Source of the DNA: Bosea sp. RAC05 | GTDB lineage: Bacteria; Pseudomonadota; Alphaproteobacteria; Rhizobiales; Beijerinckiaceae | Assembly: GCF_001713455.1 (NCBI RefSeq) | Contig: NZ_CP016464.1 | Location: forward strand, 991,501-1,055,500 | Direction: 5' to 3' | Length of the DNA stretch: 64,000 nt | Made by a program: the position numbers and the translations under genes | In this document: positions 1 to 64,000 of the stretch, piece by piece | Layout: each line of letters starts with the position of its first letter | How positions within the stretch are numbered: the stretch's first letter is position 1 | The notes under the pieces: model-generated | What the model saw: only the letters and a program-made list of their open reading frames with translations | Database searches by the model: none | What the model was told of the DNA's origin: nothing

Positions 1-2
1 CG

Positions 3-1061
3 TTGCACTGCGCCCTGCGCGGGCTCTCGGTCATCCTGATCGAGAAAGACCATGCCGGCCGCCATGCCTCCGGCGTAAATGCCGGCGGTGTGCGCCAGCT
101 CGCGCGCCATGTCGCGGAGATCCCGCTCTCCAACACGTCGATGGCGCTCTGGCACCGCATCGAGGATCTCGTCGACGATGATTGCGGCTTCACCTCCGAC
201 GGTCAGGTGCTCGTCGCCGAGGACGAGGAAGACCTCGGCAACTGCCGCGCCCGCGTCGACGACCTGACGCTCCGCGGCTTCCACCATGAGGAGCTGATCG
301 ACGCGGCCGAACTGCGCCGCCTCGTGCCGGCCGTCTCGGACACCTGCCCCGGTGGCGTCGTCTCGCGCCGCGACGGCGCGGCGATCCCACTGCGGGCGAC
401 CCAGGCCTTCAAGCGCAAGGCCCAGAGCCTCGGCGCCGATATTCGCGAGGGCGTGCGCGTCACCCGCGTCGCCCGCGATGGGTCCGACTGGCGCGTCGAG
501 ACCGATCACGGCGCCTTCCTGGCGCCACGCATCGTCAACGCTGCCGGCGCCTGGGCCGATCGCATCGCCGCCGATCTGGCTGAGCCGGTGCCGCTCGAGG
601 TCATCGCGCCGATGCTGATGATCACGGCCGCGATGCCGGCCTTCATCAAGCCGGTGGTGATCCTGCGCAAGCGCAAGCTCTCCTTCAAGCAGTTCGGCAA
701 CGGCACGGTGCTGATCGGCGGCGGCTATCTCGGCCGCGCCATCCGCGACGAGAACCGCACTGTGCTCGATTGGGGCAAGCTCGCGACCAACGCCAAGACG
801 GTCTGGGACCTCTTCCCGATCATGCGTGGCGCGCCGATCCTGCGCGCCTGGGCGGGCATCGAGGCGCGCATGCCCGACGATTTGCCGGTCTTCGGCAAGA
901 GTACCCGGCACGAGGGCGTCTACCACCAGTTCGGCTTCTCGGCCCATGGCTTCCAGCTCGGTCCGGGCGCCGGGGCCGTGATGGCCGAGATCATCGCCAC
1001 CGGCTCGAGCAACGTCCCGATCGACGGCCTCGGCATCGCGCGGTTTGCCGCGCCCTCATGA
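3..1061 (+). CDS. FAD-dependent amino acid/amine oxidoreductase, DadA family (5' partial)
   Basis: Flavin-dependent oxidoreductase of the glycine/D-amino-acid oxidase (DAO) fold, which oxidises an amino acid or amine to an imine. The reading frame is open at the left edge and the first Rossmann glycines are missing; the protein begins just before the ILIEKD strand end that follows the FAD dinucleotide motif, so the true start lies outside the window. The conserved INAAGAWA-like motif appears as VNAAGAWADRIA, and the C-terminal FAD segment is FGFSAHGFQLGPGAGAVMAEII. It is followed on the same strand by a RidA gene, which fits because RidA proteins hydrolyse the enamine/imine products of such enzymes. 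The substrate cannot be read from the sequence. Confidence 0.85.
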   Translation: MHCALRGLSVILIEKDHAGRHASGVNAGGVRQLARHVAEIPLSNTSMALWHRIEDLVDDDCGFTSDGQVLVAEDEEDLGNCRARVDDLTLRGFHHEELIDAAELRRLVPAVSDTCPGGVVSRRDGAAIPLRATQAFKRKAQSLGADIREGVRVTRVARDGSDWRVETDHGAFLAPRIVNAAGAWADRIAADLAEPVPLEVIAPMLMITAAMPAFIKPVVILRKRKLSFKQFGNGTVLIGGGYLGRAIRDENRTVLDWGKLATNAKTVWDLFPIMRGAPILRAWAGIEARMPDDLPVFGKSTRHEGVYHQFGFSAHGFQLGPGAGAVMAEIIATGSSNVPIDGLGIARFAAPS

Positions 1062-1069
1062 CATCCACC

Positions 1070-1148
1070 CGTCATTCCGAGCGGAGCGAAGCAATCCAGA
1101 TCGTCGAGCGCCGCGGCCCTGGATTGCTTCGCTGCGCTTGCAATGACG
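1070..1148. repeat. REP-like palindromic intergenic element
   Basis: Two 30-base arms form a nearly complete inverted repeat. The left arm (1070-1099) starts CGTCATTCCGAGCGGAGCGA and the right arm (1119-1148) ends GCGCTTGCAATGACG, with about 19 bases between them. It lies between the flavoprotein stop and the RidA ribosome binding site. Hairpins of this type (GAGCGAAGCGAAGCAATCC arms) are widespread in alphaproteobacterial intergenic DNA. It may act as a terminator or mRNA stabiliser, but it lacks a T-tract. Confidence 0.8.
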
Positions 1149-1179
1149 ACCACAGCCTTTCACCCCAGGAGAGAAGACC

Positions 1180-1524
1180 ATGACCATCAAGCGCCACATC
1201 AAGACCCCGATCCAGAACCGCGTCGTCGAGGCCGGCAACATCGTCTTCGTCGGCGGCTGCATCGCCGACGACATCACGCAGTCGATGGGCCCGCAGACGC
1301 AGAACATCCTGACCAAGATCGAGGGCTATCTCGGTGAGGTCGGGCTCGACCGCAAGGCGATCGTCGCCGCGACGATCTTCGTCACCGATCTGCCCGCCAA
1401 GAAGGAAATGGACCCGGTCTGGACCGCGTTCTTCGGAGACGCCCTGCCGACCCGCGCCACCGTCGGCGTCGCCGATCTCGGCGGCGCGCTGATCGAGATC
1501 GTCTGCACCGCCAGCCGCGGCTGA
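1180..1524 (+). CDS. ridA: RidA/YjgF/YER057c family enamine/imine deaminase
   Basis: RidA-family protein of 114 residues, slightly shorter than typical (about 125). Family members hydrolyse reactive enamine/imine intermediates to keto acids plus ammonia and work as trimers in the cytoplasm. The conserved core is visible as VGGCIADD near residue 25 and LPTRATVGVADLGGALIEI near the end; the Arg in TRATVGV corresponds to the carboxylate-binding Arg of active RidAs. The ATG is preceded by AGGAGA at 1167-1172. Its position behind a DadA-like flavoprotein suggests it clears the imine made by that enzyme (inference). Confidence 0.9.
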   Translation: MTIKRHIKTPIQNRVVEAGNIVFVGGCIADDITQSMGPQTQNILTKIEGYLGEVGLDRKAIVAATIFVTDLPAKKEMDPVWTAFFGDALPTRATVGVADLGGALIEIVCTASRG

Positions 1525-1534
1525 GGGCGGCCCC

Positions 1535-3133
1535 TCACACCGCCACGACATACCCATCCCGGCGCGGATCAGCCGCGCCGGTCATCACCCCGGTGACGGG
1601 ATCGACCGCCACCGCCTGCATGCCGCCGCAGCGCATCGTCCAGCCGGTGTCGAAGGCGGTGATGGCGTGGCCGCGCCGGCGCAGCTCGGCCAGCGTTTCG
1701 GCTGCAATCCGGTTCTCGGCCTCGATCGCCCGCCCGTCCCAGAGCCGGGCGCGCGGCGCCTCGATCGCGTCCTGCAGCGGCAGGCCGAAATCGAGATGCT
1801 GCACCATCGCCTGGGTCTGCGTCTGCATGATGCCATAGCTGCCCGGCGTGCCGAGCGCGAGCACGGGGCGGCCGTCCCGTGTCGACAGGCTGGGCGACAT
1901 GCACATCGGCAGTTCGTCGCCGGGCTTGGAGCGGTTCGGGCTGCCGGTCTGGACGTCCGACCAGTACAGGAAATTGTTGAGGCAGACGCCGGTGCCGGGG
2001 ACCACGATCCCGCTGCCGAAGGGGCTGCCGAGGCTGTTGGTGATGCACACCAGATTGCCCTCCGCATCCGCCGCCGAGAAGGAGGTGGTGTGCGCGGGGT
2101 CCTCGCCTTGCTGCGGTGTCCATTGCTCCGTCGGCCCCTCCACCGGCGCACCGTCGGTCAGGCGCCGGCGCAGCACGGCGAGCGCATCCTCCGCGAAGAT
2201 TGCGGCCAGCCGCTCGGGCGAGGGATTGTTGGCGGCGATGCGGACGCCCGCCGCCAGCCGGATCGCGCGGAAGACGAGGTCGAGATGCTCCGGCCCGTCC
2301 TTGACGAGGGCGCCGAGATCGCAGCCCTCGAGGATCTTCAGGCTGAGCAGGAACTGGAAGGCCTCGCAGGGCGGCGGCGGCACATGGACGGTCAGGCCGC
2401 GATAGGAGGCCGCGAAGGGCTCGCGCCAGCGCGGCTTGACCGCCGCGAGATCCTCCATCGTCATCAGCCCGCCGAGCGAACGCAGATGGGCGATGATGCG
2501 CTGCCCCAGCGCCCCGCGATAGAGATGGTCCGGCCCTTCCGCGGCGATGGCGGCGAATGTCGTCGCGAGATCGGGCTGGCGCAGCACCTGGCCGACGCGG
2601 ACGGGGCCGCCCTCGGGCAGATAATTGGCCGCGAAACCGGGGTAGAGCTCGGTCCAGGCCTGCAGCAGCGGCGCCTGCTCGTTGAACTCGGCGACGCCGA
2701 ATTCAGACAGGGCGAAGCCGTCCCGGGCGAGCGCGATCGCGGGCGCGAAAACCTCGGCCAGTGTCTTGCGGCCATGGCGCGAGACGAGTTCGCACCAGCC
2801 GGCGAGGTTGCCCGGCATCGCCACGGCATGGGGGCCGCGCTCGAGGTCGCTGCGCTGCGTGAAGCGCTCCGCCGGGAAGCTCTTCTGGATCGGAGGGACG
2901 AAGTCGAGCACGCTGACGCGCCCCTCCGCCGCCGACCAGAGCGTCGCCGAACCCATGCCCGACAGGCTCGACATGAAGGGCTCGACCACGGTGAGCGCCG
3001 CCGCCGTCGCGGCGATGGCGTCGAACGCGTTGCCACCCTGGATCAGCAGCCGCGCGCCCGCCTGGGCCGCGAGCGGATGGGCCGCGGCGACCATGCCGTG
3101 GCGGGACTGGATCGTCGGGCGGCGGCCATCCAT
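1535..3133 (-). CDS. ggt: Gamma-glutamyltransferase family protein
   Basis: Ntn-hydrolase of the gamma-glutamyltranspeptidase family (532 aa), which cleaves gamma-glutamyl amides or transfers the glutamyl group. Seen: the N-terminal HPLAAQAGARLLIQGGNAFDA block, MTMEDLA near residue 225, and the autoprocessing site HTTSFSAAD around residues 348-356, whose first Thr (T349) would become the nucleophile of the small subunit. GSPFGSGI follows, and GSYGIMQTQTQ is in the small subunit. No signal peptide is evident, so it is probably cytoplasmic and may act on an imported substrate or be one of the acylase/hydrolase-like relatives. It is the last gene of a minus-strand block with a TRAP transporter and an oxidoreductase. 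Confidence 0.9.
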   Translation of the reverse strand: MDGRRPTIQSRHGMVAAAHPLAAQAGARLLIQGGNAFDAIAATAAALTVVEPFMSSLSGMGSATLWSAAEGRVSVLDFVPPIQKSFPAERFTQRSDLERGPHAVAMPGNLAGWCELVSRHGRKTLAEVFAPAIALARDGFALSEFGVAEFNEQAPLLQAWTELYPGFAANYLPEGGPVRVGQVLRQPDLATTFAAIAAEGPDHLYRGALGQRIIAHLRSLGGLMTMEDLAAVKPRWREPFAASYRGLTVHVPPPPCEAFQFLLSLKILEGCDLGALVKDGPEHLDLVFRAIRLAAGVRIAANNPSPERLAAIFAEDALAVLRRRLTDGAPVEGPTEQWTPQQGEDPAHTTSFSAADAEGNLVCITNSLGSPFGSGIVVPGTGVCLNNFLYWSDVQTGSPNRSKPGDELPMCMSPSLSTRDGRPVLALGTPGSYGIMQTQTQAMVQHLDFGLPLQDAIEAPRARLWDGRAIEAENRIAAETLAELRRRGHAITAFDTGWTMRCGGMQAVAVDPVTGVMTGAADPRRDGYVVAV

Positions 3134-3267
3134 CGTCGGTCTCCTCGCAGCGGCTCTTGAGTGGCCGGCGCGCGATCAGAGCATGACGGGGGCGGGGCGC
3201 GACAGACCCCCGGGCCTGCGCTGCGCGGGCCGGGGCCGGCGCGGCGCGCATGGCGCCGCCGCCCGGC

Positions 3268-4551
3268 TCAGTTCAGCACGAGCCGCGGCAGCCAGAGCAC
3301 GACCTCGGGGATGAAGGTGATGATCACCAGCACGCCGAACCCGACACCGAGGAAGGGCAGCACCTCACGCACGACCCGCTCGATCTTCACCTGGGCGAAG
3401 TTGCCGCAGATGTAGAGGAGAATGCCGACCGGCGGCGTCAGCAGGCCGAGCATCAGGTTGAAGACGATGACCAGCCCGAAATGCACCAGATCGATGCCGA
3501 CCGCCTCGACGATCGGGATCAGCACCGGGATCAGAATGATCATGGCCGCGATGGCTTCCATGAAGCAGCCGACGATCAGCAGCAGCACGTTGATCAGGAT
3601 CAGGATGACCCAGGGATTGTTCGAGAAGGCACCGATCCACGCGGCGATCTCGCGCGGCAGGCCGCTCACCGCCATCAGCCAGCCGAAGCCGGCGGCAAAG
3701 GCGATGATGATCATGACCACGGCGGAATCGAGCCCGCTCTGGACGCAGATGCTCCAGAGCTGGCGCCAGGACAGTTCGCGGTGGATCACCATCGCGACGA
3801 AGAGCGCATAGAGAACCGCGACCGCAGCGCTCTCGGTGACGGTGACGACGCCGCCGGTGACGCCGAACAGGATCACGAAGGGCATCATCAACGCCCAGAT
3901 CGCCTTGCTGCCGGAGCGCAGCACCTCGCGCATCGGCACCGCCTCGTGGACCGGGTATTTCCGGGCGCGCGAGATCAGGTAGACGACGACGGCGAGCCCG
4001 CCGCCGAGCAGCAGGCCGGGGATGACGCCGCCGAGAAACAGGGCGGCGACCGAGACGCCCTTGCCGACCGAAAGGGCGTAGATCACGAGCGGGATCGAGG
4101 GCGGGATGATCGGCCCCATCACCGAGGCCGAGGCCGTGATCGAGGCGGCGAAGCCGGGATCGTAGCCCGAGCGCTTCATGCCGGGGATCAGCACCTTGCC
4201 CAATGCGGTCGCATCGGCGACCGCCGAGCCGGAGACGCCGGAGAAGACCATGCAGGACATCACGGTGGTGAGGCCGAGCCCGCCACTGAACCGGCCGACG
4301 CAGGCATTGGCAAAGCTGATGATGCGGGCGGTGATGCCGCCGACATTCATGATGTTGCCGGCCAGGATGAAGAACGGGATCGCCAGCAGCGAATAGGAAT
4401 CCGCCCCGATCAGCGCCCGCTGCACGAAGACCGAGAAGGGCAGCGTCGGGTGGTTGGCGATCGTCATGACGGCGGCAAGCGCCATCGCGAAGGCGATCGG
4501 CAGGCCCAGCAGCATCATCACGCCGAAGGAGAGCATCAGCACGCCGGCCAT
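3268..4551 (-). CDS. dctM: TRAP transporter large permease (DctM family)
   Basis: Large membrane subunit (427 aa, about 11-12 hydrophobic segments) of a tripartite ATP-independent periplasmic importer driven by the sodium or proton gradient. Characteristic DctM signatures: PFFILAGNIMN near residue 55, GVSGSAVADATALG near 105, ASVMGPIIPPSIPLVIYA near 150, and a final LGLLTPPVG motif. The start is ATG at 4549-4551 behind AAGGAG. It follows the small permease by 13 bases, so the two are co-translated. The substrate is unknown; the neighbouring oxidoreductase and gamma-glutamyltransferase suggest an amino-acid-like or hydroxy-acid compound (inference). Confidence 0.93.
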   Translation of the reverse strand: MAGVLMLSFGVMMLLGLPIAFAMALAAVMTIANHPTLPFSVFVQRALIGADSYSLLAIPFFILAGNIMNVGGITARIISFANACVGRFSGGLGLTTVMSCMVFSGVSGSAVADATALGKVLIPGMKRSGYDPGFAASITASASVMGPIIPPSIPLVIYALSVGKGVSVAALFLGGVIPGLLLGGGLAVVVYLISRARKYPVHEAVPMREVLRSGSKAIWALMMPFVILFGVTGGVVTVTESAAVAVLYALFVAMVIHRELSWRQLWSICVQSGLDSAVVMIIIAFAAGFGWLMAVSGLPREIAAWIGAFSNNPWVILILINVLLLIVGCFMEAIAAMIILIPVLIPIVEAVGIDLVHFGLVIVFNLMLGLLTPPVGILLYICGNFAQVKIERVVREVLPFLGVGFGVLVIITFIPEVVLWLPRLVLN

Positions 4552-4564
4552 GGGGATCGTCTCC

Positions 4565-5080
4565 TTAGAGATGAACGTCGCCGAGCGGATCGCGCCGGGC
4601 CGGATCGAACAGCTTCTCGATCCAGAACACGATCATCAGCGCGGCGCAGAACGGCGCGGCGAAATAGAAGGAGGCGGGGCTGATCTCCAGCGCCCCGAAG
4701 GTCTGGCCGAGCGTGCCGATCGAGATCTGCAGCCCGAACCAGAGCATCAGCACGGACAGCAGCAGGATCAGTCCCTGGTTGAGCCAGAGCACAATCGTCT
4801 GCAGCCGCTGCGGCAGCATCAGCACGAACATGTCGATCGCGATGTGCAGCATGTTGCGGTAGAGCACCGCCGCGCCGGCGAAGACCGACCAGACGAACAG
4901 GATCCGGCAGACCTGCTCGGTCCAGGACAGCGGGCGTTCGAGCCCGTAGCGATACCAGACCGCCGCGATCGTGATCAGCACGATGGCCGCGATGGAGCCG
5001 CCGACGATGGCGCGCGCTGTCCATTCACAAAGGTCGCAGAGCCGGCGCCAAAGCGCTGGCAGGCCGGTCAGGGGCTGCAT
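4565..5080 (-). CDS. dctQ: TRAP transporter small permease (DctQ family)
   Basis: Small membrane subunit of a TRAP importer, 171 aa with four predicted transmembrane helices. The W-x-E motif in the second helix region (SWTEQVCRILFVWSVFAGAAV) is typical of DctQ proteins. It bridges the periplasmic binding protein and the large permease. It lies directly between the binding-protein gene and dctM on the same strand, in the canonical P-Q-M order. A 78-base gap separates it from the upstream binding-protein gene. Confidence 0.9.
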   Translation of the reverse strand: MQPLTGLPALWRRLCDLCEWTARAIVGGSIAAIVLITIAAVWYRYGLERPLSWTEQVCRILFVWSVFAGAAVLYRNMLHIAIDMFVLMLPQRLQTIVLWLNQGLILLLSVLMLWFGLQISIGTLGQTFGALEISPASFYFAAPFCAALMIVFWIEKLFDPARRDPLGDVHL

Positions 5081-5158
5081 GGCAATCCTGTCACGCGGGG
5101 GAAGGTTGCCGGGCCCGCTGTGGGCCCGGCTGCGGTGGCGGTCAGATGATCAAGACGA

Positions 5159-6154
5159 TCAGGCGATCGTCTTGATCCGGTCGACCCACTTCTTCACATG
5201 GACGAACTCGGTCTCCATGCCTTCGAGCGTCTTGCGGAAGGCGTCCTTGTCGACATCGTTGATCGCGATGTTCTTCGCCTTGACCAGAGCGAGGATGCGG
5301 TCGTCGTCGGCGATCACCTTCGGACGCAGCGAGTCCTCCATGTCGCGGGCGGCCTGGACGAGGGCCTTGCGCTGGTCCTCGTTGACCGCGCGGAAGCTCG
5401 CTTCCGAGATCACGATCATGTTGTCCTGCATCATGTGCTCGGTCAGCGCGAGGTTCTTGTTCACGTCGAAGATGCCGCCGTTGAAGGTCAGCGCCATCGG
5501 GTTTTCTTGGCCCTCGATCACCCCCGACTTGAGGGCCTGGAACACCTCCGGCCAGGGAAGCGGCGTCGGCGAGGCGCCGAAGCGCTCGAAGGTCCGGCGC
5601 CACATCGTGGTCTCCGGCACGCGGATCTTGAAGCCCTTGAGATCAGCCGGCGTTTTGACGACGCGGCTGGAGGAGAGCTGGCGCGGCATGCGCGGAATCG
5701 CGCCGAGCGGACGCAGCTTGGCCTGCGCCGCGACGTCGTCGCCATATTCGGCCATGATCGCGGTCATGACCTTGTCCTTGTGGGCGACGTTCTTGAACAG
5801 ATAGGGATAGGTGAAGACCTCGGCCGGCTTGTACCAGCCGGCGAGCAGGGCCGCGCCCGGCGTCGCGACATGGATCGAGCCCTGCAGCAGCCCCTCGACA
5901 TTCTCGCGCTCGCCACCGAGTGCTCCGGCATGGTGCGAGGCGATGTCGATCTGGCCCTTGGTCAGCTCCTTCACGCGCGCGGCGAAGACGTCGAGGCTCT
6001 GAGAGATGAAGTCGGTCTGCGGCGTCGCCGAAGCTCCGATCCATTTCAGTTGCTGGGCCCTCAGAATGCCGGGCATGGCAATGAGGCCGGCGCCGAGCGC
6101 GGCTCCTGCGAGGACGGTCCGGCGGGTCGGCTGGTCTGTTCTGCTCTTGGTCAT
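5159..6154 (-). CDS. dctP: TRAP transporter substrate-binding protein (DctP family)
   Basis: Periplasmic solute receptor of the DctP/TAXI-type TRAP family, 331 aa. It has a twin-arginine-like leader (RRTVLAGAALGAG) ending near ILRAQQ, so export of the folded protein by Tat is likely. The DctP core includes FKIRVPETTMWRRTFERFGA, whose Arg sits where the conserved carboxylate-binding Arg of the family lies, and LKSGVIEGQENP. The ATG at 6152-6154 follows GGGAGG. It is followed by dctQ and dctM and preceded, 75 bases away, by the SAF-domain oxidoreductase. The family usually binds organic acids. Confidence 0.93.
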   Translation of the reverse strand: MTKSRTDQPTRRTVLAGAALGAGLIAMPGILRAQQLKWIGASATPQTDFISQSLDVFAARVKELTKGQIDIASHHAGALGGERENVEGLLQGSIHVATPGAALLAGWYKPAEVFTYPYLFKNVAHKDKVMTAIMAEYGDDVAAQAKLRPLGAIPRMPRQLSSSRVVKTPADLKGFKIRVPETTMWRRTFERFGASPTPLPWPEVFQALKSGVIEGQENPMALTFNGGIFDVNKNLALTEHMMQDNMIVISEASFRAVNEDQRKALVQAARDMEDSLRPKVIADDDRILALVKAKNIAINDVDKDAFRKTLEGMETEFVHVKKWVDRIKTIA

Positions 6155-6229
6155 GATGTCCTCCCTGGACGTTGGGCCGGCCCGTTATCTCGGGCTCTCG
6201 CCGGTCTGCACTGCTAGGCCGGGGCGACG

Positions 6230-7570
6230 TCAGCCCCGGAAGAGATCCTCCATCTCGCGGCGAACCTTGACCGCGGCATCGTCGGCGTCGAAGGCGACGT
6301 CCGACCATTTCAGCCGCTGGCCCAGCGCGATGTCGTGCTTGAGCTTGACGCGATGGGCGAGGCCGAGCGGCAGATAGCCTTCCGCCAGCGAGGTCTTGGC
6401 CGGCGTCTGCTTGCCCCAGACGCAGAAGCCGCCCTCACCATCCAGCATTTCGCCGGCCTTGAGGTCGCGCTTGGCCGTGGCGACGACGTCGGAATTGAAG
6501 CAGATCGGCGCGCCCGTCGGCTCGTGGCGCAGCGCGGCGGAGGCGACCGAGATGCCGAGTTCCAGCCCGATCATGTGGATCGGCCGGTACAGGCAGGAGT
6601 AGCGGCCGCTCTTGTCGGGCAGCATCGAATACTCCCGGAAGCACTCCTCGCTGTAGGCGCTGTCGGATTCGAAGACGACATAGGTGCCCATGACAAGACT
6701 ATGGGGCACATCCGTGCCGTCGCGATAGACCGAGGAGGTGACCTCGGTGACACCGGCCCGCTCCAGCACGCCGCCATCGGCCTTGGGCTTGCAGATCTCG
6801 GCATGCTCGAACCGCGTCGCCGGCGGGAAGGACAGGCCTTCCGTCTGCGATTCCAGCCCCGTCGCGTTGCAGACGGCGGTCATCTCGATGCCCGACTTGG
6901 TGCCGTCGACGAAGGAGTTGAACATCTTCGGGTTGATCGAGTTGCGATCCTTGATCTTCATGTACTTGTCGAGGATGTCCCAGACCGTGTCGGGCGTCGA
7001 CTGGTGGTAGGTCGGGTGGTAGCGCGTGCCCTTGCCGGCGCTGACGACCCGGAAGCCCGAGGCGCGGGCCCAGTCGACGTGGTCGGCGATCAGGGCCGGC
7101 TGGTCGCCCCAGGCCAGCGAATAGACCACGCCGGCCTCGCGCGCCTTGCGCGCCAGCAGCGGCCCGGCGCAGGCGTCGGCCTCGACATTGACCATGACGA
7201 TGTGCTTGCCGTTGGCGATGGCGCGCATCGCGAAGCGGATGCCGGCGCCCGGATCGCCCGTCGCCTCGATGATGACCTCGACGCCGGGATGGTCGATCAG
7301 CGCGTCCCCATCCTCGGTGACGACAGTCGCGCCGTTCTTCAGCGCATCGTCGATCGAAGCGGCCGCGTACTGCTCCTGCGGCCAGCAGGCCAGCTTCAGC
7401 TGCGAGCGCGCGCGGGCGGTGTTGAGATCGGCGACGCCGACGATGTGCATCCCGTCCGTGCTGCGGGCCTGGGAGAGGAACATGGTGCCGAACTTGCCGG
7501 CGCCGATGATGGCGACGGTGACCGGCTTGCCGGCGGCCTTCCGTTCGAGAAGCAGTCTGTGCAGGTTCAT
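6230..7570 (-). CDS. NAD(P)-dependent oxidoreductase with C-terminal SAF domain (homoserine-dehydrogenase-like, COG4091 type)
   Basis: Cytoplasmic oxidoreductase of 446 aa. The N-terminal Rossmann fold (TVAIIGAGKFGTMFLSQ, residues about 18-34) and a catalytic-domain segment (VDGTKSGIEMTAVCNATGL near 225) match predicted homoserine dehydrogenases of the COG4091 type. The C-terminal part, from about residue 360, reads as an SAF (antifreeze/FlgA-like) domain: VVATAKRDLKAGEMLDGEGG. The actual substrate is not known; a 2-oxo or hydroxy acid is likely. It heads the minus-strand operon that continues into the TRAP importer and gamma-glutamyltransferase, and a LysR gene diverges from its promoter side. 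The ATG at 7568-7570 is preceded by AGGAAAG. Confidence 0.85.
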   Translation of the reverse strand: MNLHRLLLERKAAGKPVTVAIIGAGKFGTMFLSQARSTDGMHIVGVADLNTARARSQLKLACWPQEQYAAASIDDALKNGATVVTEDGDALIDHPGVEVIIEATGDPGAGIRFAMRAIANGKHIVMVNVEADACAGPLLARKAREAGVVYSLAWGDQPALIADHVDWARASGFRVVSAGKGTRYHPTYHQSTPDTVWDILDKYMKIKDRNSINPKMFNSFVDGTKSGIEMTAVCNATGLESQTEGLSFPPATRFEHAEICKPKADGGVLERAGVTEVTSSVYRDGTDVPHSLVMGTYVVFESDSAYSEECFREYSMLPDKSGRYSCLYRPIHMIGLELGISVASAALRHEPTGAPICFNSDVVATAKRDLKAGEMLDGEGGFCVWGKQTPAKTSLAEGYLPLGLAHRVKLKHDIALGQRLKWSDVAFDADDAAVKVRREMEDLFRG

Positions 7571-7767
7571 GCGCCGGTTCTTTCCTCATCAGGCCGACCG
7601 CGGAGGTCGGACGTCTCGTCATGCGAGGAGGCGACGCAGGAAAAAGGGCGGCGAACGCGGGCTTCGCGTCGCCTGGCGCCGGTTGCCGGCGCGTCTGTCC
7701 TCCCTGCGGGCCGCAGCTTCGTTTGGTGAGCTGCATTCCTCATGTCATAGGCGTAACATGGGGTCAG

Positions 7768-7784
7768 TTCGTTGGAAAAACGAA
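7768..7784. promoter_or_regulatory. Candidate LysR operator in divergent intergenic region
   Basis: A perfect interrupted palindrome, TTCGTT-N5-AACGAA, sits 35 bases upstream of the LysR start and about 200 bases upstream of the SAF oxidoreductase start. Symmetry, spacing and position suit an autoregulated LysR-type site controlling both directions. The 248-base intergenic region holds no other gene. Confidence 0.45.
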
Positions 7785-7818
7785 TAAGTTTGGCATGATC
7801 GACGAATAGGATTCACTG

Positions 7819-8733
7819 ATGATCGGAGGCATGCCACCGCTGCAATGGCTGCAGACCTTCCGGGCCGTGATGGAGGCCGGAAGCTTCGCGGGCGCGGCGA
7901 AACTGATGAACCTGACGCCCTCGGCGATCAGCCATCAGATGCGCGCGCTGGAGGGCATGCTGGGGCGGCCCCTGTTCCTGCGCGTGCGGCGCAGCGTCGT
8001 CCCGACCGAGGAGGCGCTGACCTATTCCGCCTCGATCGGCGAGAGCTTCGCGCGGCTGATGACGGCGACGATTCGGGTCGCGTCGGGAGCGGGCGTGCGA
8101 CGCCTGCCGATCCATGCCTCGCCCAGCTTTGCCACGCTCTGGCTGATGCCGCGGCTCGGCCAGTTCCTGCGCGAGCATCCCAGCATCGACGTCGCGCTCT
8201 TCGCCAGCCACGAGCCGGCCCGCCTCGGCAAGGACGGCATCCTCATCGACATCCAGTATGCGCGGCCGGTCCCCGAGGATTGCGAGGCGGTGGCGCTGGG
8301 CGAGGAGCTGATCCTCCCGCTCGCCAGCCCCGCCTTCGTGGCTGCGCACGGGCTGGAGGCGCCGAGCGACATCGCCCGGGTGCCGCTGATTCACTCGCTG
8401 CGCTGCGTCGTGCCCTGGGACCAGTGGACCGCGCGTCACGCCCCCTTCGTGCCCCTGAGCGCGCGCGGCCTGCAGTTCGACCGCGCCCATCTCGCTCTGG
8501 CCGCCGCGGTGGACGGCCTGGGCCTCGCGCTCGAATCGACGCTGCAGGCGCGCGACCTGCTCGCCGCCGGCCGGCTCGTCATGCCGCTCGGCCCCACCGG
8601 CATCGGGGTCGTGGCCCACCGCCTGATCTACCGGCGCGAGGAGCGGGACAATCCCGAGATCCAGGCCTTCGTCGGCTGGCTGATGGGCAAGATCGCCGAG
8701 GGGCCGACCCCCGGCCAGTTCGCGGGGCACTGA
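7819..8733 (+). CDS. LysR-family transcriptional regulator (GcvA-like)
   Basis: LysR-type regulator, 304 aa: N-terminal winged helix (TFRAVMEAGSFAGAAKLMNL, then TPSAISHQMRALE as recognition helix) and a C-terminal periplasmic-binding-like effector domain starting RRLPIHASPSFATLWLMPRL, the form seen in GcvA-type members. It is divergently transcribed from the SAF oxidoreductase/TRAP/ggt operon and is probably its regulator. Two starts are possible, ATG 7819 (AGG 8 bases upstream) and ATG 7831 (GGAGG only one base away); I prefer 7819. The effector is unknown, presumably the TRAP substrate or its metabolite. Confidence 0.92.
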   Translation: MIGGMPPLQWLQTFRAVMEAGSFAGAAKLMNLTPSAISHQMRALEGMLGRPLFLRVRRSVVPTEEALTYSASIGESFARLMTATIRVASGAGVRRLPIHASPSFATLWLMPRLGQFLREHPSIDVALFASHEPARLGKDGILIDIQYARPVPEDCEAVALGEELILPLASPAFVAAHGLEAPSDIARVPLIHSLRCVVPWDQWTARHAPFVPLSARGLQFDRAHLALAAAVDGLGLALESTLQARDLLAAGRLVMPLGPTGIGVVAHRLIYRREERDNPEIQAFVGWLMGKIAEGPTPGQFAGH

Positions 8734-8782
8734 GGCGGCGGCGCCGCGGGGCGCGCGCGGCCTGAGCCTCTGCTCTGTCGCC

Positions 8783-10237
8783 TCAAGTTCCGCAGAAGGT
8801 CCGCAGCACGCGCTCCTCCGGCTGCGGCGGATTCTCGTAATCCGCATAGCCGGGACGCTCGACGAAGGGCTCGGCGAGCACCGCCAGCAGTTCCTCGAAG
8901 GGGCCGAAATCATCCCGCTCCTGCGCCGCCGCGATCGCGGCCTCGATGCGGTGGTTGCGCGGGATATAGGCCGGGTTGATCGCCAGCAGCGCACCAGGCG
9001 CGGTCCCCGCGCTGCGCGCGCGCCAGCGCTCCAGCCAGCCGTCGAGTGCGGGGGGGTGCGCCAGGGTGGCGCGCAGCGGGGCCTCGTCCGCCTCGCCCGC
9101 CTGCAGTCTCGCGAGGTGGCGGAAGCTCAGCGTGAAATCGGCCTGCGCCGCACCGAGCAGGCTGAGGAATTCGGCGCCGAGGATGGTGTCGCCCTCGCTG
9201 TCGCCGGGCAGGCCGAGTTTGCGCGCGATGCCGGCATCGTAGCCGGCCTGGAAGCGCGGGGCGAAGCCGGCGAGTGCTGCCTGCGCGACCTCGACCGCTC
9301 CGTCGACCGTCTCCGCCAGTAGCGGCAGCAACGCCTCGGCGAAACGGGTCAGGTTCCACAGCGCAATGCTCGGCTGGTTGCCATAGGCGTAGCGCCTGCC
9401 GGTATCGATCGCGCTGAACACGGTGGCGGGATCATAACCGTCGAGGAAGGCACAGGGTCCGTAGTCGATCGTCTCGCCGGCGACCGAGACGTTGTCGGTG
9501 TTCATCACGCCATGGATGAAGCCGACCAGGAGCCAGCGCACCATCAGGTCCGCCTGCACCGCGATCACCGCCTCGAGCAGGCCGAGATAGCGGTCGGGAG
9601 CCTGCGCCGCCTGCGGGTGATGGCGCGCGATGACATGGTCGGCCAGCGTCCGCAGGGCTTCGGTGTCCTGCCGGGCCGCGAAGAACTGGAAGGTGCCGAC
9701 GCGGATATGGCTGGACGCCACGCGGGTGAGCACCGCGCCGGGCAGGATCGCGTCGCGCATCACGCGGGCGCCCGTCAGCACGAAGGCCAGCGCCCGCGTC
9801 GTCGGGATGCCGAGCGCCGCCATCGCCTCGCTGACGATGTATTCGCGCATCACCGGCCCCAGCGCCGCCCGCCCATCGCCGCCGCGCGAGAAGCGCGTGC
9901 GGCCGGCGCCCTTGAGCTGGATGTCGCGGCGCCGTCCGAAGCGGTCGATCACCTCGCCGAGCAGAATCGCCCGGCCGTCGCCGAGCTGCGGCACGAAGTT
10001 CCCGAACTGGTGGCCGGCATAGGCGGTTGCGATCGGCGTCGAGCCCTCGGTGATCGCGTTGCCCGACAGCATGGCGAGGCCTTCGGGGCCGGAGAGCCAG
10101 GCGGGATCGAGCCCAAGCTCTTCGGCCTGCGCCGGGTTGAGCCGCACCAGCCGCGGCTCGGGAACCGGCGTCGGCGGGGTCAGCGCAAAGAAGCGCTCCG
10201 GCAGCCTGGCATAGGAGTTGTCGAAGGCGATGGGCAT
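8783..10237 (-). CDS. selO: Protein adenylyltransferase SelO (YdiU family)
   Basis: Pseudokinase-fold enzyme that transfers AMP from ATP to Ser/Thr/Tyr of target proteins; the bacterial homologue is linked to oxidative-stress responses. The 484-aa length matches the family. Family blocks seen: GHQFGNFVPQLGDGRAILLGE near residues 75-95, KGAGRTRFSRGGDGRAALG near 110-128, GVMNTDNVS with the metal-binding Asn and neighbouring DYGPCAFLDGYDP, and YGNQPSIALWNL. The protein ends in CGT, so a Cys occupies the antepenultimate position where eukaryotic SelO has selenocysteine. The ATG lies at 10235-10237. It is divergent from the Pat-like gene with about 120 bases between starts. Confidence 0.95.
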   Translation of the reverse strand: MPIAFDNSYARLPERFFALTPPTPVPEPRLVRLNPAQAEELGLDPAWLSGPEGLAMLSGNAITEGSTPIATAYAGHQFGNFVPQLGDGRAILLGEVIDRFGRRRDIQLKGAGRTRFSRGGDGRAALGPVMREYIVSEAMAALGIPTTRALAFVLTGARVMRDAILPGAVLTRVASSHIRVGTFQFFAARQDTEALRTLADHVIARHHPQAAQAPDRYLGLLEAVIAVQADLMVRWLLVGFIHGVMNTDNVSVAGETIDYGPCAFLDGYDPATVFSAIDTGRRYAYGNQPSIALWNLTRFAEALLPLLAETVDGAVEVAQAALAGFAPRFQAGYDAGIARKLGLPGDSEGDTILGAEFLSLLGAAQADFTLSFRHLARLQAGEADEAPLRATLAHPPALDGWLERWRARSAGTAPGALLAINPAYIPRNHRIEAAIAAAQERDDFGPFEELLAVLAEPFVERPGYADYENPPQPEERVLRTFCGT

Positions 10238-10358
10238 GGCGCGTCCTGTCGTCGGGGCGTCTCATCCCCTCTGGGCGAAAGCAGCGGCGCGAGCAAGGGT
10301 TCCGCGCGCGGCCCCCGCCGCCACACATCCGCGCGTCGCGATCTGCTACGATGACATC

Positions 10359-12968
10359 ATGACCATGGACCGACTGAAACGCATGCTCGAACCGGCCTCG
10401 CTGGCGGTGTGGGCGCCGCCGGGGGCCTCCACCATCCCGCTGCTCGAGGGCATCCGCAGCGGAGGCTATGCCGGGCGCGCCTTCGTGCTCGGCGGCGGCA
10501 GCGCGGAGGGGTTCGAGGCCGTGCCCGGCTTCGACGCGCTGGCGCAGCCGGTCGATCTCGTGATCGCGCCGGCCTCCGGGGCGGCGCAGGTCATCGCCGC
10601 TGCCGGCCGACGCGGCTGCGCGGGCGTGCTCGTCGCCGATGGCGAGCGGTCCGATGCGCAGGCGCTGGGCGCGGCGGCGCGCCTGGCCGGCATCCGCCTG
10701 CTCGGCCCCGATTCGATCGGACTCGTCGCGCCGCGCCTGCGCCTCAACGCCAGCTTCGCGCCCTTCGTGCCGGAAGCCGGGGGCGTCGCCCTCGTGGCGC
10801 AGTCGAGTTCGATCGCCGCCGGCGTCCTGGCCTGGGCGGCGCGGCGCGAGGTCGGTTTCTCCGGCGCCGTGACGCTCGGCGCCGCCGCGGATGTCGATCT
10901 CGCCGACTGCCTCGACCATTTCGGGCAGGACGGACGAACCCGCGCGATCCTGCTGGCGCTGGACGAGGTCGAGGATGCGGCGCGCTTCCTCTCCTCGGCG
11001 CGCGCGGCGGCCCGGCTGAAGCCCGTGCTCGTGCTCAAGCCCTGGCAGCCCGCTGGCGAGACCGGGGGGCTGACCCATGCGGGCCTGATCGTCACCCCGG
11101 ACCGGGCCCATGACGCCGCCTTCCATCGGGCCGGCCTGCTGCGCGTGAACGATCTCGACGAGCTCTTCGCGGCCGCCGAGACGCTCGGGCGCATGCGTCA
11201 GCTCGTCGGCGGCCGGCTGGCGATCGTCAGCAACGGCGCCGGCCTCGCCGCTCTCGCGGCCGGGCGGCTGCGCCAGCTCGGCGGCAGCCTGGCCAGGCTC
11301 GGCGGCGGCGCGGCGGCAGCGTCGCGGGAGGCGGTGATCGAGGTCGCGACGCCGGCTCAATATGCCGGTACCGTCGCGGAGCTGCTCGCCGATGCCGGTG
11401 TCGACGCCGTGCTGGCGGTCCATGCGCCGCATCGTCTCGCGCAGGCCGAAGCCTGTGCCGATGCGGTGCTCGCCTCCGCTCAGGCGGCGGGGCAGGCCAA
11501 GCCCGTCCTGGCCGCCTGGATCGGCGGCGACGAGGCCGTCGCTGCGCGCTTTGCCGCGGCCGGGCTGCCTTCCTTCGCCACGGGCGCCGAGGCGGTGCTC
11601 GGCTTCCAGCACCTGCTGCGCCATGCCCGCCTGCAGGCGGAGCTGATGGCGACGCCGCCCTCGGCCGACGACGTTCCCCCGCCCGATCTGGCCCAGGCGC
11701 GGGCGATCGTCGCCCGCGCGCTGGCGCAGGAGCGCGACTGGCTCGATGCCGGCGAGGTCTCCGCGCTGCTGGCGATCTATCGCGTTCCGGAACTCAAGCC
11801 CGTGGTGGCGCCGGACCTCGAGGCGGCGCTGGTCGCGGCCCGGCCCTTCCTGTCGACCGGCCGGCCGGTGGCGCTGAAGATCGTCTCGCCCGACATCGTC
11901 CACAAATCCGATGTCGGCGGCGTCGCGCTCGATCTCGCGACCGAGGCCGCCATCCGTGACGCGGCCCAGCGCATGCTGGCGCGGGTGGCCCATGAGCGGC
12001 CCGGTGCGCGCATCACCGGTCTCGCCGTGCAGCCGATGGCCCAGCGCGCCAAGGCGCGCGAACTCATCGTCGGCTTCGCCACCGATCCCTGCTTCGGCCC
12101 GGTCGTCGTCTTCGGTCGGGGCGGGACCGCGGCCGAGCTGATCGACGACAGCCATGTCGCGCTGCCGCCGCTCGATCTCGGCCTCGCCGGCCGGCTGATC
12201 GCGCGAACCCGGGTCTCGCGCGTGCTCGCGGCCTATCGCGACGTGCCGGCGGCGAATCTCGAGGCGGTCGCCGCCGCGATCGTGGCCGTCGGCCAGATGG
12301 CGGTCGATCTGCCCGAGATCCGCGAGCTCGACCTGAACCCACTGCTCGCCGACGAGACCGGTGTCATCGCGGTCGATGCCCGCATCATGCTGGAGCGCCG
12401 TCCCGAGCGCCGCCGCCGCCCGGCGATCCGGCCCTATCCCGGCGGCTGGGCGAAGCGGATCGCCCTGCGGGGCGGGCGCGAATTCGAGGTCAGGCCGATC
12501 CGCCCGGACGACGAGGGGGCCATTGCGGAGATGCTGAAGAAGGTGACGCCGGAGGATCTGAGGCTGCGCTTCTTTGCGCCGGTGAAGGCGTTCAGCCACG
12601 CCTTCCTCGCCCATCTGACGCAGCTCGACTATGCCCGTGCCATGGCCTTCGTGGCGCTCGACGAGGCGGGCGAGGTCGCGGGCGTCGTGCGTCTCCACGC
12701 CGACATCGCCCATGAGGAGGCCGAATACGCCATTCTGCTGCGCTCTGACATGAAGGGGCTGGGTCTCGGCTGGACCCTGATGACGCTGATCATCGAATGG
12801 GCGCGTGCCGAGGGGCTGAAGACCATCCGCAGCCAGGTGCTGGCCGAGAACACGCGCATGCTCGCGCTCTGCCGCCAGCTCGGCTTCGGCATCGCCAATG
12901 ATCCCGACGACACCGCCATCCGCATCGTCACCCTGCCGGTCGAGCCCCTGGCCTCCGCCGAACCCTGA
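10359..12968 (+). CDS. Pat-like acetyltransferase: acyl-CoA synthetase (NDP-forming) fused to GNAT
   Basis: Multidomain protein of 869 aa. Residues 1-450: CoA-binding and succinyl-CoA-ligase-like domains (FVLGGGSAEGFEA, LLGPDSIGLVAPRLRLNASFAP, VAQSSSIAAGVL). About 480-690: ATP-grasp domain (LKIVSPDIVHKSDVGGVALD near 506). About 705-869: GNAT acetyltransferase (FEVRPIRPDDEGAIAEML, GLGLGWTLMTLIIEWA). This order matches E. coli Pat/YfiQ, a lysine acetyltransferase that silences acetyl-CoA synthetase. The frame is open from 10218, but ATG 10359 gives the normal N-terminus and clears the divergent selO start. Conservation of the synthetase catalytic His was not confirmed, so synthetase activity is uncertain. 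Confidence 0.9.
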   Translation: MTMDRLKRMLEPASLAVWAPPGASTIPLLEGIRSGGYAGRAFVLGGGSAEGFEAVPGFDALAQPVDLVIAPASGAAQVIAAAGRRGCAGVLVADGERSDAQALGAAARLAGIRLLGPDSIGLVAPRLRLNASFAPFVPEAGGVALVAQSSSIAAGVLAWAARREVGFSGAVTLGAAADVDLADCLDHFGQDGRTRAILLALDEVEDAARFLSSARAAARLKPVLVLKPWQPAGETGGLTHAGLIVTPDRAHDAAFHRAGLLRVNDLDELFAAAETLGRMRQLVGGRLAIVSNGAGLAALAAGRLRQLGGSLARLGGGAAAASREAVIEVATPAQYAGTVAELLADAGVDAVLAVHAPHRLAQAEACADAVLASAQAAGQAKPVLAAWIGGDEAVAARFAAAGLPSFATGAEAVLGFQHLLRHARLQAELMATPPSADDVPPPDLAQARAIVARALAQERDWLDAGEVSALLAIYRVPELKPVVAPDLEAALVAARPFLSTGRPVALKIVSPDIVHKSDVGGVALDLATEAAIRDAAQRMLARVAHERPGARITGLAVQPMAQRAKARELIVGFATDPCFGPVVVFGRGGTAAELIDDSHVALPPLDLGLAGRLIARTRVSRVLAAYRDVPAANLEAVAAAIVAVGQMAVDLPEIRELDLNPLLADETGVIAVDARIMLERRPERRRRPAIRPYPGGWAKRIALRGGREFEVRPIRPDDEGAIAEMLKKVTPEDLRLRFFAPVKAFSHAFLAHLTQLDYARAMAFVALDEAGEVAGVVRLHADIAHEEAEYAILLRSDMKGLGLGWTLMTLIIEWARAEGLKTIRSQVLAENTRMLALCRQLGFGIANDPDDTAIRIVTLPVEPLASAEP

Positions 12969-13298
12969 ACGGCGCGGCCCATGGTCTACCGCCGCGACGC
13001 GGCCGGCATCACGTTGCCGTGATTCCGCGCCCGGCAGCATCGGGACGCCAGCGCGCATTTCGGCCCGCAAGCCCGCCTCCCTTTGACAGAAACCACGCAT
13101 CGGGGCGGCTTGCGGGGAGAAAATCATCCCCTCGCGCGGTCGGGTCGGCACGCCGCGGCCGGTTGGCTTGCGCGCGCAACTGAGCTTCACTCTGTTCCAA
13201 TTCAAGTCTGGCCGGTCCGCCACGGGGCGTGCCGGCTTTACGGCGGGGCGCGATGGCTCTCCCGCTGTCCTTCTTGACCAAAAACCGGGAGGTCTGCG
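12969..13298. other. 330-base intergenic region with a long inverted repeat
   Basis: No gene recognised. It contains an interrupted inverted repeat, CCCGCAAGCC (13064-13073) and GGCTTGCGGG (13107-13116), flanking a TTGACA hexamer at 13083-13088. The region precedes the molybdenum hydroxylase/sox run and should carry its promoter, but I see no convincing -10 element at the right distance. Confidence 0.4.
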
Positions 13299-13766
13299 GT
13301 GGCGAAGCTCAATGTGAACGGCAAGATGCTCGATGTCGAAGCAGCCGGCGATACGCCGCTGCTCTGGGTGATCCGCGAGCAGATCGGCCTGACCGGCACG
13401 AAATATGGCTGCGGCGTCGCCCAGTGCGGCGCCTGCACGGTCCACATCGACGGTGTCGCGACGCGCGCCTGCACGCTGCCGCTGAGCGCGGTCACCGCGG
13501 AGCAGAAGATCGTCACGATCGAGGGGCTCTCCCCCGACGGCAAGCATCCGATCCAGCAGGCCTGGATCAAGCACGAGGTGCCGCAGTGCGGCTTCTGCCA
13601 GAGCGGCATGATCATGGCGACCGCCGCCCTGCTGCAGGCCAATCCGAAGGCGACCGAGGCCGACATCGCCGCCGAGATCACCAATATCTGCCGCTGCGGG
13701 ACCTATGCGCGGGTCAAGACCGCGATCCTCGATGTCGTCGCGGGCGGGACGCTCGGCCGCGGCTGA
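13299..13766 (+). CDS. (2Fe-2S)-binding small subunit of molybdenum hydroxylase (isoquinoline 1-oxidoreductase alpha-like)
   Basis: Electron-transfer subunit, 155 aa, with two [2Fe-2S] domains. The plant-ferredoxin-type site is [12 protein letters not shown] (residues about 42-53), with the fourth Cys in RACTLPL. The C-terminal helical-bundle site has CGFCQSGM near residue 100 and CRCGTYARV near 135. It passes electrons from the molybdopterin subunit encoded next. The start is GTG at 13299 with GGGAGG six bases upstream. There is no separate FAD subunit gene, consistent with the two-subunit IorAB/aldehyde-oxidoreductase type that feeds cytochromes or other acceptors rather than NAD. Confidence 0.93.
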
Positions 13767-13865
13767 GGTCTCGCCTGAACCTGACTCCCCAAGCGCGGGG
13801 TCGAGCGCGGCCGGATCTGGACAAGACCGCCGCTTCCCTCGCGACCAACCGATCCGGAGGACGAC

Positions 13866-16073
13866 ATGACATCCGCCTCGACCACCCCTGAGACCCCCGC
13901 TTCCACCCGCAAAGGCCTGTCCCGCCGCGGGATGCTCGCCGGCTCTGCGGCAGCAGCAGGCGCCTTCAGCTTCGGCTTCGCCATCCCCTTCGGCGAGGCC
14001 CAGGCGCAGGGCGCCGTGCCCGAGATCAACGCCTGGGTCGTGATCCATCCCGACGACAAGGTGGTGATCCGCATCGCCCGCTCCGAAATGGGGCAGGGCA
14101 CCCTGACCGGCCTCGCCCAGCTCGTCGCCGAGGAGCTGAACTGCGACTGGTCGAAGGTCACGACCGAATATCCGACGCCGGGCCAGAACGTCGCCCGCAA
14201 CCGCATCTGGGGCAATTTCTCGACCGGCGGCAGCCGCGGCATCCGCGAATCGCATGAATATGTCCGCAAGGGCGGCGCTGCGGCCCGCACCATGCTGATC
14301 CAGGCGGCGGCCAGCGAGTGGAACGTTCCGGCAGCCGAGTGCACCGCCGAGAAGAGCGTCATCACGCACAAGGCCTCCGGCCGCTCGCTGCGCTACGGGC
14401 AGGTCGCCGCTGCGGCCGCCAAGCTCGAGGCGCCCAAGGACGTCGCGCTGAAGGATCCCAAGGACTGGATCATCGCCGGCAAGCCGCTGGCCCGGCTCGA
14501 TACGGCCGACAAGACCACCGGCGCCAAGATCTACGGCATGGATTTCAAGCTGCCGGGCATGCTCAACGCCGCGATCAAGGACTGCCCCGTCTTCGGCGGC
14601 AAGGTGAAGAGCTTCGACGCCGCCAAGATCAAGGCAATGCCCGGGGTGAAGCATGTGCTTCCCGTCGGCGACAGCGCCGTGACGGTTGTGGCCGACACCT
14701 GGTGGCAGGCCAAGACCGCGCTCGACGCGCTGCCGATCGTCTGGGACGAGGGCCCGCACGCCAAGGTCTCCAGCGCGAGCCTGGCCGAGTGGCTGAAGGA
14801 GGGGCTCGATGCCCCCGGCGCCGTCGTCGGCAACCAGAACGGCGACGTGAAGGCCGCGATCGCCGGCGCCGCCCGCACCATCGAAGCGGTCTATTCCTAC
14901 CCGTTCCAGAACCATGCCTGCATGGAGACGATGAACGCGACGGCGCTCTACACGCCCGAGAAATGCGAGGTCTGGACGCCGACGCAGAATGGCGAGGCGG
15001 CGCTCGCTGCGACCGCCGAAGCCTCGGGCCTGCCGATCGCCAAATGCGAGGCCTACAAGATCGATCTCGGTGGCGGCTTCGGCCGGCGCGGCGCGGTGCA
15101 TGACTGGGTCCGCCAGGTCGTCGCCATCGCCAAGCAGATCCCCGGCACGCCGGTGAAGCTGATCTGGTCGCGCGAGGAGGACATGCTGCATGGCCGCTTC
15201 CACCCGCTGACCCAGTGCAAGATGACCGGCGCGCTCGACAAGGACGGCAATCTGACCGGCCTTCACATGCGCATCTCCGGCCAGTCCATCGTCGCCGGCA
15301 TCTTCCCGCAGAACATCCAGAACGGCCGCGATCCGGTCGTCTTCCAGGGGTTGAACGCCTCGGGTCCGGAGGCCTCGATCGGCTATTCGATCCCCAACCT
15401 CCTGATCGACCACGCCATGCGCAACCCGCATGTGCCGCCTGGCTTCTGGCGCGGCGTCAACCTGAACCAGAACGCGATCTATCTCGAATCCTTCATCGAC
15501 GAACTGGCCAATGCCGCCGGCAAGGACCCGCTCGAGTTCCGCCGGGCCCTGATGAAGAACCACCCCAAGCATCTCGCCGTGCTGAATGCCGCGGCCGAGA
15601 AGGCGGGCTGGGGCAAGCCGCTGCCGGCGGGCGTCTTCCGCGGCATCTGCCAGACCATGGGCTTCGGTGCCTATGTCGCCGCGGTTGCCGAGGTCTCGGT
15701 CAGCCCCGAGGGCAAGCTCAAGATCCACCGCATCGTCGCGGCGACCGATCCGGGCCATGTCGTCAATCCCGCGCAGGTCGAGCGCCAGATCGAGGGCTCC
15801 TTCGTCTACGGCCTCTCGGCGGCGCTCTACGGCGAGATCACCATCAAGGACGGCCGCGTCGAGCAGGAGAACTTCGACACCTACGAGGTGATGCGGCTGG
15901 AGGCGATGCCGGCGGTCGAGACCGTGCTGGTGCCGTCCGGCGGCTTCTGGGGCGGTGTCGGCGAGCCGACGATCGCGGTCGCGGCGCCCGCCGTGCTGAA
16001 CGCGATCTTCGCCGCCACCGGCAAGCGCATCCGCAACCTGCCGCTCAAGAACGCCGACCTGAAGAAGGCGTGA
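13866..16073 (+). CDS. Molybdopterin-binding large subunit of molybdenum hydroxylase (isoquinoline 1-oxidoreductase beta-like)
   Basis: Catalytic subunit of the xanthine-oxidase family, 735 aa, with a Tat leader (SRRGMLAGSAAAAGAFSF) ending near GEAQAQG, so the enzyme is periplasmic. Visible family features: IARSEMGQGTLTGLAQLVAEE near residue 77, DLGGGFGRRGAVHDWVRQ near residue 403, PPGFWRGVNLNQNAIY near 525, and GGFWGGVGEPTIAVAAPAVLNAI near the end, whose Glu is in the position of the family's catalytic Glu. The true substrate (N-heterocycle, aldehyde or other) cannot be assigned. The stop codon nearly abuts soxX, which places the enzyme in a putative common transcript with soxXYZA. Confidence 0.92.
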   Translation: MTSASTTPETPASTRKGLSRRGMLAGSAAAAGAFSFGFAIPFGEAQAQGAVPEINAWVVIHPDDKVVIRIARSEMGQGTLTGLAQLVAEELNCDWSKVTTEYPTPGQNVARNRIWGNFSTGGSRGIRESHEYVRKGGAAARTMLIQAAASEWNVPAAECTAEKSVITHKASGRSLRYGQVAAAAAKLEAPKDVALKDPKDWIIAGKPLARLDTADKTTGAKIYGMDFKLPGMLNAAIKDCPVFGGKVKSFDAAKIKAMPGVKHVLPVGDSAVTVVADTWWQAKTALDALPIVWDEGPHAKVSSASLAEWLKEGLDAPGAVVGNQNGDVKAAIAGAARTIEAVYSYPFQNHACMETMNATALYTPEKCEVWTPTQNGEAALAATAEASGLPIAKCEAYKIDLGGGFGRRGAVHDWVRQVVAIAKQIPGTPVKLIWSREEDMLHGRFHPLTQCKMTGALDKDGNLTGLHMRISGQSIVAGIFPQNIQNGRDPVVFQGLNASGPEASIGYSIPNLLIDHAMRNPHVPPGFWRGVNLNQNAIYLESFIDELANAAGKDPLEFRRALMKNHPKHLAVLNAAAEKAGWGKPLPAGVFRGICQTMGFGAYVAAVAEVSVSPEGKLKIHRIVAATDPGHVVNPAQVERQIEGSFVYGLSAALYGEITIKDGRVEQENFDTYEVMRLEAMPAVETVLVPSGGFWGGVGEPTIAVAAPAVLNAIFAATGKRIRNLPLKNADLKKA

Positions 16074-16084
16074 GCAGGGCCGGC

Positions 16085-16522
16085 ATGCGGGCGCGGATCG
16101 GGTTGGGCGCAGCCCTGCTGGCTGTCTCACCCGCGACCGCGCTCGAACCCTTCGCGGTCGTCGGCGATGCGATCCCCGCGCCGCTCGGCGGCCTCGCCGG
16201 CGATGGGCAGCGCGGCGCGGCCCTGGTCCGGGACCGCGAGCGCGGCAACTGCCTGATCTGCCACCAGGGCGCGGACCCGTCCGAGCCCTTCCAGGGCTCG
16301 ATCGGGCCGCCGCTCGCGGGCGTCGGTGCGCGGCTCGACGCCGGCCAGATCCGGCTGCGGCTCGTCGATGCCTCGCTTTTGAACCCTCAAACCGTGATGC
16401 CGCCCTATTTCCGCACGGAAAACCTGCAGGATGTCGCCCCGGCGTTCCGGGGAAAGCCCGCCCTCTCGGCCCAGGAGATCGAGGATGTCGTCAGCTATCT
16501 CGCCACGCTCCGCGCGCAGTGA
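16085..16522 (+). CDS. soxX: SoxX-like monohaem cytochrome c
   Basis: Small periplasmic c-type cytochrome, 145 aa. It carries a signal peptide (RIGLGAALLAVSPATA), one haem attachment site CLICH near residue 57, and a probable axial Met in TVMPPYFRT. In Sox systems SoxX pairs with SoxA to couple thiosulfate oxidatively to the SoxY cysteine. ATG 16085 with CAGGG six bases upstream is preferred; a GTG at 16070 overlapping the stop of the preceding gene is an alternative. soxY starts inside its 3' end in another frame, indicating translational coupling. Confidence 0.88.
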   Translation: MRARIGLGAALLAVSPATALEPFAVVGDAIPAPLGGLAGDGQRGAALVRDRERGNCLICHQGADPSEPFQGSIGPPLAGVGARLDAGQIRLRLVDASLLNPQTVMPPYFRTENLQDVAPAFRGKPALSAQEIEDVVSYLATLRAQ

Positions 16523-16979
16523 TGCCGGGATCGACCGCCGCAGCCTCATGGCGGGCGCGGCGGCCGGCCTGCTGGCTGCCGGGCTTCCGGCCGAGGCTGC
16601 CGCCGACACGCCGCCGGAGCTCGCACAGCTCATTGCCCGCGTCACCGAGGGCGCTGTGCCAGAGCGCGCGCGCATCAGGCTCGAGATCCCGGCGCTCGCC
16701 GAGAATGGCAACTCCGTCGACACCCGGATCGTCGTCGACAGCCCGATGACGCCGGCCGACCATGTTCGCTGGATTCATCTCATCGCCGAGAAGAACCCGT
16801 TTCCCGACATGGCGCGCTTCCATCTCGGCCCCCGCGCCGGGCGCGCCGAGGTCGCGACCACGCTGCGGATCGCGCAATCCCAGAAGGTCGTGGCACTGGC
16901 GTCGCTCAGCGACGGGCGCTTCGTCATGACGGATGCCGACATCGTCGTGACGCTGAGCGCCTGCATCGACGGCGGCTGA
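16485..16979 (+). CDS. soxY: SoxY-like thiosulfate-carrier protein with altered C-terminal arm
   Basis: Periplasmic sulfur-carrier subunit, 164 aa from ATG 16485 (AGGAG seven bases upstream, overlapping soxX by 38 bases). A Tat leader (DRRSLMAGAAAGLLAAG) ends near PAEAAAD. The SoxY domain includes IRLEIPALAENGNSV and HVRWIHLIAEKNPFPDMARF. In characterised SoxY proteins the carrier Cys lies in a terminal GGCGG arm; here the protein ends SACIDGG, so the only candidate Cys is fifth from the end and the flexible Gly-Gly before it is absent. It may carry sulfur differently or a different group. The start is chosen to keep the RR motif. Confidence 0.85.
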   Translation: MSSAISPRSARSDAGIDRRSLMAGAAAGLLAAGLPAEAAADTPPELAQLIARVTEGAVPERARIRLEIPALAENGNSVDTRIVVDSPMTPADHVRWIHLIAEKNPFPDMARFHLGPRAGRAEVATTLRIAQSQKVVALASLSDGRFVMTDADIVVTLSACIDGG

Positions 16980-16990
16980 GGAGAGATCCG

Positions 16991-17314
16991 ATGAGCTTCA
17001 ACGCCCGCATCACCCTGCCCGCCCAGGCGAAGGCCGGCGAGATCGTCGAGATCCGGGTGCTGACCCGCCACCCGATGGACCGCGGCGGCCAGTCCGACGG
17101 CAAGGGCGGCACCGTGCCACGCAAGATCCTGAACCGGCTCACCGCGACCTATGCCGGCGAGCCGATCTTCCGCTTCGACATGCACACCGGCGTCTCGGCC
17201 AATCCCTTCGTCTCCTTTACGACGCGGGCCATCGAGACCGGCGACATCGTCTTCGAGTGGCGCGAGGACGGCGGCGCGACCTACACCCGCACCGCCCGGC
17301 TGACCGTGACGTGA
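16991..17314 (+). CDS. soxZ: SoxZ-like sulfur-oxidation carrier partner
   Basis: SoxZ is the Ig-like partner of SoxY and forms the SoxYZ carrier complex in the periplasm. At 107 aa the protein is full length for the family, with ITLPAQAKAGEIVEIRVLTR, HPMDRG and the central TATYAGEPIFRFDMHTGVSAN and VSFTTRA segments typical of SoxZ. It has no signal peptide, as is normal because SoxZ is exported with the Tat-targeted SoxY. GGAGAG lies upstream of ATG 16991, 11 bases after soxY. Its stop overlaps the GTG start proposed for soxA. Confidence 0.92.
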   Translation: MSFNARITLPAQAKAGEIVEIRVLTRHPMDRGGQSDGKGGTVPRKILNRLTATYAGEPIFRFDMHTGVSANPFVSFTTRAIETGDIVFEWREDGGATYTRTARLTVT

Positions 17315-18219
17315 GCTTCGTCGGCTTGCGATTGTTCTCGGCCCTCATCCTGAGGAGCCGCGCCAGCGGCGTCGCGAAGGATGGTCCAGAGCGCGCTGGA
17401 GCATCCTTCGAGACGCAAGCTCCACTTGCTCCTCAGGATGAGGGCTGTGGCTCCAGGAGCGCGATCGCGCTCATCGTCGCGCTGGCCGTCGTTGTCCTTC
17501 CAGCCGGTTCAGCGCTGGCCGAGATCAAATCCGGCTCCGATTTCCTCTCGCCCGAACTGCGCCGGCAGCAGGCGGACGAGACGCGCAATCCCGGCTTCTT
17601 CTGGGTCGAGCAGGGGCGGGAGCTGTTTACCCGCAAGCCGGTCGGCGACGGGCGGGCCTGCATCGGCTGCCATGTCGAGCCGCAGCAGAGCCTGCGCGGC
17701 GCCGCCACCCGCTACCCGCAGGTCGATGCCGCCACCGGTCGGTTGATGAACCTCGAGGGCCGGATCGAGCAATGCCGGGTCGAGCGGCAGGCGCAGCCCG
17801 CCTTCGGCTACGAGACGCCGGACCTGCTCTCGCTGACCGCCTATCTCGCCTCGCTCTCGCGCGGCCTGCCGATGCAGGTCACGACCGAGGGGCCGGCGAA
17901 GCCTTTCTACGAGGCGGGCCGGGCCTTCTTCGAGCGCAGGCAGGGCCAGCTCAACCTCTCCTGCCAGCAATGCCATGACGGGCTCGTCGGCCAGAAGCTG
18001 CGGGGCGACACGATCAGCCATGGCGCCGGCACCGGCTATCCCGCCTACCGGCTCGAATGGAACGAGGTCGGCTCGCTGCACCGGCGCCTGCGCGCCTGCT
18101 CGCTCGGCGTGCGCGCCACGCAGTTCGAGGCGGGCGGGCCGGAATACCTGGCGCTGGAGCTCTTTCTCGCCGCCCGCGCCAGGGGGCTTCCCGTCGAAAC
18201 GCCGGCCATGCGCCGCTGA
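17311..18219 (+). CDS. soxA: SoxA-like dihaem cytochrome c with REP-like hairpin translated in its N-terminus
   Basis: Catalytic cytochrome of the SoxAX pair. Two haem sites are present, CIGCH and CQQCH, and the conserved Cys of the active site is seen in LRACSLGVRATQF; NLEGRIEQCRVE also matches the family. The signal-peptide core is IALIVALAVVVLPAGSALA. The only in-frame start I find early is GTG 17311, overlapping the soxZ stop (GTGA). Between that start and the signal core lies a 105-base, 35-codon REP-like hairpin read in frame, giving a leader of about 70 residues that may still work or may impair export. soxB and soxCD are not adjacent. Confidence 0.85.
   Translation: MSFVGLRLFSALILRSRASGVAKDGPERAGASFETQAPLAPQDEGCGSRSAIALIVALAVVVLPAGSALAEIKSGSDFLSPELRRQQADETRNPGFFWVEQGRELFTRKPVGDGRACIGCHVEPQQSLRGAATRYPQVDAATGRLMNLEGRIEQCRVERQAQPAFGYETPDLLSLTAYLASLSRGLPMQVTTEGPAKPFYEAGRAFFERRQGQLNLSCQQCHDGLVGQKLRGDTISHGAGTGYPAYRLEWNEVGSLHRRLRACSLGVRATQFEAGGPEYLALELFLAARARGLPVETPAMRR
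17341..17445. repeat. REP-like hairpin inserted within soxA leader
   Basis: Perfect 18-base outer arms, GCCCTCATCCTGAGGAGC (17341-17358) and its complement (17428-17445), enclose a second perfect stem, CGAAGGATG (17375-17383) and CATCCTTCG (17402-17410). The length, 105 bases, is a multiple of three and the frame is free of stops. This class of palindrome is common between genes in Hyphomicrobiales; here it lies inside a reading frame, as Rickettsia palindromic elements do. Confidence 0.85.
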
Positions 18220-18267
18220 CGGCGTGACCTGCGTGACGGCGGCGCCTCTTCCGGGAGGTGGCGGGCG

Positions 18268-19743
18268 CTAATGCCCGCCGCCGAGGATGAAGCGGCGGCC
18301 GTCCTGCTCGACGATCTCGACCGTCTGGCTGAAGGCGCCGGTTCCGGCTGCATGGCGCTGGATCTGCGCCTCGCTGTGCGCCGGCCGCGCCAGATTGCGA
18401 CCGATCATGGTCGGGGCCGGCGCGACCCCGAGCAGTCCCAGCACTGTCGGGGCGATGTCGATGATGCCGGCCGGCTCCTGCGATACGGCGCCGGACTCCT
18501 CCCCGTCGCCGCGGGCGAGAATCAGCACCGTGTTGAGCTCGTGCGGGTTGATGCCGCCATGCATGCCGCCGCCGAGCGGCACGTCGCCGGGCGTCATCGC
18601 GCCCAGGCCCGGCAGGCCGTAAGGGTCTGCTTCGAGCCCGGATTTCAGGATGAACATCAGCTCCGGCTGGCGCGCATGGCCAACGCCCATCAGTGCGAGC
18701 GAGAGCGTGCCGTCGACCTGGCCCTCGACGCCGTTGCGGTCTGCCGACAGGACATGGCCGATGGCGGGCTGCTCCATCAGCCAGGCGGCGATGCGGGCGA
18801 GCGTCGCGCGATCGGCGGGGTCGCGCAGCCGGATCTCGCCGCTGATGCCGCCGGTCGCGGTGAGGTCGGCCTCTCCGATCTCCTTCTGGGCGCTGAGGCT
18901 GAAGCCCGCGGCCACGGCGGCATCGAACAGCGGCTCGATGGAGCCCGTCGAGATCTGGCCATGGTCGGAGGCCGCGATCACCGTGATGCGCTCCGCATCC
19001 GGCTGCGCCTCGACCCAGTCCAGGATCGCTCCGAAGGCGCGGTCCGCCTCCTTCAGCCCGGCCTTCGCCTCGGGAGAGCCGAGTCCGCGATAATGGAAGG
19101 TGGTGTCCGGCTCGTTGAACCAGATCAGCGCGACATCGGGCGCCAGCACGGGCAGGACATGCTCCGTCATCAGCCGGCCGCCATAGGCGAGTTCGGAAAT
19201 CCGGGGCGTCTCTCGCGGCGGCAGCGGGCCGAGCAGGGCCAGCGCCTGCTCGACCGCTTCCGGCGTCTGGGTGGCCTCGGTGCCATGGACGGAAAACGTC
19301 CAGTGCCCGTTGGCGCGGGCGCGGGGGTTGATGAAATGCGCCGAGCCGGGCGAGCCGACATGGACGACGGCCAGCCGCTTGCCGGCCTGTGCCAGCCGGT
19401 CGCCCATGGTCTCGACATCGACCAGCCGCCCCTCATGATGGGCCTCCGCACGGCGCAGCATCGCGGCGTCGCTGGTGTCGAAGATCCGGTCCGGAATCGC
19501 TTCGCGGTGATGGAAGGCATTGCCGACGATGCCGTGCACCCCGGGCGGTGCGCCCGTGGCGATCGAGGTGGTGGCGACCCGCGTGACCGAGGGGAAAACG
19601 CTGCGTGCCCGGCGGAACCAGGTGCCGCGCGCGGCCAGCCGCAGCAGGTTCGGCGTCACCTCGGCGCTCAGCATATCGGGGCGAAGCCCGTCGAAGACCG
19701 CGATGACGACGCGGTCGGCGAGGGGAGTATCGTGATCGGTCAT
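18268..19743 (-). CDS. Alkaline phosphatase-superfamily protein (type I phosphodiesterase/nucleotide pyrophosphatase-like)
   Basis: Metal-dependent hydrolase of 491 aa. The first metal site is in VVIAVFDGLRPDML (residues about 12-25), with the nucleophile-region FPSVTRVATTSIATGAPPGVHG near 50-70; the Thr/Ser there would be phosphorylated in turnover. Further metal-binding segments: PDTTFHYRG, ASDHGQIS and the C-terminal GGMHGGINPHEL. No signal peptide is evident. Phospho- or phosphonate-ester substrates are possible; the precise one is unknown. It is transcribed away from a LysR regulator 300 bases upstream and converges on soxA. Confidence 0.88.
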   Translation of the reverse strand: MTDHDTPLADRVVIAVFDGLRPDMLSAEVTPNLLRLAARGTWFRRARSVFPSVTRVATTSIATGAPPGVHGIVGNAFHHREAIPDRIFDTSDAAMLRRAEAHHEGRLVDVETMGDRLAQAGKRLAVVHVGSPGSAHFINPRARANGHWTFSVHGTEATQTPEAVEQALALLGPLPPRETPRISELAYGGRLMTEHVLPVLAPDVALIWFNEPDTTFHYRGLGSPEAKAGLKEADRAFGAILDWVEAQPDAERITVIAASDHGQISTGSIEPLFDAAVAAGFSLSAQKEIGEADLTATGGISGEIRLRDPADRATLARIAAWLMEQPAIGHVLSADRNGVEGQVDGTLSLALMGVGHARQPELMFILKSGLEADPYGLPGLGAMTPGDVPLGGGMHGGINPHELNTVLILARGDGEESGAVSQEPAGIIDIAPTVLGLLGVAPAPTMIGRNLARPAHSEAQIQRHAAGTGAFSQTVEIVEQDGRRFILGGGH

Positions 19744-20042
19744 CGGCAGGGTTCCGGGGGCGGGGTTCGATAGAAGCTGGATCAGGCCACTGCGGCAATG
19801 GCGGGCGAGTTGGCGGGGGCACCACGCAACACGGGTACCGGGTCGTCGTCCCGGGCGCCCGGCTGGATGCCCGATGGCGCGGAAAAGGGAGGCGTTGGCG
19901 GAAGGGCTGTCATGGCGCCGCAGATACCGCCGCGTCGATGACCGTCTCGTGACAGCGCGAGCGTCGCGGGTTTGCGGCGCGGCGCGGGCTGTGATTTGCC
20001 TTGCGCCAGCCGCGCGAGCGGACCAGCCGGAGCAATGCTGCC

Positions 20043-20921
20043 GTGAACAGCCGCCAAATCGAGATCTTCGTCGCCGTCATGAAGGCCGGCACGGTCTCGC
20101 GCGCGGCCGAGCTGCTCGGCGTCACCCAGCCCGGCGTCAGCCGCACCATCGCCGATCTGGAGACCTCGGTCGGCTTCCTGCTCTTCGATCGCGTGCGCAA
20201 CCGAATCGTGCCGACGCCGGAGGGGCGCCTGCTCTATGACGAGGTCCAGGCCGCCTTTCGCGGCATGGACAAGATCCGTTCCGCCGCCGCCCGCATCCGC
20301 GACCATGGCGCCGGCCAGATCCGGGTCGCCTCGCTGTCGGCGCTGGGGTCCTCGCTGGTGCCCAGGGCGGTCCGGCGCTTTCGCGACCGGCGCCCCGACA
20401 CGGCGGTGACGCTGATGGTTCTGCCCTCGCGGGACGTCCGCAACGGCATCGTCGCTGGCGAGTTCGATCTCGGTCTGGCCGCCGACGAGGTCGATGTCAG
20501 CGGGCTTGTCCACCAGCCCTTCGTCTCGCCGCGGGCCTTTTGCGCGATGCCCGTCGGGCACCCCCTGTCGGAGCGCAGCGTGATCACGCCGCACGACCTC
20601 GCCGGGCTGGACTTCGTCGCCTATGTGCCGGAGGACCGGGCGCGCCAGCGGCTCGACCTGGCCATCGCCGAGTCGGGCGCTGCGCCGCCGCGCATCGTCG
20701 TCGAGACGATCTACGCCGCCACCGTCTTCGCGCTGATTTCGGAAGGCGTCGGCGTCGGCCTGATCAGCCCCTATGCGATCGCGGGGTTCGACCAGTCCAG
20801 GGTCGTGCTGCGGCCCTTCGAGCCTGCGGTGCACAGCAAGAGCGTGCTGCTGCTGCCCGCCGACCGGCCGAAATCACAGCTGGTGCGCGATTTCATCGAC
20901 TGCCTGATGGCCGAGCGCTGA
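20043..20921 (+). CDS. LysR-family transcriptional regulator
   Basis: LysR-type regulator, 292 aa from GTG 20043, which has GGAG ten bases upstream; the frame is open further upstream to 20001 but the extension has no domain. The winged helix begins NSRQIEIFVAVMKAGTVSRA and the recognition helix is TQPGVSRTIADLE. The effector domain includes IRVASLSALGSSLVPRAVRRF and the GVGLISPYAI segment. It is divergent from the phosphodiesterase gene and 113 bases upstream of the cystathionine beta-lyase-like gene on the same strand, so either may be its target. The 299-base gap before it contains no recognisable gene. Confidence 0.9.
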   Translation: MNSRQIEIFVAVMKAGTVSRAAELLGVTQPGVSRTIADLETSVGFLLFDRVRNRIVPTPEGRLLYDEVQAAFRGMDKIRSAAARIRDHGAGQIRVASLSALGSSLVPRAVRRFRDRRPDTAVTLMVLPSRDVRNGIVAGEFDLGLAADEVDVSGLVHQPFVSPRAFCAMPVGHPLSERSVITPHDLAGLDFVAYVPEDRARQRLDLAIAESGAAPPRIVVETIYAATVFALISEGVGVGLISPYAIAGFDQSRVVLRPFEPAVHSKSVLLLPADRPKSQLVRDFIDCLMAER

Positions 20922-21034
20922 GCCGCAGGACGGACCGGTCGCGGCCATAACATCAGGGCATCGTCTTATGCCTTCCACCTGATTGCGGCACTCCGGCGAT
21001 CGCTTACGCATGGTCCCACGAAGGGATTCCCACC

Positions 21035-22219
21035 ATGCATGACTCCACCCGCTGCGTTCACCATCCGGCCGTCAACGAGGAGGGCTATGCCTCGCTCGCC
21101 GTGCCGACGCACCGCGCCTCGACCATCGTCTACAAGGATGCGGCGAGCTTCGCGGCGCGCAAGGACCGCGGCTTCGACGGCTACACCTACGGGCTGCACG
21201 GCACGCCGACGACCCGCACGCTGGAGGCACAGCTGACCGCCCTGCATGGTGGCGTGCGCACCGTGCTGGTGCCGTCCGGCCAGGCGGCTGTGACCATGGT
21301 CATGCTCGCCGTGCTGATGCCCGGCGACAAGGTGCTGATCCCCGACCATGTCTACCCGCCGGTGCGCAGCTTCTGCGAGGATTACCTGAAGCCACGCGGC
21401 ATCGATTACGGCGTCTACGACCCGCTGATCGGGGCCGGCATCGCCGAGCTGATCGACGACGCGACAAAACTGGTCTGGGTTGAGTCGCCGGGCTCGGGCA
21501 CGATGGAGGTGCAGGACGTGCCCGCCATCGTCAGGGCCGCCAAGGCGAAGGGCTGCCTCGTCGGCTGCGACAACACCTGGGCGACGCCGCTGATCTTCAA
21601 GCCGCTGGCCCATGGCGCCGATTTCGCCTGCGAGGCCCTGACAAAATATGTCGGCGGCCATTCCGACCTGCTGCTCGGCTCGATCACCGTCGCCGACATG
21701 GCGCTTCGTCAGAAGCTGAAGGAGCTGCTGCGCGGCTATGGCGTCGGTGTCTCGCCCGACGAATGTCAGTTGGCGCTGCGCGGCATCGAGACGATGGGGC
21801 TGCGCGTCGCCCATATGGGCCGGGTCTCGGAGGATTTCGCCAGGCGCCTGGCGCTTTCGCCGGCGGTCGAGACCGTGCTGCACCCGGCGCTGCCCTCCTG
21901 CCCCGGCCATGAGATCTGGCAGCGCGACATGGGCCGCTCCTCGGGCGTCTTCAGCCTCGTGCTGAAGCCGGTGGCCGACGACGTGCTGGAGGCCGCGCTG
22001 ACGGCGCTCCAGGTCTTCGCCATCGGCGCCTCCTGGGGCGGCACGCGCAGCCTGATCGCGCCGATGGCGGTGAAGGGCGACCGCAGCGTCGTGCCCTGGA
22101 CGAAGGAAGGTCCGGTGCTGCGCATCAGCATCGGCCTCGAGGACGAGGGCGATCTCTGGGCCGACCTCGACGCGTTGCTCGTCGCGCTGGAGGGCAGGGC
22201 CGGAGCCGCGGCGGCCTGA
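21035..22219 (+). CDS. metC: Cystathionine beta-lyase-like PLP enzyme (Cys/Met metabolism family)
   Basis: PLP-dependent C-S lyase family, 394 aa, full length. The cofactor Lys is K204 in ALTKYVGGHSD, with the phosphate-binding region PSGQAAVTMVM near residue 80 and YTYGLHGTPTTRTLE near 50. Members cleave cystathionine or cysteine conjugates to homocysteine/thiols, pyruvate and ammonia; related enzymes also make or break other sulfur amino acids, so the name is provisional. Upstream lies an interrupted inverted repeat (CATAA 20946-20950, TTATG 20966-20970). An amino-acid-binding protein gene follows after 129 bases. Confidence 0.85.
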   Translation: MHDSTRCVHHPAVNEEGYASLAVPTHRASTIVYKDAASFAARKDRGFDGYTYGLHGTPTTRTLEAQLTALHGGVRTVLVPSGQAAVTMVMLAVLMPGDKVLIPDHVYPPVRSFCEDYLKPRGIDYGVYDPLIGAGIAELIDDATKLVWVESPGSGTMEVQDVPAIVRAAKAKGCLVGCDNTWATPLIFKPLAHGADFACEALTKYVGGHSDLLLGSITVADMALRQKLKELLRGYGVGVSPDECQLALRGIETMGLRVAHMGRVSEDFARRLALSPAVETVLHPALPSCPGHEIWQRDMGRSSGVFSLVLKPVADDVLEAALTALQVFAIGASWGGTRSLIAPMAVKGDRSVVPWTKEGPVLRISIGLEDEGDLWADLDALLVALEGRAGAAAA

Positions 22220-22348
22220 CGGGCACGGGCCCGCGGCCGTCAGACGAGCGAGAAGACGACATTCCGGACCGACGACGCGGCGGACATGCATTCGCTGCGC
22301 GGGGAGAGCTGCGCCCGTTTTTGACCGACAACGACAAGGGGAAAGACA

Positions 22349-23365
22349 ATGAAGCACTGGATTCTCGGCCTGGCCGCTCTGGCGGCCGCCACCCTGCCGG
22401 CCTCAGCCCAGACAGGCCCGACGCTCGCCAAGATCAAGGAGCGGGGCCACATCATCTGCGGCACCAGCCCCGGCGTCGCCGGCTTTTCGATCCAGGATGC
22501 GGCGGGGCGCTGGAACGGCTTCGACATCGACATCTGCCGGGCGCTGGCGGTCGCGATCTTCAACGACCCCGACAGGGCGAAGTTCGTGCCGCTGACCTCG
22601 AAGGACCGGCTGATCGCGCTGCAGGGCGGCGAGATCGACGTTCTCCCGCGCACCACGACCTGGACGCTCTCGCGCAATCTCGGCCAGGGCGTCACCTTCA
22701 CGGCGGTGAACTACTATGACGGCCAGGGCTTCATGGTGGCGAAGAAGCTCGGCGTCGCCAGTGCCACCAAGCTCGACGGCGCCTCGATATGCGTCGCGCA
22801 GGGCACGACCAGCGAGCTCAATCTCGCCGACTATTTCCGCAAGCTCGGCATGAAATACGAGCCCGCGGCCTTCTCGACCTCGGAGGAGGCGCTGAAGGCC
22901 TATGAGGCCGGCCGTTGCGACGCCTACACCACCGACGTCTCCGCACTGGCGGCGGTCAAGCTCAAGCTGCAGGACCCCGATGCCCATGTCGTCCTGCCGG
23001 AGGTCATCTCGAAGGAGCCGCTCGGCCCCTGGGTCCGCACCGGCGACGAGGGCTGGTTCAATCTCGTGCGCTGGACGGTGGCGGCACTGGTCAATGCCGA
23101 GGAACTGGGGGTCACCCAGGCCAATGTCCGCGAGATGACCAAATCGGCCAATCCGGAAATCCGGCGTTTCCTCGGTCTGGACGGCAAATTCGGCGAGGCG
23201 ATGGGCGTGACCAATGACTGGGTCGTGCGCATCATCGCGACTGTCGGCAATTACGGCGAATCCTTCGACCGCTATCTCGGCAGCCAGTCGCGGCTGAAGC
23301 TCGCCCGTGGCCCCAATGCGCTCTGGACCAATGGCGGCCTGCAATACAGCCCGCCCTTCCGGTGA
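22349..23365 (+). CDS. Polar amino acid ABC transporter substrate-binding protein (AapJ-like), orphan
   Basis: Periplasmic binding protein of the general L-amino-acid type, 338 aa, with a Sec signal peptide (MKHWILGLAALAAATLPASA). Conserved features: IKERGHIICGTSPGVAGFSI, NGFDIDICRALAVAIFNDP, LQGGEIDVLPRTTTWTLSR, CVAQGTTSELNLADYF and YEAGRCDAYTTDVSAL, all typical of AapJ/BztA. There is no permease or ATPase gene next to it, so it must either share a transporter encoded elsewhere or act as a sensor. The start follows GGGGAAAG. It sits behind the C-S lyase, pointing to a sulfur amino acid as ligand (inference). Confidence 0.92.
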   Translation: MKHWILGLAALAAATLPASAQTGPTLAKIKERGHIICGTSPGVAGFSIQDAAGRWNGFDIDICRALAVAIFNDPDRAKFVPLTSKDRLIALQGGEIDVLPRTTTWTLSRNLGQGVTFTAVNYYDGQGFMVAKKLGVASATKLDGASICVAQGTTSELNLADYFRKLGMKYEPAAFSTSEEALKAYEAGRCDAYTTDVSALAAVKLKLQDPDAHVVLPEVISKEPLGPWVRTGDEGWFNLVRWTVAALVNAEELGVTQANVREMTKSANPEIRRFLGLDGKFGEAMGVTNDWVVRIIATVGNYGESFDRYLGSQSRLKLARGPNALWTNGGLQYSPPFR

Positions 23366-23416
23366 GATCGCGCCCGTAAGCCACCTGACGACGTACGAGC
23401 CCTGGATGATGACCGC

Positions 23417-23737
23417 TCAGCCGGGCACGGACGGCACGTCGTGTCGCAGATCACCCTCGTCATGGACGAAGGTGATCTGCAGCGATCCGGCGCGCTCGCT
23501 ATCGGCGGAGGGCGATTGCCGAAGCTCACCGCCAGCAACGGTCGTCGGCAGCCCTCCTTCGCACAGGCGTGATCGCAGGTCCTCGAGACGACTCTCCGCG
23601 AGGTGAAAGCGGATCGTCGTCATGGTGTTGGAGAACATGCGTGCATCATCGACCCATCCGCCCAACGCGGCGATCAGATCCATGGCTTCGGTGGTGACGG
23701 CATGGCGCTCCCGACGCGTGATGGCATGAAGCAGCAT
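23417..23737 (-). CDS. Small conserved protein downstream of FecE-type ATPase, function unknown
   Basis: A 106-aa protein from ATG 23737 (GAGG six bases upstream); the frame stays open to an ATG at 23884, giving up to 155 aa. It begins LLHAITRRERHAVTTEAMD, has GGWVDDARMFSNTMTTIRFHL in the middle, then a low-complexity stretch, and ends SLQITFVHDEGDLRHDVPSVPG. The sequence looks like a genuine small alpha/beta domain, possibly ACT-like from the strand pattern, but I cannot assign a family. It is the last gene of the minus-strand metal-transport block. Slightly lower GC than its neighbours. Confidence 0.6.
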   Translation of the reverse strand: MLLHAITRRERHAVTTEAMDLIAALGGWVDDARMFSNTMTTIRFHLAESRLEDLRSRLCEGGLPTTVAGGELRQSPSADSERAGSLQITFVHDEGDLRHDVPSVPG

Positions 23738-23893
23738 CTCGGGCCTCGTTTCGCTCAGTTGGCGGTCAAAGGTGTCGGCTCCGACGCCCCATCGCAGCAG
23801 CCACGGCGACCGACGAGGCGGCAAGCTGCGCGTCTTCGCAAGGGCGGTTGTCACGACGCTGCGAACGAGCCGCCGGATGGTCATGCCGGCTGC

Positions 23894-24640
23894 TCATAAG
23901 GCCCGCAGCGGCGTGACGATCAGCCGTCCATCGGGCGCCGACGACAGCGCCGCCTGAACGCCGAAGACCGACGCCACCATCTCCAGCTCGATGACGTCGC
24001 CCGGCTTGCCGCAGCACACCACCCGGCCCTTGCGCATCACCATGACCGCGTCGGCGAAGCGCGCGGCGATGTTGAGATCGTGCAGGATGACGAGCGTGGT
24101 GAGGCCGCGCGCGCGGGTCATGCGCAGCACGATCTCCATCACCTCGAGCTGGTGGCGGATGTCGAGCGCGCTGATCGGCTCATCGAGCAGCAGCAGTGAA
24201 GGCTCGGAGGCCAGCGCCTGTGCGAGAAACACGAGCTGGCGCTGGCCGCCGCTGAGCTCGCCGAGATAGCGCGAGGCGAGCGGCTTCAGGTCGAGTTCGC
24301 CCAGCACCGCCTCGACAGCGGCGAGATCGTCAGGCCGCACCCGCAGGCCCAGCCGCCCGAGGCGGCCGAGCAGCACGGCCTCCAGTACGGTCAGCGCGGC
24401 GCGCGCGCCGATGTCCTGTGGCATGTAGCCGATCCGCTCCGGCCTGACCGTCGAGCCGTCGAACCTGATCACGCCGTAATGCTTCACCAGCCCGGCGACG
24501 GCCTTGACCAGCGAGGACTTGCCCGAGCCGTTGGGGCCGATGACGGCGAGCACCTCGCCAGGATGGGCCGCGACGTCCACCCCTTCGATCGCCTGCGTCG
24601 CGCCATAGCGGACGCTCAATCCTGCGACGGTCAGCTTCAC
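23894..24640 (-). CDS. FecE-type ABC transporter ATP-binding protein
   Basis: ATPase of an iron-siderophore/haem/cobalamin-type (FecCD) importer, 248 aa. Walker A is GPNGSGKSS near residue 35, the signature is ELSGGQRQLVFLAQAL, Walker B is LLLLDEPISALD and the switch His is in LVILHDLN. It starts with GTG at 24640, overlapping the permease stop by four bases (GTGA), so the two are translationally coupled. The metal or metallophore is not revealed by the ATPase itself; the cluster context is copper- or zinc-related proteins. Confidence 0.93.
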   Translation of the reverse strand: MKLTVAGLSVRYGATQAIEGVDVAAHPGEVLAVIGPNGSGKSSLVKAVAGLVKHYGVIRFDGSTVRPERIGYMPQDIGARAALTVLEAVLLGRLGRLGLRVRPDDLAAVEAVLGELDLKPLASRYLGELSGGQRQLVFLAQALASEPSLLLLDEPISALDIRHQLEVMEIVLRMTRARGLTTLVILHDLNIAARFADAVMVMRKGRVVCCGKPGDVIELEMVASVFGVQAALSSAPDGRLIVTPLRAL

Positions 24641-25677
24641 CAGAAGGCCCTCCGGTTGCGCAGGATCAGCCAGACGAAGAAGGGCACGCCGATCAGCGAG
24701 GTGACGATCCCGATCGGCACGATCGCGCCCGGCAGAACCGTCTTGCTGGCGATCGAAGCGAGCGAGAGAAGAAGCGCGCCATAGAGCGCCGAGGCCGGCA
24801 GGAAGCTGCGCTGGTCCTCGCCGACCAGCATCCGCGCGATATGCGGCGCCACCAGCCCCACGAACCCGATCGTCCCGACGAAGGCGACCGCGACGCCCGT
24901 CAGCGCCGAGATCAGCACGAAGGAGCGCAGCCGCAGCCGCCGAACGTCGACGCCCAGCCCCCGCGCCCGCTCGTCGCCGAGCTTCAGCGCGGTCAGCCGC
25001 CAGACATCGGCGACGAGGACGGGGATGCAGGCGACCAGCACCGCCGTGATGATCCAGAGCTTGCTCCAGCTCGCCTTCTGCAGCGAGCCGAACAGCCAGA
25101 ACACGATCTGCTGCAGCGCCTCGGGCGAGGCGACGAACTGCAAGAGCGCCAGCAGCGCCTGGAACAGGAAGAGCAGCGCGATCCCGGCCAGCACCAGCAT
25201 CTCGGGCGAGGACTCCCGCGCCTGGCCGATGCCGTAGACTCCCGCGCAGGCGATGCCCGCGAAGAGGAACGCCATCAGCGGGATGCCCCAGGCCTCGGGC
25301 ACCGGCATGGCGACGCCGAGCACGATGACGAGCGCCGCCCCGAAGCCGGCCCCGGCCGAGACGCCGAGCGTATAGCTCGATGCCAGCGGGTTGTTCAGGA
25401 TCGTCTGCATGATCGCGCCGGACAAGCCCAGCGCCGCGCCGACCACGAGCGCGACAAACGCGATCGGCAGCCGGATCGACCAGACGATGGCGTCGACGGT
25501 CCGGTCCTGCGCCAGGCCGAAGACGGACTTCGCCACCGCCGCGACCGGCAGGAAGGCCGGCCCGGTCGCGACGTCGAGCACGAGGCTGACGAGGATGGCG
25601 ACGCAGCCGATGGCGAGCACCGCGACGCGGCGCGCACCCATCGCGGCATAGGTCGCGGTGAGGGAGATCGCGCTCAT
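24637..25677 (-). CDS. FecCD-family ABC transporter permease
   Basis: Integral membrane permease of the BtuC/FecD family, 346 aa with about nine or ten hydrophobic segments. Typical motifs: LRLPIAFVALVVGAALGLSGAIMQTILNNPLASSYTLGVS-type stretch (residues about 65-110), ARGLGVDVRRLRL as coupling region, and VAFVGTIGFVGLVAPHIARMLVG near residue 265. One permease gene only, so it probably forms a homodimer. ATG 25677 overlaps the stop of the preceding binding-protein gene by four bases. Confidence 0.93.
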   Translation of the reverse strand: MSAISLTATYAAMGARRVAVLAIGCVAILVSLVLDVATGPAFLPVAAVAKSVFGLAQDRTVDAIVWSIRLPIAFVALVVGAALGLSGAIMQTILNNPLASSYTLGVSAGAGFGAALVIVLGVAMPVPEAWGIPLMAFLFAGIACAGVYGIGQARESSPEMLVLAGIALLFLFQALLALLQFVASPEALQQIVFWLFGSLQKASWSKLWIITAVLVACIPVLVADVWRLTALKLGDERARGLGVDVRRLRLRSFVLISALTGVAVAFVGTIGFVGLVAPHIARMLVGEDQRSFLPASALYGALLLSLASIASKTVLPGAIVPIGIVTSLIGVPFFVWLILRNRRAFW

Positions 25678-26783
25678 GGCTTCAAAGGCAGCATCCAGGT
25701 GCCGCCATAGGCCACCGGCAGATACTTCTCGTGATAGGCCTTGAAGGACGCGGCCGGGTCGACATCCGCGAAGGCCTCCGGATAGAGCCGCTTGCCGATA
25801 TACTGCATCGCCACGAAGTCGAAGAGCGAGCGGCTCAGGCCGTGCTCGATCGCGTTGACGTTGCCGGTCCGGACCGCCGTCAGTCCGGCCCAGCCGGCGC
25901 GTGCCGCGTAAGGCGCGAGCGAGGCGCGGGTCTGCTCCTCGCTCATCTCATAGCCGGTCTTCACCGCCTTGGGCTTGTTGGCCCAGGACGAGCCGGCGAT
26001 GAAGATCGCATCGGGATCGGCGGCGATGACGGCTTCTGGGTTCATCCGTCCCGACGCGCCGGCGAGCCTGCCGACCGCAATGTTCTCGCTGCCCAGCAGC
26101 GTCAGGATCTTGCCCCACATCGTCGTGGCGTAGCTGACGCCGATGGTGTCGGCGCCGTCCGGCCCGGTCTCGACATAGGTGCGCGGCTTGCGCGTGACAT
26201 GGGCTTTCGCGACCCGGGCCAGCACGTCGCGATACTGGCTCTCATAGTAGGTTGCGAGTTCCTCGGCGCGGGCGTCGCTGCCCGTGATCCTGCCGAGCGC
26301 GCGGGTGGAGGCGAGGTGGCGTTCCAGGATCTGGGCGTTGTAGTCGATGACGACGATCGGGATGCCTGCCGCCTCGATGCGTTCCCGCTCGCTGCCGAGC
26401 GCGGTGAACATCCAGTCCGCCACCAGGAAGGCGTCGGGCTTGAGCGCGATCAGCTTCTCGGCGCTGAAGCTGCCATCCTCGATCAGGCCGACATCGGGCA
26501 TCGCCGCGAGATTGGGAATGACCGCCGTGTAGCGCTTGAAGATCGACGGTCGCCAGCCCTCCCAGGCGGTGCGCGACATGCCGACGACGGTCTGCCAGCC
26601 CGCGACGCCGGCGACGGCGGTGAACTCCTCGAAATTGAAGTTCACCACGAGGCGCTTGGCGGGCAGGTCGACGGTGATCTTGCGGCCGAGCGCGTCGACA
26701 ATCTCGGTCGGGGCCGCAGTCGCGGCGAAGGGGCTGGCGAGAAGCGCCGCTGCGACGAGCAGGGCCCTGAGAGGGGCGATCAT
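25674..26783 (-). CDS. FecB/BtuF-like periplasmic binding protein, second tandem copy
   Basis: Class III periplasmic metal-chelate-binding protein, 369 aa, with a Sec signal peptide (LRALLVAAALLASPFAATAA). The TroA/FecB fold is indicated by VDALGRKITVDLPAKRLVV, the long linking helix EELATYYESQYRDVLARVAKA, and IAADPDAIFIAGSSW. It ends in GTWMLPLKP, exactly as its upstream paralogue does. It is coupled to the permease by a 4-base overlap, so this copy is the one locked into the transporter operon. The ligand is unknown; the lack of an N-terminal lipobox argues for a soluble receptor. Confidence 0.9.
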   Translation of the reverse strand: MIAPLRALLVAAALLASPFAATAAPTEIVDALGRKITVDLPAKRLVVNFNFEEFTAVAGVAGWQTVVGMSRTAWEGWRPSIFKRYTAVIPNLAAMPDVGLIEDGSFSAEKLIALKPDAFLVADWMFTALGSERERIEAAGIPIVVIDYNAQILERHLASTRALGRITGSDARAEELATYYESQYRDVLARVAKAHVTRKPRTYVETGPDGADTIGVSYATTMWGKILTLLGSENIAVGRLAGASGRMNPEAVIAADPDAIFIAGSSWANKPKAVKTGYEMSEEQTRASLAPYAARAGWAGLTAVRTGNVNAIEHGLSRSLFDFVAMQYIGKRLYPEAFADVDPAASFKAYHEKYLPVAYGGTWMLPLKP

Positions 26784-26873
26784 GGAAGTCTCCGGGAGGC
26801 GAAGGATGACGGTCGGGGGCCTGTGCGGAGCCGCGGCCGGGGTCGCGGCTCCGCAGGGTGAGGCGCGCCGGGC

Positions 26874-27989
26874 TCAGGGCTTCAAAGGCAGCATCCAGGT
26901 GCCGCTGAAGGCGATCGGCAGGAAGGCCTTGTGATAGGCCCGGAAGGACGCGACCGGGTCGACATCCGCGAAGGCCTCCGGATAGAGCCGCTTGGCGATG
27001 TATTGCATCGCCACGAAGTCGTAGAGCGTGCGGGCGAGCCCGTGCTCGATGGCGTTGATGTCGCCGGCCTTGATCGCCTTCAGCTCGGCCCAGCCGGCGC
27101 GCTGTGCATAGGGCATCAGGCTGGCGCGGGTCTCGGTTTCCGGGATGTCGTAGCCGGTGCGCACCGCCTTGGGCCGGTTCACCCAGGAGGACGATGCCAT
27201 CAGGATCAGGTCCGGGTTCTCGGCGATGACGGCTTCCGCATTGAGCGGTCCCCAGGGGCCGGGGATCTTGCCGGTGGCGATGTTCTGCGCCCCCAGCGTG
27301 GTGATGATCTTGCCCCACATCGTGTTGTTGTAGGTGTTGCCGATCGTCTCGGCCCCGGCCTGGCCGAGCTCGACATAGACCTTCTTGGTCGGGGCGCCGG
27401 CCGCCTTGGCCTTCGCGACGCGGGCGAGCACGTCGTTGTACTCGCGCTCGTAGAGGCTCGCGAGACCTTCGGCCCGGGCTTCCGTCCCCATCACCTTGCC
27501 GAGTGCGCGCGTCGAGGCGAGATGGCGCTCGAGCAGCTGGGCGTTGTAGTCGATGATGACGACGGGGATGCCGGCGCCCTCGATCTGCTGCATCTGCGTC
27601 GAGAGCGCCTTGTAGCCCCATTCCGACATCAGCAGCACGTCGGGCTTCAGCCCGATGACCTTCTCGGCGCTGAAGCTGTTGTCGTCGCTGTGGCCGATAT
27701 CGGGCATGGCGGCGAGGTTGGGGATCACCGCCTTGTAGCGGTTGAAGATCACCGGCCGCCAGCCCTCCCAGGGCGCGCGCGAGATGCCGACGACTTTCTG
27801 CCAACCTTCGACGCCGGCGACCGCGGTGAACTCCTCGAAATTGAAGTTTACCGCGACACGCTTCACCGGCAGATCAACCGTGACCTTGCGGCCGAGCGCG
27901 TCGGTGATCTCGGTGGGCGCGGCGAGCGCCGCAAGCGAGGAGGCCAGCAGCGCCGCGCCGGCCAGGAGGGATTTGAACGAGAGCGTCAT
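26874..27989 (-). CDS. FecB/BtuF-like periplasmic binding protein, first tandem copy
   Basis: Paralogue of the next gene, 371 aa, with a signal peptide (LLAGAALLASSLAALAA). It aligns along its whole length with the second copy: FNFEEFTAVAGVEGWQKVVGISRAPWEGWRP, KPDVLLMSEWGYKAL and the shared end GTWMLPLKP. DNA near the 3' ends is almost identical at an exact 1200-base offset (for example 25754-25794 and 26954-26994), showing a fairly recent tandem duplication or gene conversion. It differs in the presumed ligand cleft, so it may accept a second chelate. Confidence 0.9.
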   Translation of the reverse strand: MTLSFKSLLAGAALLASSLAALAAPTEITDALGRKVTVDLPVKRVAVNFNFEEFTAVAGVEGWQKVVGISRAPWEGWRPVIFNRYKAVIPNLAAMPDIGHSDDNSFSAEKVIGLKPDVLLMSEWGYKALSTQMQQIEGAGIPVVIIDYNAQLLERHLASTRALGKVMGTEARAEGLASLYEREYNDVLARVAKAKAAGAPTKKVYVELGQAGAETIGNTYNNTMWGKIITTLGAQNIATGKIPGPWGPLNAEAVIAENPDLILMASSSWVNRPKAVRTGYDIPETETRASLMPYAQRAGWAELKAIKAGDINAIEHGLARTLYDFVAMQYIAKRLYPEAFADVDPVASFRAYHKAFLPIAFSGTWMLPLKP

Positions 27990-28034
27990 GGTGGGTTCCG
28001 TTGGATTGAAGGGGTCGTCGTCGCGGGGGAGGGT

Positions 28035-28508
28035 TCAGTGCTTGTGGGCGGGCTCGCGCGCGCCGACGCCCTGGACGGCGAATTCGACCGCGACCGTGCC
28101 AGCCTTCTCGAATTGCAGCGTGCCCTTGACCGCCTCGCCCTCCTTGAGCGGGCGCTTCAGCTCCATGAACATGATGTGGTAGCCGCCGGGCTTCAGCTCG
28201 GCCTTGGCGCCGGGCTTGATCTCGAGACCGGCATCCAGCGGGCGCATCGTCATGATGCCGTCCTTCACCGCCATCTCGTGGATCTCGATGCGGCCGGCGA
28301 CGTCGGAGGCGCCGCCGATCAGCCGGTCGGGCGCGCTGCCGCTGTTCTGGATCGTCAGATAGCCGCCGGCGACCTTGGCGCCGGCGGGCGTCGCGCGCGT
28401 CCAGGGATGGTCGATCTTGAGCGGACCGACGGTGAAATCATGCGCCAGCGCAACCACGCTGGTGAGGGTCAGCATCGCGGCGGCGAGATAGTGCAGGGGC
28501 TTGTTCAT
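28035..28508 (-). CDS. PCu(A)C-type periplasmic copper chaperone
   Basis: Periplasmic Cu(I) chaperone, 157 aa, that delivers copper to cytochrome oxidase subunit II in characterised systems. The signal peptide is KPLHYLAAAMLTLTSVVALA. The copper signature H-x-M...H-x-M appears as EIHEMAVKDGIMTMRPL and GGYHIMFMELKRPL. The ATG at 28506-28508 has AAGGAG upstream; a longer frame to 28544 adds only residues that overlap the preceding gene. The protein ends in a His-containing tail (AREPAHKH). It is third in the YcnI-CopCD-PCuAC run. Confidence 0.92.
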   Translation of the reverse strand: MNKPLHYLAAAMLTLTSVVALAHDFTVGPLKIDHPWTRATPAGAKVAGGYLTIQNSGSAPDRLIGGASDVAGRIEIHEMAVKDGIMTMRPLDAGLEIKPGAKAELKPGGYHIMFMELKRPLKEGEAVKGTLQFEKAGTVAVEFAVQGVGAREPAHKH

Positions 28509-28540
28509 CGTGGTTCTCCTTGGGGTTGAGGGGGTATCGG

Positions 28541-30127
28541 TCACGGCCGGATCTCGACCGTGTCGGTCAGGCGCAGCATCTCGAAATCCGAGATCAGGAT
28601 GGCGAGTTCGACGCTCCAGCGGCCGGGCACGGGCAGGCTGAGAGCGTCGATCCGCCAGAGCCCGTCCGCGCCACGGACGGCCCGGCGTTCGATCGCCTCG
28701 ATGCCGGCGGCGGGGTTGGCGAAGGAAAGCGTCAGTTCCTTCGCCGGCAACGGGCCGAACTCACCGTTCATCAGCATGACCGCGACATGGACAGGCCCGG
28801 CGCGCCCCGGCGTCAGCGTGACGTCGGCCATCGCGGTCAGCGTGTGTATATGGATGGTGGCCGGCTGCGCGGCAGCGATCGCGAGCGCGCGCGGCGGCGG
28901 GGTGAAACGCCAGAGCGACGCCGTGCCGACAATCGCGAGCATCAGCACGAGTTCGACGGCGACGATGCGCCCCAGAACGCGACCGGCGACCAGCCGCCCG
29001 GTCTCGACCTGCGCCGTCAGCCGCCAGCGGTTGAACCCGGCGAGCCCCAGGACGAGCGCGACCAGCGCCAGCTTGGCCAGCAGCACGCGGCCATAACTGG
29101 TCTCGATCAGCGCGGCGGGCCGCTCGACCTGCACCACCGCGAGCACGAGCCCGCTGCCGAGCAGCACTGCGACGATGGCAGGGATGCGCGAGGAGAAGCC
29201 CCGCAGCGTCGCGGCGGCATCGCCACGTCTCAGCGCCTGGATCAGTGGTAGCAGGGCGCCCGCCCAGAGCGCGATGGACGCCGCGTGCAGGAACACCGCC
29301 GGCCGCATCAGGGCTTGCGGGCTGGCGGCGCTGGCATGGCCGCTCGATGCCAGGGCAAGCCCCACCAGGCCGACGCCGCACAGCCCGGCGATCTGACCGA
29401 GGCAGCCTGTCAGCCGCAGCGCCAGCAGGCCGCTCGCCAGCGCGCCGGCGGCGATCGCGAGCATCGAGGCCAGGCTGGTGCCCAGGGCCGCTCGCCAGAC
29501 CGGCGGCTGGAACACCGCCCCGAGATCCCCCCCCAGCGCGTCGAGCCCCTGCGCGGCCAGCGACAGGGGCAGTGCGACCAGGCCCAGCAGAAGGGCGGCG
29601 CTGACGGCGCCTCGCGCCCGCGCCGGAAGCGGCGCGACCCAGGCCACGAAGGCGGCGCCGCCGCAGCCGATGAACAGGCCGAGATAGAGCGCGACGCGGC
29701 CGGCCCAGAGCATGGGCCGCACGCCGGAGGGCTGCGTCTCGGCGATGGGGGCCGTCGGGCTCGGTGCGCCGATCGAGAACAGCACGGATCCGCCGACCGG
29801 GTGGCCGTCCGCCGAGACGACGCGCCAGCTGATCACATGCGTGCCAGGCGAAAGCCCTGCCGGCGCCGCGATCACCAGCGTGCGGTCCCTGAGCTGGACC
29901 TGGTCGAGCGGTGTGGCTGTGCCATCGGGTGCGATCAGCCGCAGCGCCAGCGGTGACACCGGCTCGCTGAAGCTCAGCGTCATCTCTGACGGCGCGGCGG
30001 GAAGCACGCTGCCATCCGCCGGGCTCGCGCCGTTCAACGCCGCATGCGCCAGCGCGCTGCCGCTCGCAGCAAAGGCCGCGAACAGCAGGGCGGTCAGCAC
30101 AAGGGCAAGGCGATGGAGTGCGGCCAT
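28541..30127 (-). CDS. CopC-CopD fusion, copper resistance/uptake membrane protein
   Basis: Fusion of a periplasmic CopC domain and a CopD membrane domain, 528 aa. The signal peptide ends in ASGSALA, leaving a mature N-terminal His (H28) in HAALNGASPADG, the Cu(II) ligand of CopC; a second ligand is in DGHPVGGSVLF. From about residue 140 come eight hydrophobic helices with HAASIALWAGALLPL. A C-terminal soluble segment, from about 430 (TLTPGRAGPVHVAVMLMNG), resembles the YtkA-like domain of YcnJ-type proteins. ATG 30127 is chosen because it immediately precedes the signal peptide. Confidence 0.92.
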   Translation of the reverse strand: MAALHRLALVLTALLFAAFAASGSALAHAALNGASPADGSVLPAAPSEMTLSFSEPVSPLALRLIAPDGTATPLDQVQLRDRTLVIAAPAGLSPGTHVISWRVVSADGHPVGGSVLFSIGAPSPTAPIAETQPSGVRPMLWAGRVALYLGLFIGCGGAAFVAWVAPLPARARGAVSAALLLGLVALPLSLAAQGLDALGGDLGAVFQPPVWRAALGTSLASMLAIAAGALASGLLALRLTGCLGQIAGLCGVGLVGLALASSGHASAASPQALMRPAVFLHAASIALWAGALLPLIQALRRGDAAATLRGFSSRIPAIVAVLLGSGLVLAVVQVERPAALIETSYGRVLLAKLALVALVLGLAGFNRWRLTAQVETGRLVAGRVLGRIVAVELVLMLAIVGTASLWRFTPPPRALAIAAAQPATIHIHTLTAMADVTLTPGRAGPVHVAVMLMNGEFGPLPAKELTLSFANPAAGIEAIERRAVRGADGLWRIDALSLPVPGRWSVELAILISDFEMLRLTDTVEIRP

Positions 30128-30189
30128 GATGGTTCCGGAGACGACGGTCAGTCGCGGCCGGGCGCAGAGGCCCGGCCGCGTGGCTCGGT

Positions 30190-30708
30190 TCACTTCTTCG
30201 GGGTGAGCTTCAGACCCGGGGCCGGGAACTTGTAATCGTCGGCGGACTTGCCTGCGGCGGGGATCTCGATCCAGCGCTCGACGCCGCCGCCCTCGCATTC
30301 CTGCACGACCGGGACATGGAGCGTGGTGTCGGGCTTGAGGTCGGTCGTCAGGAAGGCCCGGAAGACGAACTCGTCATAATGCTCGTCGAGCAGCCGGCCA
30401 CCGCTCCAGACCACTTCCCGGACGCCGTCCGAGACCGGCGTCCCGTAGTAGTCATAGGCCTTCGCATAGGGGCCCTTGACGGTCTCCAGCGTCCAGCCGG
30501 CCTTCGGCATCGGCTTGACCGCGATCACCCCTTCCGGGATCTGCACGCGCACCTTGATGGTCGCGGCGCCCTTGCAGCCATGAGGCACGCGCGCCACGGC
30601 CTTGTAGGTCGAGCCGACCGCCGCGGTCTGCGTCTCCAGCGTGACATGGGCGAAAGCGGGGCCGGCGACGAGCGCAGCGAGGGTGGCGAGCACGATACGG
30701 ATCGACAT
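30190..30708 (-). CDS. YcnI/DUF1775 periplasmic copper-binding protein
   Basis: DUF1775 protein, 172 aa. The signal peptide (IVLATLAALVAGPAFA) leaves a mature N-terminal His in HVTLETQTAAVGSTYKAV, which together with nearby carboxylate and Trp residues binds Cu(II) in YcnI; VPHGC and GWTLETVKG are also family features. DUF1775 genes are regularly found beside copC/copD and PCuAC genes, as here. It is the first of the copper-type genes and is preceded by two small membrane-protein genes on the same strand. Confidence 0.92.
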   Translation of the reverse strand: MSIRIVLATLAALVAGPAFAHVTLETQTAAVGSTYKAVARVPHGCKGAATIKVRVQIPEGVIAVKPMPKAGWTLETVKGPYAKAYDYYGTPVSDGVREVVWSGGRLLDEHYDEFVFRAFLTTDLKPDTTLHVPVVQECEGGGVERWIEIPAAGKSADDYKFPAPGLKLTPKK

Positions 30709-30790
30709 GGGACTATCCTTCGAGTGACGAGGCCCCGAGGGGGCGGTGTGATGGGGGCGAGAGGCAACGGCGCGCGGGCACCGCTGTGGA

Positions 30791-30979
30791 TCAGCCGCGC
30801 AGCAGTGCGGGCAGGATGTGCGACAGTGCGATCGCGGCGTTTCCGCCCAGCCAGAGCCAGGCGACCTTCAGCGCCGGTTCGAGCGGGACGGCGCGATCAA
30901 CCGTGATCAGCGCGACGGCTGCGATCAGCAGGCCCGTCGCGAAACACGCACATAGGCGCGTCAGCGGATGGAGGGGCAT
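30791..30979 (-). CDS. Small membrane protein, function unknown
   Basis: A 62-aa protein with two hydrophobic segments (LCACFATGLLIAAVALITV and ALKVAWLWLGGNAAIALSHIL). No family recognised and no strong ribosome binding site. Its position, strand and membrane character fit the metal cluster that follows 80 bases downstream, so I count it as probable rather than certain. Confidence 0.5.
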   Translation of the reverse strand: MPLHPLTRLCACFATGLLIAAVALITVDRAVPLEPALKVAWLWLGGNAAIALSHILPALLRG

Positions 30980-31102
30980 GGAGGGTGTCCGTGCTGCTCG
31001 GCACGGCCGCAGGTCATGATCGCGGGAGATCAGCCTGGTGCCGGCCCGGGTCCGTAGGCGTGAGCGAGCCTGCGGGCATCCTCGGGATGCGCGCGGGCGG
31101 GA

Positions 31103-31501
31103 TCAGGCCTGGGACGGCGGGGCGCGCGGATTGGCCGGCGAACGGCCTGCGACATAGCCCTGCGGCGCGTCGAGATGGCGCGCGAAGGCGATGAGATCGA
31201 CGGGGCGGTGAACGACTGGCACGAAGCTCGCGGCGGGTGTGGCCAGGCCACCGCCCGACAGGGCGCAGCCGATCACGCAACAGCTCGTGCGGTCATGCTG
31301 GGCCGTGCCCTGGTCGGACGCCGCGGGCGCCGGCATCTCGCCCGGCGCGCAGAGTGCCAGCGCCAGCGACCGGTCGAGGCTCACGCTCGCGGCATGGGCG
31401 CCCGAGGCCAGCCCCGTGAAGACCGCCTGCAGCACGAGCAGATAGGCCGCGATGATCGCGACCCAACGGCGAGATGCTGCGTTTTTGCGAAATGCGGACA
31501 A
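31103..31501 (-). CDS. DUF2946-like small exported/membrane protein with Cys-Cys motif
   Basis: A 132-aa protein. An N-terminal hydrophobic segment ([20 protein letters not shown]) is followed by a small domain with CAPGEMPA and [11 protein letters not shown], spaced as in DUF2946-type proteins found in copper clusters. The proposed start is TTG 31501 with GGGAG eight bases upstream; the frame could extend to another TTG at 31549, but that TTGACA looks like a -35 element instead. A metal-related role is inferred from the Cys/His residues and from the cluster it heads. Confidence 0.6.
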
Positions 31502-31600
31502 GGGCGGGTCTCCCGGCTCGCTTCCTAGCACCGGGACGAGGCCTGTCAAAGGGGGGACGCTGCGGCGGCTTGTCCGTCCGGGCCGTTGACAACCGAGTAA

Positions 31601-31615
31601 TGTTATACTGTAACA
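31601..31615. promoter_or_regulatory. Zur-like operator between the metal cluster and the CobW-type gene
   Basis: The 15-base sequence TGTTATACTGTAACA is a palindrome with arms TGTTA and TAACA, resembling alphaproteobacterial Zur sites. It lies 33 bases before the CobW/ZigA-type start and 100 bases before the divergent DUF2946-like gene. A TTGACA hexamer is present at 31586-31591, so Zur bound here would block RNA polymerase. Confidence 0.6.
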
Positions 31616-31647
31616 AAATCCAACGATCTCTCCTGGGACTGCCCGCC

Positions 31648-32874
31648 ATGACCGAGGCCCTCTTCATCGACCGCCGCCTGCCCGTGACCGTGCTGTCCGG
31701 CTTTCTCGGCGCGGGCAAGACGACGCTGCTGAACCACATCCTCAACAACCGCGAGGGCAAGCGCGTCGCGGTGATCGTCAACGACATGAGCGAGGTCAAC
31801 ATCGACGCCGACCTGGTGCGCGAGGGCGGGGCGGACCTGTCGCAGACGCAGGAGAAGCTCGTCGAGATGAGCAATGGCTGCATCTGCTGCACGCTCCGAG
31901 ACGATCTCCTGAGCGAGGTGCGCCGGCTCGCCGCCGAGAAGCGCTTCGACTACCTGCTGATCGAGGGCACCGGCATCGCCGAGCCGCTGCCGATCGCCGC
32001 GACCTTCTCCTTCCGCGACGAGAACGACCAGTCGCTGGACGATGTCGCGCGGCTCGACACCATGGTCACGGTCGTCGATGCGCTCAACCTGCTCGCCGAT
32101 TATGACAGCCGCGACTTCCTGGCCGATCGGGGCGAGACGGCCGGCGAGGGCGATGGCCGCACGCTGGTCGATCTCCTGGTCGAGCAGATCGAGTTCGCCG
32201 ACGTCGTCGTCATCAACAAGATCGGCGAGGCGACTCCCGAGCAACGCGAGAAGGTTCGCCAGGTCGTGCGCGGTCTGAATGCCGACGCCCGGATCGTCGA
32301 GGCCGATTTCGGCCGCGTGCCGCTGGCCACTGTGCTCGACACCAGGCTCTACAGCGAGGAGCGCTCGCAGGAACATCCGCTCTGGCACAAGGAGCTTTTC
32401 GGCTTCAAGGACCATGTCCCGGAGACCGAGGAGTACGGCATCCGCTCCTTCGTCTACCGGGCGCGCCGCCCCTTCCACCCGCGCAAGCTCTACGATCTGC
32501 TGGAGCAACGCCTGCCCGGCGTGATCCGCGCCAAGGGCCATTTCTGGCTGGCGACCCGGCCGCGCTGGGTCGGCGAATACTCGCTGGCCGGTCGCATCAC
32601 CCGCACCGAGGGCATGGGCAGCTGGTGGGCCGCCGTGCCCAAGGAACGCTGGCCGCGCTCGGAGGAGTTCGCCTCGCTGATGCGCAAGCACTGGTCGCAA
32701 ACCTGGGGCGACCGGCGCCAGGAACTGGTCTTCATCGGCACGCAGGCGATGGACGAGGCGGTCATTCGCGCCCTGCTCGATTCCTGCCTCACCGGCAGCC
32801 CGGCGACCGGCATGACGCAGGGCCTGCTCATGCTCGAGGATCCCTTCCCCGCCTGGGACCGGCAGGCGGCCTGA
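31648..32874 (+). CDS. CobW/COG0523 GTP-binding metallochaperone (ZigA-like)
   Basis: G3E-family GTPase, 408 aa, that hands metal ions to client enzymes. Motifs: P-loop [13 protein letters not shown] (residues about 18-30), the metal-binding CxCC in [14 protein letters not shown] (about 72-85), the guanine-specificity NKIG and the C-terminal CobW_C domain ([26 protein letters not shown]). ATG 31648 is chosen; the frame extends upstream without domain content and across the Zur-like box. The operator points to a zinc-starvation protein (ZigA/ZagA group), although a cobalamin riboswitch starts 100 bases downstream of the stop. Confidence 0.9.
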
Positions 32875-32969
32875 GCCATGCGCGATCTCGAAAAGACCGG
32901 GCGCCGCGCCGCGCCTGCGAAGGGCTGCGACATTCTGTCTTGCGGCGCAGCATCCGGCGTGCTCTTTTC

Positions 32970-33146
32970 GCCGCGTCGGTTCCCGAGAGGGATCAAAAGG
33001 GAATCCGGTGCGGGCCCGTCAGGGCGCAAATCCGGAGCTGCCCCCGCAACTGTCAGCGGCGAGCGACGTTCGATCATGCCACTGGGTTCGCCCGGGAAGG
33101 CCGAACGGAGCATCGACCCGCGAGCCAGGAGACCTGCCGACGTCGT
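32970..33146 (+). promoter_or_regulatory. Cobalamin (adenosylcobalamin) riboswitch
   Basis: All hallmark segments of the B12 aptamer are present in order: a GGTTCCC-like start, AAAAGGGAA at 32995-33003, the GCTGCCCCCGCAACTGT box around 33037-33053, GCCACTGG at 33078-33085, and the closing CCAGGAGACCTGCC around 33125-33138. The closing stem pairs CGTCGG (32974-32979) with CCGACG (33137-33142). A following hairpin, CCGGG (33159-33163) with CCCGG (33172-33176), runs into the GGAAGGAG ribosome binding site at 33175-33182, suggesting translational control: expression is on when B12 is scarce. Confidence 0.93.
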
Positions 33147-33187
33147 GAAGCCAATCGACCGGGCGGGGTGCCCCGGAAGGAGCTCTG

Positions 33188-33304
33188 ATGACGGTCGCTC
33201 TCCCGCGCGGGCTTTTCGCGCGTCCGGAACGCAACGGCGCCACAGCACCGACCGCTCCCCGTCCGTGGGAGCCCGGTGACGGATGCTGCAGGAAACAACC
33301 CTAG
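33188..33304 (+). CDS. Short 38-codon ORF directly behind the riboswitch
   Basis: ATG 33188 lies five bases behind an excellent GGAGG-type site (GGAAGGAG, 33175-33182), the very site the riboswitch hairpin abuts. The peptide starts TVALPRGLFARPE and ends EPGDGCCRKQP; its stop at 33302-33304 overlaps the methyltransferase start at 33283. It may be a translated leader whose ribosomes re-initiate on the methyltransferase, or a small Cys-Cys protein. No homologue is known to me. Confidence 0.35.
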   Translation: MTVALPRGLFARPERNGATAPTAPRPWEPGDGCCRKQP

Positions 33305-34128
33305 ATGCCGCGCAGGACGCTGGGCCATCGGGAGCGAATTTCGGCCTGAAGGACGAGATCCGCGCCTATTGGTCGAGGCGCGCCGAGACCTTCGATCTCT
33401 CCTATGGCCACAAGATCAGGTCGCGCGGCGAGTTCGACGCCTGGTCGAGACTGATCGCGCACCATGCCCCGATCGCCCCCGGCGACCGTGTGCTCGAGCT
33501 CGCCTCCGGCACGGGCGAGGTCACGCGCGTGCTGCTCGGCTTCGGCTGCAGCGTCGATGCGCTCGACCTCTGCGAGCCGATGATCGAGCGCGCGAAGCGC
33601 AAGCACCGTGGCTCCGCCGTGCGCTTTCATCTCGGCGATGCCGAGAACACGATGATGCCCGACGCCCGCTACGATCTGGTGATCTGCCGGAATCTCGTTT
33701 GGACGCTGGTCGATCCGCAGGCCGCCCTGGCGGACTGGCTGCGCGTGCTGAAGCCCGGCGGGGCGCTGGTCGTCGTCGATGGCGACTGGGTCAACCGCTC
33801 GCGGCGGGCAAGGCTGTTGCAGCGCCTGTCGGGCTGGGTCGACCGGCTGACGGCCGCGCCGCGTCTCTGGGACGAGGCGGCGCATCGGCGGATCATGCGC
33901 GGCGTCTTCTTCCGCGACGGGCTCAAGGCGCCCGCCCTCGCCGCCATGGCGTCGGCCGCCGGCTTCGTTGCCATCCGCACCGGACCCCTGACCGGAATCG
34001 GGCGCCGCCAGTTCGCCTCTGCCTCCTGGAGCGAGCGGCTGCGGCTGCTCGCGACCTATGACGACACCTTCATCCTCTCGGCCCGCAAGCCGATGCTCGC
34101 CGCCAACACCCCCGGAGCCTCCCCATGA
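33283..34128 (+). CDS. Class I SAM-dependent methyltransferase, B12-riboswitch operon
   Basis: Methyltransferase of 281 aa with the Rossmann-like SAM fold: motif I VLELASGTGEVTRVLL near residue 70, acidic loop VDALDLCEP, motif II NTMMPDARYDLVICRNLVWTL and motif III LRVLKPGGALVVVDGDW. The substrate is unknown. Its ribosome binding site is weak, so it probably depends on coupling to the preceding short ORF. The stop overlaps the start of the binding-protein gene by four bases (ATGA), which ties it to the importer; it may modify a corrinoid or a metal-chelating molecule (inference). Confidence 0.85.
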   Translation: MLQETTLDAAQDAGPSGANFGLKDEIRAYWSRRAETFDLSYGHKIRSRGEFDAWSRLIAHHAPIAPGDRVLELASGTGEVTRVLLGFGCSVDALDLCEPMIERAKRKHRGSAVRFHLGDAENTMMPDARYDLVICRNLVWTLVDPQAALADWLRVLKPGGALVVVDGDWVNRSRRARLLQRLSGWVDRLTAAPRLWDEAAHRRIMRGVFFRDGLKAPALAAMASAAGFVAIRTGPLTGIGRRQFASASWSERLRLLATYDDTFILSARKPMLAANTPGASP

Positions 34129-35678
34129 TGTCCACGCCTCTCGACCGTCGCGCCCTCCTGTCGGGCGCGCTCGCCGGCGCGGCCGCGCTCGCCGCGCGCC
34201 CGACCATCGCCCAGGCTGCGGGCCCGGCCGAGCTGCGCATCGCCCAGCCCTGGGAGGTCAAGACCCTCCAGCTCGGCGAATCCGGCTTCACCTTCACCCG
34301 CGCCGGCATCACGGAGACGCTGGTCGCCTCGCTGCCGGACGGGCGCATCGCGCCGGGCCTGGCCCAGTCCTGGAGCGTCAGCGACGACGGGCTGCAGTGG
34401 CGCTTCCGGCTGCGCGACGCCGTGTTCCATGACGGCACGCGGCTCGATGCCGCCGCCGCCAAGGCGTCCTTCGACCGGCTGCTGCCGCAATCGCTCTATC
34501 TGAAGCGCGCCGGCATCGCCGCGGTGGAAGCCGATGGGCAGGACCTCGTGCTGAAGCTCGATAAGCCGTTCGGCCCGCTCCTGTCCTATCTGGTCGACAA
34601 CTCCGCCGCGCTGCTGGCACCCGGCGCCTTCGACGGCGAGGGCCGCGTGCGGGCTATCATCGGCACGGGCCCGTTCAAGATCGGCGCGGCTGAGCTGCCC
34701 CGCAGCCTGGCGCTCGTCCGGCACGAGGCCTATTGGGGCGAGAAGGCCCGCGTCGCCGCCGTTCGCTACGACGCGGTCGGCAATGGCGACACCCGCACCA
34801 ACATCGCCGTCGCCAAGGATGCCGACATCGTCTTCAACCTGGCGGCGCAGGGCGTCGGCCGCGCGGGATCGGCCGGCATGACGATCGAGCGGGTGATCAT
34901 TCCGCGCACCCACATCCTGATGCTGAACTGCGCCAAGCCGCAATTCGCCGAAGCTCCGGTGCGCCGGGCGCTCAGCATGGCGCTGGATCGCGAGGGCATC
35001 GCGGCGGGCATCATGCGCAACAAGGCGCTGGCGGCGACGCAGTACCTGCCGCCGACGCTGGCCGAATGGCACTTCACCGACCTGGCTCCGCTCCGGCAGG
35101 ATGTCACGGCCGCCAACGCCCTGCTCGACGCCGCCGGCTGGCCGCGCGGCGCCGACGGCATCCGCGCCAAGGGCGGCGTGCGCTTCGCCGGCACCGTCCG
35201 CACCTTCGCCAACCGGCCTGAGCTGCCGGTGATCGCCACCGCGATGCAGGCGCAGCTGCGCGCGATCGGCTTCGATCTCGCCATCAGCGTCGGCGAGGCG
35301 CAGGCGATCTTCGAGGCGCAGAAGGACGGCTCGCTCGAACTGGGTCTCAGCTCGCGCAATCTCGTCATCGTGCCCGACCCGATCGGTACCATCGCGCTGG
35401 ACTATGCCGCCGACAGCATCGCGCCGGGCTCGACGGGCACCACCGGCTGGCGCCATGATGGGTTGAGGCAGGAGGTGGCGCGCTATCTCGCCGAGGCGGA
35501 CGACAAGCGCCGCGCCACGGCAAGGCGCGCCATCGCCGGCATCATCCATGAGGAGCTGCCGATCATCCCCGTGACCTGGTACGACCAGATCGTCGCCGTT
35601 CATCCGCGGGTCTCCGGCTTCGTCACGGACCCGCTCGAGCAGCGCTACTTCCTCGACAGGGTCACGATCGCGTCGTGA
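34125..35678 (+). CDS. Peptide/nickel-type ABC transporter substrate-binding protein
   Basis: Family 5 (NikA/DppA-like) periplasmic receptor, 517 aa, with a Tat-type leader (LDRRALLSGALAGAAALAA) ending near PTIAQAAG. Family features: LRIAQPWEVKTLQLGESGF, LAQSWSVSDDGLQWRFRLRD near residue 80, IGTGPFKI near 180 and VRRALSMALDREGIAAGIM near 285. Tat export is also used by some NikA-type metal receptors. Located immediately behind the riboswitch-controlled methyltransferase; I infer a cobalt chelate or corrinoid precursor as ligand. Overlaps the permease gene by four bases. Confidence 0.9.
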   Translation: MMSTPLDRRALLSGALAGAAALAARPTIAQAAGPAELRIAQPWEVKTLQLGESGFTFTRAGITETLVASLPDGRIAPGLAQSWSVSDDGLQWRFRLRDAVFHDGTRLDAAAAKASFDRLLPQSLYLKRAGIAAVEADGQDLVLKLDKPFGPLLSYLVDNSAALLAPGAFDGEGRVRAIIGTGPFKIGAAELPRSLALVRHEAYWGEKARVAAVRYDAVGNGDTRTNIAVAKDADIVFNLAAQGVGRAGSAGMTIERVIIPRTHILMLNCAKPQFAEAPVRRALSMALDREGIAAGIMRNKALAATQYLPPTLAEWHFTDLAPLRQDVTAANALLDAAGWPRGADGIRAKGGVRFAGTVRTFANRPELPVIATAMQAQLRAIGFDLAISVGEAQAIFEAQKDGSLELGLSSRNLVIVPDPIGTIALDYAADSIAPGSTGTTGWRHDGLRQEVARYLAEADDKRRATARRAIAGIIHEELPIIPVTWYDQIVAVHPRVSGFVTDPLEQRYFLDRVTIAS

Positions 35679-36667
35679 GTGCAGCCCGGTCTTCGTTCTG
35701 GCCCGGCGGCGCCGCGGGCACCGTCCTGCGCATCGTCGCCTCGCGTCTGGTGCAGGCGGTGCTGACGGCGCTCGTCCTCGCCAGCCTCTGCTTCGCCTTT
35801 GTCCAGGCGCTGCCGGGGGATGCGGCCCTGCGCATCGCCGCCGCCCGCAGCGGCGACGACCGGGTCACGGCGGAGTCTGTCGCGCGAGTGCGCGAGCAGG
35901 AGGGCTTGGATCGGCCTCTCCTGGCGCAATATGCGAGCTGGATCGGCCGGCTCGCCCAGGGCGATCTCGGTCACTCGCTGGTGTCGCGCCAGCCCGTCTG
36001 GAGCGAACTGGCCGAGCATGGCCGCTTCACGCTCGGTCTCGGCGCGCTGGGCTGGCTGCTCTCCTATGCCCTCGCGCTGCCGCTCGGCATCGCCTGCGGT
36101 TTCAGGCCCGGCGGCTGGCTCGACCGGGGCACCAACGCGCTGGCGGTGGCGCTCGCCTCGATGCCGAGCTTCCTCGTCGGCATCGGCCTGATCTCGCTCT
36201 TCGCGCTCACCCTGCGCTGGCTGCCGCCGGCGGGGTTCCGCACCGGCGCGCATATGGTGCTGCCGGCGCTGACGCTGGCGCTGGGGCTGGCCGCCTTCTC
36301 GGTGCGGATCATCCGCAATGCGGTGGTCGAGGTCCGCGGCGCCTTCTACATGACGTTTGCGCGCATCCGCGGCCGCAGCGCCGGCTCCGCCTTCCTGCAT
36401 CATGGCGTGCGCAACGCGGCGATTCCCGTGGCGACCTTCGCCGCCCTGCAATTCGCCTATGTCGTCGACGGCTTCGTCGTGGTCGAGACGCTGTTCAACT
36501 ATCCAGGCCTCGGCGACCTGCTCGTCAAGTCGCTGCTGGCGCGCGACGTGCCGATGATCATGGGCGCGGGCATGGTCGTCGGCCTGATGTATGCCGCGGT
36601 CAATCTCCTCGCCGATCTCGCCTGCATCGGGCTCGATCCGCGCCGTCTCGCTGGGCGTAGCGCATGA
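35675..36667 (+). CDS. DppB/NikB-type ABC transporter permease
   Basis: Inner-membrane permease, 330 aa with six predicted helices. DppB-family landmarks: the N-terminal helix VASRLVQAVLTALVLASLCFAF, GLDRPLLAQYASWIGRLAQGDLGHS near residues 75-95, MVLPALTLALGLAAFSVRIIRN and the EAA-type coupling loop, and VVETLFNYPGLGDLLVKSLLARD near the C-terminus. It starts and ends with 4-base overlaps with its neighbours, giving tight co-translation across the operon. Confidence 0.93.
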   Translation: MSAARSSFWPGGAAGTVLRIVASRLVQAVLTALVLASLCFAFVQALPGDAALRIAAARSGDDRVTAESVARVREQEGLDRPLLAQYASWIGRLAQGDLGHSLVSRQPVWSELAEHGRFTLGLGALGWLLSYALALPLGIACGFRPGGWLDRGTNALAVALASMPSFLVGIGLISLFALTLRWLPPAGFRTGAHMVLPALTLALGLAAFSVRIIRNAVVEVRGAFYMTFARIRGRSAGSAFLHHGVRNAAIPVATFAALQFAYVVDGFVVVETLFNYPGLGDLLVKSLLARDVPMIMGAGMVVGLMYAAVNLLADLACIGLDPRRLAGRSA

Positions 36668-37500
36668 CGCTCGCCCTGACGCATCCGCCCACCCGCATCC
36701 GCCGTCCGCTCGTCGCCCCGCTGCTGCTGCTCGGCGGGCTCGCGGCGCTGGTCGTGATCGGCCCGCTCGTCATCCCGCATGACCCGGCCGCGCAGGACCT
36801 CGTCCGCACGCTGGAGGGTCCGAGCGCGCAGCACTGGTTCGGCACCGACCATCTCGGCCGCGACATCGCCGCCCGCCTCGTCCATGGCGGCGTGCGCTCG
36901 CTCGGCATCGCCGTCGCCTGCGTCGGCTTCGCCACCGGGGTCGGTGTCGCGCTCGGGCTCGTGGCGGCCTATGCCGGCCGCGTCGCCGACATCGCGATCA
37001 TGCGCCTGGCCGACCTGATGCTCGCCTTCCCCGGCATCCTGCTGGCGCTGCTGATCTCCGGCTTCCTCGGCGGCGGCGTCCTGCCCATGCTGATCGGCAT
37101 CAAGCTCGCGCTCTGGCCGCAATTCGCGCGCATGGCCCGGGCGATTGCCATCGGCGAGCTGGCGCAGCCCCATGTCGAGGCGGCGCGCCTCGCCGGCTTC
37201 CCGGCCCTCACGATTCTTCGCCGGCATGTCCTGCCGCCGGTGCTGCGCCAGACCGTGACACTGGCGACGCTGGGGCTCGGCGCCGCGATCATGTCGATCT
37301 CCTCGCTCGGCTTCCTCGGGCTGGGCCTGCAGCCGCCGACGCCCGAATGGGGCGCGATGATCAGCGAGCTTCTGCCCTATCTGGCGGAGGCGCCGGTGCA
37401 GATGGCGGCGCCTTGCCTGGCGATCTTCCTCGCCGTGCTCGGGGCGACGCTGCTCGGCCAGGCCCTCGCCGAGCCGCCCACCATGCCGGAGGAGATGTGA
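36664..37500 (+). CDS. DppC/NikC-type ABC transporter permease
   Basis: Second permease, 278 aa. DppC-family features: HWFGTDHLGRDIAARLVHG near residues 55-73, LMLAFPGILLALLISGFLG near 120, the EAA-loop PHVEAARLAGFPALTILRRHVLP and the terminal ISSLGFLGLGLQPPTPEWGAMI. With the DppB-type partner it forms the heterodimeric channel. The stop TGA at 37498-37500 overlaps the ATG of the ATPase gene by one base (ATGTGATG arrangement). Confidence 0.93.
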   Translation: MTLALTHPPTRIRRPLVAPLLLLGGLAALVVIGPLVIPHDPAAQDLVRTLEGPSAQHWFGTDHLGRDIAARLVHGGVRSLGIAVACVGFATGVGVALGLVAAYAGRVADIAIMRLADLMLAFPGILLALLISGFLGGGVLPMLIGIKLALWPQFARMARAIAIGELAQPHVEAARLAGFPALTILRRHVLPPVLRQTVTLATLGLGAAIMSISSLGFLGLGLQPPTPEWGAMISELLPYLAEAPVQMAAPCLAIFLAVLGATLLGQALAEPPTMPEEM

Positions 37501-39005
37501 TGACCGCGCCCGCACTGGCCCTTTCGGGACTGACGATCCGGGACCGGAGCGGCACCGCTCTGGTCTGCGATGTCGACCTGACGCTCGAGGCCGGCTCCGT
37601 GCTGCTCCTGATCGGCGAGACCGGCAGCGGCAAAAGCTTGATCGCCCAGGCCGTGATGGGCCTCCTGCCGGCCGGCTTCTCCGCCAGCGGCAGCATCGCC
37701 ATCAACGGGCATGCACCGGTCGAGGCCAGCCAGGCCGGGCTGCTGCGGCTGCTCTGGTCGCGCGAGACGCTGCTGTTGCCGCAGGAGCCCCGCGCCGCGC
37801 TCGACCCGACGATGCGGATTGCGCCGCAGCTCTGGGATGCCGGGGCGCGCGACGGCACGGCGCGGCACGGCGAGGCCGGTCATGGGCTGACGACGCAGGA
37901 GGCGCTGGCCGCAGTCGATCTGCCGCCGCGCGTCTCGCGCGCCTTTCCGGCCGAGCTGTCCGGTGGCATGGCCCAGCGTGTCCTCGTCGCCTCCGCGCTG
38001 GTCGGCCGCGCGCCGCTGGTCGTCGCCGACGAGCCGACCAAGGGGCTCGATGCCGCGCGCGTCGCCCAGTCCGCCGCGCTGCTCGCCTCGCTCGGCGGCG
38101 CCGGACGCGCGCTGCTCGTGATCACGCATGATGTGGCGCTGGCGCGCGCGCTCGGCGGTCAGTTGGCGGTGCTCCGCGACGGGCGCATCGTCGAGCAGGG
38201 CCCGGCGGACACCGTCTTCGCCGCCCCGGACCATCCCTATACGCGCGCCTGGCTCGCTGCCGACCCCTCGACCTGGCGACCCTGCCTGCGTTGCTGCGAC
38301 CTCGAGGCGCCGGTGCTCTCCGCGCATGGGCTGTCCTTTGGCTTCAGCCGCGCGGAGCCGCTGTTTTCCGGTGTCGACGTCCATATCCCGCCAGGCGGCA
38401 TTCTCGGCCTCACCGGGCGCAGCGGCTGCGGCAAGACCACGCTCGGCAACATCCTGCTCGGCCTGCAGCCCCCGTCGGCCGGAGCCGTGAATTGGCAGGG
38501 CGTCGACCCCTATCGCGATCGCACCGGCGCGCGCCGCCTGCGTCAGCGCTACCAGAAGCTTCATCAGGATCCGGCGAGCGTCTTCCTGCCCGGACGCAGC
38601 TTCGCGCGCCAGTTCGCCGATCTCGCCGAGGTCGTGCCGGGTCTCGCGCTCGACGAAGTGCTGCCGCCGCTGCTCGAGCGGCTGAGGCTCGACCGCAAGC
38701 TGCTCGCGCGGCGCCCCGGCGAGGTCTCGGGCGGAGAGGCCCAGCGCCTCGCGCTGGCGCGCATCCTCCTGCTCAAGCCGGCGTTGATCGTCGCGGACGA
38801 GCCGACCTCGCGCCTCGACCCGCTGGTCCAGCGCGAAGCCATCGCGCTGCTGGCGGAGATCGTCGCCAGCGAGAGCCTCGGCCTCGTCCTCATCAGCCAT
38901 GACCGGGCGCTGCTGGCGGCGACCGCCGACGAGGTGCTCGACATCGGTGCGGGCGAGGGGACGACGACCCTGCCGGGCTTCGCCCGGGGCCTTCAGGGCG
39001 CCTGA
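37500..39005 (+). CDS. Fused two-domain peptide/nickel-type ABC ATPase (DppD-DppF fusion)
   Basis: A single 501-aa chain holds both nucleotide-binding domains. First domain: Walker A GETGSGKS (residues 39-46), signature ELSGGMAQRVLVAS, Walker B VVADEPTKGLD. Second domain, from about residue 280: Walker A GRSGCGKTT, signature VSGGEAQRLALARIL, Walker B LIVADEPTSRLD and switch His in LISHD. Start ATG 37500 overlaps the previous stop. The N-terminal domain looks intact, although the insert between Walker A and the signature is shorter than in DppD. Last gene of the riboswitch operon. Confidence 0.92.
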   Translation: MTAPALALSGLTIRDRSGTALVCDVDLTLEAGSVLLLIGETGSGKSLIAQAVMGLLPAGFSASGSIAINGHAPVEASQAGLLRLLWSRETLLLPQEPRAALDPTMRIAPQLWDAGARDGTARHGEAGHGLTTQEALAAVDLPPRVSRAFPAELSGGMAQRVLVASALVGRAPLVVADEPTKGLDAARVAQSAALLASLGGAGRALLVITHDVALARALGGQLAVLRDGRIVEQGPADTVFAAPDHPYTRAWLAADPSTWRPCLRCCDLEAPVLSAHGLSFGFSRAEPLFSGVDVHIPPGGILGLTGRSGCGKTTLGNILLGLQPPSAGAVNWQGVDPYRDRTGARRLRQRYQKLHQDPASVFLPGRSFARQFADLAEVVPGLALDEVLPPLLERLRLDRKLLARRPGEVSGGEAQRLALARILLLKPALIVADEPTSRLDPLVQREAIALLAEIVASESLGLVLISHDRALLAATADEVLDIGAGEGTTTLPGFARGLQGA

Positions 39006-39214
39006 TCGTAGCCGAGATAGGCGCCGAGCTTCATCATCGCCGTGTAGATCTGGCGGCCCGTCGCGTCATCCATGATCAGCGGCCGGCCATCGACGACGAG
39101 ATAGATCAGGTTCTCGTCCTGCCAGTCGCTCGAGCGGCCGAACTCGATCTCCAGCGGCGCGCTGCGGTCGGTCTGGTCGATGACGACGCCGTCGTAATAG
39201 GGGGTGCTGGACAA
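38993..39214 (-). CDS. Small conserved hypothetical protein (73 aa)
   Basis: A 73-aa acidic protein starting SSTPYYDGVVIDQTDRSAPL and ending MMKLGAYLGYDQAP, apparently one compact alpha/beta domain without signal peptide or metal motif. The start is TTG at 39214 with GAGGAG six bases upstream, and the 3' end overlaps the convergent ATPase gene by 13 bases. The MFS gene lies upstream on the opposite end of a 26-base gap, sharing strand but reading toward it. Function unknown. Confidence 0.7.
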   Translation of the reverse strand: MSSTPYYDGVVIDQTDRSAPLEIEFGRSSDWQDENLIYLVVDGRPLIMDDATGRQIYTAMMKLGAYLGYDQAP

Positions 39215-39239
39215 GGATGGCTCCTCTGCGGCGGCGCGG

Positions 39240-40478
39240 CTAGCGCTTGGTCAGTTCGATCTCGGGGATGGTCGGTCCGCCCGAGGCCCGCTCGCCGTCC
39301 ACGAAGACGGGGGACGGCTTCCGCGTGATCCGAAGGGTGATGTAGATCGCGACCAGGGCGGACAGCGCCATCAGATAGACCAGCATCCCGCGCGCGCCCA
39401 TCGCCTGCATCAGGGCGGTCGCGACGACAGGCCCGACCGCCGCGCCCGTGCCCCACAGGAAGAGAAGCTGAGCCGAGAGCCCCACCGCCTGCTCGCGGCC
39501 GATCCGCAGATAGGCATGGGTGACGGCCACCGTGTAGAGCGGAATGCTGCAGCCGCCGATCAGCGCGAACAGCGAAAACAGCCACACACGCGCCTGAGCC
39601 ACATCGGCTGCCTGGATCACCAGCAGCGTCGCGGCCGTCGCGGTGACGAGGCTGACCGCGCAGAGCATGATGAGACGGCTGGCGACGCGGTCGGCCAGCA
39701 GGCTCATCGGCCACTGCATCAGCAGCGCGCCGACCTGGATTCCCGCCGTCAGCAGGATCGTGTTGCGCTGGTCGAGCCCGGCGAGGATGCCATAGGCCGG
39801 GATGACGCTGGTCAGCGGGCCGCTGACCAGCCCGACATAGAGGCAGCCCACCACGGCGGCGGGGGCCTGCCGCCACAGCGCGCGCAGGCCCACCGAGACC
39901 ACGTCGCTCGACTCCGGCCCGCGCGCCCGCGTCAGCGCCACCGGGATCAGCGCGAACGAGAACACCATGCTGGCGAGCAGGAAGACATCCTGCGACTGGA
40001 TCGCGACATAGCCGACGCCGAGCTGGGAGCCGATCATCGCCACTCGGTTGAGCAGCTGATAGACGCCGAAGATGCGCCCGCGCCGGGCTCCGCTGGCCTG
40101 CCCGCTGATCCAGCTCTCGATGCAGATGCCGTGTCCCGCCGCGGCCAGCCCCATCATGAGGCGCGGGCCGCCCCACCAGGGCTCGGGGATCAGCGCGAAG
40201 CTCAGCGTCGCGGCCGCCTGCAGCGCGGCGAACACGGCGAAGGCGCGGATATGCCCGATGCGGCGCACCAGCGACGGCATCGCGAAGCAGCCGATCAGAA
40301 AGCCGACGGAATAGGCCGAGGCCACGAGGCCGATCAGCAGCGGCGGCTGCCCGGCGATCGCCATGCGCAGCGGCACCACCGTGTTGACGATGGTGCCCGC
40401 GAGCTGCAGCAGCAGGGCTCCCGAGACGATGGCGCCCAATGCGGCGAAGGAACCCGTCGCGGGCTTCTGCGTCGTCAT
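39240..40478 (-). CDS. MFS transporter (UMF/YcaD-like)
   Basis: Twelve-helix major facilitator, 412 aa. The GLVASAYSVGFLIGCFAMPSLVRRIGHIRAF stretch (loop 2-3 signature near residue 60) and the second-half MQWPMSLLADRVASRLIML repeat are typical of the YcaD/MFS-1 group. GRIFGVYQLLNRVAMIGSQ near residue 135 is another group feature. Substrate not predictable. Followed after 25 bases by the 73-aa protein on the same strand, so the two may be co-transcribed. Confidence 0.88.
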   Translation of the reverse strand: MTTQKPATGSFAALGAIVSGALLLQLAGTIVNTVVPLRMAIAGQPPLLIGLVASAYSVGFLIGCFAMPSLVRRIGHIRAFAVFAALQAAATLSFALIPEPWWGGPRLMMGLAAAGHGICIESWISGQASGARRGRIFGVYQLLNRVAMIGSQLGVGYVAIQSQDVFLLASMVFSFALIPVALTRARGPESSDVVSVGLRALWRQAPAAVVGCLYVGLVSGPLTSVIPAYGILAGLDQRNTILLTAGIQVGALLMQWPMSLLADRVASRLIMLCAVSLVTATAATLLVIQAADVAQARVWLFSLFALIGGCSIPLYTVAVTHAYLRIGREQAVGLSAQLLFLWGTGAAVGPVVATALMQAMGARGMLVYLMALSALVAIYITLRITRKPSPVFVDGERASGGPTIPEIELTKR

Positions 40479-40589
40479 GGGGCGACACCGGGGGGCGGGC
40501 GCCGAAACCCGGACATGACCATGGGAGAGCGGTCTTGCGCGGGACGACCCGCAGCATATCTCGCCCTCTCAACGATGAAGGCTACGCCG

Positions 40590-40829
40590 ATGCAGACCAC
40601 CGATTTCCGCTTTCCGGGAGTCCTGAACTCGAAGGAGCTGCTCGTCGCCGAGGCCGTGCAGGCCCGCGCCTGGGCGGTCCTGGCCGGCAAGGGGCGCATC
40701 CGCGACGATGACGAGGCCGCCCGGGCCAGGCTCGGCGGTATCGTCGTCCGCCTGATGGCGGACGGCTCGCAGTCGATCGGGGACCTCGCCAGCGCCGCGA
40801 TCGACAGCTTCGAACGGGGTGCGCTCTGA
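40590..40829 (+). CDS. Small hypothetical protein (79 aa)
   Basis: A helical 79-aa protein, starting QTTDFRFPGVLNSKELLVAE and containing ARLGGIVVRLMADGSQSIGDLASAA. ATG 40590 is preferred because GAAGG lies eight bases upstream; an in-frame ATG at 40575 lacks such a site. No family recognised and no signal peptide. It diverges from the MFS gene with about 110 bases between starts. Confidence 0.55.
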   Translation: MQTTDFRFPGVLNSKELLVAEAVQARAWAVLAGKGRIRDDDEAARARLGGIVVRLMADGSQSIGDLASAAIDSFERGAL

Positions 40830-41008
40830 ACCGGGTCGGCGGATCGGGCTGGCGGCATTCGCGATCTCTTCGGAGCGGCTTTTCGCCCGGGCCGCCCGAG
40901 GCGACGCCAGAGCGAATCGCCGACATAACAGCACGATGATCGCGGCCGGGCCATGGCGCCGGGCGCAGGCCCGCGAGCCTGCTCCGGCGCCGAGATGGGG
41001 TCGACGGC

Positions 41009-42010
41009 TCAGCCGCCGACGGTCAGCATGATCTTGCCGAGATGGGCGCTGGACTCCATCAGCGCGTGGCCCTGCCGCGCCTGCTCCAGCGGGAAGGTCG
41101 CATGGATGATCGGCTTCACCGTGCCGGCCTCCAGCAGCGGCCAGATCTCCTGCCGCAGCTTGTCGGCGATGTCCGCCTTGAGCGCCACGGAGCGCGGCCG
41201 AAGCGTCGAGCCGGTCAGCGTCAGCCGGCGGATCATCATCGCGGTCAGGTCGAGTTCGGCCTTGGGGCCCTGCAGGAAGGCGATCTGCACGATGCGCCCC
41301 TCCACCGCCAGCGCTGCGATGTTGCGCTGGATATAGGGCCCGCCGACCATGTCGAGGATGACGTTCACGCCCTGGCCGTCGGTCAGGCGCTTGACCTCCG
41401 CCAGGAAATCCTGCGCGCGGTAATCGATCGCTTCATCGGCCCCCAGCGAGCGGCAGAAATCGCATTTCTCGGGCGAGCCCGCTGTCGCATAGACGGTGGC
41501 GCCGAACTGCTTGGCGAGCTGGATCGCGGTCGAGCCGATGCCGCTCGAGCCGCCATGGATCAGGATGGTCTCGCCGGCGCGCAGCCGCCCGCGGGTGAAG
41601 ACGTTGTCGTAGACGGTGAAATAGGTCTCGGGCAGGCCGGCGGCCTCCAGCAGCGAAAGCGGCTTCGGCACCGGCAGGCAGAGCACCTCGTCGGCGACGG
41701 CATATTCCGCGTAGCCGCCGCTGATCAGCAGCGCACAGACGGCCTCGCCGATGCGGCTCTCGGCCACGCCCGCGCCGACCGCGACGATGTGACCGGAGAC
41801 TTCCAGCCCGGGGACCTTGGTCGCGCCGGGCGGCGGCGGATAACCGCCGGCCCGCTGCAGGCAATCGGGCCGATTGATCCCGGCGGCAGCGACTGCGATC
41901 AGGACCTGGCCCGCTCCCGGCTGCGGCACGGGGGCGGTCTCGATCTCGATCACCTCCGGCCCTCCGGGCCCGGAAAAGCGCACCTGCTTCATCGTCTGCG
42001 GCAAAGCCAT
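41009..42010 (-). CDS. NADPH:quinone oxidoreductase, PIG3/QOR-type MDR family
   Basis: Zinc-independent medium-chain dehydrogenase/reductase, 333 aa. Features: VAAAGINRPDCLQRAGGYPPPPG near residue 45, GLEVSGHIVAVG near 70, and the NADPH motif HGGSSGIGSTAIQLAKQFGA near 150; no Cys/His zinc ligands. Members reduce quinones or enals. The start is set at ATG 42010, six bases behind GGAG; in-frame ATGs exist at 42013 and 42022. Standing between the small hypothetical gene and the TRAP permease, it shares strand with the TRAP operon but is separated by about 90 bases. Confidence 0.9.
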   Translation of the reverse strand: MALPQTMKQVRFSGPGGPEVIEIETAPVPQPGAGQVLIAVAAAGINRPDCLQRAGGYPPPPGATKVPGLEVSGHIVAVGAGVAESRIGEAVCALLISGGYAEYAVADEVLCLPVPKPLSLLEAAGLPETYFTVYDNVFTRGRLRAGETILIHGGSSGIGSTAIQLAKQFGATVYATAGSPEKCDFCRSLGADEAIDYRAQDFLAEVKRLTDGQGVNVILDMVGGPYIQRNIAALAVEGRIVQIAFLQGPKAELDLTAMMIRRLTLTGSTLRPRSVALKADIADKLRQEIWPLLEAGTVKPIIHATFPLEQARQGHALMESSAHLGKIMLTVGG

Positions 42011-42102
42011 CATCGTCTCCATGGGGCGGCGCCGGGATGCGCCTTCGCCGCACCTTGTGGCGACGACGCGGGGCCGGTTCAAGGGTCGGGCCGCCCGGAC
42101 GC

Positions 42103-43506
42103 TTACTGCAGCAGGCGCGGCAGCCAGAGGCTGATCGCAGGGACATAGGTGATCAGCGCCAGGCTCAGCAGCAGCGGAACCAGCCAAGGCAGGATCGCCA
42201 TCGTCGTTCGCTGGAAGCTGAGATTGGCGACGCGGGCGAGAACGAAGAGCACGAGCCCCATCGGCGGATGCAGCAGGCCGATCATCAGGTTCAGCACCAT
42301 GACGAGCCCGAAATGGACGGGGTCGATGCCGAGCTTGAGCACGATCGGCAGCAGGATCGGCGTCAGGATGGTGATCGCGGCGGTGGGCTCGAGGAAGCAT
42401 CCGACGAACAGCATCAGCGCATTCGCCAGAAGCAGGAACATCGCCGGGTCGGAGGTGAAGGCGAGCACCCAGCCCGCGATCATTTCCGTGGTGCGCGACA
42501 CCGCCAGAACCCAGCCGAAGACGGACGCCGCCGAGACGATGAAGAGCACGGTGGCGGTCAGTTCGACCGTCTCCATCGAGGCCTTGATCACCATCCGGCC
42601 GCTCAGCGTCCGGTACCAGACGGTGCCCAGGAAAACCGCCCAGACGCAGGCCGCGATGGCGCCTTCCGTCGCGGTGAACAGGCCCGACGTCATGCCGCCG
42701 ATCAGTAGCACCGGCGTCATCAGCGGCAGAACGGCAGCGAAGCGGAAGACCTTGTCGGCCGCGAGCAGCAGCACGAACCCAGCGATCACCGCGATGCGCG
42801 GCGAGACGCCGGCATCGACCGCAAGCCAGATCGCGAGGGGAAAACCGGCCACGATCGCGAGCTCGCCCAGCACGCGCAGAATCCGCGGCCATTCGAACGG
42901 CACGTCGCCGCCCCATTTGTTGCGGTGGGCATAGAAGCTGACCGTCGCCATCATCAGCAGGGCCATGACCATGCCGGGCACGATGCCGGCGAGGAAGAGC
43001 TTCCCGATCGAGACATTCGCCATCATCCCGTAGACGACGAAAGGCAGGGAGGGCGGGATGATAGGCCCGAGCGTCGCCGAGGCGGCGGTGATGCCGACGG
43101 CGAATTCGACATCGTAGCCATGCTCGCGCATCGCCTTGATCTCGATGGTGCCGAGACCGGCGGCGTCCGCGACCGCCGTGCCCGACATGCCCGAGAAGAT
43201 CACCGAACCGACGACATTGACGTGGCCGAGCCCGCCCCGCATCCAGCCGACGAGGCCGAGCGCGAAATTGTAGATCCGGTTGGTGATGCCGGCCGAGTTC
43301 ATCAGATTGCCGGCGAGGATGAAGAAGGGTACCGCCAGCAGCGGGAACGAATCCAGCCCCGCGAACATGCGGTGGATGATGACGAAATCGGGCGCGATGC
43401 CGGTCGCGAGAATGTAGATCAGCGACGAGCCCGCCATCGCGATGGCGACGGGGATGCCCGAGCCCATCAGGGCGAGGAAGAGCAGCTTGAAGGACAGCGC
43501 GCTCAT
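42103..43506 (-). CDS. dctM: TRAP transporter large permease (DctM family), second system
   Basis: DctM-type permease, 467 aa with about 12 hydrophobic helices. Signatures: PFFILAGNLMNSAGITNRIYNF near residue 60, FSGMSGTAVADAAGLGTIEI near 105, TLGPIIPPSLPFVVYGMM near 145 and LMIGLLHPPMGLVLFVL near the end. It carries a longer central cytoplasmic/periplasmic loop than the first system's subunit. ATG 43506 overlaps the stop of the small-permease gene by four bases. Last gene of the second TRAP operon. Confidence 0.93.
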   Translation of the reverse strand: MSALSFKLLFLALMGSGIPVAIAMAGSSLIYILATGIAPDFVIIHRMFAGLDSFPLLAVPFFILAGNLMNSAGITNRIYNFALGLVGWMRGGLGHVNVVGSVIFSGMSGTAVADAAGLGTIEIKAMREHGYDVEFAVGITAASATLGPIIPPSLPFVVYGMMANVSIGKLFLAGIVPGMVMALLMMATVSFYAHRNKWGGDVPFEWPRILRVLGELAIVAGFPLAIWLAVDAGVSPRIAVIAGFVLLLAADKVFRFAAVLPLMTPVLLIGGMTSGLFTATEGAIAACVWAVFLGTVWYRTLSGRMVIKASMETVELTATVLFIVSAASVFGWVLAVSRTTEMIAGWVLAFTSDPAMFLLLANALMLFVGCFLEPTAAITILTPILLPIVLKLGIDPVHFGLVMVLNLMIGLLHPPMGLVLFVLARVANLSFQRTTMAILPWLVPLLLSLALITYVPAISLWLPRLLQ

Positions 43507-44078
43507 GACGACGCGCCCGCCGTCTCCGGGCGTTCCAGCACGCTGTAGCCGTTCGCCCAGTTGCGCCGCGCGACCTGGATCGCCCGCAGCGTCATCGCCG
43601 CGAAGCTCAGCATGACCACCCCATAGACCCAGCCGATCGCGATCGGCGCGACCGACATGGGCTGGCTGCCGATGCGGGAGATCAGCTGCCAGGTCAGCCA
43701 GACGGCGTAGCCGAAGAAGGCGATCCGCCCGAGATCCACCAGCGTCGAGAGCGGCCGCGTGATCCAGCGCGGCAGCCAGTGATAGAAGAAGTCGACATGG
43801 ATGTGGCTGTTCTTGCGCACCGAGCCGACGATGCCGATGAACACCGTGCAGACCAGCAGATAGCGCGCGATCTCCTCGGTCCAAGCGGCGGAATCGTTCA
43901 GCGCATAGCGCGTGAAGAACTGGTGGAAGACCGTCGCCCCGAGCACGCAGAACACCCCGAAGCCGAGCCACTCCTCGATCGCATAGACCGAGAGGTCGAT
44001 CGCCTCGTCCTCGACCTGGAATTCCCCCTTCTCGTTGAGGACGGCGGGCTGATCGTCGAGGCGGGCCGGCGTGGTCAT
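43503..44078 (-). CDS. dctQ: TRAP transporter small permease (DctQ family), second system
   Basis: DctQ-type membrane subunit of 191 aa, four helices. An N-terminal cytoplasmic extension (PAVLNEKGEFQVEDEAIDLSV) precedes the first helix; the W-x-E motif is seen in SAAWTEEIARYLLVCTVFIG. The ATG at 44076-44078 follows the binding-protein stop by 19 bases. Coupled to the large permease by a 4-base overlap. Confidence 0.9.
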   Translation of the reverse strand: MTTPARLDDQPAVLNEKGEFQVEDEAIDLSVYAIEEWLGFGVFCVLGATVFHQFFTRYALNDSAAWTEEIARYLLVCTVFIGIVGSVRKNSHIHVDFFYHWLPRWITRPLSTLVDLGRIAFFGYAVWLTWQLISRIGSQPMSVAPIAIGWVYGVVMLSFAAMTLRAIQVARRNWANGYSVLERPETAGASS

Positions 44079-44097
44079 GGGGGAGTCCGCAGCCGGC

Positions 44098-45096
44098 CTA
44101 CTTCAACGCCACCAGCGCGTCGAAATCGGCCTGGACGAAGCCGAAATCCGCCGGCTTCGAGCTCGCCAGCACGGCCTTCTGGAAGGCGGCCTTGTCGACC
44201 GTATGGATCGTGCTGGTGCCGGCCTTGACGATCTCCTGGCGCAGCTTGTCGTCCTCGTCGCGGATCAGGGTGGAGGCGTGCAGGCTGCCCTCCTGCATCG
44301 CCTGGACGAAGATCGCCTTGTCCGCGTCGGAGAGCTTCTTCCAGGTGGCGCCGCCGATCACCGTGTTGAGCACGTCGATGACGTGGCCGGTGAGCATGAT
44401 GTGCTTCTGCACCTCGTGGAATTTCTTCGACCAGATCGTGTTGAAGGCGTTCTCCTGTGCGTCGACGACGCCGCTCTGCAGGGCGGTGTAGACCTCGGCC
44501 AGTGCGATCGGCGTCGGGTTGGCTGAGAGCGCCTTGGGGAAGGCCATGTAGGCGGCGGCGTCGGGCACGCGGATCTTGAGGCCCTTCATGTCGGCGGGCG
44601 TCAGGATCGGCCGGCTGGAGGTGACGTGCCGCTCGGCGGCATAGGTCAGCGCGACGATGCGGTTGCCGGTCGCCTTCTCGTAGCCGTCGGCGAGGCGCCG
44701 GTAGAGGTCGCTCTTCGCATAGGCCTGGACATGGTCGAAATCGCGGAAGGCGAAGGGGAAATAGGTCACGCCGAGCGGCTTCGAGACCTGGGCCTGGAAG
44801 CTCGCGGCGCTGATGATGATGTCGACCGTGCCGAGCGAGAGGCCCTGGTTGAGATCCGATTCCTTGCCGAGCGTGGCAGAGGGGTAGAGCTGGATCTTGT
44901 AGCGCCCGCCGGTGCGCTGCTCGATCAGCTCGGCGGCCTTGACCGCGCCCTTGTGATGCGGCTCGGCCGGCTCGTAGACATAGGCCCATTTCAGCGTGGT
45001 CTGGGCCTGCGCGGGCAGGGCCATGAAGGAGAGCGCCGCCGCGGCGAACGCCGCCAGCAGGCTGCGGTGCATCGAGGCCTTGGTGGTCACCGTCAT
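44098..45096 (-). CDS. dctP: TRAP transporter substrate-binding protein (DctP family), second system
   Basis: DctP-type receptor of 332 aa with a Sec signal peptide (MHRSLLAAFAAAALSFMALPAQA after a short MTVTTKAS stretch is the likely cleavable leader). The core has MKGLKIRVPDAAAYMAFPKAL, with the family Arg, and LQSGVVDAQENAFNTIWSKKFHEVQKHIMLTGH. ATG 45096 follows GGGAGAGA; the frame runs on to 45270 but that extension crosses the probable operator. Divergent from the aldolase gene, suggesting the TRAP ligand is a hydroxy- or keto-acid fed into aldol cleavage. Confidence 0.92.
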   Translation of the reverse strand: MTVTTKASMHRSLLAAFAAAALSFMALPAQAQTTLKWAYVYEPAEPHHKGAVKAAELIEQRTGGRYKIQLYPSATLGKESDLNQGLSLGTVDIIISAASFQAQVSKPLGVTYFPFAFRDFDHVQAYAKSDLYRRLADGYEKATGNRIVALTYAAERHVTSSRPILTPADMKGLKIRVPDAAAYMAFPKALSANPTPIALAEVYTALQSGVVDAQENAFNTIWSKKFHEVQKHIMLTGHVIDVLNTVIGGATWKKLSDADKAIFVQAMQEGSLHASTLIRDEDDKLRQEIVKAGTSTIHTVDKAAFQKAVLASSKPADFGFVQADFDALVALK

Positions 45097-45253
45097 TCCC
45101 GTCTCTCCCCTTGGCTTCGGGCTTGCGTCGGCGCCCGATCCGGCCGCTCGCGTCCGGCTGTCGGCACAGCAAGCGACATGCCAGCCGAACGAAGCCGTTC
45201 CCGGACGATAGCGCCTGAAATGCATGCGGAAGACAAGCGCGATTGTTCGCATC

Positions 45254-45270
45254 TTGTGCACATTGTGCAC
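45254..45270. promoter_or_regulatory. Candidate GntR-type operator between TRAP operon and aldolase
   Basis: Two GTGCAC palindromes (45256-45261 and 45265-45270) are separated by ATT, forming TTGTGCACATTGTGCAC. The pair is central in the 226-base divergent region, 53 bases from the aldolase start. The repetition suits a dimeric regulator that is not encoded in the adjacent DNA. Confidence 0.45.
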
Positions 45271-45322
45271 GCACTATGCGTGTGGTAGCCGGTCGCTGGG
45301 CTGCGATGGGAGATGACGTGCC

Positions 45323-46120
45323 ATGCGAAATACCTTGCGCCGGCAGCTGGCCGACGGGCGCACGCCGATCGGGCTCGCGGCCTGCGTCATCCGCACGGTC
45401 GAGATCGTCACCGTCACGCGCAGCTGCGGCTTCGATTTCCTGCTGGTCGACATGGAGCATGGGCCGATCGCGATCGGTGACGCCGCCTCGATCAGTGTTG
45501 CCGCCTTCGAGGCCGGGCTGCCCTGCCTGGTCCGCGTCGGCGGGCCTTACGCGCCGGACTTGGCGCGCGTGCTCGACTGCGGCGCCGAGGGCGTGGTGGT
45601 GCCCCATGTCGAGACCGCCGCGGAGGCGCGTCTGATCGTCGAGAAATGCCGCTTCCAGCCGCTCGGCAAGCGCTCTCTGCCGAGCCCGCTGGCGCGGCTC
45701 GGCTTCCAGGTGCCCCCGGCCGCCGAGATGGTCAGGCGGATCGAGGCGGACACCGTCATCGTGGCCATGGTCGAGAGCGCCGGCGGCGTCGCTGAGGCCG
45801 GTGCCATCGCGGCTGTTCCCGGCGTCGACGCCGTCATCATCGGTGCCAACGACCTCGCCGCCGACATGGGGCATCTGGGAGCGGTCGACCATCCCGAGGT
45901 GCTGGCGGCTTTCGCGGCCGTTGCGGCGGCGACGCTCGCGCAGGGCAAGATCTTCGGGGTCATCGGCGTCGGCGCGGCGCTGTTGCAGTCGCATGCGCTC
46001 GATCTCGGCGCCCGGCTGATCGTCGCCACCAACGACATCAACCTCCTGATCGACCAGGGAACCGCGGTCGCGCAGACATTGCGCGCGCGCACAGGGCAGG
46101 TCGCTCCCGCCGCCCGGTGA
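45323..46120 (+). CDS. HpcH/HpaI aldolase family protein
   Basis: Class II, metal-dependent aldolase of 265 aa. It cleaves 2-keto-3-deoxy or 4-hydroxy-2-oxo acids to pyruvate plus an aldehyde in characterised relatives. Key segments: GFDFLLVDMEHGPIAIGDA (catalytic His and metal-proximal Glu, residues about 35-53), VVPHVETAAEA near 95, KRSLPSPLARLGF, and VAMVESAGGVAEAGAIAAVPGVDAVIIGANDLAADMG containing the metal-binding Glu and Asp. Divergent from the second TRAP operon, with the double GTGCAC site between them; probably acts on the imported sugar-acid-like compound (inference). Confidence 0.9.
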   Translation: MRNTLRRQLADGRTPIGLAACVIRTVEIVTVTRSCGFDFLLVDMEHGPIAIGDAASISVAAFEAGLPCLVRVGGPYAPDLARVLDCGAEGVVVPHVETAAEARLIVEKCRFQPLGKRSLPSPLARLGFQVPPAAEMVRRIEADTVIVAMVESAGGVAEAGAIAAVPGVDAVIIGANDLAADMGHLGAVDHPEVLAAFAAVAAATLAQGKIFGVIGVGAALLQSHALDLGARLIVATNDINLLIDQGTAVAQTLRARTGQVAPAAR

Positions 46121-46144
46121 CCGCCGCTTAAGGCCGCGCCCGCG

Positions 46145-46384
46145 CTAGTCGGCCGCGGGAGCGAGCCGGCAGGTCGAGCGGGTGAACACCTCGATCTGCG
46201 ACAGGGCGGCATCGAGCGTCGCGAAGGGGCCGTGCTTCATCGCGCGCATGCTCTCGGCGACGCGCTCTCCGGGAATGATTCGGTATTCGTCCGGCGCCGC
46301 CAGCTCGACGCGCCCCATATTGCGTCCGAGCAGGTCGATCAGGGCCCAGCTGGTCGGGCCGCTGGGCGTTACGATGATGTCCAT
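46145..46384 (-). CDS. Small hypothetical protein (79 aa)
   Basis: A 79-aa protein from ATG 46384, with GGAG six bases upstream. It reads DIIVTPSGPTSWALIDLLGRNMGRVELAA, then HGPFATLDAALSQIEVFTRSTC, apparently a small alpha/beta domain without membrane segment. No family recognised. Converges on the aldolase gene and diverges from minC. Confidence 0.6.
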   Translation of the reverse strand: MDIIVTPSGPTSWALIDLLGRNMGRVELAAPDEYRIIPGERVAESMRAMKHGPFATLDAALSQIEVFTRSTCRLAPAAD

Positions 46385-46521
46385 GGTCGGCTCCGCAGGC
46401 ACATCGCCCGGCCGCGAGGATCGCACGTTTCAGGGCTCTGCGCCTCTCCCTTCGGATGGCCCGCGGCACGCATGCCACAGCCCGCCGGAAAGGCCTCCCG
46501 AGCGGCGGCATTTACCAGCCG

Positions 46522-46529
46522 TTAACCAT
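46522..46529 (+). promoter_or_regulatory. CtrA-type half-site upstream of minC
   Basis: TTAACCAT, the 8-base CtrA half-site of alphaproteobacteria, lies 38 bases before the minC start and is followed by CTGAA at the 7-base spacing of a full TTAA-N7-TTAA site, a partial match. A tandem ACACCGAA repeat (46539-46546, 46548-46555) lies between it and the gene. Confidence 0.4.
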
Positions 46530-46566
46530 TGGCTGAATACACCGAAGACACCGAAAATTTACCAAG

Positions 46567-47307
46567 ATGACCGCCGTGTTAACCAAACCCAGGCCCATCC
46601 GCCTCAAGGGGCGCTCCTACCTTGCCTTGACGCTGACCCCCGAGCTGCCGCTCGAGGACTGGCTGATCCGGCTCGACGAACTGGCCGCGCTCTCGGCCGG
46701 CTTCTTCCTGCGGCGGCCCGTCGTGCTCGACATCGAGGGGCTCGAACTGGACCGGGCGGAGCTGCGCGACCTCGTCGGCAAGCTCTCCGGTCGCGGCGTC
46801 CGGATCATGGGCATCGAGGGGGCCAGGGCCTCCATGCTGGGCTCCGATCTGCCGCCGGCGATGTCGGGCGGGCGCTCGACCGCCGATGTCGAGCAACCGG
46901 CGGCCGAGGCGGTTCCGGTGCCGGACGCAGTGGCGCCGGAGAGCGTCGTCCGCTCCGACCCGACGCCGGGCAAGCCGGTGCCGTCGATCATCGTCACGCA
47001 GCCGGTGCGCTCTGGCCAGTCGCTGTTCTTCCCGGAGGGCGACGTCACCATCGTCGGCTCGGTCGCCTCGGGCGCCGAGGTCGTCGCGGGCGGCTCGATC
47101 CATGTCTACGGGACGCTGCGGGGCCGGGCGCTCGCCGGCACCATGGGCAACGCGTCGGCGCGCATCTTCTGCAGCCGGCTCGAGGCCGAGCTGCTGGCGA
47201 TCGACGGCTTCTACAAGACCGCCGAGGACATGGAGCCGGAGCTGCGCGGCAAGGCCGTGCAGATCTGGCTCGAAGGCGAAACATTCAAGGTCGGGTCGAT
47301 CGCCTGA
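46567..47307 (+). CDS. minC: Septum site-determining protein MinC
   Basis: FtsZ-polymer inhibitor placed at the poles by MinD. At 246 aa it has both domains: the N-terminal FtsZ-inhibiting domain (LKGRSYLALTLTPELPLEDW through GVRIMGIEGAR, residues about 14-95), a low-complexity acidic/Pro linker (about 95-140), and the C-terminal beta-helix that binds MinD (SGQSLFFPEGDVTIVGSVASGAEVVAGGSIHVYGTLRGRALAG). First gene of minCDE; 32 bases separate it from minD. Confidence 0.97.
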   Translation: MTAVLTKPRPIRLKGRSYLALTLTPELPLEDWLIRLDELAALSAGFFLRRPVVLDIEGLELDRAELRDLVGKLSGRGVRIMGIEGARASMLGSDLPPAMSGGRSTADVEQPAAEAVPVPDAVAPESVVRSDPTPGKPVPSIIVTQPVRSGQSLFFPEGDVTIVGSVASGAEVVAGGSIHVYGTLRGRALAGTMGNASARIFCSRLEAELLAIDGFYKTAEDMEPELRGKAVQIWLEGETFKVGSIA

Positions 47308-47339
47308 CCGGGCGACATCGGGACAATCGGGAGAGGTCT

Positions 47340-48155
47340 ATGGGCAAGGTCATCGTGGTCACCTCGGGCAAGGGGGGCGTCGGCAAGACGACCTCGTCCG
47401 CCGCGCTGGGGGCGGCGCTCGCCAAGGGTGGCGATAAGGTCGTGGTAGTGGATTTCGACGTCGGGCTGCGCAATCTCGACCTCGTCATGGGGGCCGAGCG
47501 GCGGGTCGTCTACGACCTCGTCAACGTGATCCAGGGCGAGGCGAAGCTGACCCAGGCGCTGATCCGCGACAAGCGCGTCGAGACGCTCTATCTGCTGCCG
47601 GCCTCGCAGACCCGCGACAAGGACAACCTCACCGCCGAGGGCGTGGAGAAGGTCATCGGCGCGCTCAAGAGCGTCTTCGACTGGGTGATCTGCGACAGCC
47701 CGGCGGGCATCGAGCGCGGCGCGACGCTGGCCATGCGCCATGCCGACGTCGCCATCGTGGTGACCAATCCGGAGGTCTCCTCGGTGCGCGATTCCGACCG
47801 CATCATCGGCCTGCTCGATTCCAAGACGCTGCGCGCCGAGAACGGCGAGCACATGGAAAAGCACCTGCTGCTGACCCGCTACGACCCCGTCCGGGCCGAG
47901 CGTGGCGACATGCTCAAGGTCGACGACGTGCTGGAGATCCTCTCCATCCCGCTGCTCGGCATCATCCCCGAGAGCATGGATGTCCTGCGCGCCTCCAATC
48001 TCGGCTCGCCGGTGACGCTGGCGGATGACCGAAGCGCCCCCTCGATCGCCTATTTCGAGGCCGCGCGCCGGCTCCAGGGCGAGAATCTGCCGATCATGAT
48101 CCCCGGCGAGAAGCGGGGCTTCTTCGGCAAGATCTTTGGAAGGAAGGCGGCATGA
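47340..48155 (+). CDS. minD: Septum site-determining ATPase MinD
   Basis: Membrane-cycling ParA-type ATPase, 271 aa. It has the deviant Walker A SGKGGVGKTT (residues about 9-18), VVVDFDVGLRNLDLVMG near 40, DWVICDSPAGIE near 115 and the C-terminal amphipathic membrane-targeting helix GFFGKIFGRKA. It recruits MinC and is released by MinE. GGGAGAGG precedes ATG 47340. The stop overlaps the minE start by four bases. Confidence 0.98.
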   Translation: MGKVIVVTSGKGGVGKTTSSAALGAALAKGGDKVVVVDFDVGLRNLDLVMGAERRVVYDLVNVIQGEAKLTQALIRDKRVETLYLLPASQTRDKDNLTAEGVEKVIGALKSVFDWVICDSPAGIERGATLAMRHADVAIVVTNPEVSSVRDSDRIIGLLDSKTLRAENGEHMEKHLLLTRYDPVRAERGDMLKVDDVLEILSIPLLGIIPESMDVLRASNLGSPVTLADDRSAPSIAYFEAARRLQGENLPIMIPGEKRGFFGKIFGRKAA

Positions 48156-48415
48156 ACCTGCGTCGTTTCTTCTCGCGCGTTCAGTCGGCGCCGGCCGCCC
48201 GCGAACGCCTCAAGGTCCTGCTGGCGCATGAGCGCGCCGCCGTCGGCGATTCCGATCTGGTGTCGAAGCTCAGGGACGAAATCCTGCGAGCGATCTCCAA
48301 GCACATGCAGATCGATGCCGACAAGGTCACCGTCAAGATGGAGCGCGGCGCCCAGGTCTCGACGCTGGCCGTCGACATCGAGATCCCCTTCGACGTCGTC
48401 CGCAAGGCCGCCTGA
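48152..48415 (+). CDS. minE: Cell division topological specificity factor MinE
   Basis: MinE, 87 aa, full length. The N-terminal membrane/MinD-binding segment (LRRFFSRVQSAPAARERLKVLLAHERAA) is followed by the dimerisation domain (LRDEILRAISKHMQIDADKVTVKMERG). It stimulates MinD ATP hydrolysis and so positions the septum. GGAAGGAAGG lies upstream within minD. No terminator is obvious before the arsR operator 79 bases downstream. Confidence 0.97.
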   Translation: MNLRRFFSRVQSAPAARERLKVLLAHERAAVGDSDLVSKLRDEILRAISKHMQIDADKVTVKMERGAQVSTLAVDIEIPFDVVRKAA

Positions 48416-48493
48416 AGCGGCTGCGCCTTGCCGCAGCCTTCCCGAACCGAGCCCGGCCGCCGCGGTGCGCCGGGCTCTCTTCGACTTGAATCA

Positions 48494-48517
48494 TGCAACA
48501 ATACTTGTAGTGTTGCA
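48494..48517. promoter_or_regulatory. ArsR-type operator abutting arsR start
   Basis: A 24-base near-perfect palindrome: outer arms TGCAACA (48494-48500) and TGTTGCA (48511-48517), inner TAC/GTA, with only the centre and one flanking pair unmatched. It ends two bases before the arsR ATG at 48520, so the transcript is probably leaderless or very short and the operator covers the promoter. Confidence 0.7.
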
Positions 48518-48519
48518 GG

Positions 48520-48861
48520 ATGGATGACGAAGCCGCCATCGAAGCACTCTCCGCCCTCGCGCAGATCGACCGTCTCGCCGCCTTCCGCCTGCTGGTGAGG
48601 GCCGGGCCCGAGGGCCTGCCCTCCGGCGAGATCGCGGAGCGCCTCGGGATCGCGCCGACGCGCATGAGCTTCCACCTGTCCACGCTGGAACGCTCGGGCC
48701 TCGTCGCCTCACGGCGGGAGGGGCGGCGGATCCTCTACGCTGCGCGCTTCGTCGAAATGGGGCGGCTGCTCGCCTTCCTCACCGCCGATTGCTGCGGCGG
48801 AAACACGGCGCTCTGCGGCGACATCCTCGCGCTCGCCCCGCGCAGCTGCGCGGAAGCCTGA
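48520..48861 (+). CDS. arsR: ArsR-family arsenic-responsive repressor, C-terminal Cys site
   Basis: Winged-helix repressor of 113 aa. The HTH spans GEIAERLGIAPTRMSFHLSTLERSGLV. The ELCVCDL-type Cys pair of E. coli ArsR is absent; instead Cys91, Cys92 and Cys99 in ADCCGGNTALCG could form a C-terminal three-Cys As(III) site as in the Acidithiobacillus-type ArsR. It heads arsR-arsC-arsB-arsO and presumably represses it from the palindrome just upstream of its own start codon. Confidence 0.92.
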   Translation: MDDEAAIEALSALAQIDRLAAFRLLVRAGPEGLPSGEIAERLGIAPTRMSFHLSTLERSGLVASRREGRRILYAARFVEMGRLLAFLTADCCGGNTALCGDILALAPRSCAEA

Positions 48862-48872
48862 GGCCGCGCGCG

Positions 48873-49286
48873 ATGACCGTCACGATCTATCACAACCCCG
48901 CCTGTGGCACCTCGCGCAACGCCCTGGCGATGATCCGGGCCTCGGGCGAGGCGCCGGTCGTCATCCAGTATCTGAAGACCCCGCCGAGTCGGGAGACGCT
49001 GGTCGGGCTGCTCGCGGCGATGGGGGCGCGGCCCCGCGATATCCTCCGCGAGAGGGGCACGCCCTATGCCGAACTCGGCCTCGGCGATCCCGCGCTGAGC
49101 GACGATGCCCTGCTCGACGCGATGATGGCGCACCCGATCCTGATCAACCGCCCGATCGTCATTACCCGGCGGGGCACGCGGCTCTGCCGCCCCTCCGAAC
49201 GCGTACTGGACCTGCTCGACGACCCCGTCGCGCGCTTCACCAAGGAAGACGGCGAGGTCGTCACCTGGCTCGCCGCGCCCCGCTGA
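48873..49286 (+). CDS. arsC: Arsenate reductase (glutaredoxin-type ArsC)
   Basis: Reduces arsenate to arsenite using glutathione/glutaredoxin. At 137 aa it matches the family; the catalytic Cys is C11 in HNPACGTSRNAL, and the oxyanion-binding Arg residues are in RERGTPYAEL and INRPIVITRRGTRLCRPSERV. ATG 48873 follows the arsR stop by 11 bases with GAGG eight bases upstream. Its arsenite product is exported by the ArsB encoded next. Confidence 0.95.
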   Translation: MTVTIYHNPACGTSRNALAMIRASGEAPVVIQYLKTPPSRETLVGLLAAMGARPRDILRERGTPYAELGLGDPALSDDALLDAMMAHPILINRPIVITRRGTRLCRPSERVLDLLDDPVARFTKEDGEVVTWLAAPR

Positions 49287-49358
49287 GCCGCTCCCTCCGT
49301 TCCCGTCCCGCTCGCACCGCTGACGCGGACGGCCCAGGACACAACGCCGGACACCGTC

Positions 49359-50663
49359 ATGCTCGCTCTCGCCATCTTCATGGCCACGCTCGTCCTCGTC
49401 ATCTGGCAGCCGCGCGGGCTGGGCATCGGCTGGTCGGCGCTCGGCGGCGCAGTTGTTGCTCTCCTGGCGGGCGTCGTCGGCTGGGCCGATGTCGGCACGG
49501 TCTGGCAGATCGTCTGGGATGCGACCTTCACCTTCGTCGGCCTGATCGTCATCTCGCTGATCCTCGACGAGGCCGGCTTCTTCGCCTGGGCGGCGCTGCA
49601 TGTCGCCCGCTGGGGTGGCGGCAACGGCCGGCGGCTGTTTCCGCTGGTGATCCTGCTGGGCGCGGTCATCGCCGCCGTTTTCGCCAATGATGGCGCGGCG
49701 CTGCTCTTGACCCCGATCGTTCTCGCCATCCTGCTGCGGCTGAAGTTTCCACCCGCCGGCGCCATGGCCTTCATCGTCGCCTGCGGCTTCGTCGCCGACA
49801 CGACCTCGCTGCCGCTGGTGATCTCCAACCTCGTCAACATCGTCACGGCGAACTTCTTCGGCATCTCCTTCGCGCGCTATGCGGCGGTGATGGTGCCGGT
49901 CGACCTGGCGTCGCTCGCTGCGACACTGCTGGTGCTCTGGCTCTGGTTCGGCCGCGACATCCCGCCGGCCTATGCGGTGGAAGAACTGGAAGCGCCGGCC
50001 GCCGCGATCCGCGACAGGGCCGTCTTCCGCGCCGCCGTCCCGCTGCTCGGCGTCCTGCTCGTCGCCTATTTCGCCACGGCGCCCCTCGGCATCCCGATCG
50101 CCTTCGTGACGGGAGCCGCCGCGTTGCTGCTGATGGCGATCGCCGGGCGCTGGTTCGCAGGCGGCACGGGGGCGGTCGTCTCCGTATCCAAGGTTTTGCG
50201 CGGGGCGCCCTGGCAGATCGTGCTGTTCTCGGTCGGGATGTATCTCGTCGTTTACGGGCTCGGGAATGCGGGGCTGACCGACATCGCCGCAGGCATCCTC
50301 GTCTGGCTCGCCGCCCAGGGCAGCTTCGTCGCCACAGTGGGGACGGGGTTCCTCGTCGCCGGCCTCGCCTCGGTGATGAACAACATGCCGGCGACGCTCG
50401 TGGGTGCGCTGGCGATCGACCGGGCTGCGGTCGACCCGCTGACGAAGGAGCTGATGATCTATGCCAATGTCATCGGCAACGATCTCGGCCCAAAATTCAC
50501 GCCGATCGGTTCGCTCGCGACCCTGCTCTGGCTGCATGTCCTGGCCGGCAAGGGCCAGACCATCGGCTGGGGCCAGTACATGAAGGTCGGGCTCGTCCTG
50601 ACGCCGCCGGTGCTGTTGGCCGCGCTGGTGGCGCTTTGGCTCTGGCTGCCAGTGGTGTCATGA
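49359..50663 (+). CDS. arsB: Arsenite efflux permease ArsB
   Basis: Inner-membrane arsenite/proton antiporter of the ArsB/NhaD superfamily, 434 aa, with 11-12 helices. Family motifs: LDEAGFFAWAALHVARWGGGNGRRLF near residue 70, FANDGAALLLTPIVLAILLRL near 110, SLPLVISNLVNIVTANFFGI near 150 and IGNDLGPKFTPIGSLATLLWL near 390. No ArsA ATPase is nearby, so it works as a secondary transporter. It lies 72 bases after arsC and 51 before arsO. Confidence 0.95.
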   Translation: MLALAIFMATLVLVIWQPRGLGIGWSALGGAVVALLAGVVGWADVGTVWQIVWDATFTFVGLIVISLILDEAGFFAWAALHVARWGGGNGRRLFPLVILLGAVIAAVFANDGAALLLTPIVLAILLRLKFPPAGAMAFIVACGFVADTTSLPLVISNLVNIVTANFFGISFARYAAVMVPVDLASLAATLLVLWLWFGRDIPPAYAVEELEAPAAAIRDRAVFRAAVPLLGVLLVAYFATAPLGIPIAFVTGAAALLLMAIAGRWFAGGTGAVVSVSKVLRGAPWQIVLFSVGMYLVVYGLGNAGLTDIAAGILVWLAAQGSFVATVGTGFLVAGLASVMNNMPATLVGALAIDRAAVDPLTKELMIYANVIGNDLGPKFTPIGSLATLLWLHVLAGKGQTIGWGQYMKVGLVLTPPVLLAALVALWLWLPVVS

Positions 50664-50714
50664 AGAGGCGCGCATCGTCGGTCTCAGACCGCCGCATCGC
50701 AGAGGAGAGCCGGC

Positions 50715-51767
50715 ATGGACGAGCTGCTGGATGTGGTGGTCATCGGCGGCGGCCAGGCCGGGCTCGCCTGCGGCTATTTTCTGAAGCGGGCGGGGCTTCG
50801 CTTCGCTATTCTCGATGGCGAGGAGAAGCCCGGCGGCGCCTGGCTCCATGCCTGGGATTCGCTGCGGCTGTTCTCGCCGGCGCAATGGAGCTCGCTGCCG
50901 GGCTGGCCGATGCCGGCAAGCCCGGACGGGTACCCTGATCGCGATGCGGTGATCGACTATCTCGTCCGCTACGAGGCGCGCTACGCCTTGAATGTCGAGC
51001 GGCCGGTCGAGGTCGAGGCCGTCAACCGCGACGGCGCCGGGTTCTCCATCGCGACCAGCGCCGGCACCCGCCGCGCCCGCTTCGTCGTCAGCGCGACCGG
51101 GACGTGGCGCCATCCGTTCCGGCCGAACTATCCGGATCAGGCGCTGTTTGCGGGGCGCCAGATCCATTCGGCGCATTACCGCACACCGAGCGCATTCGCC
51201 GGCCAACGCGTTCTCGTCGTCGGCGGCGGCAATTCCGGGGCGCAGATCCTGGCCGAGCTGTCACTGGTGGCTGACGTCACCTGGGTGACGGCGACGCCGC
51301 CCGCCTTCCTGCCGGATGATGTCGATGGCCGTGTCCTGTTCGAACGGGCGACCGCGCGCTGGCGGGCCGCCCAGGAGGGCCGCACGATCGACCTGCCCAT
51401 CGGCGGCTTCGGCGACGTCGTCATGGTGCCGCCGGTCAGGGAGGCGCGCGAGCGCGGCGTGTTGCACGCGGTCGCGCCCTTCGTCCGCTTTACCGAAGAC
51501 GGTGTCGTCTGGCCCGACGGCACGCGCTCGACCGTCGATGCGGTGATCTGGTGCACCGGCTTTCGGCCCGCCTTGTCGCATCTGGCGCCGCTCGGCGTGG
51601 TCGGGGCGGATGGCCGCGTCGCGACCAGCGGCAGCCGGTCGATCGATGAGCCGGGGCTCTGGCTCGTGGGCTATGGCGACTGGACCGGCGCGGCCTCCGC
51701 AACCCTGATCGGCGTCATGCGCACCGCCCGGTCGACGGTGGCGGAGATCGCGGCGGCGCTGGCCTGA
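50715..51767 (+). CDS. arsO: ArsO-like flavin-dependent monooxygenase
   Basis: NAD(P)H- and FAD-dependent oxidoreductase of 350 aa, similar to flavin-containing monooxygenases. FAD motif: [16 protein letters not shown] near residue 9; FMO-like [23 protein letters not shown] near 38; NADPH motif [14 protein letters not shown] near 168; CTGFRPAL near 280. ArsO genes sit in ars operons; their reaction is not firmly established. GGAGAG precedes ATG 50715. Ends 22 bases from the convergent MFS gene. Confidence 0.88.
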
Positions 51768-51789
51768 CCCCGGCCGCTCCCGCCCGCAC

Positions 51790-53031
51790 TCATCTGCCGC
51801 CGGCACCCGGCGCGGAGACGGTATAGCGCGACAGCGCAAACAGGGCCGCCGCCGCCGCCCCCGAGAGCACGATCAGCAGAATCGTGCTCGGCATCAGCCC
51901 GGCCCGCTCGACCATGACCGCGAAGGCGACGGGCGCGGCCGCGCGGATGGCCAGCCCTGGTGCCGAGAGCTTGCCCAGCATCGCGCCATATCCGGCCGGG
52001 CCGAAGAGCCGCAGCGGCACCGTTCCCCGCACGATCGAGCTCAGCCCCATGCTGACGCCATAGGCGATGGCGAAGAGCCCGGCGAGCGTCGCCGTGGTGC
52101 CGCTGACCAGCAGCAGCGCGAAGCCGATCGGCATCAGCGTCGCCGAGACCCAGGCCGTCGTTGTCGGCTCCAGATTGGTGCCGAACAGCATCTCGACCAG
52201 CCGGCCGGTCACCTGCGAGGGGCCGACCATGGCGCCGATCCCGACGGCGAGCGCCGCGCTGAGCCCCAGTCCCTGCAGCATCGTCAGCATATGCACCGAC
52301 ATCGCCGACATCACGAAACCCTGCAGGGAGAACGCCAGTGCCAGCAGCAGGAAGGCGCGCGTACGATCCCGCCCAAGGAGATAGGCTTGGCCGTCACCCT
52401 CCGGCTTCGGCGCCGTGACCGAGGCTGCCTTGCCGCCACGCGCCGGCAGCAGCAGCGCATGCAGCGGCAGGCACAGGGCGAGATAGCCGATCGCGTAGAG
52501 CTGATAGATGCTGCGCCAGTCGTAATGCGCGAGCAGGGCCGTCGTCAGCGGCCAGAACAGCGTCGAGGCGAAGCCGCCGATCAGGGTGAGCTTGCTGATC
52601 GCGCGTCGTGCGCCCGCCCCCTCCGCCTGCGTCAGCGCGGTGAAGGCAGCGTCGTAGAGCACCAGCGTCGCCACCGTCTCCACCGCGATCATCGCAACGT
52701 AGTAGCTCACCGGGTCGCGCGCCTGCGACAGGCCATAGAGCGCGGCCGCCGCCAGCACGCTGCCCAGGCTCATCATCGCCCGTGTGCCGAAGCGGTCGAT
52801 CAGCAGGCCGGAAAAGGGTGCAGCCAGACCGCCCGCCAGAAGGCCGGCGGCGAAGGCGCCATAGGTCCATTCCGGCGCCCAGCCGAAGCTCTTGGTCATC
52901 TCCGGGGCGAGCACCGCGAAGGTGTAGTAGAGCGTGCCATAGCCGGCGACCTGGGTGGCGCCGAGCGCCACGATCAGGCCGAGATGGCCGCGGGCAGGGG
53001 AGCCCGCAGGCGGAGCAGAAAGCGTCGTCAT
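51790..53031 (-). CDS. MFS transporter of second ars locus (ArsK-like position)
   Basis: Major facilitator, 413 aa with 12 helices. It begins LIVALGATQVAGYGTLYYTFAVLAPEM and has the signature loop LLAGGLAAPFSGLLIDRFGTRAMM near residue 65. Its start (ATG 53031) overlaps the stop of the flavoprotein gene by four bases. MFS exporters next to arsR, such as ArsK or ArsJ, export trivalent or conjugated arsenicals; here no GAPDH gene is present, so it is not the classical ArsJ pair. The substrate is inferred only from context. Confidence 0.85.
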   Translation of the reverse strand: MTTLSAPPAGSPARGHLGLIVALGATQVAGYGTLYYTFAVLAPEMTKSFGWAPEWTYGAFAAGLLAGGLAAPFSGLLIDRFGTRAMMSLGSVLAAAALYGLSQARDPVSYYVAMIAVETVATLVLYDAAFTALTQAEGAGARRAISKLTLIGGFASTLFWPLTTALLAHYDWRSIYQLYAIGYLALCLPLHALLLPARGGKAASVTAPKPEGDGQAYLLGRDRTRAFLLLALAFSLQGFVMSAMSVHMLTMLQGLGLSAALAVGIGAMVGPSQVTGRLVEMLFGTNLEPTTTAWVSATLMPIGFALLLVSGTTATLAGLFAIAYGVSMGLSSIVRGTVPLRLFGPAGYGAMLGKLSAPGLAIRAAAPVAFAVMVERAGLMPSTILLIVLSGAAAAALFALSRYTVSAPGAGGR

Positions 53032-54434
53032 CAGGCGGTCGCGAGCTCCGGCGTCTTCGTGGTGCCGCCGCAGCCGCAGCCGGGCTCGCCCGCGGCCTTC
53101 GCGTCGTGATCCTGCGCGCAGCAGGCGGTGCTCGGCACAGGCGCCGGCCCGCCACAGCAGCCCGCAGCGGCCGTCCTGGCACCGCCCGCCCGGCTGCCGC
53201 CCGGCGTGGCGCTGCACACGCCCGTCTCCGGCAGCACGAGCTCGACCCGCCGCGCCGCTTCATGGTCGCCCGCGAGCGCCGCGACGATGGAGCGGACCTG
53301 CTCATGCCCGGTCGCGAGCAGGAAGGTCGGGGCCCGGCCATAGGCCTTCATCCCGGCGATGTAGAAGCCGGGTTCGGGATGGGCGAGCTCGGCCGCGCCA
53401 TGCGGACGCACCGTGCCGCAGGAGTGTTCGTTGGGGTCGATCAGCGGCGCCAGCACCGGCGGGCATTCCAGCGCCGGATCGAGCGCGACCCGCAATTCCC
53501 TGAGCGGGCCGAGATCGGGCCTGAAGCCGGTGGCGACGATCAGTTCGTCGGCCAGGACAGTGCGGCCGTCATCGGCGATCAGCCGCAACCCGGCGGCATC
53601 GCTCTCAATCCGCTCGAGCCGGTAGCCGGTTTCGACGGCCAGGCGCCCGCTCTCGACGAGCTGCGCGAGGCGCAGACCGAGTTCGCCGCGCGCCGACAGC
53701 TGATCGGCGGCCCCTCCGCCATAGGCCTTCGCGACATCGGCGCCGCGATAGAGCCAGATGACCGCCGTCGGCGTGGGGGCGTCGGGAAGGGCGGCGAGGG
53801 CGGTCAGCGTCCCGATGGCGCTGTGCCCTCCGCCGAGCACGGCGACCCTGCGGCCGGCATAGCGCCCGCGATCGGCGCCGTGCACATCAGGCATGCCGTA
53901 GCGGATGCGTCCGGCGTTCTGCGCCTCACCGATGGCGGGAAGCCCGCCCGAGCCGGCGGGATTGGGTGAGAACCAGGTGCCGGAGGTGTCGATCACGGCG
54001 TTAGCGAAGAGCGTCGTCTCCTCGCCGCCGGCGCGGCAGCGCAGCGCGAAGGGCGCGGTCTCGCGCCCGGCGGTGCGGACCTTGTCGAAGCCGCGGCGCG
54101 AGACGGCCAGCACCTCGGTGTGCAGGCGGATGCGCTCGCGCAATGCGGGCACGGCGGCCAGCGGGGCGAGGTATCGCGAAACGAGGTCGCCGCCGGTCGG
54201 ATAGGTCTCCCCGTCCGGGCGCGCCCAGCCGGCCGTCTTCAGCAGCCGCTCGGCCGCCGCATCGACATTGAAGGCCCAGGGCGAGAACATCGGCACATGC
54301 GACCATTGCCGGACGGCATGGCCGACCGCCGGCCCCGTCTCCAGCACGACCGGATCGAGCCCGCGCTCGAGCGCATGCGCGGCGGCGGCGAGGCCCACCG
54401 GTCCTGCACCGATGATGGCAATGGTCTGGTTCAT
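53031..54434 (-). CDS. FAD/NAD(P)-binding oxidoreductase with Cys-rich C-terminal tail
   Basis: Flavoprotein of 467 aa. The FAD motif is IIGAGPVGLAAAAHALE near residue 6; QWSHVPMFSPWAFNVD resembles FMO-type proteins; a second dinucleotide motif is VAVLGGGHSAIGTLTAL near 193, and VATGFRPDLGPL near 305. The last 50 residues form a tail with seven Cys: AAAGCCGGPAPVPSTACCAQ and GEPGCGCGGTT, resembling metal- or arsenic-binding tails. ATG 54434 precedes the FAD motif; the frame extends a little further into arsR. Co-transcribed with arsR and the MFS gene. Confidence 0.88.
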   Translation of the reverse strand: MNQTIAIIGAGPVGLAAAAHALERGLDPVVLETGPAVGHAVRQWSHVPMFSPWAFNVDAAAERLLKTAGWARPDGETYPTGGDLVSRYLAPLAAVPALRERIRLHTEVLAVSRRGFDKVRTAGRETAPFALRCRAGGEETTLFANAVIDTSGTWFSPNPAGSGGLPAIGEAQNAGRIRYGMPDVHGADRGRYAGRRVAVLGGGHSAIGTLTALAALPDAPTPTAVIWLYRGADVAKAYGGGAADQLSARGELGLRLAQLVESGRLAVETGYRLERIESDAAGLRLIADDGRTVLADELIVATGFRPDLGPLRELRVALDPALECPPVLAPLIDPNEHSCGTVRPHGAAELAHPEPGFYIAGMKAYGRAPTFLLATGHEQVRSIVAALAGDHEAARRVELVLPETGVCSATPGGSRAGGARTAAAGCCGGPAPVPSTACCAQDHDAKAAGEPGCGCGGTTKTPELATA

Positions 54435-54468
54435 GTCCGTTCCTTCTGCCGAATGAACGCCCGCGCCG

Positions 54469-54786
54469 TCAGGCGGCGCTAGCGTCCGACGTCCCACAGC
54501 ACTCGTCGCGGCAGCATTCCGCCACGAGGAAGTCGACGAGGCCGCTCATCACCTCGAAATTCGCGCGGCAGACGAGGGTGCGGCCCTGCCGCTCCTGGCT
54601 CACCAGCCCGGCGACGATCAGCGCCTTCAGATGGAAGGAGAGGGTCGACTGCGCGATGCCCAGCCGGCTCTGGCAGTCCCCGACCGACAACCCGCCATGG
54701 CCGGCGCGGACGAGGGCGCGGTAGAGCGAAAGCCGGGTCGGGTTGCCCAGTGCCTCCAGCCGCGATGCTGCGATGATCGTGTCCAT
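54469..54786 (-). CDS. arsR: ArsR-family repressor of second ars locus
   Basis: Winged-helix repressor of 105 aa; HTH in VGDCQSRLGIAQSTLSFHLKALIVAGLV. A Cys-rich C-terminus (Cys91, Cys92, Cys96, Cys97 in AECCRDECCG) is the likely As(III) sensor, different from the CC-x6-C arrangement of the other ArsR. It heads the arsR-flavoprotein-MFS operon; the downstream gene starts 34 bases after its stop. Confidence 0.92.
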   Translation of the reverse strand: MDTIIAASRLEALGNPTRLSLYRALVRAGHGGLSVGDCQSRLGIAQSTLSFHLKALIVAGLVSQERQGRTLVCRANFEVMSGLVDFLVAECCRDECCGTSDASAA

Positions 54787-54821
54787 GCTGCGAGCATGAT
54801 CGACGCCGCAAACACAGTCAA

Positions 54822-54856
54822 TCTATATTTCCGGTTTTATCGAAATGAATCGCCGC
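54822..54856 (-). promoter_or_regulatory. Promoter/operator of second arsR operon
   Basis: On the minus strand a TTCATT hexamer and a TATAGA hexamer are 16 bases apart, a plausible sigma-70 promoter. They overlap an interrupted palindrome, ATTTC (54827-54831) and GAAAT (54842-54846), of the kind bound by ArsR dimers. The site differs in sequence from the operator of the other arsR. Confidence 0.5.
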
Positions 54857-54871
54857 GGCGCTTGCGCCCTG

Positions 54872-55792
54872 TCAGAACCGGTAGATCCGCCGCGCATTGT
54901 CGTGGAACAGCCGGTCCCGTTCGCCATCGCTCATCGCCGTGGTGGCGGCGAGGAAGCCCGAAAAAATCGTGTCGAAATCCCCCACGATCCCGTCGACCGG
55001 GAAATTGCTGGCGAACATCGCCCGGTCGCTGCCGAAGATCGCGATCGCGTCGCGGATCACCGGCCCGTTGCCCTCGACGGTCCAGGGCCGCCCCGGCAGG
55101 CCGATCCCTGAGATCTTGAGGGCGATGTTGGGCTGCGCGGCGGCCAGTTCCAGCGCGCGGCGCCAGGCGGCGAGCGCCTCCGGGCTGCGGTCGGCCGGCA
55201 GGCCGGTGTGGTTGACGATGATCTGGGTCGCCGGGACATCCCTGGCCAGATCGGCCGCCGCATCGAGATGCCACCAGGGCGTCTGCAGATCATAGGACAG
55301 GCCGTGGCGCGCCAGCAGGCCGTAGCCCTCGCGCCAGCGCGGATCGTCCATCGAGCCCGGCGCGCCGCGGCGGGCCTCGGAGGGCTTCGCGGCCGCTGCC
55401 GGCTTGTGCCGGACGCCGCGCACGATCGGCACGGCGGCATGGGACGCCAGCAGGGCGCCGGCCTCCGGCGCCGCGAAATCGCACCACGCCACGATGACGG
55501 AGGGCACGCCGTCACGCGCGGCGACCGCCGCGACCCAGGGGCTTTCCAGCGCCGCCTTGTCGCGCGCCCATTCGGCCTCGACATAGACCGAGCCGGTGAC
55601 CGGCCAACCCTTGGTGTCGGCGCGGTAGTCGGTGGGCATGTAGTTTCGGCAGATCGGCGAATAGTCGCCATAGCGGAAGGGAATGCGCTCCTCCTTCAGC
55701 CAGGGCAGGTCGTTGGCGAGGTCCCAGATATGGTGATGGGCGTCGATCACGGCGCGTGGGCGGGCGGGCAGGGGGCTCGGCGCGGCGCTCAT
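54872..55792 (-). CDS. Amidohydrolase-2 family metal-dependent hydrolase (COG3618-type lactonase)
   Basis: TIM-barrel hydrolase of 306 aa, related to L-fuconolactonase and other sugar/aryl lactonases. Metal-binding HxH is in VIDAHHHIWDL near residue 17; other conserved residues lie in IIVNHTGLP (near 188), ALKISGIG and FASNFPVD (near 260). Its ATG overlaps the stop of the CoA-transferase/dehydrogenase fusion by four bases, so they are co-translated and probably act in one pathway. Confidence 0.88.
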   Translation of the reverse strand: MSAAPSPLPARPRAVIDAHHHIWDLANDLPWLKEERIPFRYGDYSPICRNYMPTDYRADTKGWPVTGSVYVEAEWARDKAALESPWVAAVAARDGVPSVIVAWCDFAAPEAGALLASHAAVPIVRGVRHKPAAAAKPSEARRGAPGSMDDPRWREGYGLLARHGLSYDLQTPWWHLDAAADLARDVPATQIIVNHTGLPADRSPEALAAWRRALELAAAQPNIALKISGIGLPGRPWTVEGNGPVIRDAIAIFGSDRAMFASNFPVDGIVGDFDTIFSGFLAATTAMSDGERDRLFHDNARRIYRF

Positions 55793-57888
55793 GGCCGGCC
55801 CTTTCCGCGTGATGCGGCCTCGTGCTCGTAGAGCTTCACCACGGCCGCCGAATCCGACATCTCGTGACCGAGCGCGACATAGTCCTTGTAGCGCTGCACG
55901 CCCTGCTCGATGACACGGAGATCGAGCCCCAGCCCCTGGGCGAAGGCGGAGACGGCCTTCAGATCCTTCAGCAATTGCCGCGCATAGCTGGAAGGTGGCT
56001 CGAAGGCGCGCTGCTGCATCTGCGGATAGAGCCGCTGCAGCAGGCTGCTGTCGGCATGGCCGCCCGCCAGGCATTGCGGCAGCCGGGCGGCGTCGATGCC
56101 CGCGGCCTCCGCCAGCATCAGCGCCTCCGCCATCAGGACATAGCCCGTGCCGACGATCGCCTGGTTGATGACCTTGGTCGTCTGGCCGGCCCCGACCGGC
56201 CCCATCAGGGTGACGTTGCCGGCCATCTGCCCGAGAAGCGGCTTGGCCGCCTCGAAATCATCGGGGTCGCCGCCGGCCATCACCGTCATTTGCCCCGTGC
56301 GGGCGAGCTGCGGCCCGCCAGAGACGGGCGCATCGATCCAGCCCGCGCCCGTCAGCGCCTTCAGCTTCGCCGCGACACGGCGCGTTCCCTCCGGATCGGC
56401 GGTCGAGAAATCAATCACGAGCTTCGGAGCCGAGGCCGCAGCGGCGATCCCATCCGGCGCCAGGACGCAGCGCTCGACGGCCTGCATGTGCAGCACGCAG
56501 AGCATGACGATGTCGCTCGCGGCCGCGACAGCCGCAGGAGACTCCGCTGCGACGGCACCATGCGGCAGGACTGTCGCCAGCCGCTCGGGCTCGAGGTTCC
56601 AGACGGTCACGCTGTAGCCGAGATCGAGCAGGCGGCGCACCATCGCCTCGCCCATGATGCCGATGCCGATGAAGCCGATGCGCGGGCGCGCGGCCACCGC
56701 ATCGGCCGTGAGGCCCGCGGCCTCCGGCGCGAGCAGGCCGCGGGCGACCAATTCCTGCCGGATCTCCGGGCCATGCTGGTCGAGCAGCGGTGGTGGCAGG
56801 CGCATCTGCTGCGGCGTGGCGCTGAGCTTCACCGGGAATCCGAGTGCCTTGAAGGCCCCTTCCACCGGGTGGGGCACCATCTGCACCATCTCGCGCGCCA
56901 CCGCCTGCTCGCTGACGACAGCCTGCGCATAGTCAAGGATCGGCGCGGCCGGCACGCCCGCCTCAAGCAGCCCGTCGATCCAGATCTGGCGCGTGCGCGA
57001 GGCGAAGGTCGGCGCCATCGCGTCGATGAGCTCGAGGCGGTTGGCGATGCGCGCGGCATTGGTCGCGAAGCGCTCATCCGCCTGGAGATCCTCGCGGCCG
57101 AGCACCTTGAGCAGCTTCATCCAGAGGCCCTGATTGGCGGCGCCGATCACGAACCAGCCGTCGGAAGCCGCCACAGCCTGATAGGGCGCCGACATGCGGT
57201 TGGCCGAGCCGATCGGCTCCGGCGTCCTGCCGGTGCCCCACAACTCCGTCGTTTCCCAGACGGAGAGCGCGAGCGCCGCCTCAAACAGCGAGGCATCGAC
57301 GAACTGCCCCTTGCCGGAGGTCTGCCGCCCGATCACCGCGCTGAGCACGGCATAGGTCGTGAACAGTCCGGCCCCGAGATCGGCGACGGGAATCGAGTTC
57401 TTTGCCGGCTCCATGCCGGGCAGGCCGTTCGCGCTGAGCACGCCGGAGACCGCCTGGGCGATCAGGTCGAAGCCCGGTCGCTGCGACCAGGGGCCGGTCT
57501 GGCCGAAGCCCGAAATGCTGGCGAAGATCAGGCGCGGATTGAGCGCCTTCAGCGTCTCGTAATCCATGCCCAGGCGCTTGGCGACGCCGGGTCGCGCATT
57601 CTCGATCAGGATGTCGGCCGTCTTGACCAGCGCGTAGAGGACGGCGCGGTCGGCCTCCGATTTGAGATCGAGCGCGATGCTGCGCTTGTTGCGGTTCAGC
57701 GCCAGGAAGCCGGGGCTGTCGGCGCCCTTCAGGCGAAAGCCCATCGACTGCCGGGTCGAATCTCCCGTGCCGGGCGGCTCGATCTTGATGACGTCCGCGC
57801 CCATGTCGGCCAGCAGCATGCAGCAGAACGGCCCGGCCATGACCTGCGAGATATCGAGCACCCTGATGCCCGCGAGTGGCAACGCCAT
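55789..57888 (-). CDS. Fusion: class III CoA-transferase (CaiB/BaiF) + 3-hydroxyisobutyrate dehydrogenase-type
   Basis: One uninterrupted 699-aa frame holds two complete enzymes. Residues 1-395: CoA-transferase (GIRVLDISQVMAGPFCCMLLADMGADVIKIEPPG; catalytic Asp D170 in VADLGAGLF; GKGQFVDASLFEAAL). Residues 403-695: beta-hydroxyacid dehydrogenase with Rossmann IGFIGIGIMG (404-413), DFSTADPEG near 493, DAPVSGG near 519 and catalytic Lys K572 in GQTTKVINQ. The single chain would couple CoA transfer to a hydroxy acid with its NAD-dependent oxidation or the reverse. I know no standard family with this pairing. Confidence 0.92.
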   Translation of the reverse strand: MALPLAGIRVLDISQVMAGPFCCMLLADMGADVIKIEPPGTGDSTRQSMGFRLKGADSPGFLALNRNKRSIALDLKSEADRAVLYALVKTADILIENARPGVAKRLGMDYETLKALNPRLIFASISGFGQTGPWSQRPGFDLIAQAVSGVLSANGLPGMEPAKNSIPVADLGAGLFTTYAVLSAVIGRQTSGKGQFVDASLFEAALALSVWETTELWGTGRTPEPIGSANRMSAPYQAVAASDGWFVIGAANQGLWMKLLKVLGREDLQADERFATNAARIANRLELIDAMAPTFASRTRQIWIDGLLEAGVPAAPILDYAQAVVSEQAVAREMVQMVPHPVEGAFKALGFPVKLSATPQQMRLPPPLLDQHGPEIRQELVARGLLAPEAAGLTADAVAARPRIGFIGIGIMGEAMVRRLLDLGYSVTVWNLEPERLATVLPHGAVAAESPAAVAAASDIVMLCVLHMQAVERCVLAPDGIAAAASAPKLVIDFSTADPEGTRRVAAKLKALTGAGWIDAPVSGGPQLARTGQMTVMAGGDPDDFEAAKPLLGQMAGNVTLMGPVGAGQTTKVINQAIVGTGYVLMAEALMLAEAAGIDAARLPQCLAGGHADSSLLQRLYPQMQQRAFEPPSSYARQLLKDLKAVSAFAQGLGLDLRVIEQGVQRYKDYVALGHEMSDSAAVVKLYEHEAASRGKGRP

Positions 57889-58163
57889 CCGTCCTGTCCT
57901 CCCTGTTCGGGCCGGTTAGCGGACAGCGTTTCGCGTCCACCCGGCCTCTTCGCGCGCCCGCAGCGTGGTCGCGAGCAGATGACATCATCACGCGCCCGCG
58001 AGCCGGGCGCCATGCCGACGAGCGCGTATGCTGTATGCACCAATCCCATGCCGCAAGAGAATGGTGGCGACGCCTGTCTGCACGAGGCTGTGGGCGAGGG
58101 GCGCGACGAGGGTCCCGATGTTGAGACAGGTTCGTCCGGCCGTGGCTCGTCAAGGGCGGCGGT

Positions 58164-58526
58164 TCAGGGCCTCGCCGCGCGGGCCGTGACCCAGCGCTGC
58201 AGGGCCGGCCGATGGCGCAGGAAGCGCACATAGAGCCATTCCAGCGCCGACCCGACATGGCGGTTGCGCGCGGCGAGGCCGAAGGGGCGCAGCAACGGGA
58301 TGGCGCGCCACATCGCGGCAAAAGCCGCGGCGCCCGACAGCAGCACGCCGTTTTCCTGCGCATGGAAGCGGGCCAGCAGGGCGCCGCGGTCGATCGGACA
58401 CTCGGTCGCGTCCGAGACGACGTCGAGGAAGGTGATGCGGCCGGCGCGGTCGAGCCGCTGCATCGCCGCGATCTCGCGGCGGCAGAGCGGGCATCCCCCA
58501 TCAAACCAGACGATCAGTGCTGTCAT
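58164..58526 (-). CDS. DUF393 (DCC family) thiol-disulfide oxidoreductase-like protein
   Basis: A 120-aa DCC protein, named for the D-x-x-C-P-L-C motif seen here as WFDGGCPLCRREIAAM near residue 7, a thioredoxin-like redox pair. The rest matches the family: IDRGALLARFHAQENGVLLSGAAAF and LRPFGLAARN. ATG 58526; the longer open frame upstream overlaps the katG terminator and is not used. Role unknown, probably redox. Confidence 0.85.
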   Translation of the reverse strand: MTALIVWFDGGCPLCRREIAAMQRLDRAGRITFLDVVSDATECPIDRGALLARFHAQENGVLLSGAAAFAAMWRAIPLLRPFGLAARNRHVGSALEWLYVRFLRHRPALQRWVTARAARP

Positions 58527-58634
58527 GCCCCCGATATTGGCCTGTCGCCCCGCCGCCGCAAGCGCGCGAGGTGCCCCTGGGCGCCGATGCCGCAGGAGCG
58601 ATGGCAGGGCAGGCTGCGAGACCGCGCCCGCCAA

Positions 58635-58663
58635 CAAAAAACCCCGCGCCGTGAGGCGCGGGG
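58635..58663 (-). terminator. Intrinsic terminator of katG
   Basis: On the minus strand a perfect 9-base-pair GC stem (CCCCGCGCC at 58642-58650 in plus-strand reading, loop GTGA, GGCGCGGGG at 58655-58663) is followed by six T residues (plus-strand A at 58636-58641). It lies about 40 bases past the katG stop, separating it from the DUF393 gene. Confidence 0.9.
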
Positions 58664-58702
58664 ATAGAGGTGGCGTAAGGCGGCCGCAGCCGCCATGCAG
58701 GC

Positions 58703-60922
<2,220 letters not shown>

Positions 60923-60952
60923 TCAGCTGGGGTGGGGCTTAGCACGCGACTG

Positions 60953-60981
60953 TGATAAAATTAATTTTGAATTTATAATTG
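60953..60981. promoter_or_regulatory. AT-rich divergent promoter/OxyR site
   Basis: In a GC-rich setting this 29-base island is almost only A and T. It contains the 12-base palindrome AAAATTAATTTT (60957-60968) and ATAAA-N12-TTTAT (60955-60976). Its place between divergent katG and oxyR suggests an OxyR-bound regulatory core. Confidence 0.55.
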
Positions 60982-60999
60982 GAGCGATGAGAAAAACCT

Positions 61000-61971
61000 A
61001 TGGCGGCCTTGTCCATCCGGCACCTGCGCTATTTCGATGCCCTCGCCCGCCAGGGCCATTTCGGCCGCGCCGCCGAGCATTGCGCGATCTCGCAGCCGGC
61101 CCTCTCCCTGCAGATCAAGGATCTCGAGGACAGCCTCGGCGTCACGCTGGTCGAGCGCAGCGCCAAGCAGATCCGGCTGACGGCGCTGGGCGAGGAGTTC
61201 GCCCTGCGCGGCCGCGACATTCTGCGCGCGATCGACGAACTCGCCGATCTCGCCCGCGCCTCGCGCGGCCCCCTCGCCGGGCGCCTGCGCATCGGGGTCA
61301 TCCCCACGGTCGCGCCCTATCTCCTGCCCCGCTTCATCAAGGCGCTGGTCGGGCGCTACCCGGATGTCGAGCTGAGCCCGCGCGAGGCCCTGACCCGCCT
61401 CCTGATCGAGGATCTCGTCGGCGGCCGGCTCGATGCGGCGATCGTCGCGCTGCCGGCTTCCGAACCCTCGCTGGCGGAGACGCCGCTCTTCGAGGAGGAG
61501 TTCGTCCTCGTCCGCTCGCGCGACGAGGCGGCGCGGCCGGTGCCGAGCACGACGATGCTGCGCGAAATGCGGCTTCTGCTGCTGGAGGAGGGCCATTGCT
61601 TCCGCGAGCAGGCGCTGGAGGTCTGCGACCTCTCGCCTCTGGCGCCGCGGGCCCTGATGGAGGGCAGTTCGCTCTCGACGCTCGTGCAGATGGTCGGCGC
61701 CGGCATCGGCGTCACCCTGATCCCGGAAATGGCGGTGGCCGTCGAGATCCGCAGCGCCGCCGTCTCCGTCGCCCGGCTCGAGGCACCGCGGCCCTCCCGG
61801 ACGATCGGCATGGTCTGGCGCAAGACCAACCCGCTGGCGGCGCAGCTCGCCGAGATCGCCGCCATGGTCCGCGAGGCCGGGCTGGCCGCGATGCACGATG
61901 CGGCCCGCGCCCTCGAAACGAGGCCAGGGACGGGCAGCGAAGCGCCCCGTCCCGATGCTGCGCCGCTTTAG
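61000..61971 (+). CDS. oxyR: Hydrogen peroxide-sensing regulator OxyR
   Basis: LysR-type activator, 323 aa. The winged helix reads SIRHLRYFDALARQGHFGRAAEHCAI then SQPALSLQIKDLE. The peroxide-sensing pair Cys200 and Cys209 (GHCFREQALEVCDL) keeps the spacing of Cys199/Cys208 in E. coli OxyR; GVIPTVAPYLLPRF and GVTLIPEMAV are also OxyR-like. It is divergent from katG. ATG 61000 is the first in frame; the ATG at 60987 is in another frame. The tail from about residue 300 is low-complexity. Confidence 0.95.
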   Translation: MAALSIRHLRYFDALARQGHFGRAAEHCAISQPALSLQIKDLEDSLGVTLVERSAKQIRLTALGEEFALRGRDILRAIDELADLARASRGPLAGRLRIGVIPTVAPYLLPRFIKALVGRYPDVELSPREALTRLLIEDLVGGRLDAAIVALPASEPSLAETPLFEEEFVLVRSRDEAARPVPSTTMLREMRLLLLEEGHCFREQALEVCDLSPLAPRALMEGSSLSTLVQMVGAGIGVTLIPEMAVAVEIRSAAVSVARLEAPRPSRTIGMVWRKTNPLAAQLAEIAAMVREAGLAAMHDAARALETRPGTGSEAPRPDAAPL

Positions 61972-62981
61972 CCCAGCCAGCCCTTGATCGAGGCGCTGAT
62001 CGCCTCGGCCGAGATGCCGTAGCGGTCATGCAGCGTCGGCAGGGCGCCTGCGGCCATGAAGGCGTCGGGCAGGGCGATGTGGCGGAAGGTCGGATGGACG
62101 CCGGCCATCATCAGGTGGCGCGCGACGGCCTCGCCGAGTCCGCCGATCTCGGTGTGGTTCTCGGCGACGACGACCAGCCGCCCCGAGCGGCGCGCCTCGG
62201 CCTCGATGGTTGCGACGTCGAGCGGCTTGATCGTCGGGCAATGCAGCACCGCGACGCCGATCTTGTCGGCCTCCAGCAGCTTCGCGGCTTCCAGCGCCCG
62301 CATCGTCAGGATGCCCGAGGCGATGACGAGGACCTCGCGCCCCTCGCGCAGGAGCTTCGCCTTGCCGAGCTCGAAGCGGTAGTCATAGGCGTCGAGCACG
62401 AGCGGGACGTTGCCGCGCAGCAGCCGCATATAGGCCGGCCCCTTATGGGCTGCGATCGCGGCGGTCGCCTGCTCCGTGTCGAGCGCATCGCAGGGGTCGA
62501 CCACGACCATGTTCGGCATCGCCCGGAACAGGGCGAGATCCTCTGCCGCCTGGTGGCTCGGCCCGTAGCCCGAGGTCAGGCCGGGCAGCGCGCAGACGAT
62601 CTTCACGTCGCGATCTTCCTCGGCGATCGTCTGGTGAATGAAGTCATAGGCCCGCCGCGATGCGAAGACGGCATAGGTCGTGGCAAACGGCGTGAAGCCC
62701 TCGCTCGCCAGCCCGGAGGCCGCGCCGAACAGGATCTGCTCCGCCATGCCCATCTGGTAGAAGCGGTCGGGATAGGCTTTCGCGAAGATGTGCAGGTCGG
62801 TGTATTTGCTCAGATCCGCCGTCATGCCGACGATGTCGGGGCGGCCCTCGGCCAGCGCGACGAGCGCATGGCCGAAGGGGGCGGGCTTCGTCGCCTGACC
62901 CTCGGCGGCGATCGAGGCGATCATGGCCGAGGTGGTCAGGCGCGGCTTGCCCGGCGTCGGTGGTGAGAAGACCGGCTTCAT
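61968..62981 (-). CDS. Transketolase, C-terminal (pyrimidine) subunit of split enzyme
   Basis: Second half of a two-gene transketolase, 337 aa. The pyrimidine-binding domain begins GHALVALAEGRPDIVGMTADLSKYTD and includes FYQMGMAEQILFGAASGLASEG (catalytic Glu of the TPP enzyme) and GPSHQAAEDLALFRAMPNM; the C-terminal transketolase domain follows from about residue 205. The ATG (62979-62981) overlaps the preceding gene's stop by four bases. Converges on oxyR. Split transketolases of this type are seen in sugar and polyol degradation operons, including apulose phosphate catabolism. Confidence 0.92.
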   Translation of the reverse strand: MKPVFSPPTPGKPRLTTSAMIASIAAEGQATKPAPFGHALVALAEGRPDIVGMTADLSKYTDLHIFAKAYPDRFYQMGMAEQILFGAASGLASEGFTPFATTYAVFASRRAYDFIHQTIAEEDRDVKIVCALPGLTSGYGPSHQAAEDLALFRAMPNMVVVDPCDALDTEQATAAIAAHKGPAYMRLLRGNVPLVLDAYDYRFELGKAKLLREGREVLVIASGILTMRALEAAKLLEADKIGVAVLHCPTIKPLDVATIEAEARRSGRLVVVAENHTEIGGLGEAVARHLMMAGVHPTFRHIALPDAFMAAGALPTLHDRYGISAEAISASIKGWLG

Positions 62982-63814
62982 GCGTTCCTCCCGGCGTCCA
63001 GCGCCGCGAGGGCGAGCTGCCACTCATGGGCTTCGATGCGGATGAAGTGGCTCTTGTCGCGCGTCTCGAGGAAGGGCACGCCCTTGCCCATCAGCGTATC
63101 CGCCACGATCATGCGCGGCTGCGGCAACGGATGCTGGCGCGCCCGATCGAAGGCCTCGCGCACCGCCTCGATGTCGTTGCCGTCGACGCGCTGCGCATAC
63201 CAGCCGAAGGCCTCGAGCTTTGGCACCAGCGGCTCGAAGCCCATCATCTGGGTGGAAGGCCCGTCGGCCTGCATGTTGTTGATGTCGACGATGGCGATCA
63301 GGTTGTCGAGCTTGTGGTGCGCGGCCGCCATGATCGCCTCCCAGACCGAGCCCTCGTCGAGCTCGCCATCGGAGAACAGGGTGTAGACGAAGCTGGGCGA
63401 GCCCTTCCGCTTCAGGCCGAGGCATTTGCCGACCGCGATCGAGAGGCCGATGCCGAGCGACCCGCCGGACATCTCCATGCCCGGCGTGTACTGGGCCATG
63501 CCCGACATCGGCAGGCGGCTGTCGTCGGTGCCGTAGCTCTCCAGCTCCTCCTCGGGAATCACGCCGGCCTCGATCAGCGCCGCATAGAGCGCGATGGCGT
63601 AGTGGCCGTTCGAGAGCAGGAAGCGGTCCCGCCCCTCCCAATCCGGATCCTCCGGCCGGTAGGTCATGGCGTGGAAATAGGCGACCGAGAGAACGTCGGC
63701 GATGTCGAGCGCCTGGGCGATGTAGCCCTGGCCCTGCACCTCGCCCATCAGCACCGCGTTGCGGCGGATGCGATAGGCGCGGTCGGCCAGCGAAGTGTTC
63801 GGCAGATCAGCCAT
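62978..63814 (-). CDS. Transketolase, N-terminal (thiamine-diphosphate) subunit of split enzyme
   Basis: First half of the split transketolase, 278 aa. Typical segments: LSNGHYAIALYAALIEAG near residue 68, GSLGIGLSIAVG near 118, and the ThDP/Mg motif SDGELDEGSVWEA ... VDINNMQADG near 148-186. Mg and ThDP bind here; the partner supplies the catalytic pyrimidine-domain residues. Its ATG overlaps the end of the SDR gene upstream by eight bases, indicating a shared operon. Confidence 0.92.
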   Translation of the reverse strand: MADLPNTSLADRAYRIRRNAVLMGEVQGQGYIAQALDIADVLSVAYFHAMTYRPEDPDWEGRDRFLLSNGHYAIALYAALIEAGVIPEEELESYGTDDSRLPMSGMAQYTPGMEMSGGSLGIGLSIAVGKCLGLKRKGSPSFVYTLFSDGELDEGSVWEAIMAAAHHKLDNLIAIVDINNMQADGPSTQMMGFEPLVPKLEAFGWYAQRVDGNDIEAVREAFDRARQHPLPQPRMIVADTLMGKGVPFLETRDKSHFIRIEAHEWQLALAALDAGRNA

Positions 63815-64000
63815 GGATCAGCATGCCTCCGTTCACGTCGATCACGGCCCCGGTCACATAGGCCGACAGGTCGGAGGCCAGGAAGAGGTAGCAGCCGGCG
63901 ACGTCCGAGGCATCGCCCAGGCGACCGAGCGGAATACCCTTGATGATGTCGGCCCGCATCGTGTCGGTCAGCTTGCCCTCGGTGATGTCGGTCTGGATCA
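63807..64000 (-). CDS. SDR-family oxidoreductase (C-terminal part, gene runs off the right edge)
   Basis: About 64 residues of the C-terminus of a short-chain dehydrogenase. Reading on the minus strand gives GIPLGRLGDASDVAGCYLFLASDLSAYVTGAVIDVNGG ending MLIHG, in which the block PLGRxG-x2-x-DVA and the terminal GxxIDVNGG are SDR hallmarks. The stop at 63807-63809 overlaps the transketolase start. The catalytic Tyr-x3-Lys lies outside the window. Probably a sugar or polyol dehydrogenase of the transketolase operon (inference). Confidence 0.88.
   Translation of the reverse strand, partial: IQTDITEGKLTDTMRADIIKGIPLGRLGDASDVAGCYLFLASDLSAYVTGAVIDVNGGMLIHG

Follow-up and report, generated by a model that had tools for sequence, protein, structure and literature searches.

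The carnitine enzymes CaiB and CaiD are a CoA-transferase and crotonase pair, and the substrates of 3-hydroxyisobutyrate-dehydrogenase-type enzymes are free acids. Class III (CaiB/BaiF) CoA-transferases also include YfdE (acetyl-CoA:oxalate) and the formyl-CoA:oxalate and succinate--glutarate enzymes; in PMC3720670, Asp173 is given as the active-site Asp of YfdE (structure 4hl6), and the GNxH loop region is proposed to distinguish functions. In the window, by which we mean the whole analysed stretch of 64,000 nucleotides from Bosea sp. RAC05, a soil-type bacterium, one gene joins a class III CoA-transferase to a beta-hydroxyacid dehydrogenase (Table 1). Judged from the sequences, this fusion is genuine and functional-looking; it is a local form of a type of gene cluster already known, and does not by itself prove a new pathway.

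The fused gene and its surroundings

The frame is open on the minus strand from the ATG at 57888 to the stop at 55789-55791, and one chain carries both enzymes with both active-site residues, as the preliminary description of this DNA, which had reported a single 2.1-kb frame without naming its strand, correctly recognized. The N-terminal half is a full-length CoA_transf_3 domain (PF02515; 2e-130, 435.6 bits, profile 1-365 of 366), and its D170 is aligned with the active-site Asp of YfdE. The C-terminal half holds NAD_binding_2 (PF03446; residues 403-563, 2.4e-45) and NAD_binding_11 (PF14833; residues 566-687, 6e-23), together with GxGxxG at 408-413, DAPVSGG at 519-525 and K572, which is aligned with the catalytic Lys of tartronate semialdehyde reductase 1vpd; the motif residues are invariant in an alignment of 17 rows, except the nearly invariant V522. 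Both catalytic residues thus lie where the preliminary description had put them, and its linker of 10-15 residues agrees with the about 14 found here, since conservation of the CoA-transferase part in relatives reaches to about residue 386, and the dehydrogenase begins at 401 with RPRIGF.

Table 1. Features of the fusion locus (positions in the window)
Feature	Position	Strand	Remark
Fusion gene, 699 aa	55789..57888	-	CoA-transferase 1-386, linker 387-400, dehydrogenase 401-699
CoA_transf_3 domain, residues 5-372, catalytic D170	56773..57876	-	Pfam
Linker, residues 387-400	56689..56730	-	Relatives' dehydrogenase start codon not kept; in-frame GTG (V398)
NAD_binding_2 and NAD_binding_11, residues 403-687	55828..56682	-	Pfam
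Amidohydrolase (Amidohydro_2), lactonase-type, 306 aa	54872..55792	-	ATGA overlap with the fusion stop
TGCATACAGCATACG, holding the ATACAG element	58025..58039	-	ATACAG 148 nt upstream of the fusion start

The fusion is a novel domain combination built from known parts, and we infer that it is made and active as a protein. Structure prediction, which had been named as a check on the linker, gave a poor AlphaFold2 model of one chain, where class III CoA-transferases form an interlocked dimer (27-row alignment; mean pLDDT 57.6, pTM 0.44), confident mainly in the Rossmann part at about 400-560 and with pLDDT below 50 at linker residues 395-399.

Compared with other class III CoA-transferases, the fusion matches over the whole length with the catalytic Asp aligned, but it carries a dehydrogenase and its best NCBIfam score is 290.9 against a cut-off of 750. 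It scores 275 bits for the acetyl-CoA:oxalate CoA-transferase NF008511 (cut-off 522) and 106.9 against 413 for L-carnitine CoA-transferase, so that no carnitine-specific match exists. Where 4hl6 has GNRH the fusion reads GSAN instead of GNxH, and oxalate is therefore an unlikely substrate. The dehydrogenase half shares both Pfam domains, GxGxxG, DAPVSGG and the Lys with tartronate semialdehyde reductase and 3-hydroxyisobutyrate dehydrogenase, whereas its scores lie below every cut-off listed, including those of 2-hydroxy-3-oxopropionate reductase (TIGR01505, the best, 207.4 against 340.75) and 3-hydroxyisobutyrate dehydrogenase (TIGR01692, 155.4 against 291.6), and unlike the stand-alone beta-hydroxyacid dehydrogenases it is the C-terminal part of a longer chain. 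No NCBIfam cut-off is reached by the fusion or by the amidohydrolase.

The amidohydrolase, whose coupling to the fusion had been noted earlier, is indeed of the lactonase type, and its ATG overlaps the fusion stop. Its best solved match is 4dlf (6.1e-11), linked to the cog3618 lactonases, and it also matches NF052480. It is similar to the L-fucono-1,5-lactonase type, yet with 78.7 bits against an equivalog cut-off of 400 its substrate is not assignable. The locus is flanked on one side by genes for a DCC1-like protein, a member of the peroxidase family (by eye KatG) and LysR, and on the other by an ArsR, a flavoprotein and an MFS gene; neither an enoyl-CoA hydratase (ECH) gene nor a TRAP transporter is present.

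Upstream of the fusion, ATACAG was found on the coding strand. It occurs 116-148 nt upstream in 9 of 35 300-nt regions preceding CoA-transferase or dehydrogenase genes, the window included (0.031 expected per region), and is absent from G084, L022, L024, L027, L035, L038, L039, L040, L043 and L046. The regions with this element are related, so they are not nine independent events; the pattern hints at a common operator or promoter part but is no proof of one.

Distribution of the fusion and gene order in relatives

The two enzymes are normally separate, as had been assumed. Among the best 120 of 172 dehydrogenase relatives in a profile search, 119 stand alone (297-315 aa) and one, the database protein P0002, is fused; these protein searches scored 8000 candidates each and listed no more than 120, so that fusions in remoter relatives could have escaped notice. 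In 385 genomes of the class, for each of which up to three candidates were scored (E<=1e-100), the fusion was found in the window's own genome only, and a comparable sample of class genomes yielded no fusion of dehydrogenase and amidohydrolase. P0129 was set aside, since its second dehydrogenase domain is truncated (profile 1-53 of 122), which looks like a frameshift. No paper on such a fusion or cluster was found in the open-access literature by title and start of abstract, an absence of little weight. As far as seen, the fusion is confined to few Bosea: it recurs in a second Bosea chromosome, G084 (one contig of 5,008,847 bases), with 97% identity over 699 residues, and in P0002 (699 aa, contig of 4,865,277 bases, an entry with 73 member sequences) with 98%. 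P0002 and G084 are identical at 684 of 699 residues, and the three sequences are distinct. The G084 locus has the ArsR side in common with the window, whereas the 9 kb on the opposite side gave no match to KatG or DCC1.

Gene order was surveyed in the best 80 of 157 CoA-transferase relatives in named genomes. Like CaiB and CaiD, CoA-transferase and ECH genes stand side by side in 70 of these 80 loci, ECH being directly downstream, whereas ECH is missing from the fusion locus. In 15 of the loci a dehydrogenase gene lies downstream of the CoA-transferase, and all 15 have the amidohydrolase there as well. For 59 of the 80, ECH is present but the next 2.5 kb downstream contain no dehydrogenase of this type; L092 and L098, which are among the 59, have a more distant dehydrogenase elsewhere in the locus. 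The cluster in relatives runs CoA-transferase, ECH, dehydrogenase, amidohydrolase and TRAP transporter, and this order, with or without GntR, is found in other Bosea and, among further Alphaproteobacteria, in Microvirga, Arsenicitalea, Aurantimonas (with an insertion), Falsochrobactrum, Oceaniovalibus and Szabonella. The window's own genome also has a second, split copy (L118, at about G000:C2:4.647-4.655 Mb; 82% and 83%) in the order GntR regulator, CoA-transferase, ECH, dehydrogenase, amidohydrolase and TRAP P, Q and M; its ECH is intact and belongs to the PRK06144 subfamily (301.5 bits, cut-off 272).

Other arrangements also occur. In many Sphingomonas and Ancylobacter loci, genes of the iron alcohol dehydrogenase and semialdehyde dehydrogenase types accompany the CoA-transferase/ECH pair, and in G010, outside the 80 loci, the dehydrogenase (75%) has none of the other cluster genes beside it. 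Five proteins, P0122 (Teichococcus), P0123 (Roseomonas) and P0124-P0126, from Roseomonas/Teichococcus and metagenomes, also join two of these enzymes in one chain, with dehydrogenases of the same family (58-60%); those chains, however, fuse the amidohydrolase to the dehydrogenase and hold no CoA-transferase.

Probable origin of the fusion in Bosea

At a CoA-transferase identity of at least 81%, 12 of 67 Bosea genomes contain 13 copies: ten have separate genes, two are intact fusions and one is a broken fusion locus. The last, L021 in the MAG Bosea sp. 12-68-7 (G031), has a 106-nt deletion across the linker and the nucleotide-binding (Rossmann) motif which breaks the frame, and the dehydrogenase half may be lost in this lineage, unless the deletion is an assembly error. 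ECH is intact in six copies (the second copy of G000, G009, G014, G018, G027 and G083), has a disrupted frame in G090, and is missing from the other six (both fusions, G031, G024, G076 and G088). Three of the copies without ECH, L023, L025 and L071, are unfused, so ECH loss occurs without fusion; in L025 the CoA-transferase stop and the dehydrogenase start overlap as GTGA, and an intermediate with ECH lost and the genes still unfused therefore exists.

In each of the four trees (CoA-transferase, dehydrogenase, amidohydrolase and concatenated), the three fusion loci group as a single clade with support 100. The nearest split copy differs between trees and is weakly supported: it is L120 in the CoA-transferase and concatenated trees (support 65 and 51) and L022/L024 in the dehydrogenase tree (24), while the amidohydrolase tree places a group of L120, L118, L028, L029 and L035 nearest (65). 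In the CoA-transferase tree, the ECH-less L025 and L071 stand apart from the fusion, among copies that have ECH (supports 91 and 89). This suggests two or more losses of ECH; the concatenated tree backs this placement weakly (48 and 59).

Since ECH lies between the two genes in relatives and in the genome's own split copy, the fusion most likely arose in Bosea with the loss of ECH. We regard it as quite probable that the intervening gene was lost within this genus as the frames joined, and that the product is a real bifunctional protein; the direction of change would be from split with ECH to fused without it. The route may have been one deletion of about 1 kb, or ECH loss followed by a small indel.

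Comparison of the junction with the regions upstream of the dehydrogenase gene in eight relatives revealed nothing in the fusion linker that could be recognised as left over from the lost DNA. A candidate fossil Shine-Dalgarno sequence, GCCGGAGGC upstream of codon 394, is the same string as that before the dehydrogenase of L071; it was rejected because the linker is no closer to the eight upstream regions than shuffled linkers are (fraction 0.27-0.98), and it is further undercut by L120, which encodes APE at that place, inside the CoA-transferase tail. A search of five junctions for ECH remnants (tblastn and blastn with ECH) gave chance-level matches with one exception in L023, whose junction has a 147-nt, 71% match to the ECH-dehydrogenase spacer of L120, and this spacer therefore outlived the loss of ECH there. 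The in-frame GTG V398 is a poor candidate for an internal start, since its upstream pairing is weak (-2.5 for the window; for G084 -4.1, only 2 nt away) against a median of -3.1 for the 47 in-frame ATG, GTG and TTG codons of the gene; separate production of the dehydrogenase is still conceivable.

Competing explanations and possible function

That a sequencing or assembly error removed a stop codon between adjacent genes would accord with the separate genes in 10 of the 13 close Bosea copies, and the preliminary description had taken separate genes in all close relatives as the mark of such an error; the two intact fusions and the broken locus are not of that kind. Since the same fusion, with the same junction length and frame, recurs in G084 and P0002, on contigs of 4.9 to 5.0 Mb, while residues 386-401 differ between the window and G084 by three nucleotides, all residue-changing and pointing to a linker freer than the halves, an error is barely credible. 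A decaying duplicate, in which a deletion fused the genes, the function lies with the second, complete operon and the fusion is heading for loss, would fit that complete copy in G000, the missing ECH and TRAP transporter, and the broken frame in L021. Against it stands the pattern of substitution: the window and G084 fusions differ at 122 nucleotides, 96 of them at third codon positions, and NG86 estimates give dN 0.0119 and dS 0.2408 for residues 1-385 (dN/dS about 0.05) and dN 0.0152 and dS 0.1854 for residues 402-699 (about 0.08). Purifying selection acts on both halves, and with ratios far below 1 both were kept since the two lineages parted; even the remaining dehydrogenase part of L021 gives 0.019/0.152 (dN/dS) against the window. 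Moreover, no second CoA-transferase of at least 80% was seen for G084 among the matches listed, so the fusion seems to be its sole copy. Decay is thus very unlikely, and a functional fusion that arose with the loss of ECH is preferred.

A more demanding proposal is a dedicated short pathway, in which lactonase, dehydrogenase and CoA-transferase alone turn a lactone into a CoA ester with transfer between the fused sites and no hydratase. The six of 13 Bosea copies without ECH leave room for a shorter pathway, G084 has only the fusion among the matches listed and no ECH match at E<=1e-80, selection maintains the remaining enzymes, and on Azospirillum and Sphingobium plasmids a class III CoA-transferase adjoins oxidoreductase genes (about 36% identity). 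However, in the loci surveyed the CoA-transferase is more often found with ECH, a crotonase gene also adjoins the CoA-transferase on the Sphingobium plasmid, each of the 67 Bosea genomes has 13-43 first-look candidates for an ECH relative, and the window's own genome keeps an intact ECH in its second copy. We consider this pathway unlikely, and slightly more doubtful still a channelling two-headed enzyme with the three activities sufficing for lactone-to-acyl-CoA conversion in Bosea and the hydratase step dropped. Of the undescribed short pathway in the preliminary description there thus stands a possibility, based on G084, which the usual CoA-transferase/ECH pairing weakens. Its direct hand-over from CoA exchange to oxidation finds no support in that form, since relatives have ECH between the genes and in 59 of the 80 loci the CoA-transferase is paired with ECH while no such dehydrogenase lies directly downstream; with CoA-transferase and ECH the commoner pair, the fusion alone does not show that substrate passes in this way.

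For the preferred functional fusion, the action of such dehydrogenases on free acids makes oxidation before CoA transfer the likelier order. In view of what these families do, the most economical sequence would likely begin by opening a lactone and oxidising the free hydroxy acid, followed by CoA transfer and lastly crotonase chemistry. The amidohydrolase would open a lactone to a hydroxy acid, which the dehydrogenase half would oxidise (or reduce) with NAD(P), using K572; the CoA-transferase half would then move CoA from a donor such as succinyl-CoA to a carboxylic acid through D170, and a hydratase from the second locus of this genome, or another crotonase elsewhere, might act on the CoA ester. 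This lactone-first order puts both fused steps in one pathway, perhaps reversed relative to that first proposed, and the fusion would give fixed 1:1 production of both enzymes. The fusion probably has its place in the catabolic module to which the split genes belong; the dehydrogenase-amidohydrolase chains and the plasmid CoA-transferase/oxidoreductase neighbours also tie these enzymes together.

The locus thus offers a traceable gene fusion that goes with the loss of an intervening gene, in a genus where split and ECH-less unfused arrangements persist. Taken with the dehydrogenase-amidohydrolase chains, it links CoA-transferase, dehydrogenase and lactonase as parts of a single uncharacterised pathway, and its product is one clonable protein for the search for the substrate. 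If the channelling, shortened route were true, the fusion would mark a change of pathway, more than a change of gene layout.

Disrupted genes and an upstream element

In L021, a locus of the MAG Bosea sp. 12-68-7, the fusion frame is disrupted by a 106-nt deletion (L021:4225-4226) spanning the linker and the Rossmann motif, and the leftover dehydrogenase part appears conserved despite the broken frame; the deletion may be genuine or else an assembly error. The enoyl-CoA hydratase (ECH) gene is broken in L022, whereas it is intact in the relative L024.

Features located in the window and in a related locus
Feature	Location	Organism	Remark
Enoyl-CoA hydratase gene	L022:9188-9969	Bosea vaviloviae SD260	Frame change near residue 153
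ATACAG element	within window:58025-58039 (-)		Upstream of the fusion gene

ATACAG occurs in 9 of the 35 upstream regions examined (window, L118, L120, L023, L025, L028, L029, L071 and L021), and is a possible GntR-type operator or promoter part.

Other single-chain proteins

Among the matches listed, P0122-P0126 (from Teichococcus, Roseomonas and metagenomes) join the fusion's dehydrogenase family in one chain to the amidohydrolase family, the cluster's other partner. Five further listed proteins of 789-834 aa (P0003, P0007, P0017, P0019 and P0065), with CoA_transf_3 as the sole family given, are possibly tandem CoA-transferases within a single chain.

The CoA-transferase/ECH pair in Sphingomonas loci and L138

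In L047, L062, L067 and further Sphingomonas loci, and in L138, the CoA-transferase/ECH pair lies within a larger gene cluster, beside PQQ dehydrogenases, cytochromes c, an SMP-30 lactonase, an iron alcohol dehydrogenase and a semialdehyde dehydrogenase. This gene set, named after the L138 annotation, is an uncharacterised catabolic cluster.
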